Under the pieces are notes generated by a model. That model searched no databases. It had not been told where the DNA came from and saw nothing but the letters and a program-made list of their open reading frames with translations. The translations under genes and the position numbers were made by a program. This document shows, in pieces, positions 1 through 48,119 of a stretch of DNA of 48,119 nucleotides. Numbering within the stretch: position 1 is the first letter of the stretch; each line of letters starts with the position of its first letter. The stretch is from Candidatus Omnitrophota bacterium. GTDB taxonomy: Bacteria > Omnitrophota > Omnitrophia > Omnitrophales > Aquincolibacteriaceae. The stretch spans positions 1 through 48,119 of the forward strand of contig JAKLFP010000012.1 in assembly GCA_022711115.1 (NCBI GenBank), read 5' to 3'.

Positions 1-2159
1 GCCCCGATCTGAAAGTCTTTTTAGATCAACTGATGCCTTTCATCCGTGAAACGAACCTCAACACCTTTTATTTTTCGTTTGATCGCAGGACCGCGGAAGC
101 GATGCTTGATGGTACGAAGGGCTATGGCCGTTCGCGGGTTCAGCCCAACGGCGGGACTTATTATCAAATGCGCGGAGAGGGCGGGGAATTGGATTGGTCG
201 AAGCATCTATTGACGCCGATGACCGTGACCCACAAGACATGGATGTCCAAATGGGACGCCCCGGATGAAACGTGGATGGAGAAGCAAGTTTCAGAGCAAG
301 TTTCAAAAGGCAAGGCGATCGGAAATGCGAAGAATGCGAACCAGCTGATTTTCCCAGAGCGGAAGGATTGGGAGAATCTGTGGGAGATCGCGCAATATGT
401 GAAACGAGAGGCAGGCGGTTTGTCACGCGCGGCATTCGGACGGTTCTGGTTTGATGCCGGGAAAGTTTCGGACATTGAGGATCTCTACCGCGCTGTGGTA
501 CAAACGAAAGATGTGTGGATGCGTCTTTTTATGCGCGGGACTTTCCGGATTCCGCTCTTTGGAAATAGTGTAGGTTCGAAAATTCAGTTGATGGGTGAAG
601 AAAGCAAAAAAGGCAAAGTGATCTTTGAAGACCCGGACAATTATTTGATGATCAACTCGCTGATCGAAGTTCCGGAGGGGGTGACGCTTAAGATCGGGAA
701 AGGAGTTGTTTTGGATCACACTCAGTTACGGATCAGGGCGAACCCCGGCGAAACGGTTTCCATTCCGGACGGCACAATCCTGATCGCCACTTCTGTGACG
801 GGGGCATTGATGGGGGAAGGTCGCCGCCGCGTGTTCTACCATTTTTCTTCTGACGAGGGGATCAATTTTGATATTCCGATTCGTGAAGATGGTTCTTCCA
901 GTTTCGCGATGTCGGTGCGAACGAAACATCATGGCAATGTCGAACTGATCCATGACCGGGAAATTGATGAAAAGTCTAGGGCATCGCTTCTGATTTATCC
1001 TAAAACGCCGATGGACACGGCGGAACCTTCAAAATTCTCTTTTGGGGATAATCTTTTGGGTGATAAAAATCATCGTGCCTTTGATTTTAAAAACAACTAT
1101 GGAAGTCTAGTGAGTTTTGTACAGTATATGCGAGGTATAGCGGGTCGCGGTGAAACCGTCAGTCGTGCCGAAATAAGATCAGCCGTGGCTGCGCCAATAT
1201 CGGGAGCATATAACATACAGACGATCGTAAGGGCGATCTCGCTGGAAACAAAGACTTTCATCCAATATTTCAACTTTGGCATTTTGCCGCACCGCCTTCT
1301 TGCGACATTCGCCTCGCAAGGGACGGCATTTATCGCTCAAGTGACTGCGGCATTAGGACTTCCCGTGCTGTTCGCGGCAGCTGAAACTGACGTTGTGCCG
1401 GCCAGTGTGGTCGAGAAAATTTTTGGCGAAAACACAAAACTTGTGGTCAATGGAAACAAGCTTCTTGCGGCAACCCAGTTGCCTGTAACGGCGCAATCGA
1501 TATCCAAACTTGGCGGCTCCGTATTGATCGGCACGGATCTGCTGCAGGTTCTGGCAAGGGAGAATCCGCGAGCGTTATTCTATCTCTTGAAAGAATTTCA
1601 TAATATGAACAATGGAATCGGGACAAAACAACCGATCCTTGTCACGGTTGGAGATTCGAAAAAGCTTCTTGCGTCTGCAAGGTCCGCTCTCATGAACCGC
1701 AATTCGGGACTTGAGGGACTCGAAATCACTGAGCGTACCGGGCTGCTGGACGCGCTTGAAGCAGGTCAAATTCTCAGGATTGTACAGCCGAAGGCAGGTG
1801 TCAGTGAAGCCGCAGCTATTAATCAGTTGATCAAGGATCAGCAAGGTGGTATGGCGACTTTGCACCTGGAGCAGGCTTTCGCGAATCAGCTGGAAGGCGG
1901 TGTGCATTTTGCGTTTGGTGAAAAGGTGAACGCAAAAGATCTTATGGTTGCGGTAGCTTTGGCGCTTGTGATCAAACATGCGGCTGAGTTGATCAAAGGT
2001 GTTCCGGATGCGCGTCTGCGTGCGGAACTTCTAAAGCAATTCGTTGCATTAAATCTGCCGGGTGTCAGTTCCCAAGGGGACAATATCTTTCTGATCAGCC
2101 AGATCGAGAAGCTGGTCATGCAATTTGAAGCGTCAGCCTATATCGCTGTGATGGCGTAA
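1..2159 (+). CDS. Large protein with UDP-sugar pyrophosphorylase-like segment (5' partial)
   Basis: The reading frame is open to the window edge (from base 3), so the first ATG at 33 is probably internal and the true start lies upstream. The stretch encoded at about 600-800 (DNYLMINSLIEVPEG, then a GKGVVLDHTQLRIRANPG run) resembles the left-handed beta-helix end of eukaryotic-type UDP-glucose/UDP-sugar pyrophosphorylases. The nucleotidyltransferase core would then lie mostly upstream. I recognise no family in the C-terminal 400 or so residues, which are rich in Ala, Leu, Ile and Val and contain an LVTVGDSKKLLASA segment. There is no membrane segment near the end. Very long composite proteins of this kind are known in Omnitrophota. 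The UDPGP reading is moderately supported; the overall function is unknown. Confidence 0.6.
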   Translation, partial: PDLKVFLDQLMPFIRETNLNTFYFSFDRRTAEAMLDGTKGYGRSRVQPNGGTYYQMRGEGGELDWSKHLLTPMTVTHKTWMSKWDAPDETWMEKQVSEQVSKGKAIGNAKNANQLIFPERKDWENLWEIAQYVKREAGGLSRAAFGRFWFDAGKVSDIEDLYRAVVQTKDVWMRLFMRGTFRIPLFGNSVGSKIQLMGEESKKGKVIFEDPDNYLMINSLIEVPEGVTLKIGKGVVLDHTQLRIRANPGETVSIPDGTILIATSVTGALMGEGRRRVFYHFSSDEGINFDIPIREDGSSSFAMSVRTKHHGNVELIHDREIDEKSRASLLIYPKTPMDTAEPSKFSFGDNLLGDKNHRAFDFKNNYGSLVSFVQYMRGIAGRGETVSRAEIRSAVAAPISGAYNIQTIVRAISLETKTFIQYFNFGILPHRLLATFASQGTAFIAQVTAALGLPVLFAAAETDVVPASVVEKIFGENTKLVVNGNKLLAATQLPVTAQSISKLGGSVLIGTDLLQVLARENPRALFYLLKEFHNMNNGIGTKQPILVTVGDSKKLLASARSALMNRNSGLEGLEITERTGLLDALEAGQILRIVQPKAGVSEAAAINQLIKDQQGGMATLHLEQAFANQLEGGVHFAFGEKVNAKDLMVAVALALVIKHAAELIKGVPDARLRAELLKQFVALNLPGVSSQGDNIFLISQIEKLVMQFEASAYIAVMA

Positions 2160-2182
2160 GGTCACACGCCGCATCAAAGTTC

Positions 2183-2219
2183 AAGCGCACCGTGGAAAAT
2201 CTCCATGGTGCGCTTTTTG
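2183..2219 (+). terminator. Intrinsic terminator after the first gene
   Basis: The arms AAGCGCACC (2183-2191) and GGTGCGCTT (2207-2215) are perfect complements. Partial inner pairing (GTGGA with TCCAT) extends the stem, and a T run follows. The hairpin lies 23 bases after the stop at 2159 and just before the tyrS promoter, so it separates two transcription units. Confidence 0.9.
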
Positions 2220-2228
2220 CTTGTCTGC

Positions 2229-2257
2229 TTGTCACTTTTCGATTCCACTGCTAGAAT
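2229..2257 (+). promoter_or_regulatory. Sigma-70 type promoter for tyrS
   Basis: TTGTCA (2229-2234), a 17-base spacer and TAGAAT (2252-2257) form a good housekeeping promoter directly after the terminator. A start near 2264 leaves a leader of about 35 bases before the ATG at 2299. It also rules out the upstream TTG at 2221 as the translation start. Confidence 0.75.
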
Positions 2258-2298
2258 ATCCCAAGTTTCTAACCCTTTATCAATTTGGGACTTACAGA

Positions 2299-3510
2299 AT
2301 GTTTACATCAGTCCAGGAACAACTTCAGGTTTTCCGTGAAAACATCGTGGATCTGATTTCGGAAAAAGAACTCGCGTCAAAGATTGAATCCTCCATTCAA
2401 AAAAAGCGTCCCCTTCGCATCAAATATGGCGCCGATCCTTCTGCGCCTGACCTTCATCTTGGTCACACCGTGCCGCTTCGTAAGTTGCGTCAGCTGCAGG
2501 ACTTAGGTCATCTCGTTGTTTTTATCATAGGAGATTTTACAGCCCTGGTGGGTGATCCTTCCGGGAAATCCGAGACACGTCCCATGCTGTCCGAAGATCA
2601 GGTTCGTGAAAATGCCAAGACATATCAAGAGCAAGTGTTCCGTATTCTTGACAAGAAAAAAACGGAAGTTCGGTACAATTCTGAATGGCTTGGGAAAATG
2701 AGACCCGGAGATTTTTTGAAACTGACAGCGCAATATACCGTAGCGCGTATCCTGGAACGCGATGATTTCAGCAAACGTTATAAAACCGGCCAGCCAATTG
2801 CGCTTGTGGAGTTTCTTTACCCGCTTTTGCAAGGGCATGATTCGGTGGTGATTGCATCGGATGTCGAGATCGGCGGGACGGATCAGATGTTTAACCTTCT
2901 GGTCGGACGCGAGCTTCAGAAAACAGACGGACAGGAACCGCAGGTGGTCATGACACTGCCGCTCATCGAAGGCACGGATGGTGTCCAAAAGATGTCCAAA
3001 AGTCTCAACAATCATATCGCGCTGAAAGACACACCGCGCGAAATGTTCGGTAAGGTGATGTCAATCTCCGATGCGATGATGGAACGTTATTACCGCTATG
3101 TCAGCGCGATGCCAATAAAAAAAGTGGAGGACATTGTGCAAGGGCTTAAGACGGGGGAACTTCATCCGCGTGAAATGAAAGCACAGCTTGCTGAGCGTCT
3201 TGTCTCACTTTTTTATTCCGAAGAAACGGCTAGGCAAGCCCGTCAGGAATTTGATGAAATTTTCAAGAACAAGGGGTTGCCCGATGAGATCCCCACGATC
3301 AAGATTTCTCAAAGAACGATTGATGTTGTCAGTCTTCTCATGGAAGCAAAGCTGGTCGCAAGTAAATCCGAAGCACGCCGATTGATTGAACAAGGCGGGG
3401 TCAAGATCGGTCATCAGAAGGTTTCGGATTCGAAAGCAATTCTTACGATGGGAGAACCTTTCGTGCTGCAGTGCGGGAAGCGGAAATTTGCGCGCATTGA
3501 ACCATCCTGA
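2299..3510 (+). CDS. tyrS: Tyrosyl-tRNA synthetase
   Basis: This class I aminoacyl-tRNA synthetase charges tRNA-Tyr with tyrosine in the cytoplasm. The 403-residue product has the HIGH-like segment YGADPSAPDLHLGH near residue 45, the substrate region GGTDQMFNLLVGR, the KMSKS loop (QKMSKSLNN) and a C-terminal S4-like RNA-binding domain (SEARRLIEQGGVKIG). Length and motifs fit the longer bacterial TyrS type (TyrZ/TyrRS-beta). I chose ATG 2299 because the frame can be opened further up to a TTG at 2221, but that falls within the promoter. The ABC gene follows after 16 bases. Confidence 0.95.
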   Translation: MFTSVQEQLQVFRENIVDLISEKELASKIESSIQKKRPLRIKYGADPSAPDLHLGHTVPLRKLRQLQDLGHLVVFIIGDFTALVGDPSGKSETRPMLSEDQVRENAKTYQEQVFRILDKKKTEVRYNSEWLGKMRPGDFLKLTAQYTVARILERDDFSKRYKTGQPIALVEFLYPLLQGHDSVVIASDVEIGGTDQMFNLLVGRELQKTDGQEPQVVMTLPLIEGTDGVQKMSKSLNNHIALKDTPREMFGKVMSISDAMMERYYRYVSAMPIKKVEDIVQGLKTGELHPREMKAQLAERLVSLFYSEETARQARQEFDEIFKNKGLPDEIPTIKISQRTIDVVSLLMEAKLVASKSEARRLIEQGGVKIGHQKVSDSKAILTMGEPFVLQCGKRKFARIEPS

Positions 3511-3526
3511 CCCAAGACGATCCTTT

Positions 3527-4519
3527 ATGAGCGCTTCCCATTCTGACAGTTTGATACGGTTCGAAAGCATCTCCAAAAAATACGGAAATTTTCAAGCTCT
3601 CCAAAATGTTTCTTTTGAGATCCGAGAAGGCGAGATCGTGGGATTTCTCGGTCCGAATGGTGCCGGCAAAACGACCGCGTTGAGAATTCTAGCTGGTTTT
3701 TTTCCTCCTTCGAGTGGTCGAGTTTTTATCCGCGGCTTGGATCTTTTTAAATATCCTCACGAGGCAAAACGCGCCCTCGGGTATCTACCAGAGTCTGTCA
3801 ATCTTTATCCCGACATGAAGGTGGGTGAGTATCTCCGGTTTGTTGCAAAGCTTAAGGGAGTTCCTTCCCGCGAACAAAAACTCCATGTGCAGAACAAAAT
3901 GGAGCTTTGCGGTTTGACCGAGGTGGAGCGGCGCTTGATTGGCCGGCTTTCCAAGGGATATCGGCAGCGCGTGGGGATTGCGCAAGCGCTTATTTCAGAA
4001 CCTTCCGTGCTTGTGTTAGATGAACCGACGACCGGGCTTGACCCTCAACAGATCACGCAAATCCGCGAATTGATCCGGGCGATTGGGCATCACCGTGCCG
4101 TGATCCTGTCGACACATATTTTGCCGGAAGTTTCCATGCTCTGTAATCGTGTGCTGATGATTCACCAAGGGAAGATCCTGGCAAGCGGGACCGTGGGTGA
4201 GCTCGAAGCGTTTCTGAAAGACCGCGAGGTGATCCACATGATGATTAAAGAACGGGCGCATATGGAAATCGCGCTCCGTCTTTTGAGATCTTTTCCCGGC
4301 ATTGAGGATCTCAAGGCAACGGAAACTTCTAGAAAAGAGATCTCCATTTCTTTTGAAACGACGTGCGATGAAGATCTCAGATTGAAGATTTCAAAACTGC
4401 TGGTCGAAAACGACATTTCTCTGATTGAGATCCAGCGGGTTCCGTTGACATTGGAAGATATTTTCCTGGGCCTTCTCAAACAGGGGAAATTCGCGCAGCG
4501 GTCCGGAGGTCATGTATGA
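3527..4519 (+). CDS. ABC transporter ATP-binding protein (GldA-like)
   Basis: This is the ATPase subunit of an ABC-2 type system. Of its 330 residues, the Walker A motif GPNGAGKTT is at about 42-50. The signature LSKGYRQRVGIAQAL, the Walker B VLVLDEPTTGLDP and the switch STHILPEV follow in order. A C-terminal extension of about 100 residues is typical of this exporter subfamily. The start at 3527 begins the family-like MSASHSDSLIRFESISKKYG and avoids a long overlap with tyrS. Its stop overlaps the permease start by ATGA. Together with the next three genes it resembles the GldA-GldF-GldG set of Bacteroidetes, but the substrate cannot be read from sequence. Confidence 0.9.
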   Translation: MSASHSDSLIRFESISKKYGNFQALQNVSFEIREGEIVGFLGPNGAGKTTALRILAGFFPPSSGRVFIRGLDLFKYPHEAKRALGYLPESVNLYPDMKVGEYLRFVAKLKGVPSREQKLHVQNKMELCGLTEVERRLIGRLSKGYRQRVGIAQALISEPSVLVLDEPTTGLDPQQITQIRELIRAIGHHRAVILSTHILPEVSMLCNRVLMIHQGKILASGTVGELEAFLKDREVIHMMIKERAHMEIALRLLRSFPGIEDLKATETSRKEISISFETTCDEDLRLKISKLLVENDISLIEIQRVPLTLEDIFLGLLKQGKFAQRSGGHV

Positions 4520-5295
4520 ACAAAATCCTGGCGATAGCAAAGAGGGAGTTCGCAAGCTATTTTCATTCGTGGATTGGGGTGTTAACAGGGGTGATGTTCT
4601 TGCTGATCTCGGGTGTTTTTTTTGTGGTCCTTGTATTGAACTATGTGAAGATCTCCATGAATCCCCAGCAATTTGGTTTATCGAATTTTTCCGGGATCAG
4701 CCAGACCCAGTTTGTTTTCGGATCTTTTTTTACAAATCTGAATGTCTTGCTTCTTTTTATGGTCCCTATTTTGACCATGCGGTCTTTTGCCGAAGAACGA
4801 CGGCAGGAAACCCTGGAAATCCTTTTCACTTATCCGTTATCGGATTTTGAAATTGTCATCGGGAAACAACTCGGGATCATTTGGTTTTTTGAAGTTTTGA
4901 TGCTTCCCTTGCTCGGCTATATGGCGGTGTTTTATTGGATCGGCGGGCAGTTTGATTGGGGGCCGACGCTTCTTGGCTTCCTGGGGTTTTGGTTTTTGGG
5001 CATGGCTTATCTTGCGGCTGGTGTTTTTATCTCAACCTTGACCAAGCATCCGGTGGTAAGTGCCTTGGGGACGTTCAGCATTTTGGTTTTATTCTGGATC
5101 TTTGAGTGGGTGGCCGGTATTACCGACGGTATCTGGGGAAGGATTTTTTCGGAGCTTTCTCCGTTGGACCACTACAAAAACTTTTCGGTCGGGATCTTGA
5201 GTCTCCAGGATCTGGTTTATTTTTTATTTTTCTTTTTTTATTTTTTATTCCTGACGCTGCGTTCCATTGAGACAAGGCATTGGAAGACTTCATGA
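4516..5295 (+). CDS. ABC-2 type permease (GldF-like)
   Basis: The 259-residue product is an inner-membrane protein with about six hydrophobic segments: near residues 18-40, 68-85, 110-140, 155-178, 185-205 and 230-250. The motif RSFAEERRQETLEILFTYPL lies in the loop after the second helix and is characteristic of ABC-2 permeases, including GldF. It overlaps the ATPase gene upstream and the GldG-like gene downstream by ATGA junctions, so the subunits are probably translated in fixed proportion. No substrate is evident. Confidence 0.88.
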   Translation: MNKILAIAKREFASYFHSWIGVLTGVMFLLISGVFFVVLVLNYVKISMNPQQFGLSNFSGISQTQFVFGSFFTNLNVLLLFMVPILTMRSFAEERRQETLEILFTYPLSDFEIVIGKQLGIIWFFEVLMLPLLGYMAVFYWIGGQFDWGPTLLGFLGFWFLGMAYLAAGVFISTLTKHPVVSALGTFSILVLFWIFEWVAGITDGIWGRIFSELSPLDHYKNFSVGILSLQDLVYFLFFFFYFLFLTLRSIETRHWKTS

Positions 5296-6656
5296 GACAA
5301 TTTTTTCTAAGGTTCCAACTTTTTTTTGAGGCGGTGATTTTGATCGCGACGCTGGGGTTGGTTTTTGCCTTGATCCATCCGTTTTATCACCGCTGGGATT
5401 TTACTCGGGAAAAAATCTACTCGCTTCCCAATGCCACGGCGGGCGTTCTCCGTGATTTAAAGGGGAAAAGAATCGATTTGCTGCTTTTCTTCCAAAAAGA
5501 AGATCCGATGCGTCAAAGCCTTGATGTTTTTCTGAAGGAATGCCTGCGGCATCATCCTGATTTTCACTTTGATTTTTATGACCCGAACCGGCGTCCGCAG
5601 CTTGCCCGCAAATTTAATATCACTCAGGCGAGGACGATCATTCTGAGAGCCGAAAATCGGGAAGAGCGGCTGGTGAATCCGGACGAGGAGGGTTTTACGA
5701 ATGCGTTCCTGAGGCTTTTGCATCCCAGGGATATGAGCATTTGTTTTGTAAACGGTCATGGCGAGGTGGATATTTCTTCGGGTGATCCGACCGGGTATCT
5801 GAAATTTCGTACTTCGCTCGAAGGTTATAATGTCAAAGTCCATGAGATCGTGCTTTTACGCGATCATGTTCCGGATTCCTGTCAGGTGGTTGTGCTTGGC
5901 GGGCCTCATTTGGAATTGGAGCCTGCGGAGCTCGAAGACCTTGACAAGGCTTTTGAAAACGGGAAGAGCCTTTTCTTGATGTTCGATCCGATGGATCCCG
6001 GAACCGGGAAAGCCTTCGTGAATTTTTCAAAAAAATTCGGTATCGAATTAGGAGAAAATGTTATTGTCGATAAAGTAAGCCGCCTGACGGGCGGTGATTT
6101 TCTCATGCCGCTCGTGAACCAGTACGTGACAGAGCATGCGGTTTCAAAGAACATCAAACGCGCCTCTTTTTTTCCGTTAATACGCAGTGTTCAGCCTTCC
6201 ACCGAAGGTCCTCCTGAGGACCTTGAAGTGACGCCGCTTGCACTGACGAGCGACGGGAGTTGGGCTGAAACCGATTTGTCAAAATTAGAAAGTGGAACCG
6301 CCGTTTTTGATGTCAAGACTGATATCGCGGGCCCCATGCCCATTGCGGTTGCGGTGGAACCGAAAGCGGAAAAGGCAAATCAACCCGGCAGGATCATCGC
6401 CGTCGGCGACAGTGATTTTTTGTCGAATGCCTATTTGGATCTCTCTGGCAACAGAGAACTTGGATTAAGCATGATCCGGTGGCTTACGAAAGATGACCGT
6501 TTTATCGATGTCAGACGTCCGGAACTCCGTTTCCAGCCCCTGCTTCTTGATGTGCCGAAACGCACAGCATTATTGACGATCGTGCTTGGGGTTTTTCCTG
6601 TAATCTTCTTCATCTTTGGGTTTCTCTACCTTCTTTTCAGATCCAGGAATTCATGA
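5292..6656 (+). CDS. GldG-like ABC auxiliary protein
   Basis: The 454-residue protein has an N-terminal membrane helix (about residues 8-30), a large periplasmic domain and a C-terminal helix (about 425-448) ending in a short basic tail. The segment ICFVNGHGEVDISS is the hallmark of the GldG/ABC-auxiliary family (PF09822). GVGD-type features recur near IIAVGDSDFLSN. I prefer ATG 5292, which makes the ATGA overlap with the permease, over the ATG at 5280. In Bacteroidetes GldG works with GldA and GldF in gliding and type IX-linked functions. Homologous operons occur in many non-gliding phyla, so gliding should not be assumed here. Confidence 0.85.
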   Translation: MRQFFLRFQLFFEAVILIATLGLVFALIHPFYHRWDFTREKIYSLPNATAGVLRDLKGKRIDLLLFFQKEDPMRQSLDVFLKECLRHHPDFHFDFYDPNRRPQLARKFNITQARTIILRAENREERLVNPDEEGFTNAFLRLLHPRDMSICFVNGHGEVDISSGDPTGYLKFRTSLEGYNVKVHEIVLLRDHVPDSCQVVVLGGPHLELEPAELEDLDKAFENGKSLFLMFDPMDPGTGKAFVNFSKKFGIELGENVIVDKVSRLTGGDFLMPLVNQYVTEHAVSKNIKRASFFPLIRSVQPSTEGPPEDLEVTPLALTSDGSWAETDLSKLESGTAVFDVKTDIAGPMPIAVAVEPKAEKANQPGRIIAVGDSDFLSNAYLDLSGNRELGLSMIRWLTKDDRFIDVRRPELRFQPLLLDVPKRTALLTIVLGVFPVIFFIFGFLYLLFRSRNS

Positions 6657-7633
6657 ACTTCGGCAGGACAATCATTTTCAGCATTCTTTTCGCCTTGGTC
6701 GTTGGGGTCTATGGTTATCAGCAGCATCTTCAAAAACAGGCTCTTGTTAATGTCCCCGATGAAGTGAATCGGAAAGTCTTTTTCGAAAAATCAAACAAGA
6801 TCCGACAAATCGAGATCCTTGATCACGTTAAAAATTCCAGAATTGTGCTTCGGAATAACGATGGAAAGTGGTCGCTGGAGTCTCCGGTCCGGTATCCCGC
6901 GGATTTTAATATAGTGGAAGGGCTTGCGATGACCGCGCGGTGGTTCGGCAAACAACCGAGATTGCGCGCCGAAAAAGATTGGGAAGAATACGGCCTGGCA
7001 AAGCCGGAGGTTGAGATGATGTATGAGGTGACGGGCAAGAAAGCGGAGAAACTTTTGATCGGAGCAAAATCACCGATCGGGGATGCGGTCTTTTGCAAAT
7101 GGGATTCCGAGCGCGGTTATTTTTTGATTCCCAGCGCAGCCAAGGCAGCTTTGCTGCAAAGCGTTTATAGTTTACGCGAGAAACGTGTTTTTCGTTTGCC
7201 GGAAGAAGCCTACGGCAAAGTTTCTGTGGAAATGGGAAAACACAGTTACCAATGGAAAAGAGATCAAGGGGATTGGTTCTGGCTGGAACCGGTTTCCAAA
7301 TTCGGCAAAAAAATCCCCATCGAGAGAATGAGATTGATCTTGAATGCCCTCCAGAATCTTTATATTAAGGAATATCTGGATGAAAATAAAAAATCCAAAG
7401 CCGAACTTGGTTTTTTTATCATCCATGATCGTATCCGGATCGAAGCAGGGCCTGGCGTATCGGAAGTGTTTCACTTCGGGAATGAGGTGCCTGAGAAAAA
7501 TGCCTACTATGGATTTCGCGAGGGGGAAGACGTTGTCTTTCTCATCGATCGCGAAAAGGTTTTTGAATTTCTGGATCTGCTGGAAGCAATTGAGAAAGGC
7601 AAGATCTTTTCGGTCGAGAAGGTGGCGTCATGA
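6653..7633 (+). CDS. DUF4340 domain protein
   Basis: The 326-residue protein has one N-terminal membrane helix (residues about 5-20) followed by a soluble, probably periplasmic, region. That region contains the DUF4340 pattern of repeated strand motifs, for example WSLESPVRYPADFNIVEG and WFWLEPVSKFGKKIP. DUF4340 genes very commonly follow gldA-gldF-gldG-like genes. The ATGA overlaps on both sides place it as the fourth member of this ABC unit. No catalytic residues are known for the family. It may be an accessory periplasmic subunit; this is inferred from context. Confidence 0.8.
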   Translation: MNFGRTIIFSILFALVVGVYGYQQHLQKQALVNVPDEVNRKVFFEKSNKIRQIEILDHVKNSRIVLRNNDGKWSLESPVRYPADFNIVEGLAMTARWFGKQPRLRAEKDWEEYGLAKPEVEMMYEVTGKKAEKLLIGAKSPIGDAVFCKWDSERGYFLIPSAAKAALLQSVYSLREKRVFRLPEEAYGKVSVEMGKHSYQWKRDQGDWFWLEPVSKFGKKIPIERMRLILNALQNLYIKEYLDENKKSKAELGFFIIHDRIRIEAGPGVSEVFHFGNEVPEKNAYYGFREGEDVVFLIDREKVFEFLDLLEAIEKGKIFSVEKVAS

Positions 7634-8322
7634 GTGCGGTTTCAAATATCCAGGAATTAAAACGATCGATCCGGGAAACCGCGGACAAAGCGGGGCGTGA
7701 CCCTGCCGGGATCGGCCTTGTTATCGTGACCAAAACCGTTTTGCCTGAGAAAATCTTGGAAGCTTATGGAGCGGGGGAGCGGGATTTTGGCGAAAACCGT
7801 GTGCAGGAATGGCAGGATAAAAAAGAGACTCTTCCGACAGACATTCGTTGGCATTTGATCGGGCATCTCCAAACCAATAAAGTGAAATATGTGGTCGGCA
7901 AAAGCACATTAATCCATTCGCTGGACCGACTGGAGCTTGCGGACGCGATTGAAAAACAAGCCGCAGGCAAGGGGATTGCGGAAGTTCCGTGTCTTGTGCA
8001 GGTCAATATGTCCGGAGAAGAAAGCAAATTCGGCCTGGATCCGGCACAAGTGGAAAGTTTCATGAAACAGATAACAGGAAAATCCGCGATTAAAATCAAA
8101 GGGCTCATGACGATTGGTCCTTTGACAGAAGATGAGGCGAGAATCCGTGACTGTTTTCGGAAGACCCGCCAACTTTTTGAAGATCTCAGCATGCGATTCC
8201 GGGAACATCACTGGGAAGTGCTTTCGATGGGAATGTCGGCTGATTATAAAATTGCCATTGAAGAAGGAGCAAATATGCTTAGAATTGGATCTTTAGTCTT
8301 TCCGCGAGGAGCAGTCAAATGA
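7630..8322 (+). CDS. yggS: PLP homeostasis protein, YggS family
   Basis: The protein is a 230-residue single-domain fold III pyridoxal-phosphate-binding protein. The expected PLP lysine is K35 in LVIVTKTV. Other family signatures are the DFGENRVQEWQDK segment, the WHLIGHLQTNKVKYV segment and the C-terminal LSMGMSADYKIAIEEGANMLRIG. YggS has no known catalytic activity; it maintains vitamin B6 and amino-acid pools. Coupling to proC (ATGA overlap) and nearness to yggT is a widely conserved arrangement. The ATGA junction with the DUF4340 gene puts it in the same run as the ABC genes. Confidence 0.95.
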   Translation: MSAVSNIQELKRSIRETADKAGRDPAGIGLVIVTKTVLPEKILEAYGAGERDFGENRVQEWQDKKETLPTDIRWHLIGHLQTNKVKYVVGKSTLIHSLDRLELADAIEKQAAGKGIAEVPCLVQVNMSGEESKFGLDPAQVESFMKQITGKSAIKIKGLMTIGPLTEDEARIRDCFRKTRQLFEDLSMRFREHHWEVLSMGMSADYKIAIEEGANMLRIGSLVFPRGAVK

Positions 8323-9134
8323 GGAAGCTAGGGTCTAAAAAAATCGGATTAGTCGGCGTCGGAAATATGGGGACTTCTATTCTTGAGGGGATTCTCAAGA
8401 ACAATATTCTAACCCATTCAAATATATGGGTTTATGATAAGATCTCAGAAAAGGCAAAAAATTTTTCAAAAAAAACCCACGTTCATATTGCATCGTCGAT
8501 CAAAGAACTTTGCCAGAAAACAGATGTTCTTCTCTTAGGGATCAAACCGCAGGATTTTTCGGATTTTGCGTCTATGAATAAAAGTTTCCTGAAAAAAAAG
8601 CACTGTATCATTTCCATATTGGCGGGTCTTACGACAGAAAGGATCCAAAAAGCGCTTGGGAAGGAGCTTTTTGTGGTTCGGGCGATGCCGAATTTGTGCG
8701 CAAAGGTCGGCGAATCGATGACGATTCTCTGCGGTAAAAACAGAGGCTGGCTTTCTTATGCAAAAATCCTTTTTGCGGGATGCGGTGTTGTGGCGGTGCT
8801 GCCGGAAAAAAAACTGGATCTTGTCACGGCCGTGAGCGGCAGTGGTCCTGCCTATTTTTTCCATCTTATGGAATTGATGACAGATTTTGGCGTCAAACAG
8901 GGATTGCCGGAAAAAGTGGCGGCGACCTTAGCAGTCCAAACCGGCGTCGGTGCAACGCTTCTGGCCAAAGGATCTGAATTTTCCTGCCAAGCACTTCGAG
9001 AAAAGGTGACTTCCAAGAAGGGGACGACGGAAGCGGCGTTGAATATTTTAAAACAAAAAAAATTCGGGAAAATTTTTCATCAGGCGCTTAGGGCAGCGAT
9101 GAGACGAAGTCGCGCGCTTCGAAGGAGGATGTAA
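8319..9134 (+). CDS. proC: Pyrroline-5-carboxylate reductase
   Basis: ProC reduces pyrroline-5-carboxylate to proline with NAD(P)H in the cytoplasm. The 271-residue protein begins with a dinucleotide-binding motif GLVGVGNMGTSI. Further along it carries AVSGSGPAYFF and the family signature LREKVTSKKGTTEAAL. The signature is slightly unusual, with SKKG where SPGG is common. The protein ends in a very basic tail (RRSRALRRRM). The start at 8319 overlaps yggS by ATGA, and the stop overlaps the yggT start by one base. Confidence 0.95.
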   Translation: MRKLGSKKIGLVGVGNMGTSILEGILKNNILTHSNIWVYDKISEKAKNFSKKTHVHIASSIKELCQKTDVLLLGIKPQDFSDFASMNKSFLKKKHCIISILAGLTTERIQKALGKELFVVRAMPNLCAKVGESMTILCGKNRGWLSYAKILFAGCGVVAVLPEKKLDLVTAVSGSGPAYFFHLMELMTDFGVKQGLPEKVAATLAVQTGVGATLLAKGSEFSCQALREKVTSKKGTTEAALNILKQKKFGKIFHQALRAAMRRSRALRRRM

Positions 9135-9436
9135 TGTTCGTGTTCGGGATTTTCTTTCAAGGTCTTGCAATGCTTGTCAATGGCATCTGTACCATTTTCT
9201 ATTGGCTTATTTTTGCGAGGATTATTCTTTCGTGGTTTCCGGTGGATCCTTTTTCGAGTCCTATACAGCTTCTGAACCAGGTGACGGATCCGATCCTGGA
9301 ACCGCTCCGGCGGTTGCCGCTCCGGATCGGGATGCTGGATTTGTCGCCGCTCGTTGCATTTTTTATTCTTTATATCACCAATCAGGTTCTTGTCACTCTT
9401 TTATTGAGACTGGCTTACCAGTTTGCGGGGAGGTAA
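9134..9436 (+). CDS. YggT family membrane protein
   Basis: This 100-residue integral membrane protein has two hydrophobic segments, at about 5-30 and 70-92. Between them lies the family motif LSWFPVDPFSSPIQLLNQVT followed by DPILEPLRR. YggT proteins are conserved next to yggS and proC in many bacteria. Their role is unclear; links to osmotic shock, cell division and membrane organisation have been suggested. The ATG is preceded by GGAGG at 9124-9128 and overlaps the proC stop. Confidence 0.9.
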   Translation: MFVFGIFFQGLAMLVNGICTIFYWLIFARIILSWFPVDPFSSPIQLLNQVTDPILEPLRRLPLRIGMLDLSPLVAFFILYITNQVLVTLLLRLAYQFAGR

Positions 9437-9438
9437 TC

Positions 9439-10287
9439 ATGACGATGAAACGTTTTCAGAAGAAACAAAATCCTTTAATGGAACCTATCGATAAATGTCT
9501 GGCTTATTTGCGAAAAAAAAATTCCTTTCAGCCGGATATCGCTTTGATTCTTGGAACAGGACTCGGGAATCTTGCGAAACGGATCAAAGCGGAGAAGGTT
9601 TTTGCCTATGAAGAACTGCCTTTTTTTCCAAAGACAACGGTGCAATCACACGGAGGCAATCTGATCCTCGGGGAACTTGGCGGAAAAAAGATCGCGGCCA
9701 TGGAAGGACGATTTCATTTTTATGAGGGGTATTCACTGGCAGAAGTGACGTTCCCGGTTCGGGTTCTCAGGCAGATGGGTGCAAAGACGCTGGTGGTGTC
9801 AAACGCGGCGGGCGGGCTCAACCTCAGCTATAAAAAGGGCGAGATCGTTCTCCTTACGGACCATATTAATTTTATGGGCGTCAACCCGCTTGTGGGTCCG
9901 AACGCGGACAAACTTGGACCGCGGTTTCCGGATATGTGCGAACCTTACTCAAACCGACTCATTGATCTAACGGTTAAGGCTGCTAGGGAACAAAAGATTT
10001 TCGTGAAGCAGGGCGTTTATATTGGGGTAACAGGGCCTTGCCTTGAGACAAGAGCGGAGTATCGCATGATGAAAAATCTTGGTGCGGATCTTGTCGGAAT
10101 GTCCACCGTACCTGAAGTGATCGTGGGAGTGCATATGGGCATGGAAATCCTTGGTGTAAGCATTGTGACCGATACTTGTGATCCGGATCACTTGGAACCA
10201 GTCAATATTCAGGAAATTATCAAAACAGCCAATGAGGCCGGCCCAAAACTCGATAAATTGATTGGCGCGGCAATCGCGAAATTCTAA
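9439..10287 (+). CDS. Purine nucleoside phosphorylase (trimeric type)
   Basis: The enzyme cleaves purine nucleosides with phosphate to free base and ribose-1-phosphate. The 282-residue product shows ILGTGLGNLA, the phosphate/sugar residues in VQSHGGNL and EGRFHFYEGY, and LVVSNAAGGL. It also has the purine-binding segment GPCLETRAEY (E203) and GMSTVPEVIV. The residue equivalent to Asn243 of human PNP is Asp245 here (VTDTCDPDH), so base preference may differ from a strict inosine/guanosine enzyme. ATG 9439 follows the Shine-Dalgarno GGGGAGG at 9427-9433. The open frame further upstream overlaps yggT and is not used. Confidence 0.9.
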   Translation: MTMKRFQKKQNPLMEPIDKCLAYLRKKNSFQPDIALILGTGLGNLAKRIKAEKVFAYEELPFFPKTTVQSHGGNLILGELGGKKIAAMEGRFHFYEGYSLAEVTFPVRVLRQMGAKTLVVSNAAGGLNLSYKKGEIVLLTDHINFMGVNPLVGPNADKLGPRFPDMCEPYSNRLIDLTVKAAREQKIFVKQGVYIGVTGPCLETRAEYRMMKNLGADLVGMSTVPEVIVGVHMGMEILGVSIVTDTCDPDHLEPVNIQEIIKTANEAGPKLDKLIGAAIAKF

Positions 10288-10288
10288 G

Positions 10289-10326
10289 GCACCTAAAGTA
10301 CAACACACCATGGTAAAACCCTTTTG
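10289..10326 (+). repeat. Short interspersed repeat, copy A
   Basis: This intergenic element directly after the PNP gene shares the ordered blocks GCACCT, AGTACAACA, AAAACCC and TTTTG with a second copy at 13214-13248. The two copies differ by small indels. Function is unknown. Confidence 0.55.
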
Positions 10327-10359
10327 TTAAGTGTGATGTGTTGGTGATGGTAGGAGTGA

Positions 10360-13221
10360 ATGATGACACAGGAAAAAGAAAAAAATTATAAAGAGACGCT
10401 GAACCTGCCCCAGACGGCGTTTTCCATGAAGGCGAATCTGGCTCAGCGAGAGCCGGAGATGTTGAAGTTGTGGCAGCAGGAGGGCGTGTATCAGGAAATT
10501 CGAAAGAAGTCTGCCGGGAAACCGAAATATATTCTTCATGACGGTCCTCCGTATGCGAACGGCCACATCCATATCGGCCATGCGTTGAATAAAGTCCTCA
10601 AGGACCTCATCGTGAAATATCAGGCCATGCGCGGTCATGATGCGCTTTATGTGCCTGGTTGGGATTGTCACGGGCTTCCGATTGAGCACCAGTGTTTGAA
10701 AGAGATGGGGAAGCGCAAGGAAGAAGTGGATCGTGTCGAGTTTCGAAAGCAAGCCCGCAAATATGCGGAGAAATTCATCGGGATCCAGCGCGAAGAATTC
10801 AAAAGGCTCGGAATTTTCGGTGAATGGGAAAATCCTTACTTTACGATGAATTATGAATACCAGACATCCATCGCAGCATCATTCCTCAAGCTTTATGAAG
10901 ACGGTTATATCGAACAACGTTTAAAACCCGTTCCCTGGTGCTTTGACTGTGAGACGGCGCTTGCCGATGCCGAGCTTGAATATGAGGACAAAGTTTCAAA
11001 GTCCGTCTACGTAAAGTTTAAAGTCGTTAAGCATTCTCTTCGCGCAAAGATCAGCCCGACGGAATTTGCCAAGTTGGGAGAGCGACCGGTTTATTTTCTT
11101 GTCTGGACGACGACCCCTTGGACTTTACCCGCCAACGTAGGTGCTGCCGTCCATCCCGAATTGCCCTATTCGTTTTTGGATCTTGAAGATGAAATTTGGA
11201 TTATGGCGGATGCCCGGATATCGTTCGTCCATTCCTTAAAGCTTAAAAATCCGATGGCAGAAAGTCTTTTGAATCTAAAAGGAAAGCAGCTTGAGGGGAT
11301 TGAATACGAACATCCGTTCATCGCACGTCAAGGCCGCACCATTCTAGCGGATTATGTTTCAGCGGAAGACGGTACAGGTATCGTCCATATCGCGCCGGGG
11401 CATGGCGAAGAGGATTATAAGTTCGGACATTTGGATAACGCACTACCGATCCTTTCGCCGGTAGATGCCAGGGGGAAATTTACCGAAGAATTCCCTTTTT
11501 GCAAGGGAGAACATGTTTTTAAGGCAAATCCCAAGATTACGGAACTTCTGAAAGAAAAAAAACTTCTTCTTCATGAGGCGGATCATGCGCATTCCTACCC
11601 GCACTGCTGGCGTTGCAAGAAACCGATTATTTTTCGTGCCACCACGCAATGGTTCATGAAGATCGATCACAAAGATCTTCGACAGCGTATGCTGAAGGCC
11701 ATCAACGACAGCATTCAGTTTATTCCGGATTGGGGTAAAAACCGTATTGGCGCCATGGTGGAAACCCGGCCGGAATGGTGTCTTTCCCGTCAACGTTATT
11801 GGGGTGTGCCGATTCCGATTATTCGATGCAAACATTGTACCCATGTTCATTTTGTAAAAGAATCCAAGACTAAAATTCTTGAATGGTTCAAAAAAGAGGG
11901 TGCGGATGCTTGGTTTGTGTATCCGGCAGAGCATTTTTTGCCCTCAGGAATGAAATGTCCGAAATGTCAAAAAAGCGAATTCGAAAAAGAAACCGATATT
12001 ATCGATGTTTGGTTTGATTCGGGAGTGAGTCATCAGGCCGTGCTTCGGCAGCATTCGGGACTGCAATATCCGGCGAGTCTCTATCTCGAAGGGTCGGACC
12101 AGCATCGCGGGTGGTTTCAAAGCGCGTTGACGACAGCCGTCGCGCTGGAGGGACAAAGCTCATTCAAAAGTGTTTTGACACATGGGTTTGTAATGGATGG
12201 GCAGGGGAAGAAAATGTCCAAATCCGCGGGAAATGTGGTGACGCCTCAGGATGTGATGAAAGAGTTTGGCGCGGATGTGCTGCGGCTCTGGGTGACATCC
12301 TGCGATTACCAATTTGATGTTCGTTTGTCGAACGAAATTCTCAAACAGTTGGTGGATACCTATCGAAAGATTCGCAATACTTTCCGTTATCTGCTTTCAA
12401 ATTTATATGATTTTGATAGCACAAAACATTCGATTTCGTATGAAAAAATGGATCCCCTTGATCGATGGGCCATGGTCAAGACGGATAAGCTGGTAAGGAC
12501 CGTAACCGATCTTTACGATCGCTTTGAGTTCCATCAAATCTATCGCGAAGTTTACAACTTCTGCGTTGTGGATTTGAGCGCTTATTATCTGGATGCCTTG
12601 AAGGATACGCTTTATACGGCAGCTCCGGATTCCTGGTTGCGGCGTTCGGCCCAGACCGCGTTGCTATACATTTTGTCGCGTTTGGTGAAGATGGTGGCGC
12701 CGATTATGCCTTTTACCGCGGAGGAGGTGTGGCGGTCCTATGTGATGGAGGCAGGCGTTCCGTCGGTGCATGCGAGCGCCTGGCCGGCTGCATGTGACGG
12801 AAAAGAAGACAGTGAATTTCAATCCTGGGAGCACATCCGTGAGATCCGCGATGCAATCACGCCATTTCTTGAAAAGCAGCGCGAGAACAAATTGATCGGT
12901 GCCGGACTTGAAGCCAAGGTGATCTTCACTGCAGAAGATCCGAAATCGGTCGAAATATTACATAGATATGAAAAAGAACTTACTCGCGTTTTTGTCGTGT
13001 CCCAAGTTGTCTTGGAGACGAAGGTTTTGGAAGGTATGGAGACCGCAGAAAGTTTTTCCGCGGTGTTCCAGACAAAATTGAAATGGAATATTCTCATTGC
13101 CAGGGCGGATGGAAAAAAATGCATTCGCTGTTGGAATTATTCTTCATTTGTAGGCCGCGATTCTGAGCATGGGGACTTATGTCCCAAATGCATTGACGCG
13201 ATTCGTGGAGCACGCACCTAG
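10360..13221 (+). CDS. ileS: Isoleucyl-tRNA synthetase
   Basis: IleRS charges tRNA-Ile and edits mischarged valine. The 953-residue protein has the HIGH motif in PYANGHIHIGHALNK and the editing (CP1) region with WTTTPWTLPANVG and GTGIVHIAPGHGEEDY. It also has the KMSKS loop KKMSKSAGNVV and a C-terminal four-cysteine zinc motif (CIRCWN and CPKC). This is the bacterial short-form architecture. The start is ATGATG at 10360. The second ATG (10363) has the better spacing from the TAGGAG ribosome site at 10351-10356, so the product may begin MTQEKEK. Confidence 0.97.
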   Translation: MMTQEKEKNYKETLNLPQTAFSMKANLAQREPEMLKLWQQEGVYQEIRKKSAGKPKYILHDGPPYANGHIHIGHALNKVLKDLIVKYQAMRGHDALYVPGWDCHGLPIEHQCLKEMGKRKEEVDRVEFRKQARKYAEKFIGIQREEFKRLGIFGEWENPYFTMNYEYQTSIAASFLKLYEDGYIEQRLKPVPWCFDCETALADAELEYEDKVSKSVYVKFKVVKHSLRAKISPTEFAKLGERPVYFLVWTTTPWTLPANVGAAVHPELPYSFLDLEDEIWIMADARISFVHSLKLKNPMAESLLNLKGKQLEGIEYEHPFIARQGRTILADYVSAEDGTGIVHIAPGHGEEDYKFGHLDNALPILSPVDARGKFTEEFPFCKGEHVFKANPKITELLKEKKLLLHEADHAHSYPHCWRCKKPIIFRATTQWFMKIDHKDLRQRMLKAINDSIQFIPDWGKNRIGAMVETRPEWCLSRQRYWGVPIPIIRCKHCTHVHFVKESKTKILEWFKKEGADAWFVYPAEHFLPSGMKCPKCQKSEFEKETDIIDVWFDSGVSHQAVLRQHSGLQYPASLYLEGSDQHRGWFQSALTTAVALEGQSSFKSVLTHGFVMDGQGKKMSKSAGNVVTPQDVMKEFGADVLRLWVTSCDYQFDVRLSNEILKQLVDTYRKIRNTFRYLLSNLYDFDSTKHSISYEKMDPLDRWAMVKTDKLVRTVTDLYDRFEFHQIYREVYNFCVVDLSAYYLDALKDTLYTAAPDSWLRRSAQTALLYILSRLVKMVAPIMPFTAEEVWRSYVMEAGVPSVHASAWPAACDGKEDSEFQSWEHIREIRDAITPFLEKQRENKLIGAGLEAKVIFTAEDPKSVEILHRYEKELTRVFVVSQVVLETKVLEGMETAESFSAVFQTKLKWNILIARADGKKCIRCWNYSSFVGRDSEHGDLCPKCIDAIRGART

Positions 13222-13248
13222 TACAACAAAGGGGAAAACCCTATTTTG
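13214..13248 (+). repeat. Short interspersed repeat, copy B
   Basis: This is the second copy of the element at 10289-10326, with blocks GCACCT, AGTACAACA, AAAACCC and TTTTG in the same order. It overlaps the last codons and stop of ileS, so part of the repeat is coding. It sits just ahead of the sensor kinase start at 13257. Confidence 0.55.
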
Positions 13249-13256
13249 AAAAAGTT

Positions 13257-14801
13257 ATGCTTTTTCATGTAAAAACTCCAAGAGCCGTTCTTAAGAAATC
13301 CTTGATCGGTCTCATCCTTTTCTTTCTGGGCGGCCTTGCGGCTTATCTGTTTCCTTTTTGCCTGCCTCGAAATGTTGAACAGCAGTGGGGGCATCATCCC
13401 TTGCTTCCTATTTTTATCATGACCGTCATTTTTTTGGCGGCCTATAAGCCCATTGAAAAGTTTGTGAAGTGGTTTCTTGAAAAGTATCTTTTTCATAAGA
13501 AAAGCTTGGCGCAAATGACTCTCATGAGCTTGGCCGAGGATCTCGCCGTAAATTTGGATCTTCAGGAATTAGCCAATCTTGTAGTAAACACGTTTGGAGA
13601 AGTCCTGCACCTCAAAACGGTGGCGTTATTAGTCCCGGATCCACTTGCGAATAATTTTGAAGTAGCTTCGGCTTACGGCTGGCAGATTTCGGCGTCCAAG
13701 CGTCTAAGGCTTGCTGTGGATTCTCCGCTTGTGAAGCTTGTCCATCAGGCCGGACCGCATGTGCTTGTGCGAGGGTTGCTTCTTCAGAGCCTTTCTTGGC
13801 AAGAAGCGAATACCCTCTCTCGTGATTTTGATTCATTACAAGCCGGATGGATCATTCCTCTTTTCGTCAAAGGGGAGCTTGTGGGCTTGATTGCGTTTGG
13901 ATCTCTTTACCCGGATGTCGTGTTCGATCAAGGGGATTTTCATTTTTTTCGCGAATTTGCTGCGTCAATCGCCAAATGCATTCATAATGCCTTGATCGTC
14001 AAGAGATTGAAGCGGTTGAATTTTGATTTGCAGGATTCTCAATCGCAATGGATCCAGAAGACGAAATTAAATGCGATAGAAAAATTGGCCGCGGGTATAG
14101 CACATGAAATTCATAACCCTTTGGCGATCATTTCAGGTAAGGCGCAGGTCCTTTTGATGCAAAAGGGGCCCAAACAACTTGAACCGAACGTTCAGGATGC
14201 CTTGAACGCCATAGTGAAGCAAACAAGACGAGCTGCCGATATTACAAGGAAACTTCTTATGTATTCTCAGGGCTCTCATGGGCCTCAGGAATGGATTTCC
14301 TTGGAAAAGATCCTTGATGAGACGCTGGCCTTGGTCTCCTATCAGGCGTCTCTGGACCAGATTGAGATCACGAGGAACTTGGATCCTGAAGTGCCTCAGT
14401 TTTACGCGAATATCCAAGAAGTGCGTGAGGTTTTTCTGAACTTGCTTCTCAATGCGGTTGAGGCGGTCGGATCTTCAGGAAAGATCGTGATGGAGATCAA
14501 ATATCGTCGCGACGAGGAGCTGATCGAAATTATTTGTTCAGATTCGGGGCGAGGGATCGCGCCGGAGCATATAGACAAGGTATTTAACCCGTTTTTTACC
14601 ACGCGGCACGAAGCTGTCGGGCTGGGACTTTTTGTAACCAAACAAATTGTGCACCGTAATGGCGGTTCGATTCGCGTTGAAAGCCATGCCGGCGAAGGGA
14701 GCATGTTCATTATCCAACTGCCTTGTTCAAAAGAATGTGTGCGAAAGGATGACTCAAAAAAAGAGGACTCATCCTCCATGATCGCAGAAGCAAAGGAATA
14801 A
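13257..14801 (+). CDS. GAF-domain sensor histidine kinase
   Basis: The 514-residue membrane protein has two N-terminal helices (about 14-34 and 49-66). A GAF-like sensor domain follows (about 95-245), then a short coiled segment and a HisKA domain whose phospho-acceptor is H283 (GIAHEIHNPL). A HATPase domain completes it, with N-box NLLLNAVEAV, G1 box DSGRGIAPEH and G2 box GLGLFVTKQIV. The short hydrophobic pair leaves little periplasmic sequence, so the signal is probably cytoplasmic or membrane-borne. It lies 55 bases before a lone receiver gene and then an HD-GYP gene, suggesting one phosphorelay. The ligand is unknown. Confidence 0.92.
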   Translation: MLFHVKTPRAVLKKSLIGLILFFLGGLAAYLFPFCLPRNVEQQWGHHPLLPIFIMTVIFLAAYKPIEKFVKWFLEKYLFHKKSLAQMTLMSLAEDLAVNLDLQELANLVVNTFGEVLHLKTVALLVPDPLANNFEVASAYGWQISASKRLRLAVDSPLVKLVHQAGPHVLVRGLLLQSLSWQEANTLSRDFDSLQAGWIIPLFVKGELVGLIAFGSLYPDVVFDQGDFHFFREFAASIAKCIHNALIVKRLKRLNFDLQDSQSQWIQKTKLNAIEKLAAGIAHEIHNPLAIISGKAQVLLMQKGPKQLEPNVQDALNAIVKQTRRAADITRKLLMYSQGSHGPQEWISLEKILDETLALVSYQASLDQIEITRNLDPEVPQFYANIQEVREVFLNLLLNAVEAVGSSGKIVMEIKYRRDEELIEIICSDSGRGIAPEHIDKVFNPFFTTRHEAVGLGLFVTKQIVHRNGGSIRVESHAGEGSMFIIQLPCSKECVRKDDSKKEDSSSMIAEAKE

Positions 14802-14856
14802 ACGGTTCTGAAGCAATCATAAACATTGAATCGAAATCAAGCCGGAGGAAACAGTT

Positions 14857-15255
14857 ATGATGAGAAAATTATTAGTAGTTGATGATGAAATCGAAATATG
14901 CGAATTTTTGAAGTCTTTTTTTGAAGATCGTGATTTTAAGGTGGTGACTGCAAGCAGCGGAGAGAAAGCGCTGGATCAGGTAGCTCAATTCCAGCCGGAT
15001 GTCGTGCTGTTGGATATCCAGATGCCGGGTATGGATGGTTTGCAGGCCTTGAAAAAAATCAAAGAAAGTAATGCCCGGACAAAAGTAATTATGGTGACTG
15101 CCGTTGAAACGCAGGAAAAAATCGAGGAGGCGATGCGGCTTGGCGCTGATAATTACATCACGAAGCCGTTGAGTCTGGAATATCTTGAAAAAGATGTCCA
15201 GGACAAGATCGAGCTTTTATCCCAGGGAATGCAGCAAAACAGTTCTCCCCGATAG
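14857..15255 (+). CDS. Single-domain response regulator
   Basis: The 132-residue protein is a stand-alone receiver with acidic pocket D9, D10 and phospho-acceptor D53 (VVLLDIQMPGMDG). The switch threonine is in MVTA and the conserved lysine in TKPLS. There is no output domain, only a short polar tail, so it must act by protein contact or as a phosphate relay. The ribosome site GGAGGAA lies about ten bases before the ATGATG start. It sits between the kinase and the HD-GYP gene and is probably their partner. Confidence 0.92.
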   Translation: MMRKLLVVDDEIEICEFLKSFFEDRDFKVVTASSGEKALDQVAQFQPDVVLLDIQMPGMDGLQALKKIKESNARTKVIMVTAVETQEKIEEAMRLGADNYITKPLSLEYLEKDVQDKIELLSQGMQQNSSPR

Positions 15256-15293
15256 AATAACCGATTGGAAAGGGATTTCTTACCAAGAGTCTT

Positions 15294-16574
15294 ATGCCCA
15301 CACCGCAACGACTTGAGTCTTTGAATCGTGGCAAGTTTGATTATCAAGAAGTTCTTCGGGACGTGGCCCGAAGCATGGTTCGGCTCAAGAGGCCCGATCG
15401 TCTGCTTAAACTCATCACCCGTTTTATCGATCGACAGTTTGGCCTGACGCATACATCCTTGCTGGTTTTTGATACCAAAAGAAACCGCTATGTTTTCGTC
15501 AATTCCAAAGGTGCGAGGCGCTTTCCGGTTGGATTGATCAAGATGGACGTGAATCATCCTCTCATCCAATGGTTTTCTGATTCCAGGAAAAAGCAGTCAA
15601 TGCCCAAAGACTTTCTTTTTCTCTCGGATGTCAAAAAAATGCTTTCTCGTGCGGAATTCCGGATGGCATCCGATTCACGGGGGGATCAATTGACGGGTAT
15701 CCAGAAGGCAATGAAGAACCTGAATGCCGAATTGATCATTCCGGGTTATTTCAAAGACACGTTGGTGGGAGTGCTCATTTTGGGAAAGCGTGTGAATGGA
15801 CGCTGTTTTACCAAACAAGAGGTCATATTTTTTCAAACCCTTGCGCATGATTGCTCCATGGCTGTCAAAACTGCGGAATACAACCAAAATCTTGTCGAAC
15901 AGAACCGTGAACTGGAAAGACGTCTTGAAGAAATCGAAGGGCTGCGTCGCAAGGAGCAGAGGACTTATTACGAGATCATGCGATCCCTGGCCGAAGAAGT
16001 TCATGCGAAAGAGCCCTGTATTTTCGGGCATGTTTCAGAAGTCGAAAAACTCGGGTTGATGACAGCCCGGGAAATGGGGATCGATCTTTCGGGGCGCACC
16101 AAAGACATCCTTTCCGCAGCTTTGATTCTTCATGATGTCGGAAAAATCGGGATCCCGGACAATATTCTTTTTAAACCGGGGCAATTGACCATGGAAGAAT
16201 GGAACATTATGAAAAGCCATGTCGAAAAGGGTGCCCGGATTCTGGAACCGCTTACGGACTTTAAGCGAGTGCGCGAGATTATCATGGCGCACCATGAACG
16301 TTTTGATGGAACAGGCTATCCCCGGGGTCTCAAGGGGGAAGAGATCCCTATTGAGGCTAGGATCATCTGTGTTGTGGACAGTTTTCATGCCATTGTTTCG
16401 ACACGTTGCTACAGGGACGGCCGTTCTATCGAATCAGCCGTTCAAGAAATCCGCAACTGTTCCGGGACTCAGTTTGATGCGGTCGTGGTGGATGCCTTTT
16501 TGCGCGCTTTAAGGAAAGGACTTCATAAAAAGGGTGCTGTTCCGGATGTCCTTGGGGATTATGCCGGCAGGTAA
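15294..16574 (+). CDS. GAF/HD-GYP domain protein
   Basis: The 426-residue cytoplasmic protein has an N-terminal GAF-like domain (about 40-200), a coiled-coil linker (about 205-230) and a C-terminal HD-GYP domain. The HD pair is H280-D281 in LHDVGKIG, followed by IPDNILFKPGQLT. The GYP signature HHERFDGTGYP is at 333-343. HD-GYP enzymes hydrolyse cyclic di-GMP or related dinucleotides. All expected metal-ligand motifs are visible, so activity is plausible. Unlike many relatives it has no receiver domain, so input may come through the GAF domain or the adjacent lone receiver. Confidence 0.9.
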   Translation: MPTPQRLESLNRGKFDYQEVLRDVARSMVRLKRPDRLLKLITRFIDRQFGLTHTSLLVFDTKRNRYVFVNSKGARRFPVGLIKMDVNHPLIQWFSDSRKKQSMPKDFLFLSDVKKMLSRAEFRMASDSRGDQLTGIQKAMKNLNAELIIPGYFKDTLVGVLILGKRVNGRCFTKQEVIFFQTLAHDCSMAVKTAEYNQNLVEQNRELERRLEEIEGLRRKEQRTYYEIMRSLAEEVHAKEPCIFGHVSEVEKLGLMTAREMGIDLSGRTKDILSAALILHDVGKIGIPDNILFKPGQLTMEEWNIMKSHVEKGARILEPLTDFKRVREIIMAHHERFDGTGYPRGLKGEEIPIEARIICVVDSFHAIVSTRCYRDGRSIESAVQEIRNCSGTQFDAVVVDAFLRALRKGLHKKGAVPDVLGDYAGR

Positions 16575-16602
16575 GCTACAGACAGGCGGGTGCAGTTAGC
16601 GC

Positions 16603-16632
16603 TTGCTTCCTCTGGCAGGCATCAGTATAATG
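16603..16632 (+). promoter_or_regulatory. Promoter of the dksA-like/lspA/lgt/rluD unit
   Basis: TTGCTT (16603-16608), an 18-base spacer and a perfect TATAAT (16627-16632) precede the DksA-like gene. A start near 16639 leaves too little room to use the ATG at 16646, so ATG 16667 is favoured. Confidence 0.7.
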
Positions 16633-16666
16633 TCGCCTCAAATTCATGGAAAGCAGGTTTAAATTT

Positions 16667-17155
16667 ATGCCAAAAGCAACGAAAAAAGCAAAAAAAACAT
16701 CCAAGAAGCTTTTTAAAAAGCAGGCAAAAAAATCCGTAAAAAAGTTTGTAAAAGCATCCAAGACGAAAAGACTTTCAAAAAAAGAACTGGATATCTATAA
16801 AAAACTTCTTATGGAACTTCGAAAAAAAATCTCCGGGGATCTCCGGCAAATCGAAGGAGATACCTTGAATACCAACCAGCGTGATTCTTCCGGTGATCTC
16901 TCAGGATATAGTTTCCATATGGCAGATATGGCGAGTGATAATTACGATCGTGAGTTGAACATCGGGCTTGCTTCCAATGAACAGCAGATATTGAATGACA
17001 TCGATGTTGCCTTGAAAAGGATCGAAGAAGGAACTTACGGTTTTTGCGAAATCACCGGAGAGGCAATTCCTAAAAAACGTCTTCTTGCCATGCCCTACAC
17101 GCGTCTTTCCAAAAAGGCGCAAGAAGATGAGGAGAAAACAAAACGTCATCCGTGA
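16667..17155 (+). CDS. DksA/TraR-family protein with degenerate zinc finger
   Basis: The 162-residue protein has a strongly lysine/alanine-rich N-terminus (about residues 1-40). A helical coiled-coil region with LDIYKKLLMELRKK follows, then a C-terminal TraR/DksA-type motif YGFCEITGEAIPKKRL and LAMPYTR. Only the first of the usual four zinc cysteines remains, so zinc binding is unlikely. Family members bind RNA polymerase through the secondary channel and modulate rRNA and stress promoters. ATG 16667 is chosen over 16646 on promoter position and the AGCAGG ribosome site. Coupled to lspA by GTGA. Confidence 0.8.
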   Translation: MPKATKKAKKTSKKLFKKQAKKSVKKFVKASKTKRLSKKELDIYKKLLMELRKKISGDLRQIEGDTLNTNQRDSSGDLSGYSFHMADMASDNYDRELNIGLASNEQQILNDIDVALKRIEEGTYGFCEITGEAIPKKRLLAMPYTRLSKKAQEDEEKTKRHP

Positions 17156-17655
17156 TTTTTTTCTATGGTCTCGTAGGGTTTGTAGTTCTCACTGATCAAT
17201 TCTCCAAATTCCTGGCACTACGTTATCTTTCGTTACAAACATCCATATCTGTTATCCCGCAGGTTTTAGATCTTACTTTGCTGATGAACCCCGGGGTGGC
17301 ATTCGGACTTTTCAGCGGCTATACGCCAATCCTTTTCGGGGTCATCACAATCAGCCTGGCTTTTTTATTTTTGTTTGTTAATCGTTCCCACCATGATTCA
17401 AGCCTGCTCGCTCGATGGGGCCTGAGCCTGATCTTGGGGGGTGCGATCGGAAACTGGATCGACAGGCTGCGGTTTGATGCCGTCATTGATTTTATCGATT
17501 TTAGGATCTGGCCGGTTTTCAATCTTGCGGATTCCGCCATTTCAATCGGCGTTTGTCTTTACATCCTATCCATGCTGAAGCCTGAGAGAACGAATATTCC
17601 ACACTCAGACGAGCATTCCGAGAACATTTGTTTTCCGACTGAAAAGGAAAAATGA
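17152..17655 (+). CDS. lspA: Lipoprotein signal peptidase
   Basis: LspA removes the signal peptide from diacylated prolipoproteins in the inner membrane. The 167-residue product has four hydrophobic segments. The two catalytic-aspartate motifs are present: GNWIDRLRF near residue 102 and FNLADSAISIG near 123. The NPGVAFGLF motif is also present. The start is GTG at 17152, overlapping the DksA-like stop by GTGA. A polar C-terminal tail of about 25 residues is longer than usual. It is coupled to lgt, which performs the preceding step of lipoprotein maturation. Confidence 0.95.
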   Translation: MIFFYGLVGFVVLTDQFSKFLALRYLSLQTSISVIPQVLDLTLLMNPGVAFGLFSGYTPILFGVITISLAFLFLFVNRSHHDSSLLARWGLSLILGGAIGNWIDRLRFDAVIDFIDFRIWPVFNLADSAISIGVCLYILSMLKPERTNIPHSDEHSENICFPTEKEK

Positions 17656-18389
17656 AGTCCGTTCTTTTTTCTTTCGGATCCATCCACCTTTATTCTTACG
17701 GACTTTGTATCGCGATCGGTGTCTTGTTGGCTCTTTTTCTCATGGAACGACGCGCGAAAAAGGAAGGATTCCCCGGGGTCGATCATGTATTTGATCTGAC
17801 TTTTTCTGTTTTAATCTGGGGATTTGCGGGCGCGAGACTTTTTTATGTGGCGCAGGACTTTCCTTTTTATTGGAGAGAACCCTTTAAAATATTCGCAGTG
17901 TGGGAGGGAGGGCTTATTTTTTATGGTGGTGCGATCTTTTCCATCTTTGGTTTTTGGCTTACCGTCCGAAAAAAGAGCCTGCCTTTCTGGCGTTCGATGG
18001 ATTTCATCATCCCGTATGGTGTTTTAGTACATGCCTTCGGAAGAATCGGTTGTTTTATGAATGGCTGCTGCTACGGCAAGGTCTGCGATTTTCCTTGGTG
18101 CGTGAAGTTCCCGGAAGTGGCGCACAAAGTGCACCCGACCCAACTTTATGAAGCGGCTTTTGATTTGCTTCTTTGTGTGTATTTGTTATCACGGAGAAAA
18201 AAGTTTCACTTTGAAGGACAGATCGCACTTCTTTATTTTCTTCTTTACGGCGTAGGCCGCTATCTTATCGAATTTTTCCGTGAACCGTCCTGGCTTTGGC
18301 TCGGGTTGACCTCCAATCAATGGCTCAGCGTGGCGATCGCCGTGGTTTCATTTGTTTTTTTCAAATTGAAACAGAGAAAAGTCACATAA
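17652..18389 (+). CDS. lgt: Prolipoprotein diacylglyceryl transferase
   Basis: Lgt transfers a diacylglyceryl group from phosphatidylglycerol to the lipobox cysteine of prolipoproteins. The 245-residue polytopic membrane protein carries the family signature HAFGRIGCFMNGCCYG, the HPTQLYE motif and the early YSYGLCIAIG segment. The length is slightly below the 260-290 typical of proteobacterial enzymes. The ATGA overlap with lspA makes a compact lipoprotein-processing pair. No lnt is present in the window. Confidence 0.95.
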   Translation: MKSVLFSFGSIHLYSYGLCIAIGVLLALFLMERRAKKEGFPGVDHVFDLTFSVLIWGFAGARLFYVAQDFPFYWREPFKIFAVWEGGLIFYGGAIFSIFGFWLTVRKKSLPFWRSMDFIIPYGVLVHAFGRIGCFMNGCCYGKVCDFPWCVKFPEVAHKVHPTQLYEAAFDLLLCVYLLSRRKKFHFEGQIALLYFLLYGVGRYLIEFFREPSWLWLGLTSNQWLSVAIAVVSFVFFKLKQRKVT

Positions 18390-18397
18390 TCCCGGCC

Positions 18398-19324
18398 ATG
18401 GTAAAAAAACGTTCTCAAGAGTTTATTGTCAAACCCGCGGAAGCAGGAAACCGTTTGGATGTTTATCTCGCCAAACAAATGGCGGCGCAGCATTCGCGTG
18501 CACATCTCCAAAAAATGATCAAAAACGGTGCCGTGCTTGTGAACGACCAAGGAACAACGCCTCACTATCCGGTTAAGGAAGGCGACAAGATCGATGTGGA
18601 AAAACTGGATGCGCCCGCGGAAGACCTCCCGGCTGAATCGATCCCGCTGGAAATTGTTTATGAAGACGACGATTGCCTTGTGGTGAATAAAGTTCCTGGG
18701 ATGGTTGTTCATCCGGCTCACGGAAATCCGAACCATACTCTCGTGAATGCGCTTCTCTTTTATGTGCAGAATCTTGGAAATTCCAAGGACAAAGTTCGGC
18801 CCGGGATTGTACACCGTCTTGATAAAGATACCTCCGGACTTTTGGTGGTTGCGAAAAATGATCGCGCGCATGCCAGGCTCGCCAAACAATTCAAAGACCA
18901 TACCATTGAGCGCGTTTATCATGCCATTGTTCGAGGTGTGGTGCAGCATGATGAAGGGGTTTGCGAAGAACCTGTCGGACGCGCTTTTCTAAACAGGAAA
19001 AAAGTGGTGGTTCGTCCTTCAGGGGGAAAGGATGCCATTACTTTTTTTCGTGTCCTGAAACGATTTCCGAAAGCAACGCTTGTTGAAATACGCCCGAAGA
19101 CCGGCCGCACACACCAGATCCGAGTACACTTTGCTCATATGGGTCATCCTGTCCTCGGAGACACCTTTTATGGGATTCCTTTTCCGCCCATTCAGCGTCA
19201 GGCACTTCATGCCTCTTCCATCGGTTTTGTGCATCCCAGCACTAAAAAGCATATTTTCTTGACGAGCGACCTTCCGGCGGATATGCAGGGTCTATTGAGG
19301 TTTCTTGAATCTTGTGACCATTAA
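18398..19324 (+). CDS. rluD: RluD-type 23S rRNA pseudouridine synthase
   Basis: The 308-residue protein has an N-terminal S4 RNA-binding domain (NRLDVYLAKQM and a following VLVND segment) and an RluA-family catalytic domain. The nucleophile motif is HRLDKDTSGLLVVAK; its Asp attacks the target uridine. RPKTGRTHQIRVHFAHMGHP is also present. The S4 plus RluA layout fits RluD, which modifies helix 69 of 23S rRNA, though RluC-like specificity cannot be excluded. ATG 18398 lies 9 bases after the lgt stop; the longer frame would overlap lgt. Confidence 0.9.
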   Translation: MVKKRSQEFIVKPAEAGNRLDVYLAKQMAAQHSRAHLQKMIKNGAVLVNDQGTTPHYPVKEGDKIDVEKLDAPAEDLPAESIPLEIVYEDDDCLVVNKVPGMVVHPAHGNPNHTLVNALLFYVQNLGNSKDKVRPGIVHRLDKDTSGLLVVAKNDRAHARLAKQFKDHTIERVYHAIVRGVVQHDEGVCEEPVGRAFLNRKKVVVRPSGGKDAITFFRVLKRFPKATLVEIRPKTGRTHQIRVHFAHMGHPVLGDTFYGIPFPPIQRQALHASSIGFVHPSTKKHIFLTSDLPADMQGLLRFLESCDH

Positions 19325-19399
19325 AATGCTTCTGAATAGTCTTCATGTTCTATGCAAAGCCTCCGCGAAGGTGTTCGGGTGTTCAAAAAAAGGACTTGA

Positions 19400-19969
19400 A
19401 TGAAACAGAGCTCCAGAACCATGCTTGTCTTGGTGCTTCTTTGCCTGCTTTTTTGGGTATCGCTGAATGCTGCCTTGATGGAAAGACCGGATATTGTTTT
19501 TTACGAGAAGAAAAAACGAAGCAGCATGACCTACCCTTTGGAAGATTATTTTAAGCGGGAAGGCAACCCCGCCCCGTCGGAAATCCGGGCAGCTGAGGCT
19601 TGTCTTCGCGGGCACATTGCGACATGGGAAGTCGTCGGGGATGTTCTGTATTTAAAGAACGTAAAATCACCCGACGGCAAAAAAATAGTCTTACGGAAAA
19701 TATTCCCCAATAACTCCGAAAAAAATATCAAGGCTTTTTGGTTTTCGGATATCCTTTTCTTGCTGGGGCCTCACGTGGGGGATCATTATATTTTTCTCGA
19801 TATAAAAAAAGGAGTGGTTCAAAAGGAATATAGACTTTCGGGAGAAGAGTTTTTTAATATTGTGGATGAAATTTCGAATAACAAAGAGTTGAGAAACCCC
19901 CGAATGAGTCTTTTGAGAAATGTTTTAGTAAGGTATCAGGATCGAAAAAAACATCGTAAGTCCGTTTAG
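19400..19969 (+). CDS. Secreted or membrane-anchored protein of unknown function
   Basis: I do not recognise this 189-residue protein. It opens with a basic start and one hydrophobic segment (about residues 7-25), reading as a signal peptide or anchor with no lipobox cysteine. The rest is soluble, charged and strand-rich (VVGDVLYLKNVK, HYIFLDIKKGVVQKEY). It ends in a basic helix. There is no paralogue in the window. A GGAC ribosome site precedes ATG 19400. It lies 75 bases after rluD in the same direction. Confidence 0.65.
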   Translation: MKQSSRTMLVLVLLCLLFWVSLNAALMERPDIVFYEKKKRSSMTYPLEDYFKREGNPAPSEIRAAEACLRGHIATWEVVGDVLYLKNVKSPDGKKIVLRKIFPNNSEKNIKAFWFSDILFLLGPHVGDHYIFLDIKKGVVQKEYRLSGEEFFNIVDEISNNKELRNPRMSLLRNVLVRYQDRKKHRKSV

Positions 19970-20022
19970 TCAAAATGTGTCCTAGGAGTATGCCGTCGTT
20001 GCTTCAGCACTGGAAAATCTTT

Positions 20023-20073
20023 CCGTTGCAGGTATGAGGATCAAAGCAATTTTGAGATACCTCCAGCCGTTGC
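20023..20073 (+). repeat. Hairpin flanked by direct repeats upstream of the YugP-like gene
   Basis: AGGTAT (20030-20035) pairs with ATACCT (20057-20062), and an inner TCAAA pairs with TTTGA. The hairpin is bracketed by two copies of CCGTTGC (20023-20029 and 20067-20073). There is no T run, so it does not look like a terminator. Confidence 0.4.
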
Positions 20074-20122
20074 CCTCATGCAAAGAGCTCTAAAATTAAT
20101 AGAGTCACCGGGCCAGTTCGCT

Positions 20123-20128
20123 TATAAT
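20123..20128 (+). promoter_or_regulatory. -10 box directly before the YugP-like gene
   Basis: A perfect TATAAT lies nine bases before the GTG at 20137. No good -35 box is seen at the usual distance. If used, transcription would start at or next to the GTG, giving a leaderless message. Confidence 0.45.
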
Positions 20129-20136
20129 CTAGTCTT

Positions 20137-20844
20137 GTGAATCCCATCCATTGGTTTTTTCTTATCGGAACAGTGGCCGTGTCTGTTGCCTTTGCTTTTT
20201 ACGGGCAATGGGTATTGTGGCGATATGCTCAGTCGTCCCACCAGACGGTTGTCACTGGTTGCGAAGTAGCGCGTTTTGTTCTAGACCAGGCTGGATTGGT
20301 TCATATCAGTGTGGCGCCGCTGGGGCCTTCCATGGAGCCCTCTTCGGCGGAGGGGCTGTTGCTTGATCCAAGGATCTATGAAGGACGTGATTTTCTTTCG
20401 ATTTTGCAGGCTGCTCGTCAGGCGTTTCTCAAAAGTCAGTTGTCAAATGTTACGTTTTGGATTCGACTGAAAAAAAGGATTGCTTTTATCAATTGGTTTC
20501 TGGTTCTGAGCGGCTGGGTGCTTTTGGTTCTTGGAAATTTTTTTGCACCTCTCCGGTTTTTTATCAACCTCGGGCTCGGATGCTTTTGTGTGGTGATGCT
20601 CTTGGCCATTTTTGATCTGCCGTTTGAGGTGGAGGTGGCGGAAAGGACTTCAGCCTTGATCAAGCGTTACGGACATTTTCAGCATAATGAAATGATGTGC
20701 CTCAAGAAGATCAACCAGGCCAGGGCTTTTTGGGGATTGACCGCGATTGTTCTGGCTCCCTTTCAATGTTTTTATTTTTTAGGCAAGAACGGAAAAATCT
20801 ATGGCTCTGAAAAATCTACGAGAATTTATCGAAACGCTTCGTGA
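20137..20844 (+). CDS. YugP-like membrane protein lacking the HExxH protease motif
   Basis: The 235-residue protein resembles the YugP/DUF232 membrane zinc metallopeptidases. It has an N-terminal helix (about 5-28), the family-like GCEVARFVLDQAGL (residues 41-54), a LLLDPRIYEGRDF strand region, two central helices (about 112-165) and a DLPFEVEVAERT segment. At the position of the usual AAHECGHA it reads AARQAFLK (about 92-99), so both metal-binding histidines and the catalytic glutamate are absent. It is probably non-catalytic. It starts at GTG 20137, and its 3' end overlaps the UbiD-like gene by 44 bases. The family assignment is from memory of the motif order. Confidence 0.65.
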   Translation: MNPIHWFFLIGTVAVSVAFAFYGQWVLWRYAQSSHQTVVTGCEVARFVLDQAGLVHISVAPLGPSMEPSSAEGLLLDPRIYEGRDFLSILQAARQAFLKSQLSNVTFWIRLKKRIAFINWFLVLSGWVLLVLGNFFAPLRFFINLGLGCFCVVMLLAIFDLPFEVEVAERTSALIKRYGHFQHNEMMCLKKINQARAFWGLTAIVLAPFQCFYFLGKNGKIYGSEKSTRIYRNAS

Positions 20845-22270
20845 AAACGGAGAGATGGTGGATGTGAATGTCTCTGTGGACCCTCAGCTTGAGGTGACGG
20901 AGATCTATGACCGCATCGTAAAAAAAGAAGGGCCTGCGCTTTTCTTCAAACATGTCAAAGGCTCTTCGGTCCCGCTTGTGATCAATCTCTTCGGCTCTTG
21001 GAAGCGGATGGCGATGGCTTTGGGTGTAAAAGATATTTCTGAAGTTACGGAACGGGTTCGTTTGTTTTTAGATCTCAAAGTGCCGCAGGGTTTATTGGAA
21101 AAGCTGGCGATGATCCCAAAGCTTAACGAACTTTATGCGGTCATCCCGAAAATGATCAAGCACGCTCCCTGCCAAGAAGCGGTGATTCGTGTGGGGGAAG
21201 GGCCGATACTTGAGAAGTTACCCATTATCCAGTGCTGGCCCAAAGATGGAGGTAAGTTCATTACTTTTCCGCTGGTGATTACAAAGGACCCTGAGACCGG
21301 CAAACGCAATATCGGACTCTATCGGATGCATGTTTATGATGACAAGACGACCGGGATGCATTGGCAGATCCATAAAGACGGGGCAGATCATTTCCGAAAA
21401 CTCGGAAAAGGGAATCATAAACGTTTACCCGTTGCTTGTGTGATCGGAGCGGATCCGGCGACCATGTTCGCAGCGGCATGTCCGTTGCCGAGCGGCATGG
21501 ATGAAATAATGCTGGCGGGATTCCTCCGGACGAAGCCCGTGGAACTTGTAAAATGCAAGACCATTGATTTGGAAGTGCCGGCCGAAGCTGAGATTGTGCT
21601 TGAAGGTTATGTGGAAGAAGGGGAGATGCGTCTTGAGGGACCGTTCGGAGATCATACGGGTTTTTATTCGAGGGCCAAGGATTTTCCTGTCTTTCACATC
21701 ACATGCATGACACATCGGAAGGATCCGGTTTATGTGACGACCGTTGTCGGACGTTCGCCGATGGAAGATTGTTATATGGGCAAGGCCATTGAGCGGATCT
21801 TTCTGCCTATCATCCAGAAACAGTTTCCGGAGATCACCGATATTCATCTCCCATGGGAAGGGGCGTTCCATAACTGTCTGATTGTGGCCTTGCGTAAAAG
21901 TTATCCGGAACAGGGAAAGAAAATCATTCATGCCTTGTGGGGTCTTGGACAGATGATGTTTTCAAAAATGATCATCGTGCTGGATCATGATACGGATATC
22001 CAGAATCTGCAAGAGGTGTCATGGCGCGTGCTGAATAACATGGATCCGAAACGCGATATGGTGTTTGGGGAAGGACCGCTGGATGAACTGGACCATGCGG
22101 CCCCCAGAGATTTCGGAGGTTCCAAGATCGGGATCGATGCGACACGCAAAACCGAAGCCGAAGGCATGGAACGCCCCTGGCCCGAGGATATCGTGATGGA
22201 TGAAGAGATCCGGAAAAGGGTTGCGGCACGGTGGCGGGAATATGGACTGGATGAAAAATATCTTTACTAA
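20801..22270 (+). CDS. ubiD: UbiD-family decarboxylase (menaquinone pathway, MqnL-like)
   Basis: UbiD enzymes decarboxylate aromatic or unsaturated acids using prenylated FMN. The 489-residue length is typical. Recognisable segments are LREFIETLRENGEMV at the start, the ITKDPETGKRNIGLYRM region and EGPFGDHTGFYS, which carries catalytic residues. The adjacent UbiX-like gene would supply prenyl-FMN and the UbiA-like gene the prenylated substrate. With mqnA and mqnC in the same operon, its substrate is most likely the prenylated dihydroxynaphthoate intermediate of the futalosine route, not the ubiquinone precursor. Confidence 0.92.
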   Translation: MALKNLREFIETLRENGEMVDVNVSVDPQLEVTEIYDRIVKKEGPALFFKHVKGSSVPLVINLFGSWKRMAMALGVKDISEVTERVRLFLDLKVPQGLLEKLAMIPKLNELYAVIPKMIKHAPCQEAVIRVGEGPILEKLPIIQCWPKDGGKFITFPLVITKDPETGKRNIGLYRMHVYDDKTTGMHWQIHKDGADHFRKLGKGNHKRLPVACVIGADPATMFAAACPLPSGMDEIMLAGFLRTKPVELVKCKTIDLEVPAEAEIVLEGYVEEGEMRLEGPFGDHTGFYSRAKDFPVFHITCMTHRKDPVYVTTVVGRSPMEDCYMGKAIERIFLPIIQKQFPEITDIHLPWEGAFHNCLIVALRKSYPEQGKKIIHALWGLGQMMFSKMIIVLDHDTDIQNLQEVSWRVLNNMDPKRDMVFGEGPLDELDHAAPRDFGGSKIGIDATRKTEAEGMERPWPEDIVMDEEIRKRVAARWREYGLDEKYLY

Positions 22271-23120
22271 GGCAGGTATTTTTCTGGAAATGATCAAATT
22301 TGAGCATTCGATTTTTGCCCTGCCTTTTGCGTACCTAGGACTTTTTTTTGCGGAAAAGAAAGTGCCAAGCTTTTTTCTTTTTTTTTGGATCACGATGGCG
22401 ATGGTGAGCTTTCGAACGATGGCGATGGGGCTAAATCGGCTGATGGACCGCTCGCTTGATGCGGAAAATCCAAGGACTCAAGCGCGTGCGCTTCCTGCAA
22501 AAAAAATTCGGATTTCGGTAGTTTGGTTGTTGGTGTCGCTATCTTTTTTGATCTTTGAATGGAGTGCTTTCAAACTTGGGATCATGTGCCTGTGGCTTTC
22601 GCCGGTTCCATTAGTGCTGGCTGTCATCTATCCTTTCACCAAAAGATTTACCTGGCTTTCACATTTTATGCTCGGCCTGATTCTTGGAATTGCTCCATAC
22701 GGTGCTTGGATCGCGAGTCGGCAGGAATTTTCATGGGTGCCGGCTTTTTTGACTTTGGGAGTGACCGTGTGGGTGGCGGGTTTTGATATGATCTACGCTT
22801 TACAGGACGTGGAATTTGACAGAGCCAAAGGACTCTTTTCATTCCCTGCAAAGTTTGGTGAAAGAAGAACGCTTCAAGTCACGAGGGGGCTGCATGCAGC
22901 GAGTGTGATTTGTTGGGCGGCTGCTGGCTTTTTGAATGAAATGGGGCTGATCTATTGGCTCGGTTTGATTCTTGCGACTTATTTTTTGATTCGCGAATAC
23001 CAGATCATCAAGTCGTTTGGTATCGCAAAGATCCATGAGGCTTTTTTTGTGATGAACGCCATTGTGAGTACGGCGATCTTTTTAGCGGCGGTGTTGGATA
23101 TACTTGGGAAAAGGGGATAA
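22251..23120 (+). CDS. ubiA: UbiA-family prenyltransferase (MqnP-like)
   Basis: This polytopic membrane enzyme attaches a polyprenyl chain to an aromatic acid. About eight or nine hydrophobic segments are present. The first aspartate-rich motif is NRLMDRSLDAENPRT and the second DVEFDRAKGLFSFP; both bind the prenyl diphosphate through magnesium. The start is uncertain: ATG 22251 gives MKNIFTKAG, while ATG 22242 lies close to a GGCGGGAA ribosome site. Either overlaps the ubiD-like end. Context with mqnA and mqnC points to the naphthoate-type acceptor of the futalosine pathway. Confidence 0.9.
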   Translation: MKNIFTKAGIFLEMIKFEHSIFALPFAYLGLFFAEKKVPSFFLFFWITMAMVSFRTMAMGLNRLMDRSLDAENPRTQARALPAKKIRISVVWLLVSLSFLIFEWSAFKLGIMCLWLSPVPLVLAVIYPFTKRFTWLSHFMLGLILGIAPYGAWIASRQEFSWVPAFLTLGVTVWVAGFDMIYALQDVEFDRAKGLFSFPAKFGERRTLQVTRGLHAASVICWAAAGFLNEMGLIYWLGLILATYFLIREYQIIKSFGIAKIHEAFFVMNAIVSTAIFLAAVLDILGKRG

Positions 23121-23130
23121 AGTAAAAACC

Positions 23131-23766
23131 ATGAAACCTTATGTAGTAGCGATCACTGGTGCTAGCGGTGCAATCTATGGTGTGCGGTTGTTACAGGTCA
23201 TGGCCGAAATGAATATGCCCGTGGAGCTTGTGATCTCAGATACGGCGAAAATTGTAATGAAAGAGGAGTTGGGGATTGAGGGAATCACCCAAGACAATAA
23301 CCGGTGTTTGACTTCGTGGCCTCAAAGTCTAACACCGGGTGTTGAGAAGGGTATACATCTTCACGACTTCCACGACTTTACCGCACCGATCGCAAGCGGT
23401 TCTTATCCCGTGGCGGGCATGGTGATCGTTCCGTGCAGTATGGGAACCTTGGGAGCGATTGCTTCGGGACTCAGCCAGAATCTGATTCAGCGGGCTGCGG
23501 ATTGTACGATCAAAGAGGGCCGGAAACTGGTGATTGTCCCGCGCGAAACACCGCTCAGTGTGATCCATCTCGAGAACATGCTTAAACTCGCAAGGCTCGG
23601 TGTGAGGATCGTGCCGCCGATGCCCGCCTTTTATGGGGCACAGCAACAAATATCCGATCTCGTCGATTTCATTGTGGGAAAGATTCTCGACCAACTGGGT
23701 ATCTCTCATGGGCTTTATCCAAGGTGGGTCGGAAGCCTTTCGGGGGATCAAGAAGGTCTCTCATGA
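23131..23766 (+). CDS. ubiX: UbiX-family flavin prenyltransferase (MqnM-like)
   Basis: UbiX joins dimethylallyl phosphate to FMN to make the prenyl-FMN cofactor of UbiD. The 211-residue protein starts at the family motif AITGASGAIYGVRLL. It carries PCSMGTLGAIASGLSQNLI, the RAADCTIKEGRKLVIVPRE segment and a C-terminal PPMPAFY, all standard. ATG 23131 is preferred over a TTG at 23104 that would lie inside the ubiA-like gene. The last part overlaps mqnA by ATGA. Confidence 0.93.
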   Translation: MKPYVVAITGASGAIYGVRLLQVMAEMNMPVELVISDTAKIVMKEELGIEGITQDNNRCLTSWPQSLTPGVEKGIHLHDFHDFTAPIASGSYPVAGMVIVPCSMGTLGAIASGLSQNLIQRAADCTIKEGRKLVIVPRETPLSVIHLENMLKLARLGVRIVPPMPAFYGAQQQISDLVDFIVGKILDQLGISHGLYPRWVGSLSGDQEGLS

Positions 23767-24614
23767 CAACCCAGACACTACTCCGGATAGGGAAGATCCG
23801 TTATATTAATTGCCTGCCGTTTTATTTCGGGCTTGCAGAATTATTCCGTGAAAAAGGTTTTGAACAGGAAATGAGTTTTTTTGAATCTTATCCTGCTGCG
23901 ATCAATGAGGCCATGCAAAATCGGGAGATCGATGCCGCGCCTATTTCCTCGTTTGAATATCTTCAGCACCAGGATGACTATGTTTTGATGCCGGATCTGG
24001 CGATCGGGGCGCGTCTTTTTGCCCGAAGCGTTCTTTTAATTTCCAAGAAAAAAATTGAATCACTCAATCATGACGTGATCGCCCTTTCCAAGGAAAGCCT
24101 TAGCTCTGCCAGTCTTTTGCGGATCCTCCTGAAACGAAAATATTTGTACCGTAATACGTTCGATCTGACCGATCAGGATCCCGAAGCCATGCTTCAGAAA
24201 TATTCTGCGGCGCTTGTGATCGGGGATCAGGCGCTTTTTTGTCAGCCAAAAGAGATGATTTATAAATATGATCTCGGTGAGATGTGGCAGCATTGGACGG
24301 GCAAACCTTTTGTGTTCTCGCTTTGGGCCGTGCGCCAGGAGTTTGCCGCGCAGTATCCGGAACAGGTCAAGCTGATGGCGGTGTTGTTAAAGGAGAACCT
24401 ACTGACTAATTTAAGCGATCCGGAAATGCTTTTGAAAAAAGGACTTGGGATCGCGTCCGCGGACAAACCGTTTTGTCAAATGCTGGGTTACTTTGTAAAT
24501 CTTCAGTATACACTCGATCAGCATATGAAAGACGGTCTGGCCAAGTTCTTCGAATTCGCCCACGAAGAGGGTCTTGCACCTGCTCCCAAGCCCTTGAGAT
24601 TTTTCTCGACATGA
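23763..24614 (+). CDS. mqnA: Chorismate dehydratase (futalosine pathway)
   Basis: MqnA converts chorismate to 3-enolpyruvyl-benzoate, the entry step of the futalosine menaquinone pathway. The 283-residue protein has the periplasmic-binding-like fold of the family. Diagnostic segments are RIGKIRYINCLPFYFG at the N-terminus, DAAPISSFEYL, the SKESLSSASLLRILL loop and VIGDQAL. ATG 23763 makes an ATGA overlap with the ubiX-like gene; mqnC begins over its stop in the same way. Confidence 0.95.
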   Translation: MTTQTLLRIGKIRYINCLPFYFGLAELFREKGFEQEMSFFESYPAAINEAMQNREIDAAPISSFEYLQHQDDYVLMPDLAIGARLFARSVLLISKKKIESLNHDVIALSKESLSSASLLRILLKRKYLYRNTFDLTDQDPEAMLQKYSAALVIGDQALFCQPKEMIYKYDLGEMWQHWTGKPFVFSLWAVRQEFAAQYPEQVKLMAVLLKENLLTNLSDPEMLLKKGLGIASADKPFCQMLGYFVNLQYTLDQHMKDGLAKFFEFAHEEGLAPAPKPLRFFST

Positions 24615-25732
24615 GCATCCAGGAAAAGATCCTCGAAAAACGTCTCGGCGGAGGGCGTCTTTCCCTGGAAGACGGACTTTTGCTTTATTCCTGCGATCTT
24701 TTGGCATTAGGCCAAGCGGCACAAGCTGTCACGCCGCATCTTTTGCCGGAGATCGTTACGTTCGTGGTAGATCGCAATATCAGCTATACCAATGTTTGCA
24801 CGATCGGTTGCGACTTTTGCGCGTTTCATTGTCAGCCGAAGGCAAAGGATGCCTATCTCCTGACTAAAGAGGAGATTCTCGACAAGGTGAAAGAGCTTGT
24901 CGATCTAGGCGGGACACAAGTCCTGATCCAAGGCGGCGTTCGTTCTGATCTTACACTTGATTATTATCTTGATATGGTCCGGGCCATCCATGAAAAATTC
25001 CCAAAGATCCATATTCATTCTTTCTCAGCCGTCGAGATGGACATGCTTGCAAAAAAAAGCGGATTGCCACTGTCTGAACTTTTCCAGCAATTCAAAAAAG
25101 CCGGTTTGAATTCCTTGCCTGGCGGGGGCGCGGAAATTTTGGCGGAACGTGTTCGAAAACTGATCAGTCCAAAAAAGATATCGTCCGATCGCTGGCTCGA
25201 GGTCATGCGAACTGCTCATGAAGCCGGTTTGAAAACCACAGCGACTATGGTTTTTGGTCATGTGGAAACCTTAGAAGAAAGGGTGATGCATTTGATCCGG
25301 TTAAGGGAATTGCAGGATGAAACGAACGGTTTTCGGGCTTTCATCCCCTGGAGTTTTGTGCCATTCAAACCCGGTTCAAGATCCAGTGTTGAGACTCGAG
25401 GAAACGAAGCCGAATACTGGGCGCTGCAAGGGGTCATGCCCTCAAGCGGTGATGATTATCTCAGAACTGTCGCGATTTCGCGGCTCATGCTCGATAATTT
25501 TGAACACATCCAGAGCGGATGGTTGACAGAGGGGTTAAGGCTCGGACAGATCGCCTTGGCGTTCGGCTGCGATGATATGGGGGGAACATTGTTCGAAGAT
25601 AAAGTGCTGGAACCGACGGGCATCGAAGTTCATACACGCAGGGATGATCTAATTCGTCTTATCAAAAGCGCCGGTTTAACTCCTGCCCAACGCGATACGA
25701 ATTACCATGTTCTCAATATCTTTGAATCATGA
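24611..25732 (+). CDS. mqnC: Cyclic dehypoxanthinyl futalosine synthase (radical SAM)
   Basis: MqnC cyclises dehypoxanthinyl futalosine through a radical-SAM mechanism. The 373-residue protein has the CxxxCxxC cluster at C63, C67 and C70 (VCTIGCDFCAFH). GGTQVLIQGGV, GLNSLPGGGAEIL, TTATMVFGH and DNFEHIQSGW follow. GGTQ and PGGGAEIL favour MqnC over its paralogue MqnE. The long open frame starting at 24473 lies inside mqnA; ATG 24611 gives the correct N-terminus MSIQEKILEKR. The mqnE, mqnB and mqnD genes are not in this window. Confidence 0.95.
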   Translation: MSIQEKILEKRLGGGRLSLEDGLLLYSCDLLALGQAAQAVTPHLLPEIVTFVVDRNISYTNVCTIGCDFCAFHCQPKAKDAYLLTKEEILDKVKELVDLGGTQVLIQGGVRSDLTLDYYLDMVRAIHEKFPKIHIHSFSAVEMDMLAKKSGLPLSELFQQFKKAGLNSLPGGGAEILAERVRKLISPKKISSDRWLEVMRTAHEAGLKTTATMVFGHVETLEERVMHLIRLRELQDETNGFRAFIPWSFVPFKPGSRSSVETRGNEAEYWALQGVMPSSGDDYLRTVAISRLMLDNFEHIQSGWLTEGLRLGQIALAFGCDDMGGTLFEDKVLEPTGIEVHTRRDDLIRLIKSAGLTPAQRDTNYHVLNIFES

Positions 25733-26232
25733 ACGCGGCTCTTATTCTCGAAGTTGTTAACCCGCTCCTGATCCGGAGGGTTTGTGAATTAGCCGAAGAA
25801 ATTTGGCGTGAGCATTACACGCCCATCATCGGGAGAGAGCAAGTGGACTATATGCTTGAGAAGTTTCAGTCCGAGCAGTCGGTGGCGGCACAAATCCAGG
25901 CCGGATGCCTTTATTATCTAGTTAAAAACGATCAAAATGATGTGGGTTATTTTTGCGTTCAGCCTAAACGAGCTTCTAACGAATTATTTTTAAGCAAATT
26001 TTATATCAGGGCTCCAGCACGAGGCAGAGGGTATGGCAGGATAGCGCAGGATTTTATCGAGCAGTTGGCGCGTCAAAAAGGACTTGGCAAGATCATGCTG
26101 ACGGTGAACAAACATAACGAAAACTCCATCAAGATCTATCAAAAGATGGGATTTGAAATCACAGAGGCGATCGTTCAGGATATCGGGAGCGGTTTTTTCA
26201 TGGATGATTACCGGATGGAAAAATGCTGTTAA
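25729..26232 (+). CDS. GNAT-family N-acetyltransferase
   Basis: The 167-residue protein is a single GNAT domain. The acetyl-CoA-binding motif A is FYIRAPARGRGYGRIAQDFI, and motif B includes LTVNKHNENSIKIYQKMGFE. Substrates of this family range from amines to protein N-termini, and nothing in the sequence decides between them. It sits between mqnC and the ubiE-like gene, coupled by ATGA upstream and one base from the next gene. It is therefore co-expressed with menaquinone synthesis. No acetyltransferase is a known step of that pathway. Confidence 0.85.
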   Translation: MNAALILEVVNPLLIRRVCELAEEIWREHYTPIIGREQVDYMLEKFQSEQSVAAQIQAGCLYYLVKNDQNDVGYFCVQPKRASNELFLSKFYIRAPARGRGYGRIAQDFIEQLARQKGLGKIMLTVNKHNENSIKIYQKMGFEITEAIVQDIGSGFFMDDYRMEKCC

Positions 26233-26233
26233 G

Positions 26234-26956
26234 ATGAAAAAAAAATATACAGTACCGGACCCAAAATTCATTTGTCAGGCATTTGACTCGATCAGCCCGC
26301 GTTATGATCTGCTGAACCAGGTTCTTAGCTTTGGTATGTCCGAATCCTGGCGCAAGCGTTCGGCCAGGATCATTTTGAGTGAACCTGGTTTCTCACCCAA
26401 AAGTATTTTAGACTTGGGTTGTGGCACCGGGAAATTTCTCGAATGTTTTCTTCGGAGCAGGGCTTGGGAGCATGCGGTGGGGGTGGATTTTTCATCATCG
26501 ATGCTTCAAAGAGCACGGGAAACGATTCCGGGCAATGTGCTCTGGTTGCAGGAAGATTTTGAGGCGTTGCCGTTTCTTGAATCAAGTTTTGATCTCATCA
26601 TTTCGGGATTCACGCTGCGAAGCGTTCAAAAGCTTCCGGAGTTCCTTGGAACTGTCTACCGGGTCCTGAGACCCGGAGGGAAGGCAGCATTTCTCGATCT
26701 GACGCTTCCCCCGCATCCTTTGGCCCGAATGCTATGCTATCCCTATTTGAGATTCTTTTTACCCATTATGGGATGGCTTCTGTCCGGGAATCGGGCGGCC
26801 TACGATTTTCTTTCTGGTTCTGTGAGGTCTTTCCCGCCGCCTGAAAATACCATACGCCTTATGAAAACCGTGGGTTTCAGGGAATGTGACAGTAAATGCT
26901 TTGCTTTTGGCGCTGCAACGCTTATCATAGGCGGAAAATCACTTTCGGAATCATGA
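26234..26956 (+). CDS. ubiE: UbiE/MenG-family methyltransferase
   Basis: This SAM-dependent C-methyltransferase probably makes the last step from demethylmenaquinone to menaquinone. The 240-residue protein begins with the family-like FDSISPRYDLLNQVLSFG. The SAM-binding motif ILDLGCGTGKF is at about 58-68, then VGVDFSSSML and the post-motif VYRVLRPGGKAAFLDL. The start at 26234 lies two bases after the GNAT stop. The stop overlaps the next gene by ATGA. Confidence 0.92.
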   Translation: MKKKYTVPDPKFICQAFDSISPRYDLLNQVLSFGMSESWRKRSARIILSEPGFSPKSILDLGCGTGKFLECFLRSRAWEHAVGVDFSSSMLQRARETIPGNVLWLQEDFEALPFLESSFDLIISGFTLRSVQKLPEFLGTVYRVLRPGGKAAFLDLTLPPHPLARMLCYPYLRFFLPIMGWLLSGNRAAYDFLSGSVRSFPPPENTIRLMKTVGFRECDSKCFAFGAATLIIGGKSLSES

Positions 26957-27408
26957 CTCCTGAAGAAAAAATCAAACAATTAGGCTTTGTTCTACCGCCA
27001 GTACCGAAGCCTGCGGGTGTGTATCTGCCTTTCTTAGAAGCCGGCAAGATGGCCTATTTAAGCGGACAGCTTTCCAAGGACGCGGATGGAAAGATTTTTG
27101 CCGGGAAGGTGGGCAAGGATCTTACGCGGGAACAAGGTCAAGGAGCGGCGAGGCTTGCCGCACTGAATGCTCTGGCTGTCATGAAGCATTTGATCGGATT
27201 TGATAAAATTGCACACATTGTAAAAATGACGGGTTTTGTGCAAACGGCGCCGGATTTTTATGAGATTCCAACGGTGTTAAACGGGGCTTCGGAGATTTTC
27301 GGGCAGGTGTTTGGCGAGTTGGGTCAGCATGCGCGTTCCGCAGTCGGGGTTACGAGTCTTCCGATGAATGCCGCGGTGGAAATTGAACTTGTCCTTGAAT
27401 TGAAGTAA
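26953..27408 (+). CDS. RidA/YjgF-family protein
   Basis: The 151-residue protein has the RidA fold pattern: an early YLSGQLSKDADGKIFAGKVG segment, a central helix with ALNALAVMKHLIG and a C-terminal SLPMNAAVEIELVLEL. RidA proteins hydrolyse reactive enamine/imine intermediates; this longer form belongs to a side branch whose activity is less certain. The ATGA overlap with the ubiE-like gene makes it the last gene of the menaquinone operon. Its role there is not known. Confidence 0.88.
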   Translation: MTPEEKIKQLGFVLPPVPKPAGVYLPFLEAGKMAYLSGQLSKDADGKIFAGKVGKDLTREQGQGAARLAALNALAVMKHLIGFDKIAHIVKMTGFVQTAPDFYEIPTVLNGASEIFGQVFGELGQHARSAVGVTSLPMNAAVEIELVLELK

Positions 27409-27430
27409 TGGCCTGTTCGGAAAGGATTTT

Positions 27431-28312
27431 ATGAAAGGTTTTTTGAAGTTTGTTTCAATTTTTATCTCGATCCTTCTTTTAAGCGCGGTGCTGGCGCCGC
27501 TTTTATATGACTTCCTGCCGTTTAAATTCGAAAAGATCTTCCACCGATTAGTCATGATCTTTTCGATCGCAAGTGTTCTTTTTTTTGTGAGGGTCCGCCG
27601 GGAAACCCTGGTGCGTTTTGGTTTGGATTGGCGCCAAGACAGCCCGGCGCTTTTTTCGACGGGTTTTTTTACGGCATTCCTGATGTTACTGCTATTTACC
27701 GGTACGGAGTTCTTGGTTGGAAACGCCCACTGGGGATTACGTGATTATACGTGGACGAAGTGGATCTATAAAATTGTTTCCTGTTTTGCGACCGCGAGCG
27801 TGATCGGCCCGCTTGAAGAATTCTTTTTTCGTGGTTTTGTTTATACCTCGCTGCGCGATAAGCTTTGTCGCGGAAAGATCTGGCTTAGTATGATGCTTAC
27901 GAGTGTGTTCTATTCTGCGGTCCATTTTATTAATCTCCGGCGCCCTTTCATCAGTCCGGATCCGGGGTTCATGGACAGTTTGAAATTGATCGCCGCGCCG
28001 GTCCAATCTTTTGCGGATTGGCAGGGCGTTTGGCCGGCCGCCATCGGACTTTTTCTGTTTGGGATGGTACTAAATTATGCCTTTGTTCGTTCAGGCTCTT
28101 TGTATCCCTCGATCGGGTTGCACGCAGGGTGTGTGCTGTTTCTCCGAACCGTGGGCTATTTTGTAAAATTCGAGGAACAGCATAAGCTTCTCTTGAGTTC
28201 CCGAAAGGTCTATGACGGAGTGCTGGGATGGATCTTTCTTCTCCTCATCGGCCTGATCCTGACGAAATTCCTTCGGCCGAAGACGGTATCTGCCGGCCCT
28301 ATTTCATCATGA
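27431..28312 (+). CDS. CPBP-family intramembrane metalloprotease
   Basis: The 293-residue polytopic membrane protein has about seven or eight hydrophobic segments. The CPBP (Abi/CAAX protease) motifs are in order: GPLEEFFFRGFVY with the glutamate pair and arginine, SAVHFINL with the histidine, and NYAFVRSGSLYPSIGLHAG near the C-terminus. Substrates are unknown; bacterial members have been linked to bacteriocin self-immunity and protein processing. A short AAGGA ribosome site precedes ATG 27431. The stop overlaps mrp by ATGA. Confidence 0.88.
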   Translation: MKGFLKFVSIFISILLLSAVLAPLLYDFLPFKFEKIFHRLVMIFSIASVLFFVRVRRETLVRFGLDWRQDSPALFSTGFFTAFLMLLLFTGTEFLVGNAHWGLRDYTWTKWIYKIVSCFATASVIGPLEEFFFRGFVYTSLRDKLCRGKIWLSMMLTSVFYSAVHFINLRRPFISPDPGFMDSLKLIAAPVQSFADWQGVWPAAIGLFLFGMVLNYAFVRSGSLYPSIGLHAGCVLFLRTVGYFVKFEEQHKLLLSSRKVYDGVLGWIFLLLIGLILTKFLRPKTVSAGPISS

Positions 28313-29331
28313 CTACTTTTAATAAAATCACCCGAGAAAAGATCATTGAATATCTTCAACAGGTGGAAGAGCCTGTCCTGAAAGAGGACATCATCTCGCT
28401 TGGACTTGTTCGTGAGATCGAAATAGACAAAAAACACGTTTTTCTTCATATGGAAGATTCTTCCGGAGACCCGAAAGTCCGTGAAATTTTAAAAGTCAAT
28501 ATCCAACATGTTTTGGAGTTGTCAGGCGGTGTAGAGGAAGTAACGGTTCATTTTTCAAATGTGAAAACGGAAGAAAAAAACAGTACTCGTCAGCGGCCTA
28601 TTCCCGGTATCAAACATGTGATCGCTGTCGCCAGCGGCAAAGGCGGGGTCGGGAAATCGACAGTGGCGGTAAATCTTGCGCTGGCCTTGCAAAGTCTTGG
28701 TGCCAGGGTAGGGCTTATGGATGGGGACATTTATGGGCCGAATATTCCGATTATGTTGGGAATTTCTTCTTCAAAACGCCCAGAAGGAAATGCGGAAGGG
28801 AAGATCCTTCCGCTTGAGGCTTATCATCTTAAGACGATCTCGATTGGTTTTTTCGCAAATCCTGAACAACCGGTAATTTGGCGCGGGCCGCTTTTGCACA
28901 AGACAATCGAACAATTTTTACATCAGGTTGAATGGGGGGAGCTTGATTATCTGATCGTGGATATGCCGCCGGGCACGGGGGATGTTCAGCTTTCTCTGGC
29001 GCAGTGGGTGAGGTTGGCGGGCGCAGTGATTGTATCCACGCCGCAGGAAGTGGCCTTAAGCGATGTTCGAAAAGCGGTGAATATGTTCCGGCAACTGGAA
29101 GTCAAGATTCTCGGCGTGGTGGAAAATATGACAGGGCCTGTTTTCGGAAAGGGCGGCGGCGAGAAGATGGCCGAGGTTTTGCAGGTGCCTTTTCTGGGGG
29201 CCATTCCTTTGGAGGCTCAAATTCGGGAATGCGGGGATTCTGGTACCCCGATTGTTGTGGCTCAACCCAAGAGTTTGCTTAGGGGATATTTTATCCAGAT
29301 CGCGGAAGCGATTCGTCAAACAGTGAGATAA
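28309..29331 (+). CDS. mrp: Mrp/NBP35-family Fe-S cluster carrier ATPase
   Basis: Mrp (ApbC) proteins carry iron-sulfur clusters to target proteins in the cytoplasm. The 340-residue protein has an N-terminal DUF59-like domain (about 10-85) and a P-loop domain with GKGGVGKST at 110-118, LMDGDIYGPNIP and VDMPPGTGDV. The usual CPxC cluster-bridging motif after VVENM is missing; the sequence goes directly to GPVFGKGGGEKMAE. Such short forms are known, and cluster binding would need other ligands. It overlaps the CPBP gene by ATGA. Confidence 0.9.
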   Translation: MTTFNKITREKIIEYLQQVEEPVLKEDIISLGLVREIEIDKKHVFLHMEDSSGDPKVREILKVNIQHVLELSGGVEEVTVHFSNVKTEEKNSTRQRPIPGIKHVIAVASGKGGVGKSTVAVNLALALQSLGARVGLMDGDIYGPNIPIMLGISSSKRPEGNAEGKILPLEAYHLKTISIGFFANPEQPVIWRGPLLHKTIEQFLHQVEWGELDYLIVDMPPGTGDVQLSLAQWVRLAGAVIVSTPQEVALSDVRKAVNMFRQLEVKILGVVENMTGPVFGKGGGEKMAEVLQVPFLGAIPLEAQIRECGDSGTPIVVAQPKSLLRGYFIQIAEAIRQTVR

Positions 29332-29338
29332 ATTTTAT

Positions 29339-29415
29339 GTCATTGTGAACGAAGTGAAGCAATCTCATAAATATTGGGGGATTGCCACGCCCTAGAAAAC
29401 AGGGCTCGCAATGAC
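29339..29415. repeat. Palindromic interspersed repeat (REP/MITE-like)
   Basis: GTCATTGTGAACGAAG opens the element and GGGCTCGCAATGAC closes it as an imperfect inverted match. GAAGCAATCTC and ATTGCCACGCCC lie between. This is the well-known layout of short interspersed palindromes scattered through many bacterial chromosomes. It lies between mrp and folE, and no other full copy is seen in this window. Confidence 0.7.
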
Positions 29416-29438
29416 GAAGAAAATTGGGAGATGTATTT

Positions 29439-30026
29439 ATGGTAAAGAAAAAAATAACGCAAGAAGAAAGATTCCCGGAATTAGTGAAAGAAATGCTGGG
29501 ACTTTTAGGAGAAAATCCTTCGCGCGAGGGACTGCAGAGGACTCCGTTGCGTGTTGCAAAGTCCCTTCAATATCTCACACAAGGGTACAAGGTGGATGTC
29601 AAAGAGATCCTGAGCCACGCGGTCTTTAAAGAACCTTACGACGAAATGGTCATTGTGAAAGATATCGAGATCTTTTCTCTTTGCGAACACCATATGCTTC
29701 CTTTTTACGGAAAAGCCCATGTGGCTTATATCCCGAACGGCAAGATCATCGGACTTTCCAAGATTCCGCGCATCGTGGAGGCATTTTCGAAGCGTTTACA
29801 GGTTCAGGAGCGTCTCACCACGCAGATTGCGGAATGTTTCATGAAAGCCCTGCAGCCGAAAGGTGTGGCGGTTGTGATTGAGGCTCTGCACCTCTGCATG
29901 TCCATGCGCGGCGTCAAAAAAGCCGATGCCTACACCATTACAAGCTCCATGCTCGGTGCCTTCCGCAAAGATCCCCGCTCCCGAAGCGAATTTCTCAGCC
30001 TGATCCGGTTAAAGAGGGAAGAATAA
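29439..30026 (+). CDS. folE: GTP cyclohydrolase I
   Basis: FolE turns GTP into dihydroneopterin triphosphate, the first step of folate synthesis. The 195-residue protein has the zinc-site segment [20 protein letters not shown], the signature [13 protein letters not shown] and [12 protein letters not shown] with the last zinc cysteine. ATG 29439 has the ribosome site GGGAG at 29426-29430. A TTG at 29424 also opens the frame but lacks that signal. It is flanked upstream by the palindromic repeat and convergent with lpxD downstream. Confidence 0.95.
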
Positions 30027-30104
30027 ATCCCTAAAAAGGAATAAGTTGTTAATCGCTTCGTAAATCGTGATAATTTGTCGGTGAGAGTTAATTTTTAGGG
30101 ATTT
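30025..30104. terminator. Perfect inverted repeat between convergent folE and lpxD
   Basis: AAATCCCTAAAAA (30025-30037) and TTTTTAGGGATTT (30092-30104) are perfect 13-base complements separated by 54 bases. The left arm overlaps the folE stop and the right arm contains the last lpxD codons. The position between convergent genes suggests a bidirectional termination structure, but the long loop is atypical. Confidence 0.5.
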
Positions 30105-31137
30105 GTTCTAATTTTTTCTCAAGTTCAGCAATGCGTTTCTTAAGCGCACGGACGTCATCCAAGGTTTCCGCGGCGCGAAGCTGGGCGCCGAACTGTTTCC
30201 GCATTTCCTGATAGGGTCTGGCGGGTTGGCCGAAATAGATTTGCTTGCCCGGGACTTTCTTATTGGAAGGGAATCCTGCACCAGCGCCGATCATTGCGTA
30301 ATCACCAATTTCCACATGATCTCCCACGCCGACGCTGCCGCCCATGGTGACATGAGATCCGATCTTGCAGCTTCCGGAAATACCGGTTTGAGCAGAAATG
30401 ACGGTGTGAGGTCCGATTTGGACATTGTGGGCAATCTGTACGAGATTGTCGATCTTACAGCCCTTGCCGATGGTCGTGGAGCCGATGGCCGCACGGTCTA
30501 CGGTCGAACACGCACCAATCTCCACATCGTCTTCAATAACCACATTGCCGATTTGCGGAAGCTTTTCATGTTCGGCCGGGGTTGCCACATAGCCGAACCC
30601 ATCCGCGCCGATGACCGATCCGGCGTGAATGATGATCCGGGAACCAAGAATACATCCGTGATAAATGGTGACATTGGGATGAATCAACGAGTCAGCTCCG
30701 ATCTTGACACTCTCTCCAATAAACGCATGAGAACAAAGGACTGTGTTATCGCCGATGACGGTATGATCTCCCACGGTCACAAAAGATTCGACCGTGACGT
30801 TTTTGCCCAGTTTGGCGGAACTGGAGATCGAAGCTTGCGGGGAAATCGTTCCCGGATATTTTCGAGCAGGGAATAGTTCCCGCAGAAGCTGAGCCCATGC
30901 GCGTTTGGGATGCTCCACTTGAATGAGAGTTTTGGAGGATTGCTGGATCTGTTTCGGGACGATCATGCAGGCGATATCGGAAGTTTCAAGCTGCTTGAAT
31001 CCTTTCTCGTCTTGTACAAAAGAAATATGACCTTTCAATGGATTCTCAAAATTCGTGATGCCTTCGATCATCATAGCTTCATCGCCGACAACAATTCCAT
31101 GGACGAGACTCGCGAATTCTTTGACGGTTTTTTTCAT
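30088..31137 (-). CDS. lpxD: UDP-3-O-acylglucosamine N-acyltransferase
   Basis: LpxD adds the second acyl chain in lipid A synthesis, evidence for a lipopolysaccharide-bearing outer membrane. The 349-residue protein has an N-terminal uridine-binding domain (MKKTVKEFASLV, then HISFVQDEKG). About ten hexapeptide turns of a left-handed beta-helix follow, with the catalytic-histidine segment NLVQIAHNVQIG and the GGSVGVGDHVEIGD region. A C-terminal helix (KKRIAELEKKLEQ) ends it. It stands alone here, not beside lpxA or fabZ. The start at 31137 fits the family N-terminus exactly; the longer frame lies in the promoter. Confidence 0.95.
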   Translation of the reverse strand: MKKTVKEFASLVHGIVVGDEAMMIEGITNFENPLKGHISFVQDEKGFKQLETSDIACMIVPKQIQQSSKTLIQVEHPKRAWAQLLRELFPARKYPGTISPQASISSSAKLGKNVTVESFVTVGDHTVIGDNTVLCSHAFIGESVKIGADSLIHPNVTIYHGCILGSRIIIHAGSVIGADGFGYVATPAEHEKLPQIGNVVIEDDVEIGACSTVDRAAIGSTTIGKGCKIDNLVQIAHNVQIGPHTVISAQTGISGSCKIGSHVTMGGSVGVGDHVEIGDYAMIGAGAGFPSNKKVPGKQIYFGQPARPYQEMRKQFGAQLRAAETLDDVRALKKRIAELEKKLEQIPKN

Positions 31138-31146
31138 AGGACAGCA

Positions 31147-31175
31147 AGTATAACAATGGGGTGGAATGGGGTCAA
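31147..31175 (-). promoter_or_regulatory. lpxD promoter at the edge of the start codon
   Basis: On the minus strand TTGACC (31175-31170), a 17-base spacer and TATACT (31152-31147) form a near-consensus promoter. Transcription should begin about 31140, only three bases before the lpxD ATG, with no room for a Shine-Dalgarno site. Confidence 0.75.
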
Positions 31176-31298
31176 GAACATAGGCATTCGGCCGAAGAAT
31201 AACAGGAAAGACATCATCCCCAAAAGGGGTAGGTTTTTCCAACGATTCATTAAAATAATTTCCTTAAAAGACGGATAGCTAACTAGGAGGCATTGAAG

Positions 31299-31628
31299 AT
31301 GACAAAGTTTCAGATTAATTATTTTTTGTTTCTTTTGACCGTTATCGTCGGTTGGTGCTTTTTCAATACGATGTATAAGGAAGCGAAGATGGACGCAAGG
31401 ATACAAAATCAGATGGCCCAATTGGCTGCGAGACCGCCGGCGTCTATGATGAATCCTCCGGGGTATCCGTACAATCCGAGCATGGGCCGCATGCGTCCTC
31501 AGGGGAATTATATGCAGAATCTGCCGCCTGAGACACAGAGAATGCTGGATAATTTTCGCGCTGCCAAAAAGCCTGCCATACCGTCCACGCCTCCTTCGCC
31601 TGATTTAGGCAACCAAGAGAAAAAGTAG
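31299..31628 (+). CDS. Small membrane-anchored protein with Pro/Met-rich tail
   Basis: I do not recognise this 109-residue protein. It has one N-terminal hydrophobic segment (about residues 6-24, containing FLFLLTVIVGWCFF) followed by a soluble tail rich in proline, methionine, asparagine and glutamine (MMNPPGYPYNPSMGR). The strong ribosome site TAGGAGG at 31284-31290 is correctly spaced for ATG 31299 and too close to the alternative TTG at 31293. That signal is the main evidence that it is real. It lies divergently from lpxD and convergently with the SurA-N-like gene. Confidence 0.65.
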   Translation: MTKFQINYFLFLLTVIVGWCFFNTMYKEAKMDARIQNQMAQLAARPPASMMNPPGYPYNPSMGRMRPQGNYMQNLPPETQRMLDNFRAAKKPAIPSTPPSPDLGNQEKK

Positions 31629-31666
31629 GCGCTTTTAAGGGAATTTCTGAGGCGGAAAAGTTGGAA

Positions 31667-32374
31667 CTACTTTAGATCAGTTGCGGGGGATGGTGATTCT
31701 TCGCTATCTTGCTTTAAAACGGCTAAATAATCTTTCAAGGCGGCTTTTTTATTGACTTCTTGGGTCCATTTCATAAAAGCTTCTTTAGATTTTTTAGAAA
31801 TTTCCTCTTTTGCTTTTTCGTCCGTCAGTTTTTCAGATCCCGCTGCGGTCAAACTCGCAACTTTACCCCGCAGTAGTTTTTGAATGCGCATAATTTCGCG
31901 GAGTCCCTCTTCGAATTCGCGCGGCCATTCTTGTAATTCACGTTGTTCAATCTCGATATCGCGTGGTGTTGTGCGAAAAACTCGCATCAGCCAGTATTTA
32001 TACTGTTCCGGAGTTGGATTAAGAAGGCCTTGTTGCTTCAGGAGGCTTGCGATTTCAGTTTGAACCTCTTTGTCACTGACGTTAATGCCTTGCCGTTTTG
32101 CCTCCCGTGAATAAATGATATTTTGCCAAGTGTATTCGCGCAAAAGGTCAGGATCTTCCAGGGGGTTTTCGGAAGGCATGAAAAGCTGGGTGGCATGAGC
32201 GAATCTTTTGTATTCTTTGAACGTTACAGTCTGTCCAAAAACTTCACCCGCGAAACGGGAGTTGTTTTTTTGTCCGATCAGATCCACAATCGAACCAACC
32301 CCGAAGAGAAAAATAAGAGCGGCCGCAACGATCCAAACCATCACTTTGGTGTGTTGTCGGAAAATTTTCAGCAT
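31667..32374 (-). CDS. SurA-N/PpiD-N-like membrane-anchored protein without PPIase domain
   Basis: The 235-residue protein has a basic N-terminus, one membrane helix (about residues 12-32, VMVWIVAAALIFLFGVG) and a helical domain like the N-terminal chaperone part of SurA/PpiD. That domain includes VFGQTVTFKEYKRFAHA and DLLREYTWQNIIYSREAK. Helices continue to the end and there is no parvulin PPIase domain, so it would act as a chaperone-like anchor, not an isomerase. The start at 32374 (MLKIFRQHTK) matches PpiD-type anchors; the longer frame to 32533 overlaps the opposite guaB promoter region. Confidence 0.7.
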   Translation of the reverse strand: MLKIFRQHTKVMVWIVAAALIFLFGVGSIVDLIGQKNNSRFAGEVFGQTVTFKEYKRFAHATQLFMPSENPLEDPDLLREYTWQNIIYSREAKRQGINVSDKEVQTEIASLLKQQGLLNPTPEQYKYWLMRVFRTTPRDIEIEQRELQEWPREFEEGLREIMRIQKLLRGKVASLTAAGSEKLTDEKAKEEISKKSKEAFMKWTQEVNKKAALKDYLAVLKQDSEESPSPATDLK

Positions 32375-32474
32375 AATGCCGGATAATGTAACATAGAACT
32401 TGAGAAACACAAAGAAAAACAGGAAAAGAAGTTGCGGAATGGTTCGATTAAAAAATGAGAATCTTTTTCGTGCG

Positions 32475-32503
32475 TTGACAAGAAAAAGCGTGTTTAGTAT
32501 GAT
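32475..32503 (+). promoter_or_regulatory. Near-consensus promoter for guaB3-guaA
   Basis: A perfect TTGACA (32475-32480), exactly 17 bases and TATGAT (32498-32503) precede the guaB3-like gene. The start would be near 32510, giving a leader of about 118 bases. Confidence 0.85.
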
Positions 32504-32546
32504 ACTGCAAATGGGACAGCAAACAACTTCCATCCAACGTATTTTC

Positions 32547-32591
32547 AGGCATAAGGCGAGAGTTCACGTGTGCGGCTTTATGCCTTTTTTT
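32547..32591 (+). terminator. Terminator-like hairpin in the guaB3 leader
   Basis: AGGCATAA (32547-32554) pairs with TTATGCCT (32578-32585), followed by seven T residues. It lies inside the leader, after the promoter and before the Shine-Dalgarno site AAGGAGG (about 32614-32620). It could act as an attenuator. I see no recognised purine riboswitch core upstream of it. Confidence 0.6.
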
Positions 32592-32627
32592 ATTTCATCC
32601 CGAAACAATTAGCAAGGAGGAACTATC

Positions 32628-33788
32628 ATGTCTGTTTTTATTGGACGCGACCGGAAGGCGCGCAGAGCTTACGGTTTTGACGAGATCGCCCTTGTGCCCG
32701 GTGATCTGACCATCAATCCTGAAGAAGTCGATATTCGGATGCCCCTTGGGGATATGACACTGCAGATTCCTTTTCTGGCTTCGGCTATGGATGGGGTAGT
32801 GGATCCTAAGTTTGCTATTGCAATGGGGAAATTAGGGGGGGTGGCAGTGCTGAATCTGGAAGGGATTTACACCCGTTACGACGATTATGAATCGATTCTG
32901 GAAGAGATTTCCAAAGCCACGCCCGAAAAGGCGACCCAACTGGTGCAAAAACTTTATGTGAAGCCCATCAACGAAAAGTTGATCGCCAAACGAGTGAGGG
33001 ATATCAAAAAGGCCAAGGTGCCGTGTGCCGTGAGTGCCATTCCGCAGAGGGCTGAGAAATTCGGCAAGATCGTTGAGGAAGCCGGTGCGGATATTTTTGT
33101 GGTGCAATCGACTGTCACTACGGTCCGCCATATTTCAAAAGCATATCAGGTGGTGGATTTTAAAAAACTCTGCAAAAAAATGAAAATTCCCGTTATTCTT
33201 GGCAATTGTGTGACCTATAAGGTTGCGTTGGAGCTCGCGGAAACCGGGGCGGCAGGGCTTTTGGTCGGGATTGGGCCGGGTTCAGCCTGCACTACGCGAG
33301 GCGTACTTGGGATCGGTGTTCCGCAAGTAACCGCAATCGCGGATTGCGCGGCAGCGCGTGAATTTTATTACAAAAAGACAGGCAAGTACGTTTCCATTAT
33401 CGCGGACGGCGGGATGTCGACGGGCGGCGACATTTGCAAATCGATCGCCAGTGGTGCGGATGGCGTGATGGTCGGTTCGGCGTTTGCCCGGACCAAAGAA
33501 GCGCCGGGACGTGGTTTTCACTGGGGCATGGCGACGCCGCATGCGAATCTTCCTCGCGGGACGAGAATCCATGTTGGAACCACAGGAACACTGGAAGAGA
33601 TCCTTTATGGCCCCGCTCATTTGGATGATGGGACGCAGAATCTTGTCGGAGCGCTTCGAACTTCGATGGGCAATGTCGGTGCTAAAAATATCCGCGAAAT
33701 GCAGCTGACCGAGATTGTCATCGCGCCGGCCATCAAGACTGAAGGAAAATTATTCCAGTCGGCACAAAAGCTTGGAATGTGTAAATAA
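32628..33788 (+). CDS. guaB3: GuaB3-family IMP dehydrogenase-related protein
   Basis: The 386-residue TIM-barrel protein has the IMPDH/GMP reductase catalytic-cysteine loop GPGSACTTRGVLGIGVPQ and phosphate-binding segments IADGGMSTGGDI and GVMVGSAFA. It has no CBS pair, and the usual IMPDH flap with an Arg-Tyr pair is not seen; instead it reads THANLPRG-like sequence. These features mark GuaB3. Some cyanobacterial GuaB3 proteins are reported to act as GMP reductases, but adjacency to guaA argues for GMP synthesis. The reaction here is unresolved. The Shine-Dalgarno site AAGGAGG is strong. Confidence 0.85.
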   Translation: MSVFIGRDRKARRAYGFDEIALVPGDLTINPEEVDIRMPLGDMTLQIPFLASAMDGVVDPKFAIAMGKLGGVAVLNLEGIYTRYDDYESILEEISKATPEKATQLVQKLYVKPINEKLIAKRVRDIKKAKVPCAVSAIPQRAEKFGKIVEEAGADIFVVQSTVTTVRHISKAYQVVDFKKLCKKMKIPVILGNCVTYKVALELAETGAAGLLVGIGPGSACTTRGVLGIGVPQVTAIADCAAAREFYYKKTGKYVSIIADGGMSTGGDICKSIASGADGVMVGSAFARTKEAPGRGFHWGMATPHANLPRGTRIHVGTTGTLEEILYGPAHLDDGTQNLVGALRTSMGNVGAKNIREMQLTEIVIAPAIKTEGKLFQSAQKLGMCK

Positions 33789-33865
33789 CGTAACAGGAAC
33801 AAAAGGCAAGGCGTACGGCTTTTCATTTTCACGTACCCCTCACGCCGTCTACAGGACCTTGTGAC

Positions 33866-35407
33866 ATGGAACAAACGATTGTTGTTTTGGATTTTGGATC
33901 GCAATATACCCAGCTCATTGCGCGCCGTGTGCGTGAAAACAAAGTGTTCTCTAAAGTCTATCCGTTTTATGTGCCTTTCGAAAAAGTACTTGCGGATAAA
34001 CCGAAGGGGATCATTTTTTCGGGGTCCCCGGCCAATGTTTATGCAAAAGATGCGCCGATCCCGGACCGCCGTTTTTTCTCCAGCGGTATTCCAATCCTCG
34101 GAATTTGTTACGGCATGCAGCTTCTTTCCCATAAACTGGGCGGGAGGGTCCATAAGTCCAGAAAGCGCGAATATGGTTTTGCGAAGCTCCATATTTCAAA
34201 ACGAGAAAGCCCTTTATTTAAAGGAATTCCAAAGAGATTGACGTGTTGGATGAGTCATGGGGATAAGCTCGACAAGATCCCTGAAGGGTTCGAACGCCTG
34301 GCTTATACCGAAAATGCCCCTTTCGCTGCGATGGGGGATGCGAATCGAAAGTTTTACGCGATCCAGTTTCATGCGGAAGTAGCGCATACCGAGTTTGGTT
34401 CTCAAATCCTCAAAAATTTTTTAGTAAGAGTTTGCGGGTGCGTCCAGAACTGGACGCCCCGTTCATTTATCAAGGAAAGCGTGAGGAAGATCCGCACGCA
34501 GGTCGGAAAATCGCGTGTTGTGCTCGGGCTTTCCGGTGGGGTGGATTCTTCAGTAGCTGCGGCGCTCATTCATAAAGCCATCGGCAAACAACTTACCTGT
34601 ATTTTTGTGGATAACGGGTTGTTGCGGTTGAACGAAGTCGGCCGTGTGGAAAAAACGTTTCGCTGCCATTTCAAGATGAATCTCAAAGTCGTGGATGCGG
34701 AAAAGATTTTTTTGAGCCGCCTCAAGGGAGTCGTCGATCCCGAGAAGAAACGCAAGATTATCGGGAAAACCTTCATCGATGTTTTTCAGAAAGAAGCGAA
34801 TCGGCTTGGGAAAGTTCCCTTTCTTGCTCAGGGCACGCTTTACCCGGATGTGATTGAATCGGTTTCTTATTTCGGAGGGCCGACGAGCACGATCAAAAGC
34901 CATCACAATGTGGGGGGACTGCCCAAAGACATGAAATTCAAGCTTGTGGAACCTCTCAAAGAACTTTTTAAGGATGAGGTGCGTCTGGTGGGTCACGCTT
35001 TAGGGATTGATAAAGATATTGTGGGGCGCCAGCCGTTTCCAGGTCCCGGTCTTGCGGTACGTATTCTCGGAGAAGTACGGAAAGACAGGTGCGATCTTCT
35101 TCGGCAGGCAGACTGGATTGTGGTCGATGAAATCAAGAAAGCCGGTTATTACGACAAAGTCTGGCAATCCTTTGCGGTTTTGCTCCCAGTTCAGAGCGTT
35201 GGCGTGATGGGAGATGAGCGGACTTATGAAAATGCTGTTGCGGTACGTGCGGTTACTTCACTGGATGGCATGACCGCGGATTGGGCCAAGTTGCCGCCTG
35301 ATCTTCTGGGACGCATCTCCAACCGCATTATTAATGAAGTGCGTGGTATCAATCGTGTCTGCTATGATATCTCCAGTAAGCCACCCGCGACGATTGAGTG
35401 GGAATAG
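33866..35407 (+). CDS. guaA: GMP synthase (glutamine-hydrolysing)
   Basis: GuaA aminates XMP to GMP with ammonia from glutamine. The 513-residue protein has an N-terminal class I amidotransferase domain with C81 in GICYGMQLL and the His/Glu pair in [13 protein letters not shown]. An ATP pyrophosphatase domain follows, with P-loop [16 protein letters not shown], and then the dimerisation domain ending in [15 protein letters not shown]. All catalytic residues are visible. It follows guaB3 by 77 bases and probably shares its promoter. I see no independent promoter. Confidence 0.97.
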
Positions 35408-35431
35408 CTCAAAAAACAAGACAGAGAACTA

Positions 35432-35486
35432 GGGACTCGTTCTTCGTTTTGTTTTTAGGTATTCGATTTTAATTTTTACGAGTCCC
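35432..35486. repeat. Inverted repeat between guaA and dnaE
   Basis: GGGACTCGT (35432-35440) and ACGAGTCCC (35478-35486) are perfect 9-base complements with a 37-base AT-rich loop containing several T runs. It sits between guaA and dnaE. It could be a termination structure or a regulator site. Confidence 0.45.
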
Positions 35487-35508
35487 AAGGTACAAGCCCC
35501 GAGCCACT

Positions 35509-38500
35509 ATGTCTCATAGCGATTTTGTCCATCTTCATTGCCATACCGAGTACAGTCTTCTCGACGCGACCTGCAAGATTCATGAACTCATGATGCGCGC
35601 CAATGAACTGCGGTTTCCGGCCCTCGCCATGACGGATAACGGCAACCTTTTTGGCGCCATTCAATTCTATTCTCAAGCCATGAAAGCCGGCGTCAAACCT
35701 ATTGTCGGTATGGGGGCCTATGTGGCGCCGGGTTCCCGTCTTGAAAAACAAGCGCATGGTATTAAAGAAGCTTCTTTTCACCTCACGCTTCTTGCCATGA
35801 ATGAGCAGGGCTACAGAAACCTGATGAAGCTTACAAGCATCGGGTATTTGGAAGGGTTTTACTACCGGCCGCGCATTGATAAAGAAGTTCTCAAAGAGCA
35901 TTCCGAGGGGTTGATTGGGTTAAGCGGTGGGCTTAAAGGTGAAATCCCTTACTATCTCTACCACGACCAGCATCATGACGCGCAAAAAGTTCTGGAAGAA
36001 TACCTTGGCATCTTTGGAAAGGATCGATTCTATCTTGAGATCATGGACCATGGTCTTGATGTGCAGAAAAAGGTTATCGAAGGATCCCAAAAGCTTGCCA
36101 GAGATCTTAAAGTAGGTTTGGCGGCAACGAATGATGTCCATTATATCCACCAGAACGAAGCCATGGCGCATGATGCGCTGATTTGTATCGGGACCGGCGC
36201 AAAGCTTGATGAGCCCCACCGAATGCGTTACCAAGGAGATCAGTATTACCTCCGGTCCGCGGAAGAAATGAAGCAGATCTTCAAAGATATTCCGCAGGCC
36301 ATCCGTTCAACGATCGAGATCGCAGAACGTTGTAATCTGGAACTTGATTTTCATAAAATTTTCTTACCGCATTTTCCGCCGCCCGAAGGAAAGACACAGA
36401 GGCAGCACCTTGAAGAGCTTTGTTTCAAGTTTCTCCGGGATCGTTTTAGCGGTGCCATACCCTCCAATTATGAATCACGATTGCGCATGGAAATCGAATT
36501 GATCAATAAGATGGGGTACATCAGCTATTTTTTGATCGTTTGGGATTTTATCCGCTTTGCCAGAGACAAGCATATTCCTGTGGGACCGGGACGCGGCTCT
36601 GCTGCCGGCAGTTTGGTAGCATATGCGCTTCATATCACCGATATCGATCCGATTAAATACGGCCTTTATTTTGAACGTTTTCTCAATCCAGAGCGAGTCA
36701 GCATGCCGGATATTGATATTGATTTTTGCTATGAGCGACGCGATGAGGTGATCGATTATGTGAAGCGGAAATACGGGACTCAAAACGTGGCGCAAATTAT
36801 TACCTTTGGAACAATGGCGGCAAAGGCGGCGGTGCGCGATGTGGGGCGTGTGATGGGTCTTTCCTATGCCGAAGTGGATAGGATTGCGAAAATGATTCCC
36901 CTGGAACTTAAGATCACGATCAAAAACGCGCTTGAACGTGAACCCGGGCTGAAGGAGATGGTAGCGACAGATTCGAGGATTGCCCAGCTGATGGAGACTT
37001 CGCAGGCCCTTGAAGGGCTTTCCCGTCACGCCTCCATTCATGCGGCTGGAGTGGTCATTTCCGATGTGCCTTTGACGGAGCATGTGCCTCTTTTCAAAAC
37101 AGAAGACCAGATTTGTACGCAATACACTATGAAAGACCTTGAAAAGATTGGTCTGCTTAAAATGGATTTTCTGGGATTGAAAACACTGACGGTCATTGAC
37201 GAAGCGGTCAAAATCGTTCAAAAAATGCGGGGCGTGAAAATTGATATCAGCCATCTTCCCGAGGATGATCCACAAACTTATGAAATGCTTGCTAAGGGAG
37301 ATGCCCTCGGGGTGTTTCAGCTTGAAAGTTCAGGGATGCGCGATCTTTTAAAAAAGATGAAACCGAGTCACTTTGATCACCTTGTCGCATTGTTGGCACT
37401 TTATCGCCCCGGTCCCTTGGGCAGCGGTATGGTGGATGATTTCATCAAGCGCATGCACGATCCCAAGCTTATCAAATACGATCATCCTGCCTTGGAGCCG
37501 AGTCTAAAAGAAACCTACGGCGTGATTCTTTATCAGGAACAGGTGATGCGGCTTGTCAGCGATCTGGCTGGATTCACACTGGCTCAGGCGGATTCGTTGC
37601 GCCGAGCGATCGGAAAAAAGATTCCGGAAGTCATGGCAAAGGAAAAAAAGGCTTTTATGGATGGGGCCATAAAACGAGGCGTGAAAGAAAAAGTCGCAGA
37701 AAAAATCTGGGAATTGATTGATTACTTTTCAGGTTATGGTTTTAATAAATCCCATTCTACGGCTTATGCGGCGGTTTCTTATCAAACAGCTTATCTTAAG
37801 GCGCATTATCCGGTGGAGTTTATGACTGCTCTTTTGACTTCGGAAATGAATAATACGGACAAAGTCGTCCAATACATTGAAGCGGCCAAGCAGATGGAAA
37901 TTAATGTGCTGCCACCTGCGGTCAATGAAAGTTTTTCCGAATTTACATGTGTCGGGAACTATATCCGCTTTGGGCTTGCCGCGATCAAAAATGTCGGGTC
38001 CACGGCGATTGAGTCCATTATCGCGACACGCATGAAAGACGGACCTTTCACATCCCTTTTTGATTTTGTCCAACGGGTTGATCTCCGGACTTGTAACCGA
38101 AAAGTTTTGGAAAGCCTGATTAAATGCGGCGCCTTTGATGAATGGAAACTCTATCGGTCTCAGTTGATGGCGATGCTTGACACGGTGCTTGACATGGGGG
38201 CCAACCTTCAAAAGGATCGAAGCCGTGGGCAGCTTTCCTTTTTCGAGAGCGGCGGAACGAAAGAAAGATTTCATGATGAGCAGGCTGCGATCCCTATGAT
38301 TCCGGAATGGCCGGAAAATCAGAAATTGGCCTACGAACGTGAATTGATCGGTTTTTATGTTTCGTCGCATCCTTTGGCGAATCATACCAAAATCCTTAAG
38401 AATTACGCAACCGCTTCGACAGAAACTCTCTCGGAATTCAACCATCAGGCCGAGGTGACTATCGGAGGGATCATTGACAACCTGAAGGAAATTGTGACCA

Positions 38501-38949
38501 AAAAAGGGGATAAGATGAGTTTTATGACGTTGCAAGATTTGAGCGGTTCCTGCGAGGTGGTGGTGTTCCCAAGCGTTTATAAAACGGCCCTTTCTTTTAT
38601 CCAAAAAGATGCCATTGTGTTTGTTCGCGGAAAGATCGATGCCCGTGATGATGTCCCCAAAATCCTTGCGGATGAAATAGTTCCCCTTGAAGAAGTCCCG
38701 AAACGTTTTACGCGCCTCATTGCTATCAATCTCAAGACCGCGGGACTGGGTCCTGATGTTCTTAAAGAAGTTCGAAAGATTCTTACGCAACATAAGGGAA
38801 CCACGCCAGTCTATTTTACTTTGCAGGATCCCAAGGGACATCGCACGGTGATCGATTCAGGTGAAAATTTAAAAGTGACAACCTCGGATGCGTTATTTGA
38901 AGAATTAGAGCATCTCCTTGGAGAGAATTCGGTTAAAATCCGTTCTTAG
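35509..38949 (+). CDS. dnaE: DNA polymerase III alpha subunit
   Basis: DnaE is the replicative polymerase. The 1146-residue protein begins with a PHP domain (FVHLHCHTEYSLLDA), then the polymerase domain with GRGSAAGSLVAYAL and the catalytic aspartates in MPDIDIDFCYERR. Finger and helix-hairpin-helix parts follow (SGYGFNKSHSTAYA). The OB-fold VTIGGIIDNLKEI and a C-terminal tau-binding region complete it. Length and order fit DnaE1, not PolC or the error-prone DnaE2. The PHP domain keeps its leading histidines; whether it is an active proofreading site needs a residue-by-residue check. Confidence 0.97.
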   Translation: MSHSDFVHLHCHTEYSLLDATCKIHELMMRANELRFPALAMTDNGNLFGAIQFYSQAMKAGVKPIVGMGAYVAPGSRLEKQAHGIKEASFHLTLLAMNEQGYRNLMKLTSIGYLEGFYYRPRIDKEVLKEHSEGLIGLSGGLKGEIPYYLYHDQHHDAQKVLEEYLGIFGKDRFYLEIMDHGLDVQKKVIEGSQKLARDLKVGLAATNDVHYIHQNEAMAHDALICIGTGAKLDEPHRMRYQGDQYYLRSAEEMKQIFKDIPQAIRSTIEIAERCNLELDFHKIFLPHFPPPEGKTQRQHLEELCFKFLRDRFSGAIPSNYESRLRMEIELINKMGYISYFLIVWDFIRFARDKHIPVGPGRGSAAGSLVAYALHITDIDPIKYGLYFERFLNPERVSMPDIDIDFCYERRDEVIDYVKRKYGTQNVAQIITFGTMAAKAAVRDVGRVMGLSYAEVDRIAKMIPLELKITIKNALEREPGLKEMVATDSRIAQLMETSQALEGLSRHASIHAAGVVISDVPLTEHVPLFKTEDQICTQYTMKDLEKIGLLKMDFLGLKTLTVIDEAVKIVQKMRGVKIDISHLPEDDPQTYEMLAKGDALGVFQLESSGMRDLLKKMKPSHFDHLVALLALYRPGPLGSGMVDDFIKRMHDPKLIKYDHPALEPSLKETYGVILYQEQVMRLVSDLAGFTLAQADSLRRAIGKKIPEVMAKEKKAFMDGAIKRGVKEKVAEKIWELIDYFSGYGFNKSHSTAYAAVSYQTAYLKAHYPVEFMTALLTSEMNNTDKVVQYIEAAKQMEINVLPPAVNESFSEFTCVGNYIRFGLAAIKNVGSTAIESIIATRMKDGPFTSLFDFVQRVDLRTCNRKVLESLIKCGAFDEWKLYRSQLMAMLDTVLDMGANLQKDRSRGQLSFFESGGTKERFHDEQAAIPMIPEWPENQKLAYERELIGFYVSSHPLANHTKILKNYATASTETLSEFNHQAEVTIGGIIDNLKEIVTKKGDKMSFMTLQDLSGSCEVVVFPSVYKTALSFIQKDAIVFVRGKIDARDDVPKILADEIVPLEEVPKRFTRLIAINLKTAGLGPDVLKEVRKILTQHKGTTPVYFTLQDPKGHRTVIDSGENLKVTTSDALFEELEHLLGENSVKIRS

Positions 38950-39001
38950 GGATGCTTTTTCTTTAACTCTAGATATTGCATGAGGTTACAACGGAAAGTC
39001 C

Positions 39002-39030
39002 TTGACAAACCTTTTTTGATTTGCTATTTT
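39002..39030 (+). promoter_or_regulatory. Promoter of the HU-like gene
   Basis: A perfect TTGACA (39002-39007), a 17-base spacer and TATTTT (39025-39030) precede the HU-like gene. A start near 39037 gives a leader of about 65 bases. Confidence 0.75.
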
Positions 39031-39101
39031 TTTGCATCTTCAAACAGGATAAGCAGTTGGGTCAACAATGCTACTGCTTCTTCGATAAAGGAGGTGGGAA
39101 C

Positions 39102-39374
39102 TTGACTAAAAAAGATATTGTGATGAAAGTCTCGAACGAAACGAATCTCACCCAAATAGACGTCAAAAAAATTGTCCAAAAAACTCTTGATGTCATCTCG
39201 GAAAGTCTTCAACGGGCTGAAACCGTAGAATTGCGAAATTTTGGTGTGTTTAAAGTCAAAAACCGTCGCGGTCGATTAGGACGCAATCCTCGGACAGGCG
39301 AAGAAGTGACCGTGCCTGAAAAGAAAGTAGTAGTTTTTAAGCCCGGGCTCATTTTGAAAATCAAAGTGAAGTAG
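39102..39374 (+). CDS. HU/IHF-family DNA-binding protein
   Basis: The 90-residue nucleoid protein bends DNA as a dimer. It has the family layout: MTKKDIVMKVSNETNLT, VELRNFGVFKVKNRRG and the DNA-arm motif GRNPRTGEEV, ending in FKPGLILKIKVK. The start is a TTG at 39102, decided by an almost perfect ribosome site AAAGGAGGTG seven bases upstream; no ATG gives the family N-terminus. This is the clearest non-ATG start in the window. The frame upstream runs into the promoter. Confidence 0.93.
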   Translation: MTKKDIVMKVSNETNLTQIDVKKIVQKTLDVISESLQRAETVELRNFGVFKVKNRRGRLGRNPRTGEEVTVPEKKVVVFKPGLILKIKVK

Positions 39375-39443
39375 ATAGAAAAGCGCGCTGAGAAATTCCT
39401 CGGTGACGAAGTTTGAATTTTGACAGTTTTTAAGGAGGCTAGG

Positions 39444-39737
39444 ATGGCGGAAAAAGGTAAGGTGAAGTGGTTTTCTAACGTAAAGGGCTTCGGGTTTCTT
39501 CGCAAAGAAGGAGAGGAACGTGATATCTTCGTTCATTATTCGGCAATTCAGGGCGAAGGATATAAACGACTTAATCCTGACGAAGAGGTAGAGTTCGAGA
39601 TCGTTCAGGGCGAAAAAGGACCCCAGGCTCAGAATGTTGTCCGCACGAAGAAGCCTAAAGAGGAAGGTTCGGCTGCAGGCGCTTCGGAAGCCAAGAAGGA
39701 AGACAAGAAAAAGTCTGAAGCACCGGCGAAGAAATAG
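39444..39737 (+). CDS. Cold-shock domain protein with charged tail
   Basis: The 97-residue protein has a cold-shock domain with RNP1-like [10 protein letters not shown] and RNP2 DIFVHYSAI, which bind single-stranded RNA or DNA. After about residue 66 there is a low-complexity tail of Lys, Ala, Glu and Ser ([17 protein letters not shown]). The extra tail is absent from classical CspA. ATG 39444 follows AAGGAGG; the earlier start at 39420 lacks a signal. It lies 69 bases after the HU-like gene. Confidence 0.92.
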
Positions 39738-39855
39738 ACTTTTTTCAGCATTGATTCTGAGAAATCGCTTGGCTCTTCTTTTTTCATGTTCCGCTCCGAC
39801 AATTTTTTGATCGTCATCTCTACTCCCCAGACTGGAAGATTTTGAGAATCATGGC

Positions 39856-40659
39856 ATGTCAGAAAATCAACGTTCCAGAAAATTAAGGCGGTTTTTTACT
39901 GCTCAATCCCTCCAAGTTCACCAGCAGGATTTCTGGCTGGAACCTTCGGAGACTCATCACCTGCGCGATAGTATTCGTTTAAAAATCGGAGATACTTGCC
40001 TCATTACAGACGGCCAAGGGAGAGAAGCGGAGGCGGTCATCCTGGAATTTGACGGTAGTGGCCGAGCCCATTTGGATATTCTCAAGAGAGCCATTCAACA
40101 AAAAATTCAAAAAAGAGGCTGCTTTCTTCGGGTTATGCCCGCATTGCTGCGTAAAGGAAAAACCGATCTGGTAATTGAAAAAGCCCAGGAACTTTGCGTG
40201 GATGAGATCCGGCCGATTTTTTCCGAACGTTGTGAAGTTAAACTGACTAAAGAAAAGATCGGAAAGGTCATGGATCGCTGGAATCGCATTGCCCGCGAAG
40301 CAAGTAAACAGTCCGGCTCTCTCAATGTATTGAGGATTGCCGAACCGGTTGATTTTAAAAAGGCTGTTTCCACCATCGCGCCGGATGAAGTTCTGGTGAT
40401 TTTTCATCCTTGCAAGGAGGCGGTGCCTTTTTCTGATTTGCTTACCGAATTGAAAGCATCCAAAGAAAAAAACAAAGTCTTGAATATTTTAATCGGGCCT
40501 GAGGGCGGTTTTTCGGATGACGAGATTTCCTGGGTTCGATGGAAAAGAAATGAGAAACAATACAGGCTTGTGAGCCTTGGGGAAGTGCTTCTTAAGGCGG
40601 ATACGGCTTTTGTGGGAATCGTCTCAACGCTTCAATTTTCAGGGGTTCTTGTGTCATGA
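39856..40659 (+). CDS. rsmE: 16S rRNA m3U1498 methyltransferase
   Basis: RsmE methylates U1498 of 16S rRNA. The 267-residue protein has an N-terminal PUA-like domain (HHLRDSIRLKIGD) and a C-terminal SPOUT domain. Knot motifs are EKAQELCVDEIRPIFSER, ILIGPEGGFSDDE and SLGEVLLKADTA. The last is slightly off the common LGxRILRxETA form. The start at 39856 is the second of two nearby ATG codons (39851 is in another frame). Its stop overlaps mtaB by ATGA. Confidence 0.92.
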   Translation: MSENQRSRKLRRFFTAQSLQVHQQDFWLEPSETHHLRDSIRLKIGDTCLITDGQGREAEAVILEFDGSGRAHLDILKRAIQQKIQKRGCFLRVMPALLRKGKTDLVIEKAQELCVDEIRPIFSERCEVKLTKEKIGKVMDRWNRIAREASKQSGSLNVLRIAEPVDFKKAVSTIAPDEVLVIFHPCKEAVPFSDLLTELKASKEKNKVLNILIGPEGGFSDDEISWVRWKRNEKQYRLVSLGEVLLKADTAFVGIVSTLQFSGVLVS

Positions 40660-41996
40660 CGACCGATGCAGCTTCTTCTTCCAAACGGAACGCCCGGTTT
40701 TATACACTAGGTTGTAAGGTCAACCAGTACGAAACTCAGGCGATCCGGGAATCTTTTGAACGGAAGGGCGTTCGTGATGCGGAAGGTGATCGCGAGGCTT
40801 TATGCGATTTCGTTGTTTTAAATACGTGCACCGTTACGGAAGATGCGGACAAAACGAACCGTTACTGGATCCGCCGTCTCCGACGTGAACATCCGGGTGC
40901 TTGTTTAGTAGTTACGGGTTGCTACGTAAAGAGGAACCGTAAAGAGATTGAGGCGATGCCTGAGGTCGATCATATTTTTACAAATGATGAGAAGTCCGTC
41001 TTAGCCGATCGTTTGCTTGAAGATGCGGGCAAGGTTCAGGAGGATGAATCGCAGGAGTTTTTAAATTTTTCTCCCCTCGCTATTTCCAAGTCCGAAGGCA
41101 GGACGCGTGCCTACGTGAAGATTCAGGATGGTTGTAATCATCTTTGCAGTTTCTGTAAAGTAGCGCTTGTGCGTGGCCGTTCGCGGAGTCGTGTTTTATC
41201 TGAGATTAAGGAAGAGGTGATCAGACTTCGTGATGCCGGGTACCGTGAAGTCATTTTGACCGGTATTCAATTAGGGGCTTACGGGCTTGATCTGCAACAT
41301 TTTCCATCGGATCCATTGCTGGAAGTTGTGAGTGTATGTGCCCGCGTCGAAGGGATTGAAAGGATTCGGCTTAGTTCCATCGAATTGACGGATCTCAATC
41401 AATCTTTGCGCGATGCGTTCCGAAGTTTTCCAAAGCTTTGTCCTCATCTGCATATTCCGCTTCAGAGTGGTGATAATGAAGTGCTGCGCCGCATGAACCG
41501 GCGTTATACTCGGGAGATGTATCGTGACGTCGTTTTGGAGTTGCAGGCAAAAGTTCCTGATTTTTCTTTAAGCATTGATGTCATGACCGGGTTTCCCGGA
41601 GAGACAGAAGAACAATTTCAGAATACCCTGGAACTTTTAAATCTTGTGAAACCTTTGAAAAGTCATGTGTTCCCATACAGCCGTAGAGAAGGAACGCAAG
41701 CGGCAGCGTTCGGAATTTTACCTTTGCAGGTGGTCCGCGACCGTGTCCGACGTATGATCGCGTGGACGGATAATCTGTCCCAGGGAATTCGTTGCAATTA
41801 TTTGGGCCGTTCTTTTGAAGTGTTAGTCGAGCATCGGGATGAACGAACGGGAATTTGGGTGGGTCATACAGCAAATTTTTTAAAAGTTTTTTTTGAGTTT
41901 CCTCAAGACATCCAAGGGTGTATGATAACGGCGCGTTTAGAGAAACTTTTGCATGAAGGCTTTTATGGTGTGGTGACAACGAAGGAGAGCGCATAA
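40656..41996 (+). CDS. mtaB: tRNA t6A37 methylthiotransferase MtaB
   Basis: MtaB is a radical-SAM enzyme adding a methylthio group to threonylcarbamoyl-adenosine 37 of tRNA. The 446-residue protein has an N-terminal methylthiotransferase domain (FYTLGCKVNQYETQ), the SAM cluster CxxxCxxC in DGCNHLCSFCKV, and HIPLQSGDNEVLRRMNRRYT. The cysteines of the second cluster are in GCK, NTCT and GCY. A C-terminal TRAM-like domain follows. It overlaps rsmE by ATGA and cvpA by one base. Confidence 0.93.
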   Translation: MTTDAASSSKRNARFYTLGCKVNQYETQAIRESFERKGVRDAEGDREALCDFVVLNTCTVTEDADKTNRYWIRRLRREHPGACLVVTGCYVKRNRKEIEAMPEVDHIFTNDEKSVLADRLLEDAGKVQEDESQEFLNFSPLAISKSEGRTRAYVKIQDGCNHLCSFCKVALVRGRSRSRVLSEIKEEVIRLRDAGYREVILTGIQLGAYGLDLQHFPSDPLLEVVSVCARVEGIERIRLSSIELTDLNQSLRDAFRSFPKLCPHLHIPLQSGDNEVLRRMNRRYTREMYRDVVLELQAKVPDFSLSIDVMTGFPGETEEQFQNTLELLNLVKPLKSHVFPYSRREGTQAAAFGILPLQVVRDRVRRMIAWTDNLSQGIRCNYLGRSFEVLVEHRDERTGIWVGHTANFLKVFFEFPQDIQGCMITARLEKLLHEGFYGVVTTKESA

Positions 41997-42604
41997 TGGA
42001 ATGGGTATGGCAGTTGCTGGATAACATTCAAAAAAGCCATGTTTTTGAGAAGTTGCAAAGCTTAGCCCCGTTTGACTGGTGTATGTTGTTTGCCTTGCTA
42101 TTTGGAATATCCTATGGCAGCCGTCAGGGTGTTAGCAATATGTTCTCCCATGTCCTTAGTCTTTTGCTGACCGGGTTGGTTGCCATGAGTTTTTATGAAA
42201 AAGGGGCGGCAGTATTGAACGATAGGGCTTACTTTATTCCTCTCGAAGCGGCAAAACCCATTATTTTCTTTTTAACCAGTGTTTTTGTTTGGGTTTCGAG
42301 TGCTTGGTTGTTCAGCCTTGTTGGCAAGTTCGCGCGTATCGAAATCTCCGGAATTCTAAAGCCCATTGGAGGGATGTTTCTCGGAGCTTTTCATTTTATT
42401 CTTTTGATGAGTTTGATTGTTCAGTTCTTTCTCTTTTTTCCCGCGGAATCTATTCAAAAAATCTTCAAATCCGGACAGACTTATTCCGGATATGCGATTT
42501 CGAGAGTTCTGCCCGACCTGTACCGGATGATTGTGATGCCTAAAGAGGAGCCCTCGGCATCCATCCCAGTTCGCAAAACATTTAAGACGCGCCAGGCCAA
42601 CTAA
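41996..42604 (+). CDS. CvpA-family membrane protein
   Basis: The 202-residue protein has four hydrophobic segments in the CvpA pattern (about residues 28-45, 50-66, 83-106 and 120-147). They are preceded by the family-like PFDWCMLFALLFGISYGSRQG. A polar C-terminal tail follows. CvpA was named for colicin V production, and homologues are linked to envelope homeostasis; the biochemical role is unresolved. Position between mtaB and dnaG, 11 bases before the latter, suggests one transcript. Confidence 0.8.
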   Translation: MEWVWQLLDNIQKSHVFEKLQSLAPFDWCMLFALLFGISYGSRQGVSNMFSHVLSLLLTGLVAMSFYEKGAAVLNDRAYFIPLEAAKPIIFFLTSVFVWVSSAWLFSLVGKFARIEISGILKPIGGMFLGAFHFILLMSLIVQFFLFFPAESIQKIFKSGQTYSGYAISRVLPDLYRMIVMPKEEPSASIPVRKTFKTRQAN

Positions 42605-42615
42605 ACGCGAAAACT

Positions 42616-44403
42616 ATGCAACGAGAATCCGGCGGGACTCGGTATGACGAGAATGTTGTTGAAAAAGTAGCTTCCGCCAACGATATTGTCGAAATCATTT
42701 CTCAGTTTATTCCTCTCAAGCGATCTGGAAGAAACCTCAAGGCTTGTTGCCCTTTTCACCAGGAAAAAACCCCGTCTTTCATGGTTCAACCCGAAAAACA
42801 GCTCTATCATTGTTTTGGTTGTGGTGCCGGCGGCGATGTGTTCAGTTTTTTGATGCGTTATGAGAATCTTACTTTTCCGGAAGCTTTAAAAGCACTCGCA
42901 GATCGTGCGAATATCGCTTTGCCGGAGCGGCGAGGTTTCAAAGAAGAATCTTCCGGTCTGAAAGAAAAACTTTATGATGTGTGCCAGGTCGCATCAAATT
43001 TTTATCATGAACTGCTTTTGAAAGATATCGGTGCGCCAGCGCGTGCGTATCTGGCCAAACGGAAAATCTCGGAAGAGATCATTGGTGAATTCAAGCTTGG
43101 TTGGACGCCGATGGAATGGCGGACTCTTTTCGATTATTTAACTAAAAAAGGTTATTCCGAAAACCTTCTCAAACAGGCGGCGCTCATTCAACAGTCATCG
43201 AAAGGGAATTATTACGATACCTTTCGCGGGCGGCTTATGTTTCCGATACTTAACCTCCAAAACAAAGTCATCGCATTCGGCGGACGATTGATTGCTGAAG
43301 CAGACGGGCCTAAATATCTCAACTCACCCGAGACGCCTATTTTTTCAAAGAGGCGGGAACTTTTTGGTCTCAATCTTGCCAAGAAATTCATTGATCGGGA
43401 ATGGCCGAATCTCATATTAGTGGAAGGGTATATGGATTTTCTGGCACTTTATCAGCATGGATTTAAAAATGCCGTGGCAACATTGGGAACCGCGTTAGGC
43501 GAGGACCATGTTCATCTCATGAAGCGTTTTGTGGAAGAGGTCATCGTTGTCTATGATGGGGATAAAGCAGGAGAGGCTGCGGCGCTTCGCGGACTGGAAA
43601 TATTGTTGGAAGGCGGAATGCAGGTGAAATTAGTGAACCTGCCGGAGGGAGAAGATCCGGATGATTTTTTGAATCGTCACGGCAGGGATGCTTTTGCTTC
43701 CTTGCTCAAAAGCTCTAAGGATTTTTTTGATTACAAGCTTCAGCTTATGCTTGCACGATATCCACGACAAGATGCGCTTGGTCTTTCAAAAATTTGCCGG
43801 GAAATGTTCGAAACATTTCTCAAGATCAAGAACACAGTGGTGTTGTCAGAATATTTTAACCGGCTTGCCCGCACTTTGAACGTGGATGAAAATTCTTTGC
43901 GTACGGAGTATTCTTATTTGAACCATAAAAGCGGTGTGTCGCGCGAACGCCCCAAAGAAGTTGCTTCGGGAAAGCAGCCTTTCTTGCCTGCACAAGAGGA
44001 GCTGATGCTGATCGTTCTCATGGCTGAAGTCCCACCGCTGTGTGAACGGGCTTGTGAAGAAATTCAGGATACGGACCTGAAAACGCCGGCGTTGCAAGCC
44101 ATTTTTCAACATTTGCGAGAGGCTTATGAGCAAAATAAAAAGCTTTCTTTTTCAATTCTTCTCAATCGCATTCAGGATTTGAAGTGCCGGGAACAACTGG
44201 TTGCGGTGATGACTTCCATGGATGATACCGCCGAGCGGGAGAAAATTTTTGAAGATTGTATTCGGCAGATCAAACAAAAGAAAATTACCGTACGTCTTGA
44301 GGAGCTTCGTCGATTGATCTCAAAGGCTGAGTCTGAGGGGGACGTCGTACAATTGCAAGCCCATACTCAGGAGTATCAGTCTCTGCTTCATCGCTTGCGG
44401 TAG
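42616..44403 (+). CDS. dnaG: DNA primase
   Basis: DnaG lays RNA primers for replication. The 595-residue protein has the CHC2 zinc finger (CPFHQEKTPSF and YHCFGCGAGGDVFSF), the catalytic core, and a TOPRIM domain with ILVEGYMDFLALYQHG and VVYDGDKAGEAAA. A C-terminal helicase-binding region follows. All metal-binding residues are present. It is directly upstream of rpoD, the conserved macromolecular-synthesis arrangement, here without rpsU in front. Confidence 0.96.
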   Translation: MQRESGGTRYDENVVEKVASANDIVEIISQFIPLKRSGRNLKACCPFHQEKTPSFMVQPEKQLYHCFGCGAGGDVFSFLMRYENLTFPEALKALADRANIALPERRGFKEESSGLKEKLYDVCQVASNFYHELLLKDIGAPARAYLAKRKISEEIIGEFKLGWTPMEWRTLFDYLTKKGYSENLLKQAALIQQSSKGNYYDTFRGRLMFPILNLQNKVIAFGGRLIAEADGPKYLNSPETPIFSKRRELFGLNLAKKFIDREWPNLILVEGYMDFLALYQHGFKNAVATLGTALGEDHVHLMKRFVEEVIVVYDGDKAGEAAALRGLEILLEGGMQVKLVNLPEGEDPDDFLNRHGRDAFASLLKSSKDFFDYKLQLMLARYPRQDALGLSKICREMFETFLKIKNTVVLSEYFNRLARTLNVDENSLRTEYSYLNHKSGVSRERPKEVASGKQPFLPAQEELMLIVLMAEVPPLCERACEEIQDTDLKTPALQAIFQHLREAYEQNKKLSFSILLNRIQDLKCREQLVAVMTSMDDTAEREKIFEDCIRQIKQKKITVRLEELRRLISKAESEGDVVQLQAHTQEYQSLLHRLR

Positions 44404-44491
44404 CCTTCTTGATTCCGCAGGCTCATTAAAAACCTTTAAGCTTATGGCTATTCATGCGCATTTCTCATTAAGAACAAAATAAATTATTCTC

Positions 44492-44520
44492 TTGGTTTCT
44501 AGGGGCAAGGTAATTATAAT
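44492..44520 (+). promoter_or_regulatory. rpoD promoter adjacent to the start codon
   Basis: TTGGTT (44492-44497), 17 bases and a perfect TATAAT (44515-44520) lie just before the rpoD ATG. The expected start near 44527 is only about four bases from ATG 44531. Confidence 0.7.
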
Positions 44521-44530
44521 ACCCAGTTCT

Positions 44531-46225
44531 ATGAAAAGACCTTCTTCAAAACCCACCAAAACTATGTCTAAAAAGCAACTCTTGAAGAGTAGCACCAAGA
44601 CGAAACCAGCCATGGACGTTACGGCTAAAGAGGGTAAGAAAATCGTAACGGCACCTAAAAAACAAAAAGAAATCATTACAAGTCTTCTGTCTTTGGGTAA
44701 AAAACAAGGATTTGTGACCATTGAGCAAATGAAGAAAAAACTTCCTGAGGACATGAATAATGCCGAGAAAGTCGAAGAAATCATAGGTGTTCTTACGGAA
44801 AAGGGAATTGAAGTTACGAGTCAAACCATGGGGGAGCAGGCCAAGCCATCAACGGAACCGATTCAGGATGTAGAGGCCAAAAAGACCAAGGATTCCGAGT
44901 TGGAAGAGGATGCAGCGATCGAAGAATACGAACGTGTCCGTATTGATGACCCGGTTCGAACCTATTTGCGTCAAATGGGACAAATCTCGCTTTTGACGCG
45001 GGAACAGGAAATTGAAATTTCCAAACGAATTGAAGCTTGTGAAGAAGATTTGAAAAGGGTTGTCTATCAGACCCAGGCAGCGCGTTTTGAGGTTCTGGAG
45101 CTTGCAAAAAAAATCACGGACGGACAAGTCCAGCTTGATGCCATTATTGATGAGGATCAAGAGGTGAAAATCCAGTTTATCAAGCGTAAGCTCAAATTGT
45201 TAATCCGTAAATTTCGTGCGTCACGGAAGAAAGCGAATGTGGTCGAGCTTTTGATCCAGTTTAATCTCAGCATCGGTATTGTTGAACAAATTATCGCGAA
45301 TCTTCGGGCTAAGCTTCGGGAATTAAAGAAAAACCGTGACGACATCAAAAAATTGCGTCGGCATGCGGTTCGCGGCCAAATCGGAAAAATCGAAGAGCGT
45401 AACCGACAGATTCTTTCCGAATTAGGTGAACCGGAAGAAAAGCTTTTGGAACATTTCAAAGCCATCGTTCGTAAGGAATGGGAACTTTCTAAAGCCAAGA
45501 AAGCTTTGGTGGCCGCCAATCTCCGCCTTGTGGTCAGTATTGCAAAAAAATATACAAATCGTGGGCTTTCTTTTTTGGATCTGATTCAGGAAGGGAACAT
45601 AGGCCTCATGAAGGCCGTTGATAAATTCGAATATAAACGAGGGTATAAATTTTCGACTTATGCAACTTGGTGGATCCGCCAAGCTATCACGCGATCCATC
45701 GCGGATCAGGCGCGTACCATCCGTATTCCCGTGCATATGATCGAAACGATCAATAAATTTTTCCGCGCTTCACGGCATCTAGTTCAGGAAACCGGTCGTG
45801 AGCCGACGCCGGAAGAAGTCGCCCAAGTCATGAGGATGCCGGTTGAGAAGGTAAAAGGGATTTTAAAAATTGCCCAGGAGCCGATCAGTCTTCAGACGCC
45901 GATTGGTGACGAAGGCGATACGAGCTTTGGGGATTTTATCGAAGATAAGTCCGCAGTTTCTCCTGCCAATGCCACCGCCTATAGCATGTTGAAAGAACAA
46001 ATGGATGATGTCCTGATGACGCTGACCGAGCGTGAGGAGAAAGTGCTGCGTTTGAGATTCGGTATCGGGGACGGTTATCCGCGCACTTTGGAAGAGGTGG
46101 GGCACATTTTTAATGTCACGCGTGAGCGTGTTCGTCAAATTGAGGCTAAAGCCTTAAGGAAATTACGCCATCCCACGCGTTCCAGAAAACTCAAGAATTT
46201 TCTGGATATTAAGCTTAGCGAGTAA
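44531..46225 (+). CDS. rpoD: RNA polymerase primary sigma factor
   Basis: The 564-residue sigma-70 protein has a lysine-rich start and a region 1.1-like domain ([18 protein letters not shown]). Region 1.2 ([18 protein letters not shown]) and a helical non-conserved insert of about 150 residues follow. Region 2 is intact ([52 protein letters not shown]), as are region 3 and region 4 ([20 protein letters not shown]). It is a group 1 factor. ATG 44531 is the first start after the promoter; ATG 44564 ([10 protein letters not shown]) is an alternative. Neither has a Shine-Dalgarno site. Confidence 0.95.
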
Positions 46226-46302
46226 TACAATTTCACAGAAGAGTACTCAAGGGAAAAGGATTTTTTGACGATTCTTTAAGTGTTATAAAAAATGAGGTCC
46301 TA

Positions 46303-46707
46303 ATGGCCGAAAACAAAAAGTGCATTCTTATCATTGATGATGAGGATGATGTTTGTCAGATAGTTAAAGAGAAATTTGAACATAGCGGCTACCAAGTCTT
46401 GATGGCCAATGATGGTGCCGAAGGTTTCAAAAAGACAGAAGAAGGGAAACCTGATTGTGTGCTTCTTGATATACGAATACCCAAAGGGGAAGATGGACTG
46501 ACATATCTTCGGAAATTACGTTCTTACCGCAATGATGATCTTCAAGAGCAAGCGCGCATGCGAAAGACGCCTGTGATCATGCTGACGGGGGCTGGCGCGA
46601 CCATGCAGCCTCTTTTTGAGCTCGAGCAAATCAGTGGTTTCATCGAGAAACCTTTTGATTTGGCTAACCTTCAAAGTAAAGTTGAGCACGTTCTCAAGAT
46701 TCGCTAG
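46303..46707 (+). CDS. Stand-alone response regulator receiver
   Basis: The 134-residue protein is a receiver domain with the acidic pocket in IIDDEDDV, the phospho-acceptor Asp in VLLDIRIPKGEDG, the switch Thr in MLTGAG and the Lys in EKPFDL. The loop around RSYRNDDLQEQARMRKTP is longer than usual. No output domain and no kinase are adjacent, so the partner is unknown. The ATG follows TATAAA and a GAGG-containing ribosome site. It is the last normal gene before the sparse region. Confidence 0.9.
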   Translation: MAENKKCILIIDDEDDVCQIVKEKFEHSGYQVLMANDGAEGFKKTEEGKPDCVLLDIRIPKGEDGLTYLRKLRSYRNDDLQEQARMRKTPVIMLTGAGATMQPLFELEQISGFIEKPFDLANLQSKVEHVLKIR

Positions 46708-47041
46708 CACCGTTTCATTTTAATATGCATGGGTACACGGTATCGTCATAGAAGCATTTTTAATTTGTGTCCTTCAATGCTAGTCAAGTCATCCCAGTAG
46801 AGTCGATTGTCCATTGCAATTCTCTTCCTGATTCGCTATTCTAATCCGCAAAACAAGAGCATCAAGTGGCTGTTGGTTTTCAGTTTTTAATTCATTATAA
46901 AAGTTAAAATGATTCGAGTTGGCAATAGTCAGGTTTAGATCCTCGCCGCCAACGTCCCAAAATGCCGACGAGGAAGGTTAAAGCATATCTTTCTATGGCG
47001 GGCCGTCCGAAAGGACTGGATCCCTAGAAAACAACAATTTT
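46708..47041. other. Gene-free stretch with candidate structured RNA
   Basis: There is no supported coding sequence across these 334 bases. Near its end lie a TCCTCG/CGAGGA stem (46940-46945 with 46969-46974) and a hairpin at 47000-47024 capped by GAAA (GTCC-GAAA-GGAC with flanking CC/GG and GGG/CCC). CCGCC (46946-46950) could pair with GGCGG (46997-47001), suggesting a multibranch RNA. I recognise no known family. Confidence 0.35.
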
Positions 47042-47085
47042 GGGCCCGTAGCTCAGTCGGTTAGAGCAGGCGACTCATAATCGCT
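47042..47085 (+). pseudogene. Truncated tRNA-Met (anticodon CAU), 5' half only
   Basis: The acceptor strand GGGCCCG, D-arm GCTC...GAGC and a full anticodon arm (GGCGA, loop CTCATAA, TCGCT) match an elongator-type tRNA-Met; the anticodon CAT is at 47076-47078. After base 47085 the variable loop, T-arm and the acceptor return strand CGGGCCC are all absent, so the product cannot fold as a tRNA. An Ile2-type CAU tRNA is possible but less likely. The break lies just after the anticodon stem, a place used by some integrases. Confidence 0.8.
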
Positions 47086-47408
47086 CAGGAAAATTTTCGC
47101 AACCCTTTGAGATTCATCATAATCCTTTTTTCCTCCAAAACTTAGCTCTCTTCTTCCTTTTGCTCCACTCTGCCCGTTTAGACCCTGAAAACCTTTCGCT
47201 AAGGGAACAATATGGGAACAGGGGGGTGTCTCTCGCCATACACACTTTACCCCACCCCCGGGTATCACAGTTATTCCTCGCATTGATAATTCAGCCAATT
47301 TTTGAAACCTGATAGCTTCTGCATAAACTTGCTATATCAATGTCCTAGTATGTCCTAGGCTGTCCTATTGAAGTATGCTCGACTATCCTTTAAGCTTTAA
47401 TCCTCCTT
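47086..47408. other. Intergenic junction region with short repeats
   Basis: I see no convincing gene in these 323 bases. The sequence is AT-richer than the core genes. TCATAATC from the tRNA anticodon loop recurs at 47117-47124, and GGGAACA occurs twice at an 11-base period (47203-47209 and 47214-47220). A minus-strand frame at 47053-47298 runs into the tRNA fragment and is probably not a gene. Confidence 0.5.
47341..47368 (+). repeat. Three TGTCCTA iterons at exact 10-base spacing
   Basis: TGTCCTAG, TGTCCTAG and TGTCCTAT begin at 47341, 47351 and 47361, one helical turn apart. They lie 41 bases before the PEP-CTERM gene, so a regulator operator is plausible. Confidence 0.65.
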
Positions 47409-48023
47409 ATGAAGATAAAAATTTTAGTTCTTATTTTGTTGCTCCTTCCGTTCCTCACTCCCAACGCTCATGCTGTAGTATTTGAATGGTCAATCGCAGA
47501 TGGTGGAAATGGGCATTTTTATGAAAGGAACGATACAAATTTATCTTGGCATGATGCTGAAACTTATGCTGAAGGATTAGGGGGCTATCTTGGAACTATT
47601 ACTTCTCAAGCTGAGCAAAATTTCGTTTGGAGCAATTTAGGACTCAACGAAGAATTTATTTGGCTCGGAGGAACAGATGAAGTTCTGGAAGGAACTTGGA
47701 AGTGGGTCACAGGCGAAACCTTTTGGATTGGAGGAATCGACGGATATTCAGTTGGTGGTGCTTATAACAACTGGGGGAAAAATGGATTGATTCAATCTGA
47801 GCCTGACAATATTGGACAAGGTCAAGATTATCTCGTATTTTTTCCAGGTGGTCTTGGTGGGCATAATGGCGAATGGGATGATTATGGACTTCCCGATTAC
47901 AATCACCTCAAGCCATCAATTATTGAATATAACTCTTCGCCTACAGCCATTCCCGAACCCTCAACAATCCTGCTGATGCTTTCTGGACTACTGGGCTTAC
48001 CATTTGTGAGGAGGAAAAAGTGA
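47409..48023 (+). CDS. PEP-CTERM secreted protein with C-type lectin-like domain
   Basis: The 204-residue protein has a signal peptide (residues 1-22, ending NAHA). A C-type lectin-like domain follows (WHDAETYAEGLGGYLGTITS, IWLGGTDEVLEGTWKWVTGE, NNWGKNG and GEWDDYG). The C-terminal sorting signal is PEPSTILLMLSGLLG plus a basic FVRRKK tail. PEP-CTERM proteins are cut and anchored by an exosortase; none is in the window. The next gene starts over its stop by GTGA. The upstream 10-base repeats may regulate it. Confidence 0.88.
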   Translation: MKIKILVLILLLLPFLTPNAHAVVFEWSIADGGNGHFYERNDTNLSWHDAETYAEGLGGYLGTITSQAEQNFVWSNLGLNEEFIWLGGTDEVLEGTWKWVTGETFWIGGIDGYSVGGAYNNWGKNGLIQSEPDNIGQGQDYLVFFPGGLGGHNGEWDDYGLPDYNHLKPSIIEYNSSPTAIPEPSTILLMLSGLLGLPFVRRKK

Positions 48024-48119
48024 AAAAGCTATTACTCACCGCTCTCTTGCTGCTTCTATTTGCCACTCCCGCTCATGCCATTACCATGTTTGGCTATGAT
48101 TTTGAGGATACTGCTTTTA
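48020..48119 (+). CDS. Secreted protein (3' partial)
   Basis: The frame opens at GTG 48020, overlapping the previous stop by GTGA, and runs off the window end. The visible 33 residues are a signal peptide (KKLLLTALLLLLFATPAHA) followed by ITMFGYDFEDTAF. A GGAGGAAAAA ribosome site precedes the GTG. The mature start resembles LamG/concanavalin-type or PEP-CTERM exoproteins, but too little is present to assign. Co-transcription with the lectin-like gene is likely. Confidence 0.6.
   Translation, partial: MKKLLLTALLLLLFATPAHAITMFGYDFEDTAF

Follow-up and report, generated by a model that had tools for sequence, protein, structure and literature searches.

A Rid1-type gene and a clade-restricted GNAT gene in the futalosine-pathway menaquinone operon of one Omnitrophota order

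Introduction

Two genes that correspond to no established step of the futalosine pathway, one for a GNAT acetyltransferase and one for a Rid-type protein, lie among the menaquinone genes of a genome, 2.5 Mb in size and 95.8% complete, from the uncultured and little-known bacterial phylum Omnitrophota, which raises the question of whether either takes part in making the quinone. An earlier note on this DNA had suggested that both could handle a reactive or toxic intermediate, or that one may serve a missing step. Here, we describe the gene content of this locus in the window (the whole stretch of DNA that was analysed, 48,119 nucleotides of contig JAKLFP010000012.1), its conservation among related genomes, and the placement of the remaining pathway genes. 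A literature search found no open paper in which RidA is named together with futalosine. The locus is probably an ordinary futalosine-pathway menaquinone operon of one Omnitrophota order to which two unrelated extra genes have been added.

Results

The ORF listing and family scans recover all of the operon genes named in the earlier note, in the order ubiD-ubiA-ubiX-mqnA-mqnC-GNAT-ubiE-Rid and on one strand (positions 20801-27408). The features discussed below are as follows.

9451-10287, + strand: class I purine nucleoside phosphorylase (PNP); TIGR01700 307 bits, PRK08202 362 bits
20801-22270, + strand: ubiD-type menaquinone decarboxylase (MqnL-like); TIGR03701 mena_SCO4490 609 bits, cut-off 496
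22242-23120, + strand: ubiA-type prenyltransferase (MqnP-like); PF01040, and TIGR01475 281 bits, above cut-off
23131-23766, + strand: ubiX-type flavin prenyltransferase (prFMN for UbiD); TIGR00421 217 bits, above cut-off
23763-24614, + strand: mqnA; PF02621 E=3e-57
24611-25732, + strand: mqnC, radical SAM cyclic dehypoxanthinyl futalosine synthase; TIGR03699 448 bits, cut-off 428
25729-26232, + strand: GNAT acetyltransferase; PF00583 E=2e-15, above the gathering score
26234-26956, + strand: ubiE/menG-type methyltransferase; TIGR01934 169 bits, above cut-off
26953-27408, + strand: Rid1-type protein; PF14588 E=8.5e-17, plus PF01042
27431-28312, + strand: CPBP/Rce1-like intramembrane protease with an EExxxR motif; PF02517 E=1e-16

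Joining by ATGA overlaps, noted earlier for the whole series, is found at four of the seven junctions (ubiX/mqnA, mqnA/mqnC, mqnC/GNAT and ubiE/Rid); the other three are an overlap of about 29 nt (ubiD/ubiA) and gaps of 10 nt (ubiA/ubiX) and 1 nt (GNAT/ubiE). The operon runs past position 27408, with the CPBP/Rce1-like gene starting 22 nt after Rid and overlapping mrp, and folE next, and the transcription unit very likely extends beyond Rid into CPBP and mrp.

The genome shares with the known futalosine pathway mqnA, mqnC, mqnE and mqnD, a set that is complete here, together with the ubiA-, ubiD-, ubiX- and ubiE-like late genes, and menaquinone production by the host is predicted from these genes. 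It differs from the known pathway in having no mqnB/MTAN, in the unlinked position of mqnE and mqnD, and in the addition of GNAT, Rid1, CPBP and mrp to the operon. As had been supposed, mqnE and mqnD are elsewhere in the genome: mqnE lies on separate contig C1 between ispG-like and greA-like genes (TIGR03700, above cut-off), and mqnD, the second PF02621 protein of the genome, on a third contig, C22.

A CofH-like radical SAM gene, a third paralogue beside MqnC and MqnE, was observed in several families of the order. It adjoins mqnE in families f8 and f6, is near it in f2 and lies elsewhere in f7; it is thus present in families without Rid1, and f7 has the CofH-like gene and Rid1 together. No match of comparable score was found in the window's genome. 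The copies located, by locus, are as follows.

L168, 1131-2342: CofH-like gene
L169, 156-1271: CofH-like gene
L170, 3474-4571: CofH-like gene
L171, 1227-2366: CofH-like gene

The Rid protein of the window has the Rid1 subfamily profile (PF14588, about 150 aa, similarity to PA0814/ACIAD3089) and is the product of the only Rid gene in the genome (one PF01042 and one PF14588 match). Its nearest solved structure is 3D01 (E=3e-34, almost full length), followed by Pseudomonas PA0814 (9BK9, E=2e-26) and Acinetobacter ACIAD3089 (9BKB). The 3D01 protein, which we take to be an Atu1372-type protein from Agrobacterium, is itself uncharacterised. Residue R128 aligns with the PA0814 Arg that is the equivalent of RidA Arg105, and Y24, R128 and E143 are invariant in all 25 Rid1 sequences of the order; N139 and E143 belong to the peptide pattern by which the outside Rid1 sequences were found, and invariance there comes partly from selection. 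Imine deaminase activity has been shown in vitro for PA0814 and ACIAD3089, the equivalent of RidA Arg105 predicts activity, and Rid1 proteins are reported to let a Salmonella ridA mutant grow again (PMC5619798). With PF14588 and the catalytic Arg shared, the window's gene is predicted to encode an imine/enamine deaminase of the Rid1 subfamily, and it differs from these two in its location in a menaquinone operon.

The search for mqnC covered 117 genomes, and the surroundings of the gene were compared in forty neighbourhoods. With the window counted in, 34 loci of the order span ubiE to CPBP. In 25 of these 34, a Rid gene separates ubiE from CPBP. It is present at the locus in families f1, f3, f4 and f7 and absent from f2, f6 and f8; its seeming absence in L031, L038 and L048 is due to an N run or contig ends. 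PF14588 is single-copy in the relatives and sits at the mqnC locus wherever the contig is long enough. Within the 117-genome set, Omnitrophota from outside the order have no PF14588; among these is family f29, which does have mqn genes. The adjacency of Rid to ubiE that the earlier note asked about is therefore not incidental in this lineage. The CPBP/Rce1-like gene after ubiE was observed to be more constant than Rid, occurring in 34/34 order loci that span the junction.

The 25 order Rid1 sequences form one clade (support 0.98) against 59 outside sequences, and Rid1 has a single origin within the order. In a concatenated tree of five mqn/ubi proteins, f6 and f8 form one clade (support 1.00) nested among the Rid-bearing families, so that loss of Rid1 in at least one subclade (f6+f8), with the pathway retained, is the simplest account. 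The deep branches of this tree, among them those that place f2 and f7, have poor support, and both one early gain and presence in the ancestor of the order are compatible with it. Family f8 keeps mqnA, mqnC, ubiE and CPBP and encodes no Rid, whether PF14588 or PF01042; in f2 and f6, PF14588 is absent and mqnA, mqnC and ubiE are present.

Outside Omnitrophota, none of the window's operon genes was found near Rid1 in 59 loci (available flanks up to 8 kb). Many alphaproteobacterial Rid1 genes (L113-L157) were observed beside GDPD, FemAB-like, EipB-like and HIT genes (names by reading sequences), a context unrelated to quinones, whereas the window's Rid1 lies in a menaquinone operon.

The GNAT gene is found in 3/34 order loci. 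At the mqnC/ubiE junction it is restricted to two genera, the window's and g18, with similar genes there only in L042 and L044. The window's genus, g18, g13 and g8 form one clade (support 1.00). In g13 it is a gene for an 858-aa PEP-synthase-like protein that stands between mqnC and ubiE (L029, 8868-11444; L040, 5515-8091), and in g18 a 100-aa ORF stands between mqnC and GNAT in L044 (2766-3068, reverse-complement coordinates), likely a decayed remnant of the PEP-synthase-like gene. The presence of different genes at mqnC/ubiE points to an insertion-prone junction and to a GNAT that is incidental to the pathway. The nearest solved structures to the GNAT are YycN (1ON0, E=6e-11) and the PaiA-type 3K9U; it has the GNAT fold in common with YycN/PaiA-like acetyltransferases, and its match to them is weak, below the NCBIfam cut-offs. 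A role as pathway enzyme was rejected on its presence in 3/34 loci only and on the unrelated gene at the same junction in g13. The earlier note had held that genes not conserved beside mqnC and ubiE would be an incidental arrangement, and its GNAT half is closed as such; the GNAT appears to have no bearing on quinones.

The earlier note would have mqnB elsewhere too, but unlike mqnD and mqnE it was not found in the window's genome. MqnB is a PF01048 member (PMC3914697), and neither mqnB nor MTAN was found; the sole PF01048 protein of the genome is the class I PNP. One such protein, likewise a class I PNP, is present in nearly all genomes of the order, and the gap is order-wide, shared by families that lack Rid and by families that lack the GNAT. 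The adenosine-deaminase family PF00962 has no match in the window's genome, and no nucleoside hydrolase (PF01156) was found in 47 genomes. The two PF01979 proteins of the window's genome were read by eye as dihydroorotase and TatD. Where a second PF01048 copy occurs, in f7 and G041, it looked by eye AMP-nucleosidase-like or otherwise unlike MqnB. Since other lineages are known to use non-orthologous enzymes for early Mqn steps (PMC4746308), the absence of mqnB/MTAN is compatible with a working futalosine pathway.

As a hypothesis, the class I PNP could carry out aminofutalosine or nucleoside cleavage, for which it is the only recognised candidate. In many genomes of the order its gene precedes mqnC on the same strand, at a distance of about 12-16 kb. 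Aligned by eye, the PNP pocket has an Asp at the position of Asn243 and a residue other than His at that of His257, which we take to be the corresponding positions of human PNP. These residues were rejected as a sign of aminofutalosine specificity: PNPs of mqn-less Omnitrophota families have this motif too, as do 4M1E and 4LNA, homologues in the PDB. The pocket residues, being found phylum-wide, give no evidence for PNP in the mqnB role.

Discussion

We consider it probable that the locus as a whole is an ordinary operon with an accessory, vertically inherited Rid1 of general role and an incidental GNAT. On this view a single event early in the history of the order would have brought the Rid gene into the operon, and it would have been inherited vertically from then on, often translationally coupled to ubiE, with its product the main or the sole Rid protein of the cell. 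Its job would probably be the general one of Rid1, the hydrolysis of 2-aminoacrylate and other reactive imines from PLP enzymes, rather than one specific to the pathway. No obligatory menaquinone step would fall to Rid1, which appears to have been lost in at least one subclade that kept the pathway, and the GNAT gene would be an insertion between mqnC and ubiE, restricted to one clade, whose product acts on a small-molecule or protein substrate of its own. Absence of Rid from f6+f8 with the operon kept, together with 0/59 outside loci near mqn genes, marks Rid1 as conserved yet dispensable, a passenger or an accessory rather than a pathway step. Other operon members without a known quinone role are CPBP and mrp. 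Handling of a reactive intermediate by Rid1 or the GNAT is possible.

A stricter form of this best explanation is pure syntenic inertia, in which Rid1 and CPBP have no link to quinones and gene order erodes slowly. This is plausible, if somewhat doubtful. CPBP, mrp and folE, which are not known as quinone genes, behave alike, and in many genomes the PNP gene too has kept its place upstream of mqnC, about 12-16 kb away; inertia fits less well with the keeping of ubiE-Rid-CPBP in four families that differ in mrp/folE and mqnE placement. The ubiE-Rid adjacency holds while the locus rearranges, with mqnE inserted in f7 and insertions at ubiA/ubiX or mqnC/ubiE in f1, and five f1 genomes (G004, G005, G010, G013 and G016) have a separate canonical RidA-type PF01042 gene and still keep Rid1. 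That Rid1 stays by ubiE through rearrangement, and is kept beside a second Rid, counts against the general role preferred here, as it suggests a function that is non-redundant and possibly local.

Such a role could be that of a dedicated menaquinone accessory, protective and non-obligatory, that disposes of a reactive side product made by one of the operon's enzymes; a damaged prenyl-FMN iminium would be one example, and a compound from off-path chemistry at MqnC or UbiE another. The ubiE-Rid-CPBP order across four families, ATGA coupling in f3, f4, f7 and part of f1, the single origin with invariant active-site residues, and retention even alongside a second Rid gene would all suit it. We nevertheless regard it as unlikely: Rid1 is missing from f8 with the pathway intact, is never beside mqn genes in the 59 loci outside Omnitrophota, and is absent, as PF14588, from the f29 relatives that have mqn genes. 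Nor is a free imine or enamine known to us as a product of any step in the futalosine pathway. The bolder combination, in which Rid1 is a menaquinone quality-control enzyme that quenches a reactive nitrogen intermediate made by an enzyme of the operon and the class I PNP replaces MqnB, is less probable again.

That Rid1 or the GNAT itself replaces the missing MqnB/MTAN step of aminofutalosine cleavage, as the suggestion of a missing step implied, is highly improbable: the genome yields no mqnB, MTAN, adenosine-deaminase-family or nucleoside-hydrolase gene that would leave the step filled, but N-glycosidase chemistry is known for neither fold, the GNAT is in 3/34 loci whereas the gap spans the order, and f8, f6 and f2, which lack PF14588 and keep mqnA, mqnC and ubiE, are equally without an MqnB-like PF01048 protein, so that neither Rid nor GNAT fills the gap.

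With the preferred reading of an ordinary operon, an accessory Rid1 of general role and an incidental GNAT, two points bear on the biology of this order. It has mqnA, mqnC and mqnE and is without the aminofutalosine-cleaving families tested, which poses the question of an MqnB replacement, with PNP as the one candidate. Along with this, the conserved position of Rid1 beside ubiE provides a lineage-level genomic tie between a predicted Rid1 imine deaminase and quinone genes.

Follow-up and report, generated by a model that had tools for sequence, protein, structure and literature searches.

What interrupts a tRNA gene halfway through its sequence, and where did the other half go? This question is raised by positions 47042–47085 (forward strand) of the window analyzed here, a 48,119-nt stretch that constitutes a whole contig (C4) of the 25-contig, 2.5 Mb genome of a Candidatus Omnitrophota bacterium. 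The locus holds the 5′ half of a tRNA(CAU) gene, which starts at the tRNA's G1 (47042), includes the D arm and the anticodon arm (anticodon CAT at 47076–47078, forward strand), and loses all similarity to tRNA after 47085, in agreement with a first-pass annotation that had described a tRNA complete through the anticodon stem and then abruptly stopped. No tRNA was called in the window by ARAGORN, and no family was matched in the window by Rfam. The 46 bp at 47040–47085 have exactly one further exact copy in the genome, within an intact tRNA on contig C6 for which ARAGORN gives the isotype tRNA-Met; its anticodon arm resembles that of E. coli tRNA-Ile2(CAU) as well, so that the isotype may be either. 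All features flanking the half tRNA lie on the forward strand. To its left are an rpoD-like sigma factor gene (44492–46225; an ORF whose orthologue sits beside the response regulator in relatives) and a response regulator gene (46303–46707), which both the ORF and the comparison to relatives mark as the final chromosomal gene ahead of the tRNA. To its right, gene content switches to a secreted C-type lectin domain protein with a PEP-CTERM signal (47409–48023; ORF with domain match), followed by the start of a second gene (48020–48119) that is ended by the contig end and whose copy on contig C3 has a PEP-CTERM motif. A change in both gene content and composition had been proposed at this junction; the former is confirmed, while no GC shift could be detected (0.41–0.45 across 400-base windows from 46400 to 47999).

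The counterpart of this half gene is found on C6, where a 368-codon tyrosine integrase gene (PF00589, E-value 2.5e-33; phrog_1, 1.1e-75) ends 9 nt before the intact tRNA(CAU) and in the same direction. Genes for a BBP2 porin, a TPR-like lipoprotein, PyrR, and PyrB follow 3′ of the tRNA (named by eye, except for the porin, which was checked against Pfam). Judging from sequence, 47042–47085 marks the left edge (attL) of an integrative element, as the first-pass annotation had considered and as the matching tRNA and integrase on C6 bear out; the 3′ half and the integrase that it had suggested looking for downstream both exist, albeit on C6 and not just past the window end. We are highly confident that this attL belongs to a small element (about 6.4 kb by our estimate) that entered a tRNA(CAU) gene via tyrosine-integrase recombination within its 5′ half. 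The crossover most likely occurred within the anticodon loop, given that fragments in other members of the family end in or near that loop.

Comparison to relatives provides the corresponding empty site. Among 12 relative regions around the response regulator, eight include an intact tRNA-Met downstream of this gene; seven of these run on into TPR, PyrR, and PyrB, and the contig of the eighth, G023, measures 4.3 kb. The order RpoD–response regulator–tRNA–BBP2–TPR–PyrR–PyrB is contiguous in G011, G015, and G034, and is found without BBP2 in G012, G018, G019, and G021, with ~4 kb of other sequence and genes between response regulator and tRNA in G021, and other genes between tRNA and TPR in G019. 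In the window genome, this ancestral order is split, with the RpoD–response regulator side on C4 and tRNA–BBP2–TPR–PyrR–PyrB on C6, so that, by the gene order of the relatives, C4 and C6 represent the two sides (left and right, respectively) of a single ancestral locus whose tRNA has received an insertion. A full-length tRNA-Met without insert in a relative had been put forward as evidence against an element boundary, yet its meaning is the reverse, since an empty site is what integration predicts. No tRNA-Met was found in the regions from G007, G024, and G025, and only a tRNA-Met 5′ half occupies the orthologous site in G020. This last case, in which the locus has a tRNA half but no evident insert, would be compatible with simple decay, i.e., a tRNA pseudogene with a deleted 3′ half and no element involved. 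In the window genome, however, the 3′ half and the downstream gene order persist on C6, behind an integrase, which makes decay a highly improbable origin for the fragment at 47042–47085. Two further observations were made at this locus. The sequence behind the half tRNA of G020 (C15:25291–25330; L016, L213) resembles the element-free G023, and no intact tRNA-Met was found in this metagenome-assembled genome. Separately, a stretch shortly 5′ of tRNA-Met in G026 (C8; L209) resembles integrase coding sequence by eye (FETALK..GI); it may be the relic of an element since lost, lying close to the tRNA promoter today.

The same genome contains a second element. The left end of the window element (47086–48119, forward strand, ended by the contig end) is in parts 95–96% identical to C3:62172–63082, and just before that stretch C3 carries the 5′ half of a tRNA-Pro(UGG), ending after the anticodon stem. 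An intact tRNA-Pro(UGG) is located on C8, where another integrase gene ends 6–7 nt before the tRNA, and the C3 half and the C8 tRNA have 45 bp in common at 98%. This C3/C8 element is built on the same plan as the tRNA(CAU) element of C4 and C6. The recurrence of this layout and the synteny of the flanks, which fits a simple insertion, argue against two other origins suggested for the junction in the first-pass annotation, namely a rearrangement scar and an assembly break at 47085; the actual assembly break is at 48119, where C4 ends within element sequence common to C3. A more specific form of rearrangement would be recombination between the two resident elements, with C3 continuing into C6 and C4 into C8, such that the half tRNA would mark a translocation or inversion junction. 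The high identity of the C3 and C4 left ends is compatible with such an event, as is the exact 127 bp overlap between the ends of C3 (tRNA-Pro attL) and C6 (tRNA(CAU) attR), because of which the assembly graph cannot tell which left end joins which right end. Nevertheless, an exact overlap of fixed length is expected from a k-mer assembler at a branch point where two elements share sequence, and the tRNA identities match C4 to C6 and C3 to C8, as gene order does for C4 and C6. We consider this recombination unlikely, and 47085 would remain an element boundary even if it had taken place. If C4, the element, and C6 form one unit, as our preferred reading of a single insertion has it, the element would measure ~6.4 kb, made up of 1.03 kb from C4, ~0.68 kb known only from C3, and ~4.7 kb from C6. 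The element is not spanned by any single contig of the window genome, and units intact on one contig are only found in relatives.

To place these two elements in a broader context, 47 genomes of the order were searched for the integrase, yielding 26 matches in 15 genomes at 1e-30. Fourteen of these matches have their end close to a same-strand tRNA, from 40 nt short of it to 20 nt within it, and two more adjoin, by eye, a tRNA-Arg(UCU)-like sequence uncalled by ARAGORN. When 14 of the 26 loci were studied over longer stretches, a displaced 5′ half was found on the same contig for three, many of the others being limited by contig ends: tRNA-Ser (39 nt exact, 9.4 kb upstream), tRNA-Cys (41 nt exact, 13.6 kb upstream), and tRNA-Thr (6.0 kb upstream, with the copy interrupted in the D arm). 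These cases bear on whether the assembler itself created the tRNA half in the window as a chimeric joint, as a fragmented assembly and a window that ends 1 kb past the joint could suggest. The same layout is seen independently in tRNA-Pro in this genome, within individual contigs of other genomes (tRNA-Ser, -Cys, and -Thr), and in a phage contig (see below), which leaves next to no room for an assembly artefact. In G007 and G013, the tRNA-Cys integrases end in GAVAKW, which is encoded by the tRNA-Cys 5′ half itself.

Several additional patterns were noted across these loci. Next to a third integrase (G000, C10:1–60 and the end of C25; L074, L079) lies a sequence resembling tRNA-Arg(UCU) that has an odd D arm and goes uncalled by ARAGORN; an attL fragment was looked for and none was found, and we did not count this integrase as marking a proven element. 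The same arrangement recurs in G018 (C3; L090), and the sequence in both genomes is a decayed or odd tRNA. On contig C74 of G007, two intact tRNA-Ser genes lie 14.7 kb apart (L108 reverse strand, 3900–3986 and 18597–18685), along with an 18-nt fragment and an integrase before the second, which is possibly a tandem or repaired copy. Finally, short GC-rich and partly palindromic inserts occur in the D arm of displaced or extra 5′ fragments (L104, 12593–12660; L110, 9081–9101; L108, 3528–3545), and perhaps represent a small repeat family landing in dead tRNA halves.

Next, we examined the sequences on either side of the recombination core. Both ends are known for five elements, and in each of these an element-specific tandem repeat is present in the attL arm and again in the 3′-terminal part of the integrase gene: GGGAACA for tRNA(CAU), GGCACAA for Pro, TGGACAC for Ser, TTATCACA for Cys, and TTGGCACC for Thr. 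In the window, this repeat is GGGAACAATATGGGAACA at 47203–47220 (forward strand), with a near-identical copy within the 3′ end of the C6 integrase gene. Best 20-mer matches within an element reach 17–19 of 20, versus a mean of 13.6 and a maximum of 15 between elements, and none of the 20 cross-element comparisons attains the lowest own value. Counted from the first nucleotide of the attL half, the repeats lie 156–179 nt downstream; at attR they lie 73–107 nt before the tRNA, and they are putative arm-type sites of the integrase. Arm repeats flanking a core offer testable integrase recognition sites in lineages without cultured genetics.

A junction resembling attP was then found among viral contigs. 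While a single-protein search with the C6 integrase yielded no relative in viral contigs, an alignment search did (80 relatives), of which the first 20 were scanned for both a tRNA and a D-arm-like motif near the integrase stop, and the remaining 60 for the D-arm-like motif only. The motif was present in 2 of the 80 (L221 and L232). On L221, a phage contig also encoding a terminase large subunit and a primase, the integrase is followed by a 38 nt tRNA(CAU) 5′ half and then by non-tRNA sequence (the left arm), with a repeat, GGTGACACAGTGGTGACAT, at −96 and +155. On L232, the 5′ half resembles tRNA-Arg(CCT) by eye, and the integrase stop codon falls within its anticodon loop. Such junctions between integrase and half tRNA may represent either a free element's attP or the point where two tandem copies meet, two states that are indistinguishable here.

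Taken together, these features suggest the following course of events. The attP site would consist of a duplicate tRNA 5′ half flanked by an arm-repeat site on each side, with one of these two sites embedded in the 3′ end of the integrase gene, and the tyrosine integrase would recombine attP with the tRNA(CAU) gene, splitting this gene in two. The original promoter and 5′ half would remain in the window as a dead fragment, and the element's own 5′ half, directly behind the integrase gene, would join the chromosomal 3′ half to give the intact tRNA on C6. The element may still be mobile today. The rebuilt tRNA would be transcribed from the integrase promoter, and this would tie an essential host gene to the promoter of a mobile element. 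In a pattern scan, a promoter-like TTGAAT-17-TATAAT lies 27 bp before the C6 integrase ATG, and the same scan, which is weak evidence for an absence, detected no promoter between the integrase start and the rebuilt tRNA on that strand; this placement fits expression of the tRNA from a predicted integrase promoter.

The first-pass annotation had also pointed to an 8-base copy of the anticodon loop 42 bases downstream, and TCATAATC is indeed present at both 47075–47082 and 47117–47124 (forward strand). The probability of TCATAATC falling within the next 100 nt is 0.002 under a mononucleotide shuffle, that of any 8-mer of the tRNA half recurring within those 100 nt is 0.037, and TCATAATC occurs three times in the window on both strands. 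Since the other four attL arms have no comparable copy by eye, the second copy is probably incidental, and it was rejected as a functional att feature.

Regarding gene content, the C6 portion of the element also encodes a DnaB-like helicase and a replication-initiation protein (strong matches), a DUF5659 protein, and a TerS-like protein with a weak match (phrog_51, 4e-8) covering 65 aa, and an HTH_17/excisionase-like protein is encoded beside the integrase on C8. At the left end, the cargo comprises the PEP-CTERM protein with the C-type lectin domain (window) and, on C3, a gene with a PEP-CTERM motif, and cargo in relatives includes AbiEi/AbiEii, Fic, DUF6088, a 3212-aa RHS protein, and AIPR or carbamoyltransferase. 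No capsid family was matched among the scanned proteins of the elements and their relatives. PICI-type phage satellites are small and encode an integrase, an excisionase, replication genes, and TerS. The elements described here are likewise small, with an integrase, an excisionase-like HTH protein, replication genes, a TerS-like gene, and no capsid among scanned proteins. Unlike in PICIs, the TerS match is weak and the cargo is different (PEP-CTERM and lectin proteins), and the window element is at most a candidate satellite.

Islands with displacement of the tRNA 5′ half are a known and uncommon kind, and a rarer version of a common insertion mode. It had been remarked that most element boundaries rebuild the 3′ half, which is correct: in the Islander collection, only 159 of 3919 tRNA islands have a 5′ tDNA fragment (PMC4383910). 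The Islander 5′-fragment islands consist of an intact tRNA and an upstream 5′ fragment in the same orientation, with the integrase between them and an anticodon-centered site. Similarly, we found here an identical same-orientation fragment (46 bp), an integrase 9 nt before the tRNA, and an empty site, with C4 and C6 as separate contigs; in contrast to the rarity of 5′ fragments in Islander, this is the sole polarity seen among Omnitrophota members of the integrase family. Archaeal pTN3-like integrases are reported to use the tRNA 5′ half, a choice seldom met in bacteria (PMC8371274, citing Williams 2002), and the rebuilt tRNA, parted from its own promoter, is said to be expressed from the integrase promoter (PMC8371274, PMC5495485). 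pTN3 differs as an archaeal plasmid whose integrase gene is disrupted by integration, whereas the C6 integrase ends 9 nt before the tRNA and is unsplit. Because a displaced 3′ fragment is what one looks for, elements of the 5′-displacing type can easily be mistaken for pseudogenes or assembly errors. We found no paper on 5′-half islands in Omnitrophota, which is no proof of their absence from the literature. The additions made here are a new pair of elements, the anatomy of its attP, and a family of bacterial integrases with predominantly 5′ polarity.

To evaluate this polarity, we surveyed the best 80 of 470 integrase relatives (one genome per species), 78 of which were evaluable; the closest relatives of the C6 integrase among these 80 are mostly in Candidatus Omnitrophota. 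Across the 78, a same-strand tRNA has its 5′ end at the integrase end in 50, a convergent tRNA has its 3′ end there in 18, and no tRNA is found at the integrase end in 10. The 27 of these 78 that are Omnitrophota by record title comprise 23 same-strand, no convergent, and 4 loci without tRNA. The 18 convergent loci correspond to canonical 3′-fragment tRNA islands, which have the same integrase family, anticodon-loop zone, and integrase 3′ end beside the tRNA in common with the window element, and differ from it in that their tRNA faces the integrase and the 3′ half is displaced. Every displaced fragment in the survey has the expected polarity: those in 6 of the 50 same-strand loci are all 5′ and reach nucleotide 38–42 (one in two pieces), a yield to be read against the ~16 of 50 loci with at least 7.7 kb of upstream DNA (hand count), and those in 5 of the 18 convergent loci are all 3′, from nucleotide 28–33 to the end. 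The two kinds overlap in the anticodon arm. Target tRNAs in the survey cover 11 amino-acid identities.

For 79 integrases (after 6 short sequences were dropped and 5 others added), of which 68 carry a polarity label, a quick tree required 5 polarity changes compared to 15.3 for shuffled labels (0 of 500 shuffles as low), although the number of switches is rough because 30 of the 76 inner branches are weak. In a mainly Omnitrophota group of 27 rows (support 93), all 23 labelled members are same-strand. Tentatively, and with confidence somewhat short of even, we suggest that in Omnitrophota and related uncultured bacteria this integrase family made the uncommon polarity its rule, displacing tRNA promoters along with 5′ halves, so that many essential tRNAs may be transcribed from integrase promoters, and that several switches between 5′ and 3′ halves occurred because the symmetric anticodon stem-loop permits both. 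Of the 50 same-strand loci, 21 have an integrase reading frame that continues into the tRNA. In 12 of the 50 this frame extends past the anticodon, such that integration would alter the C-terminus of the integrase.
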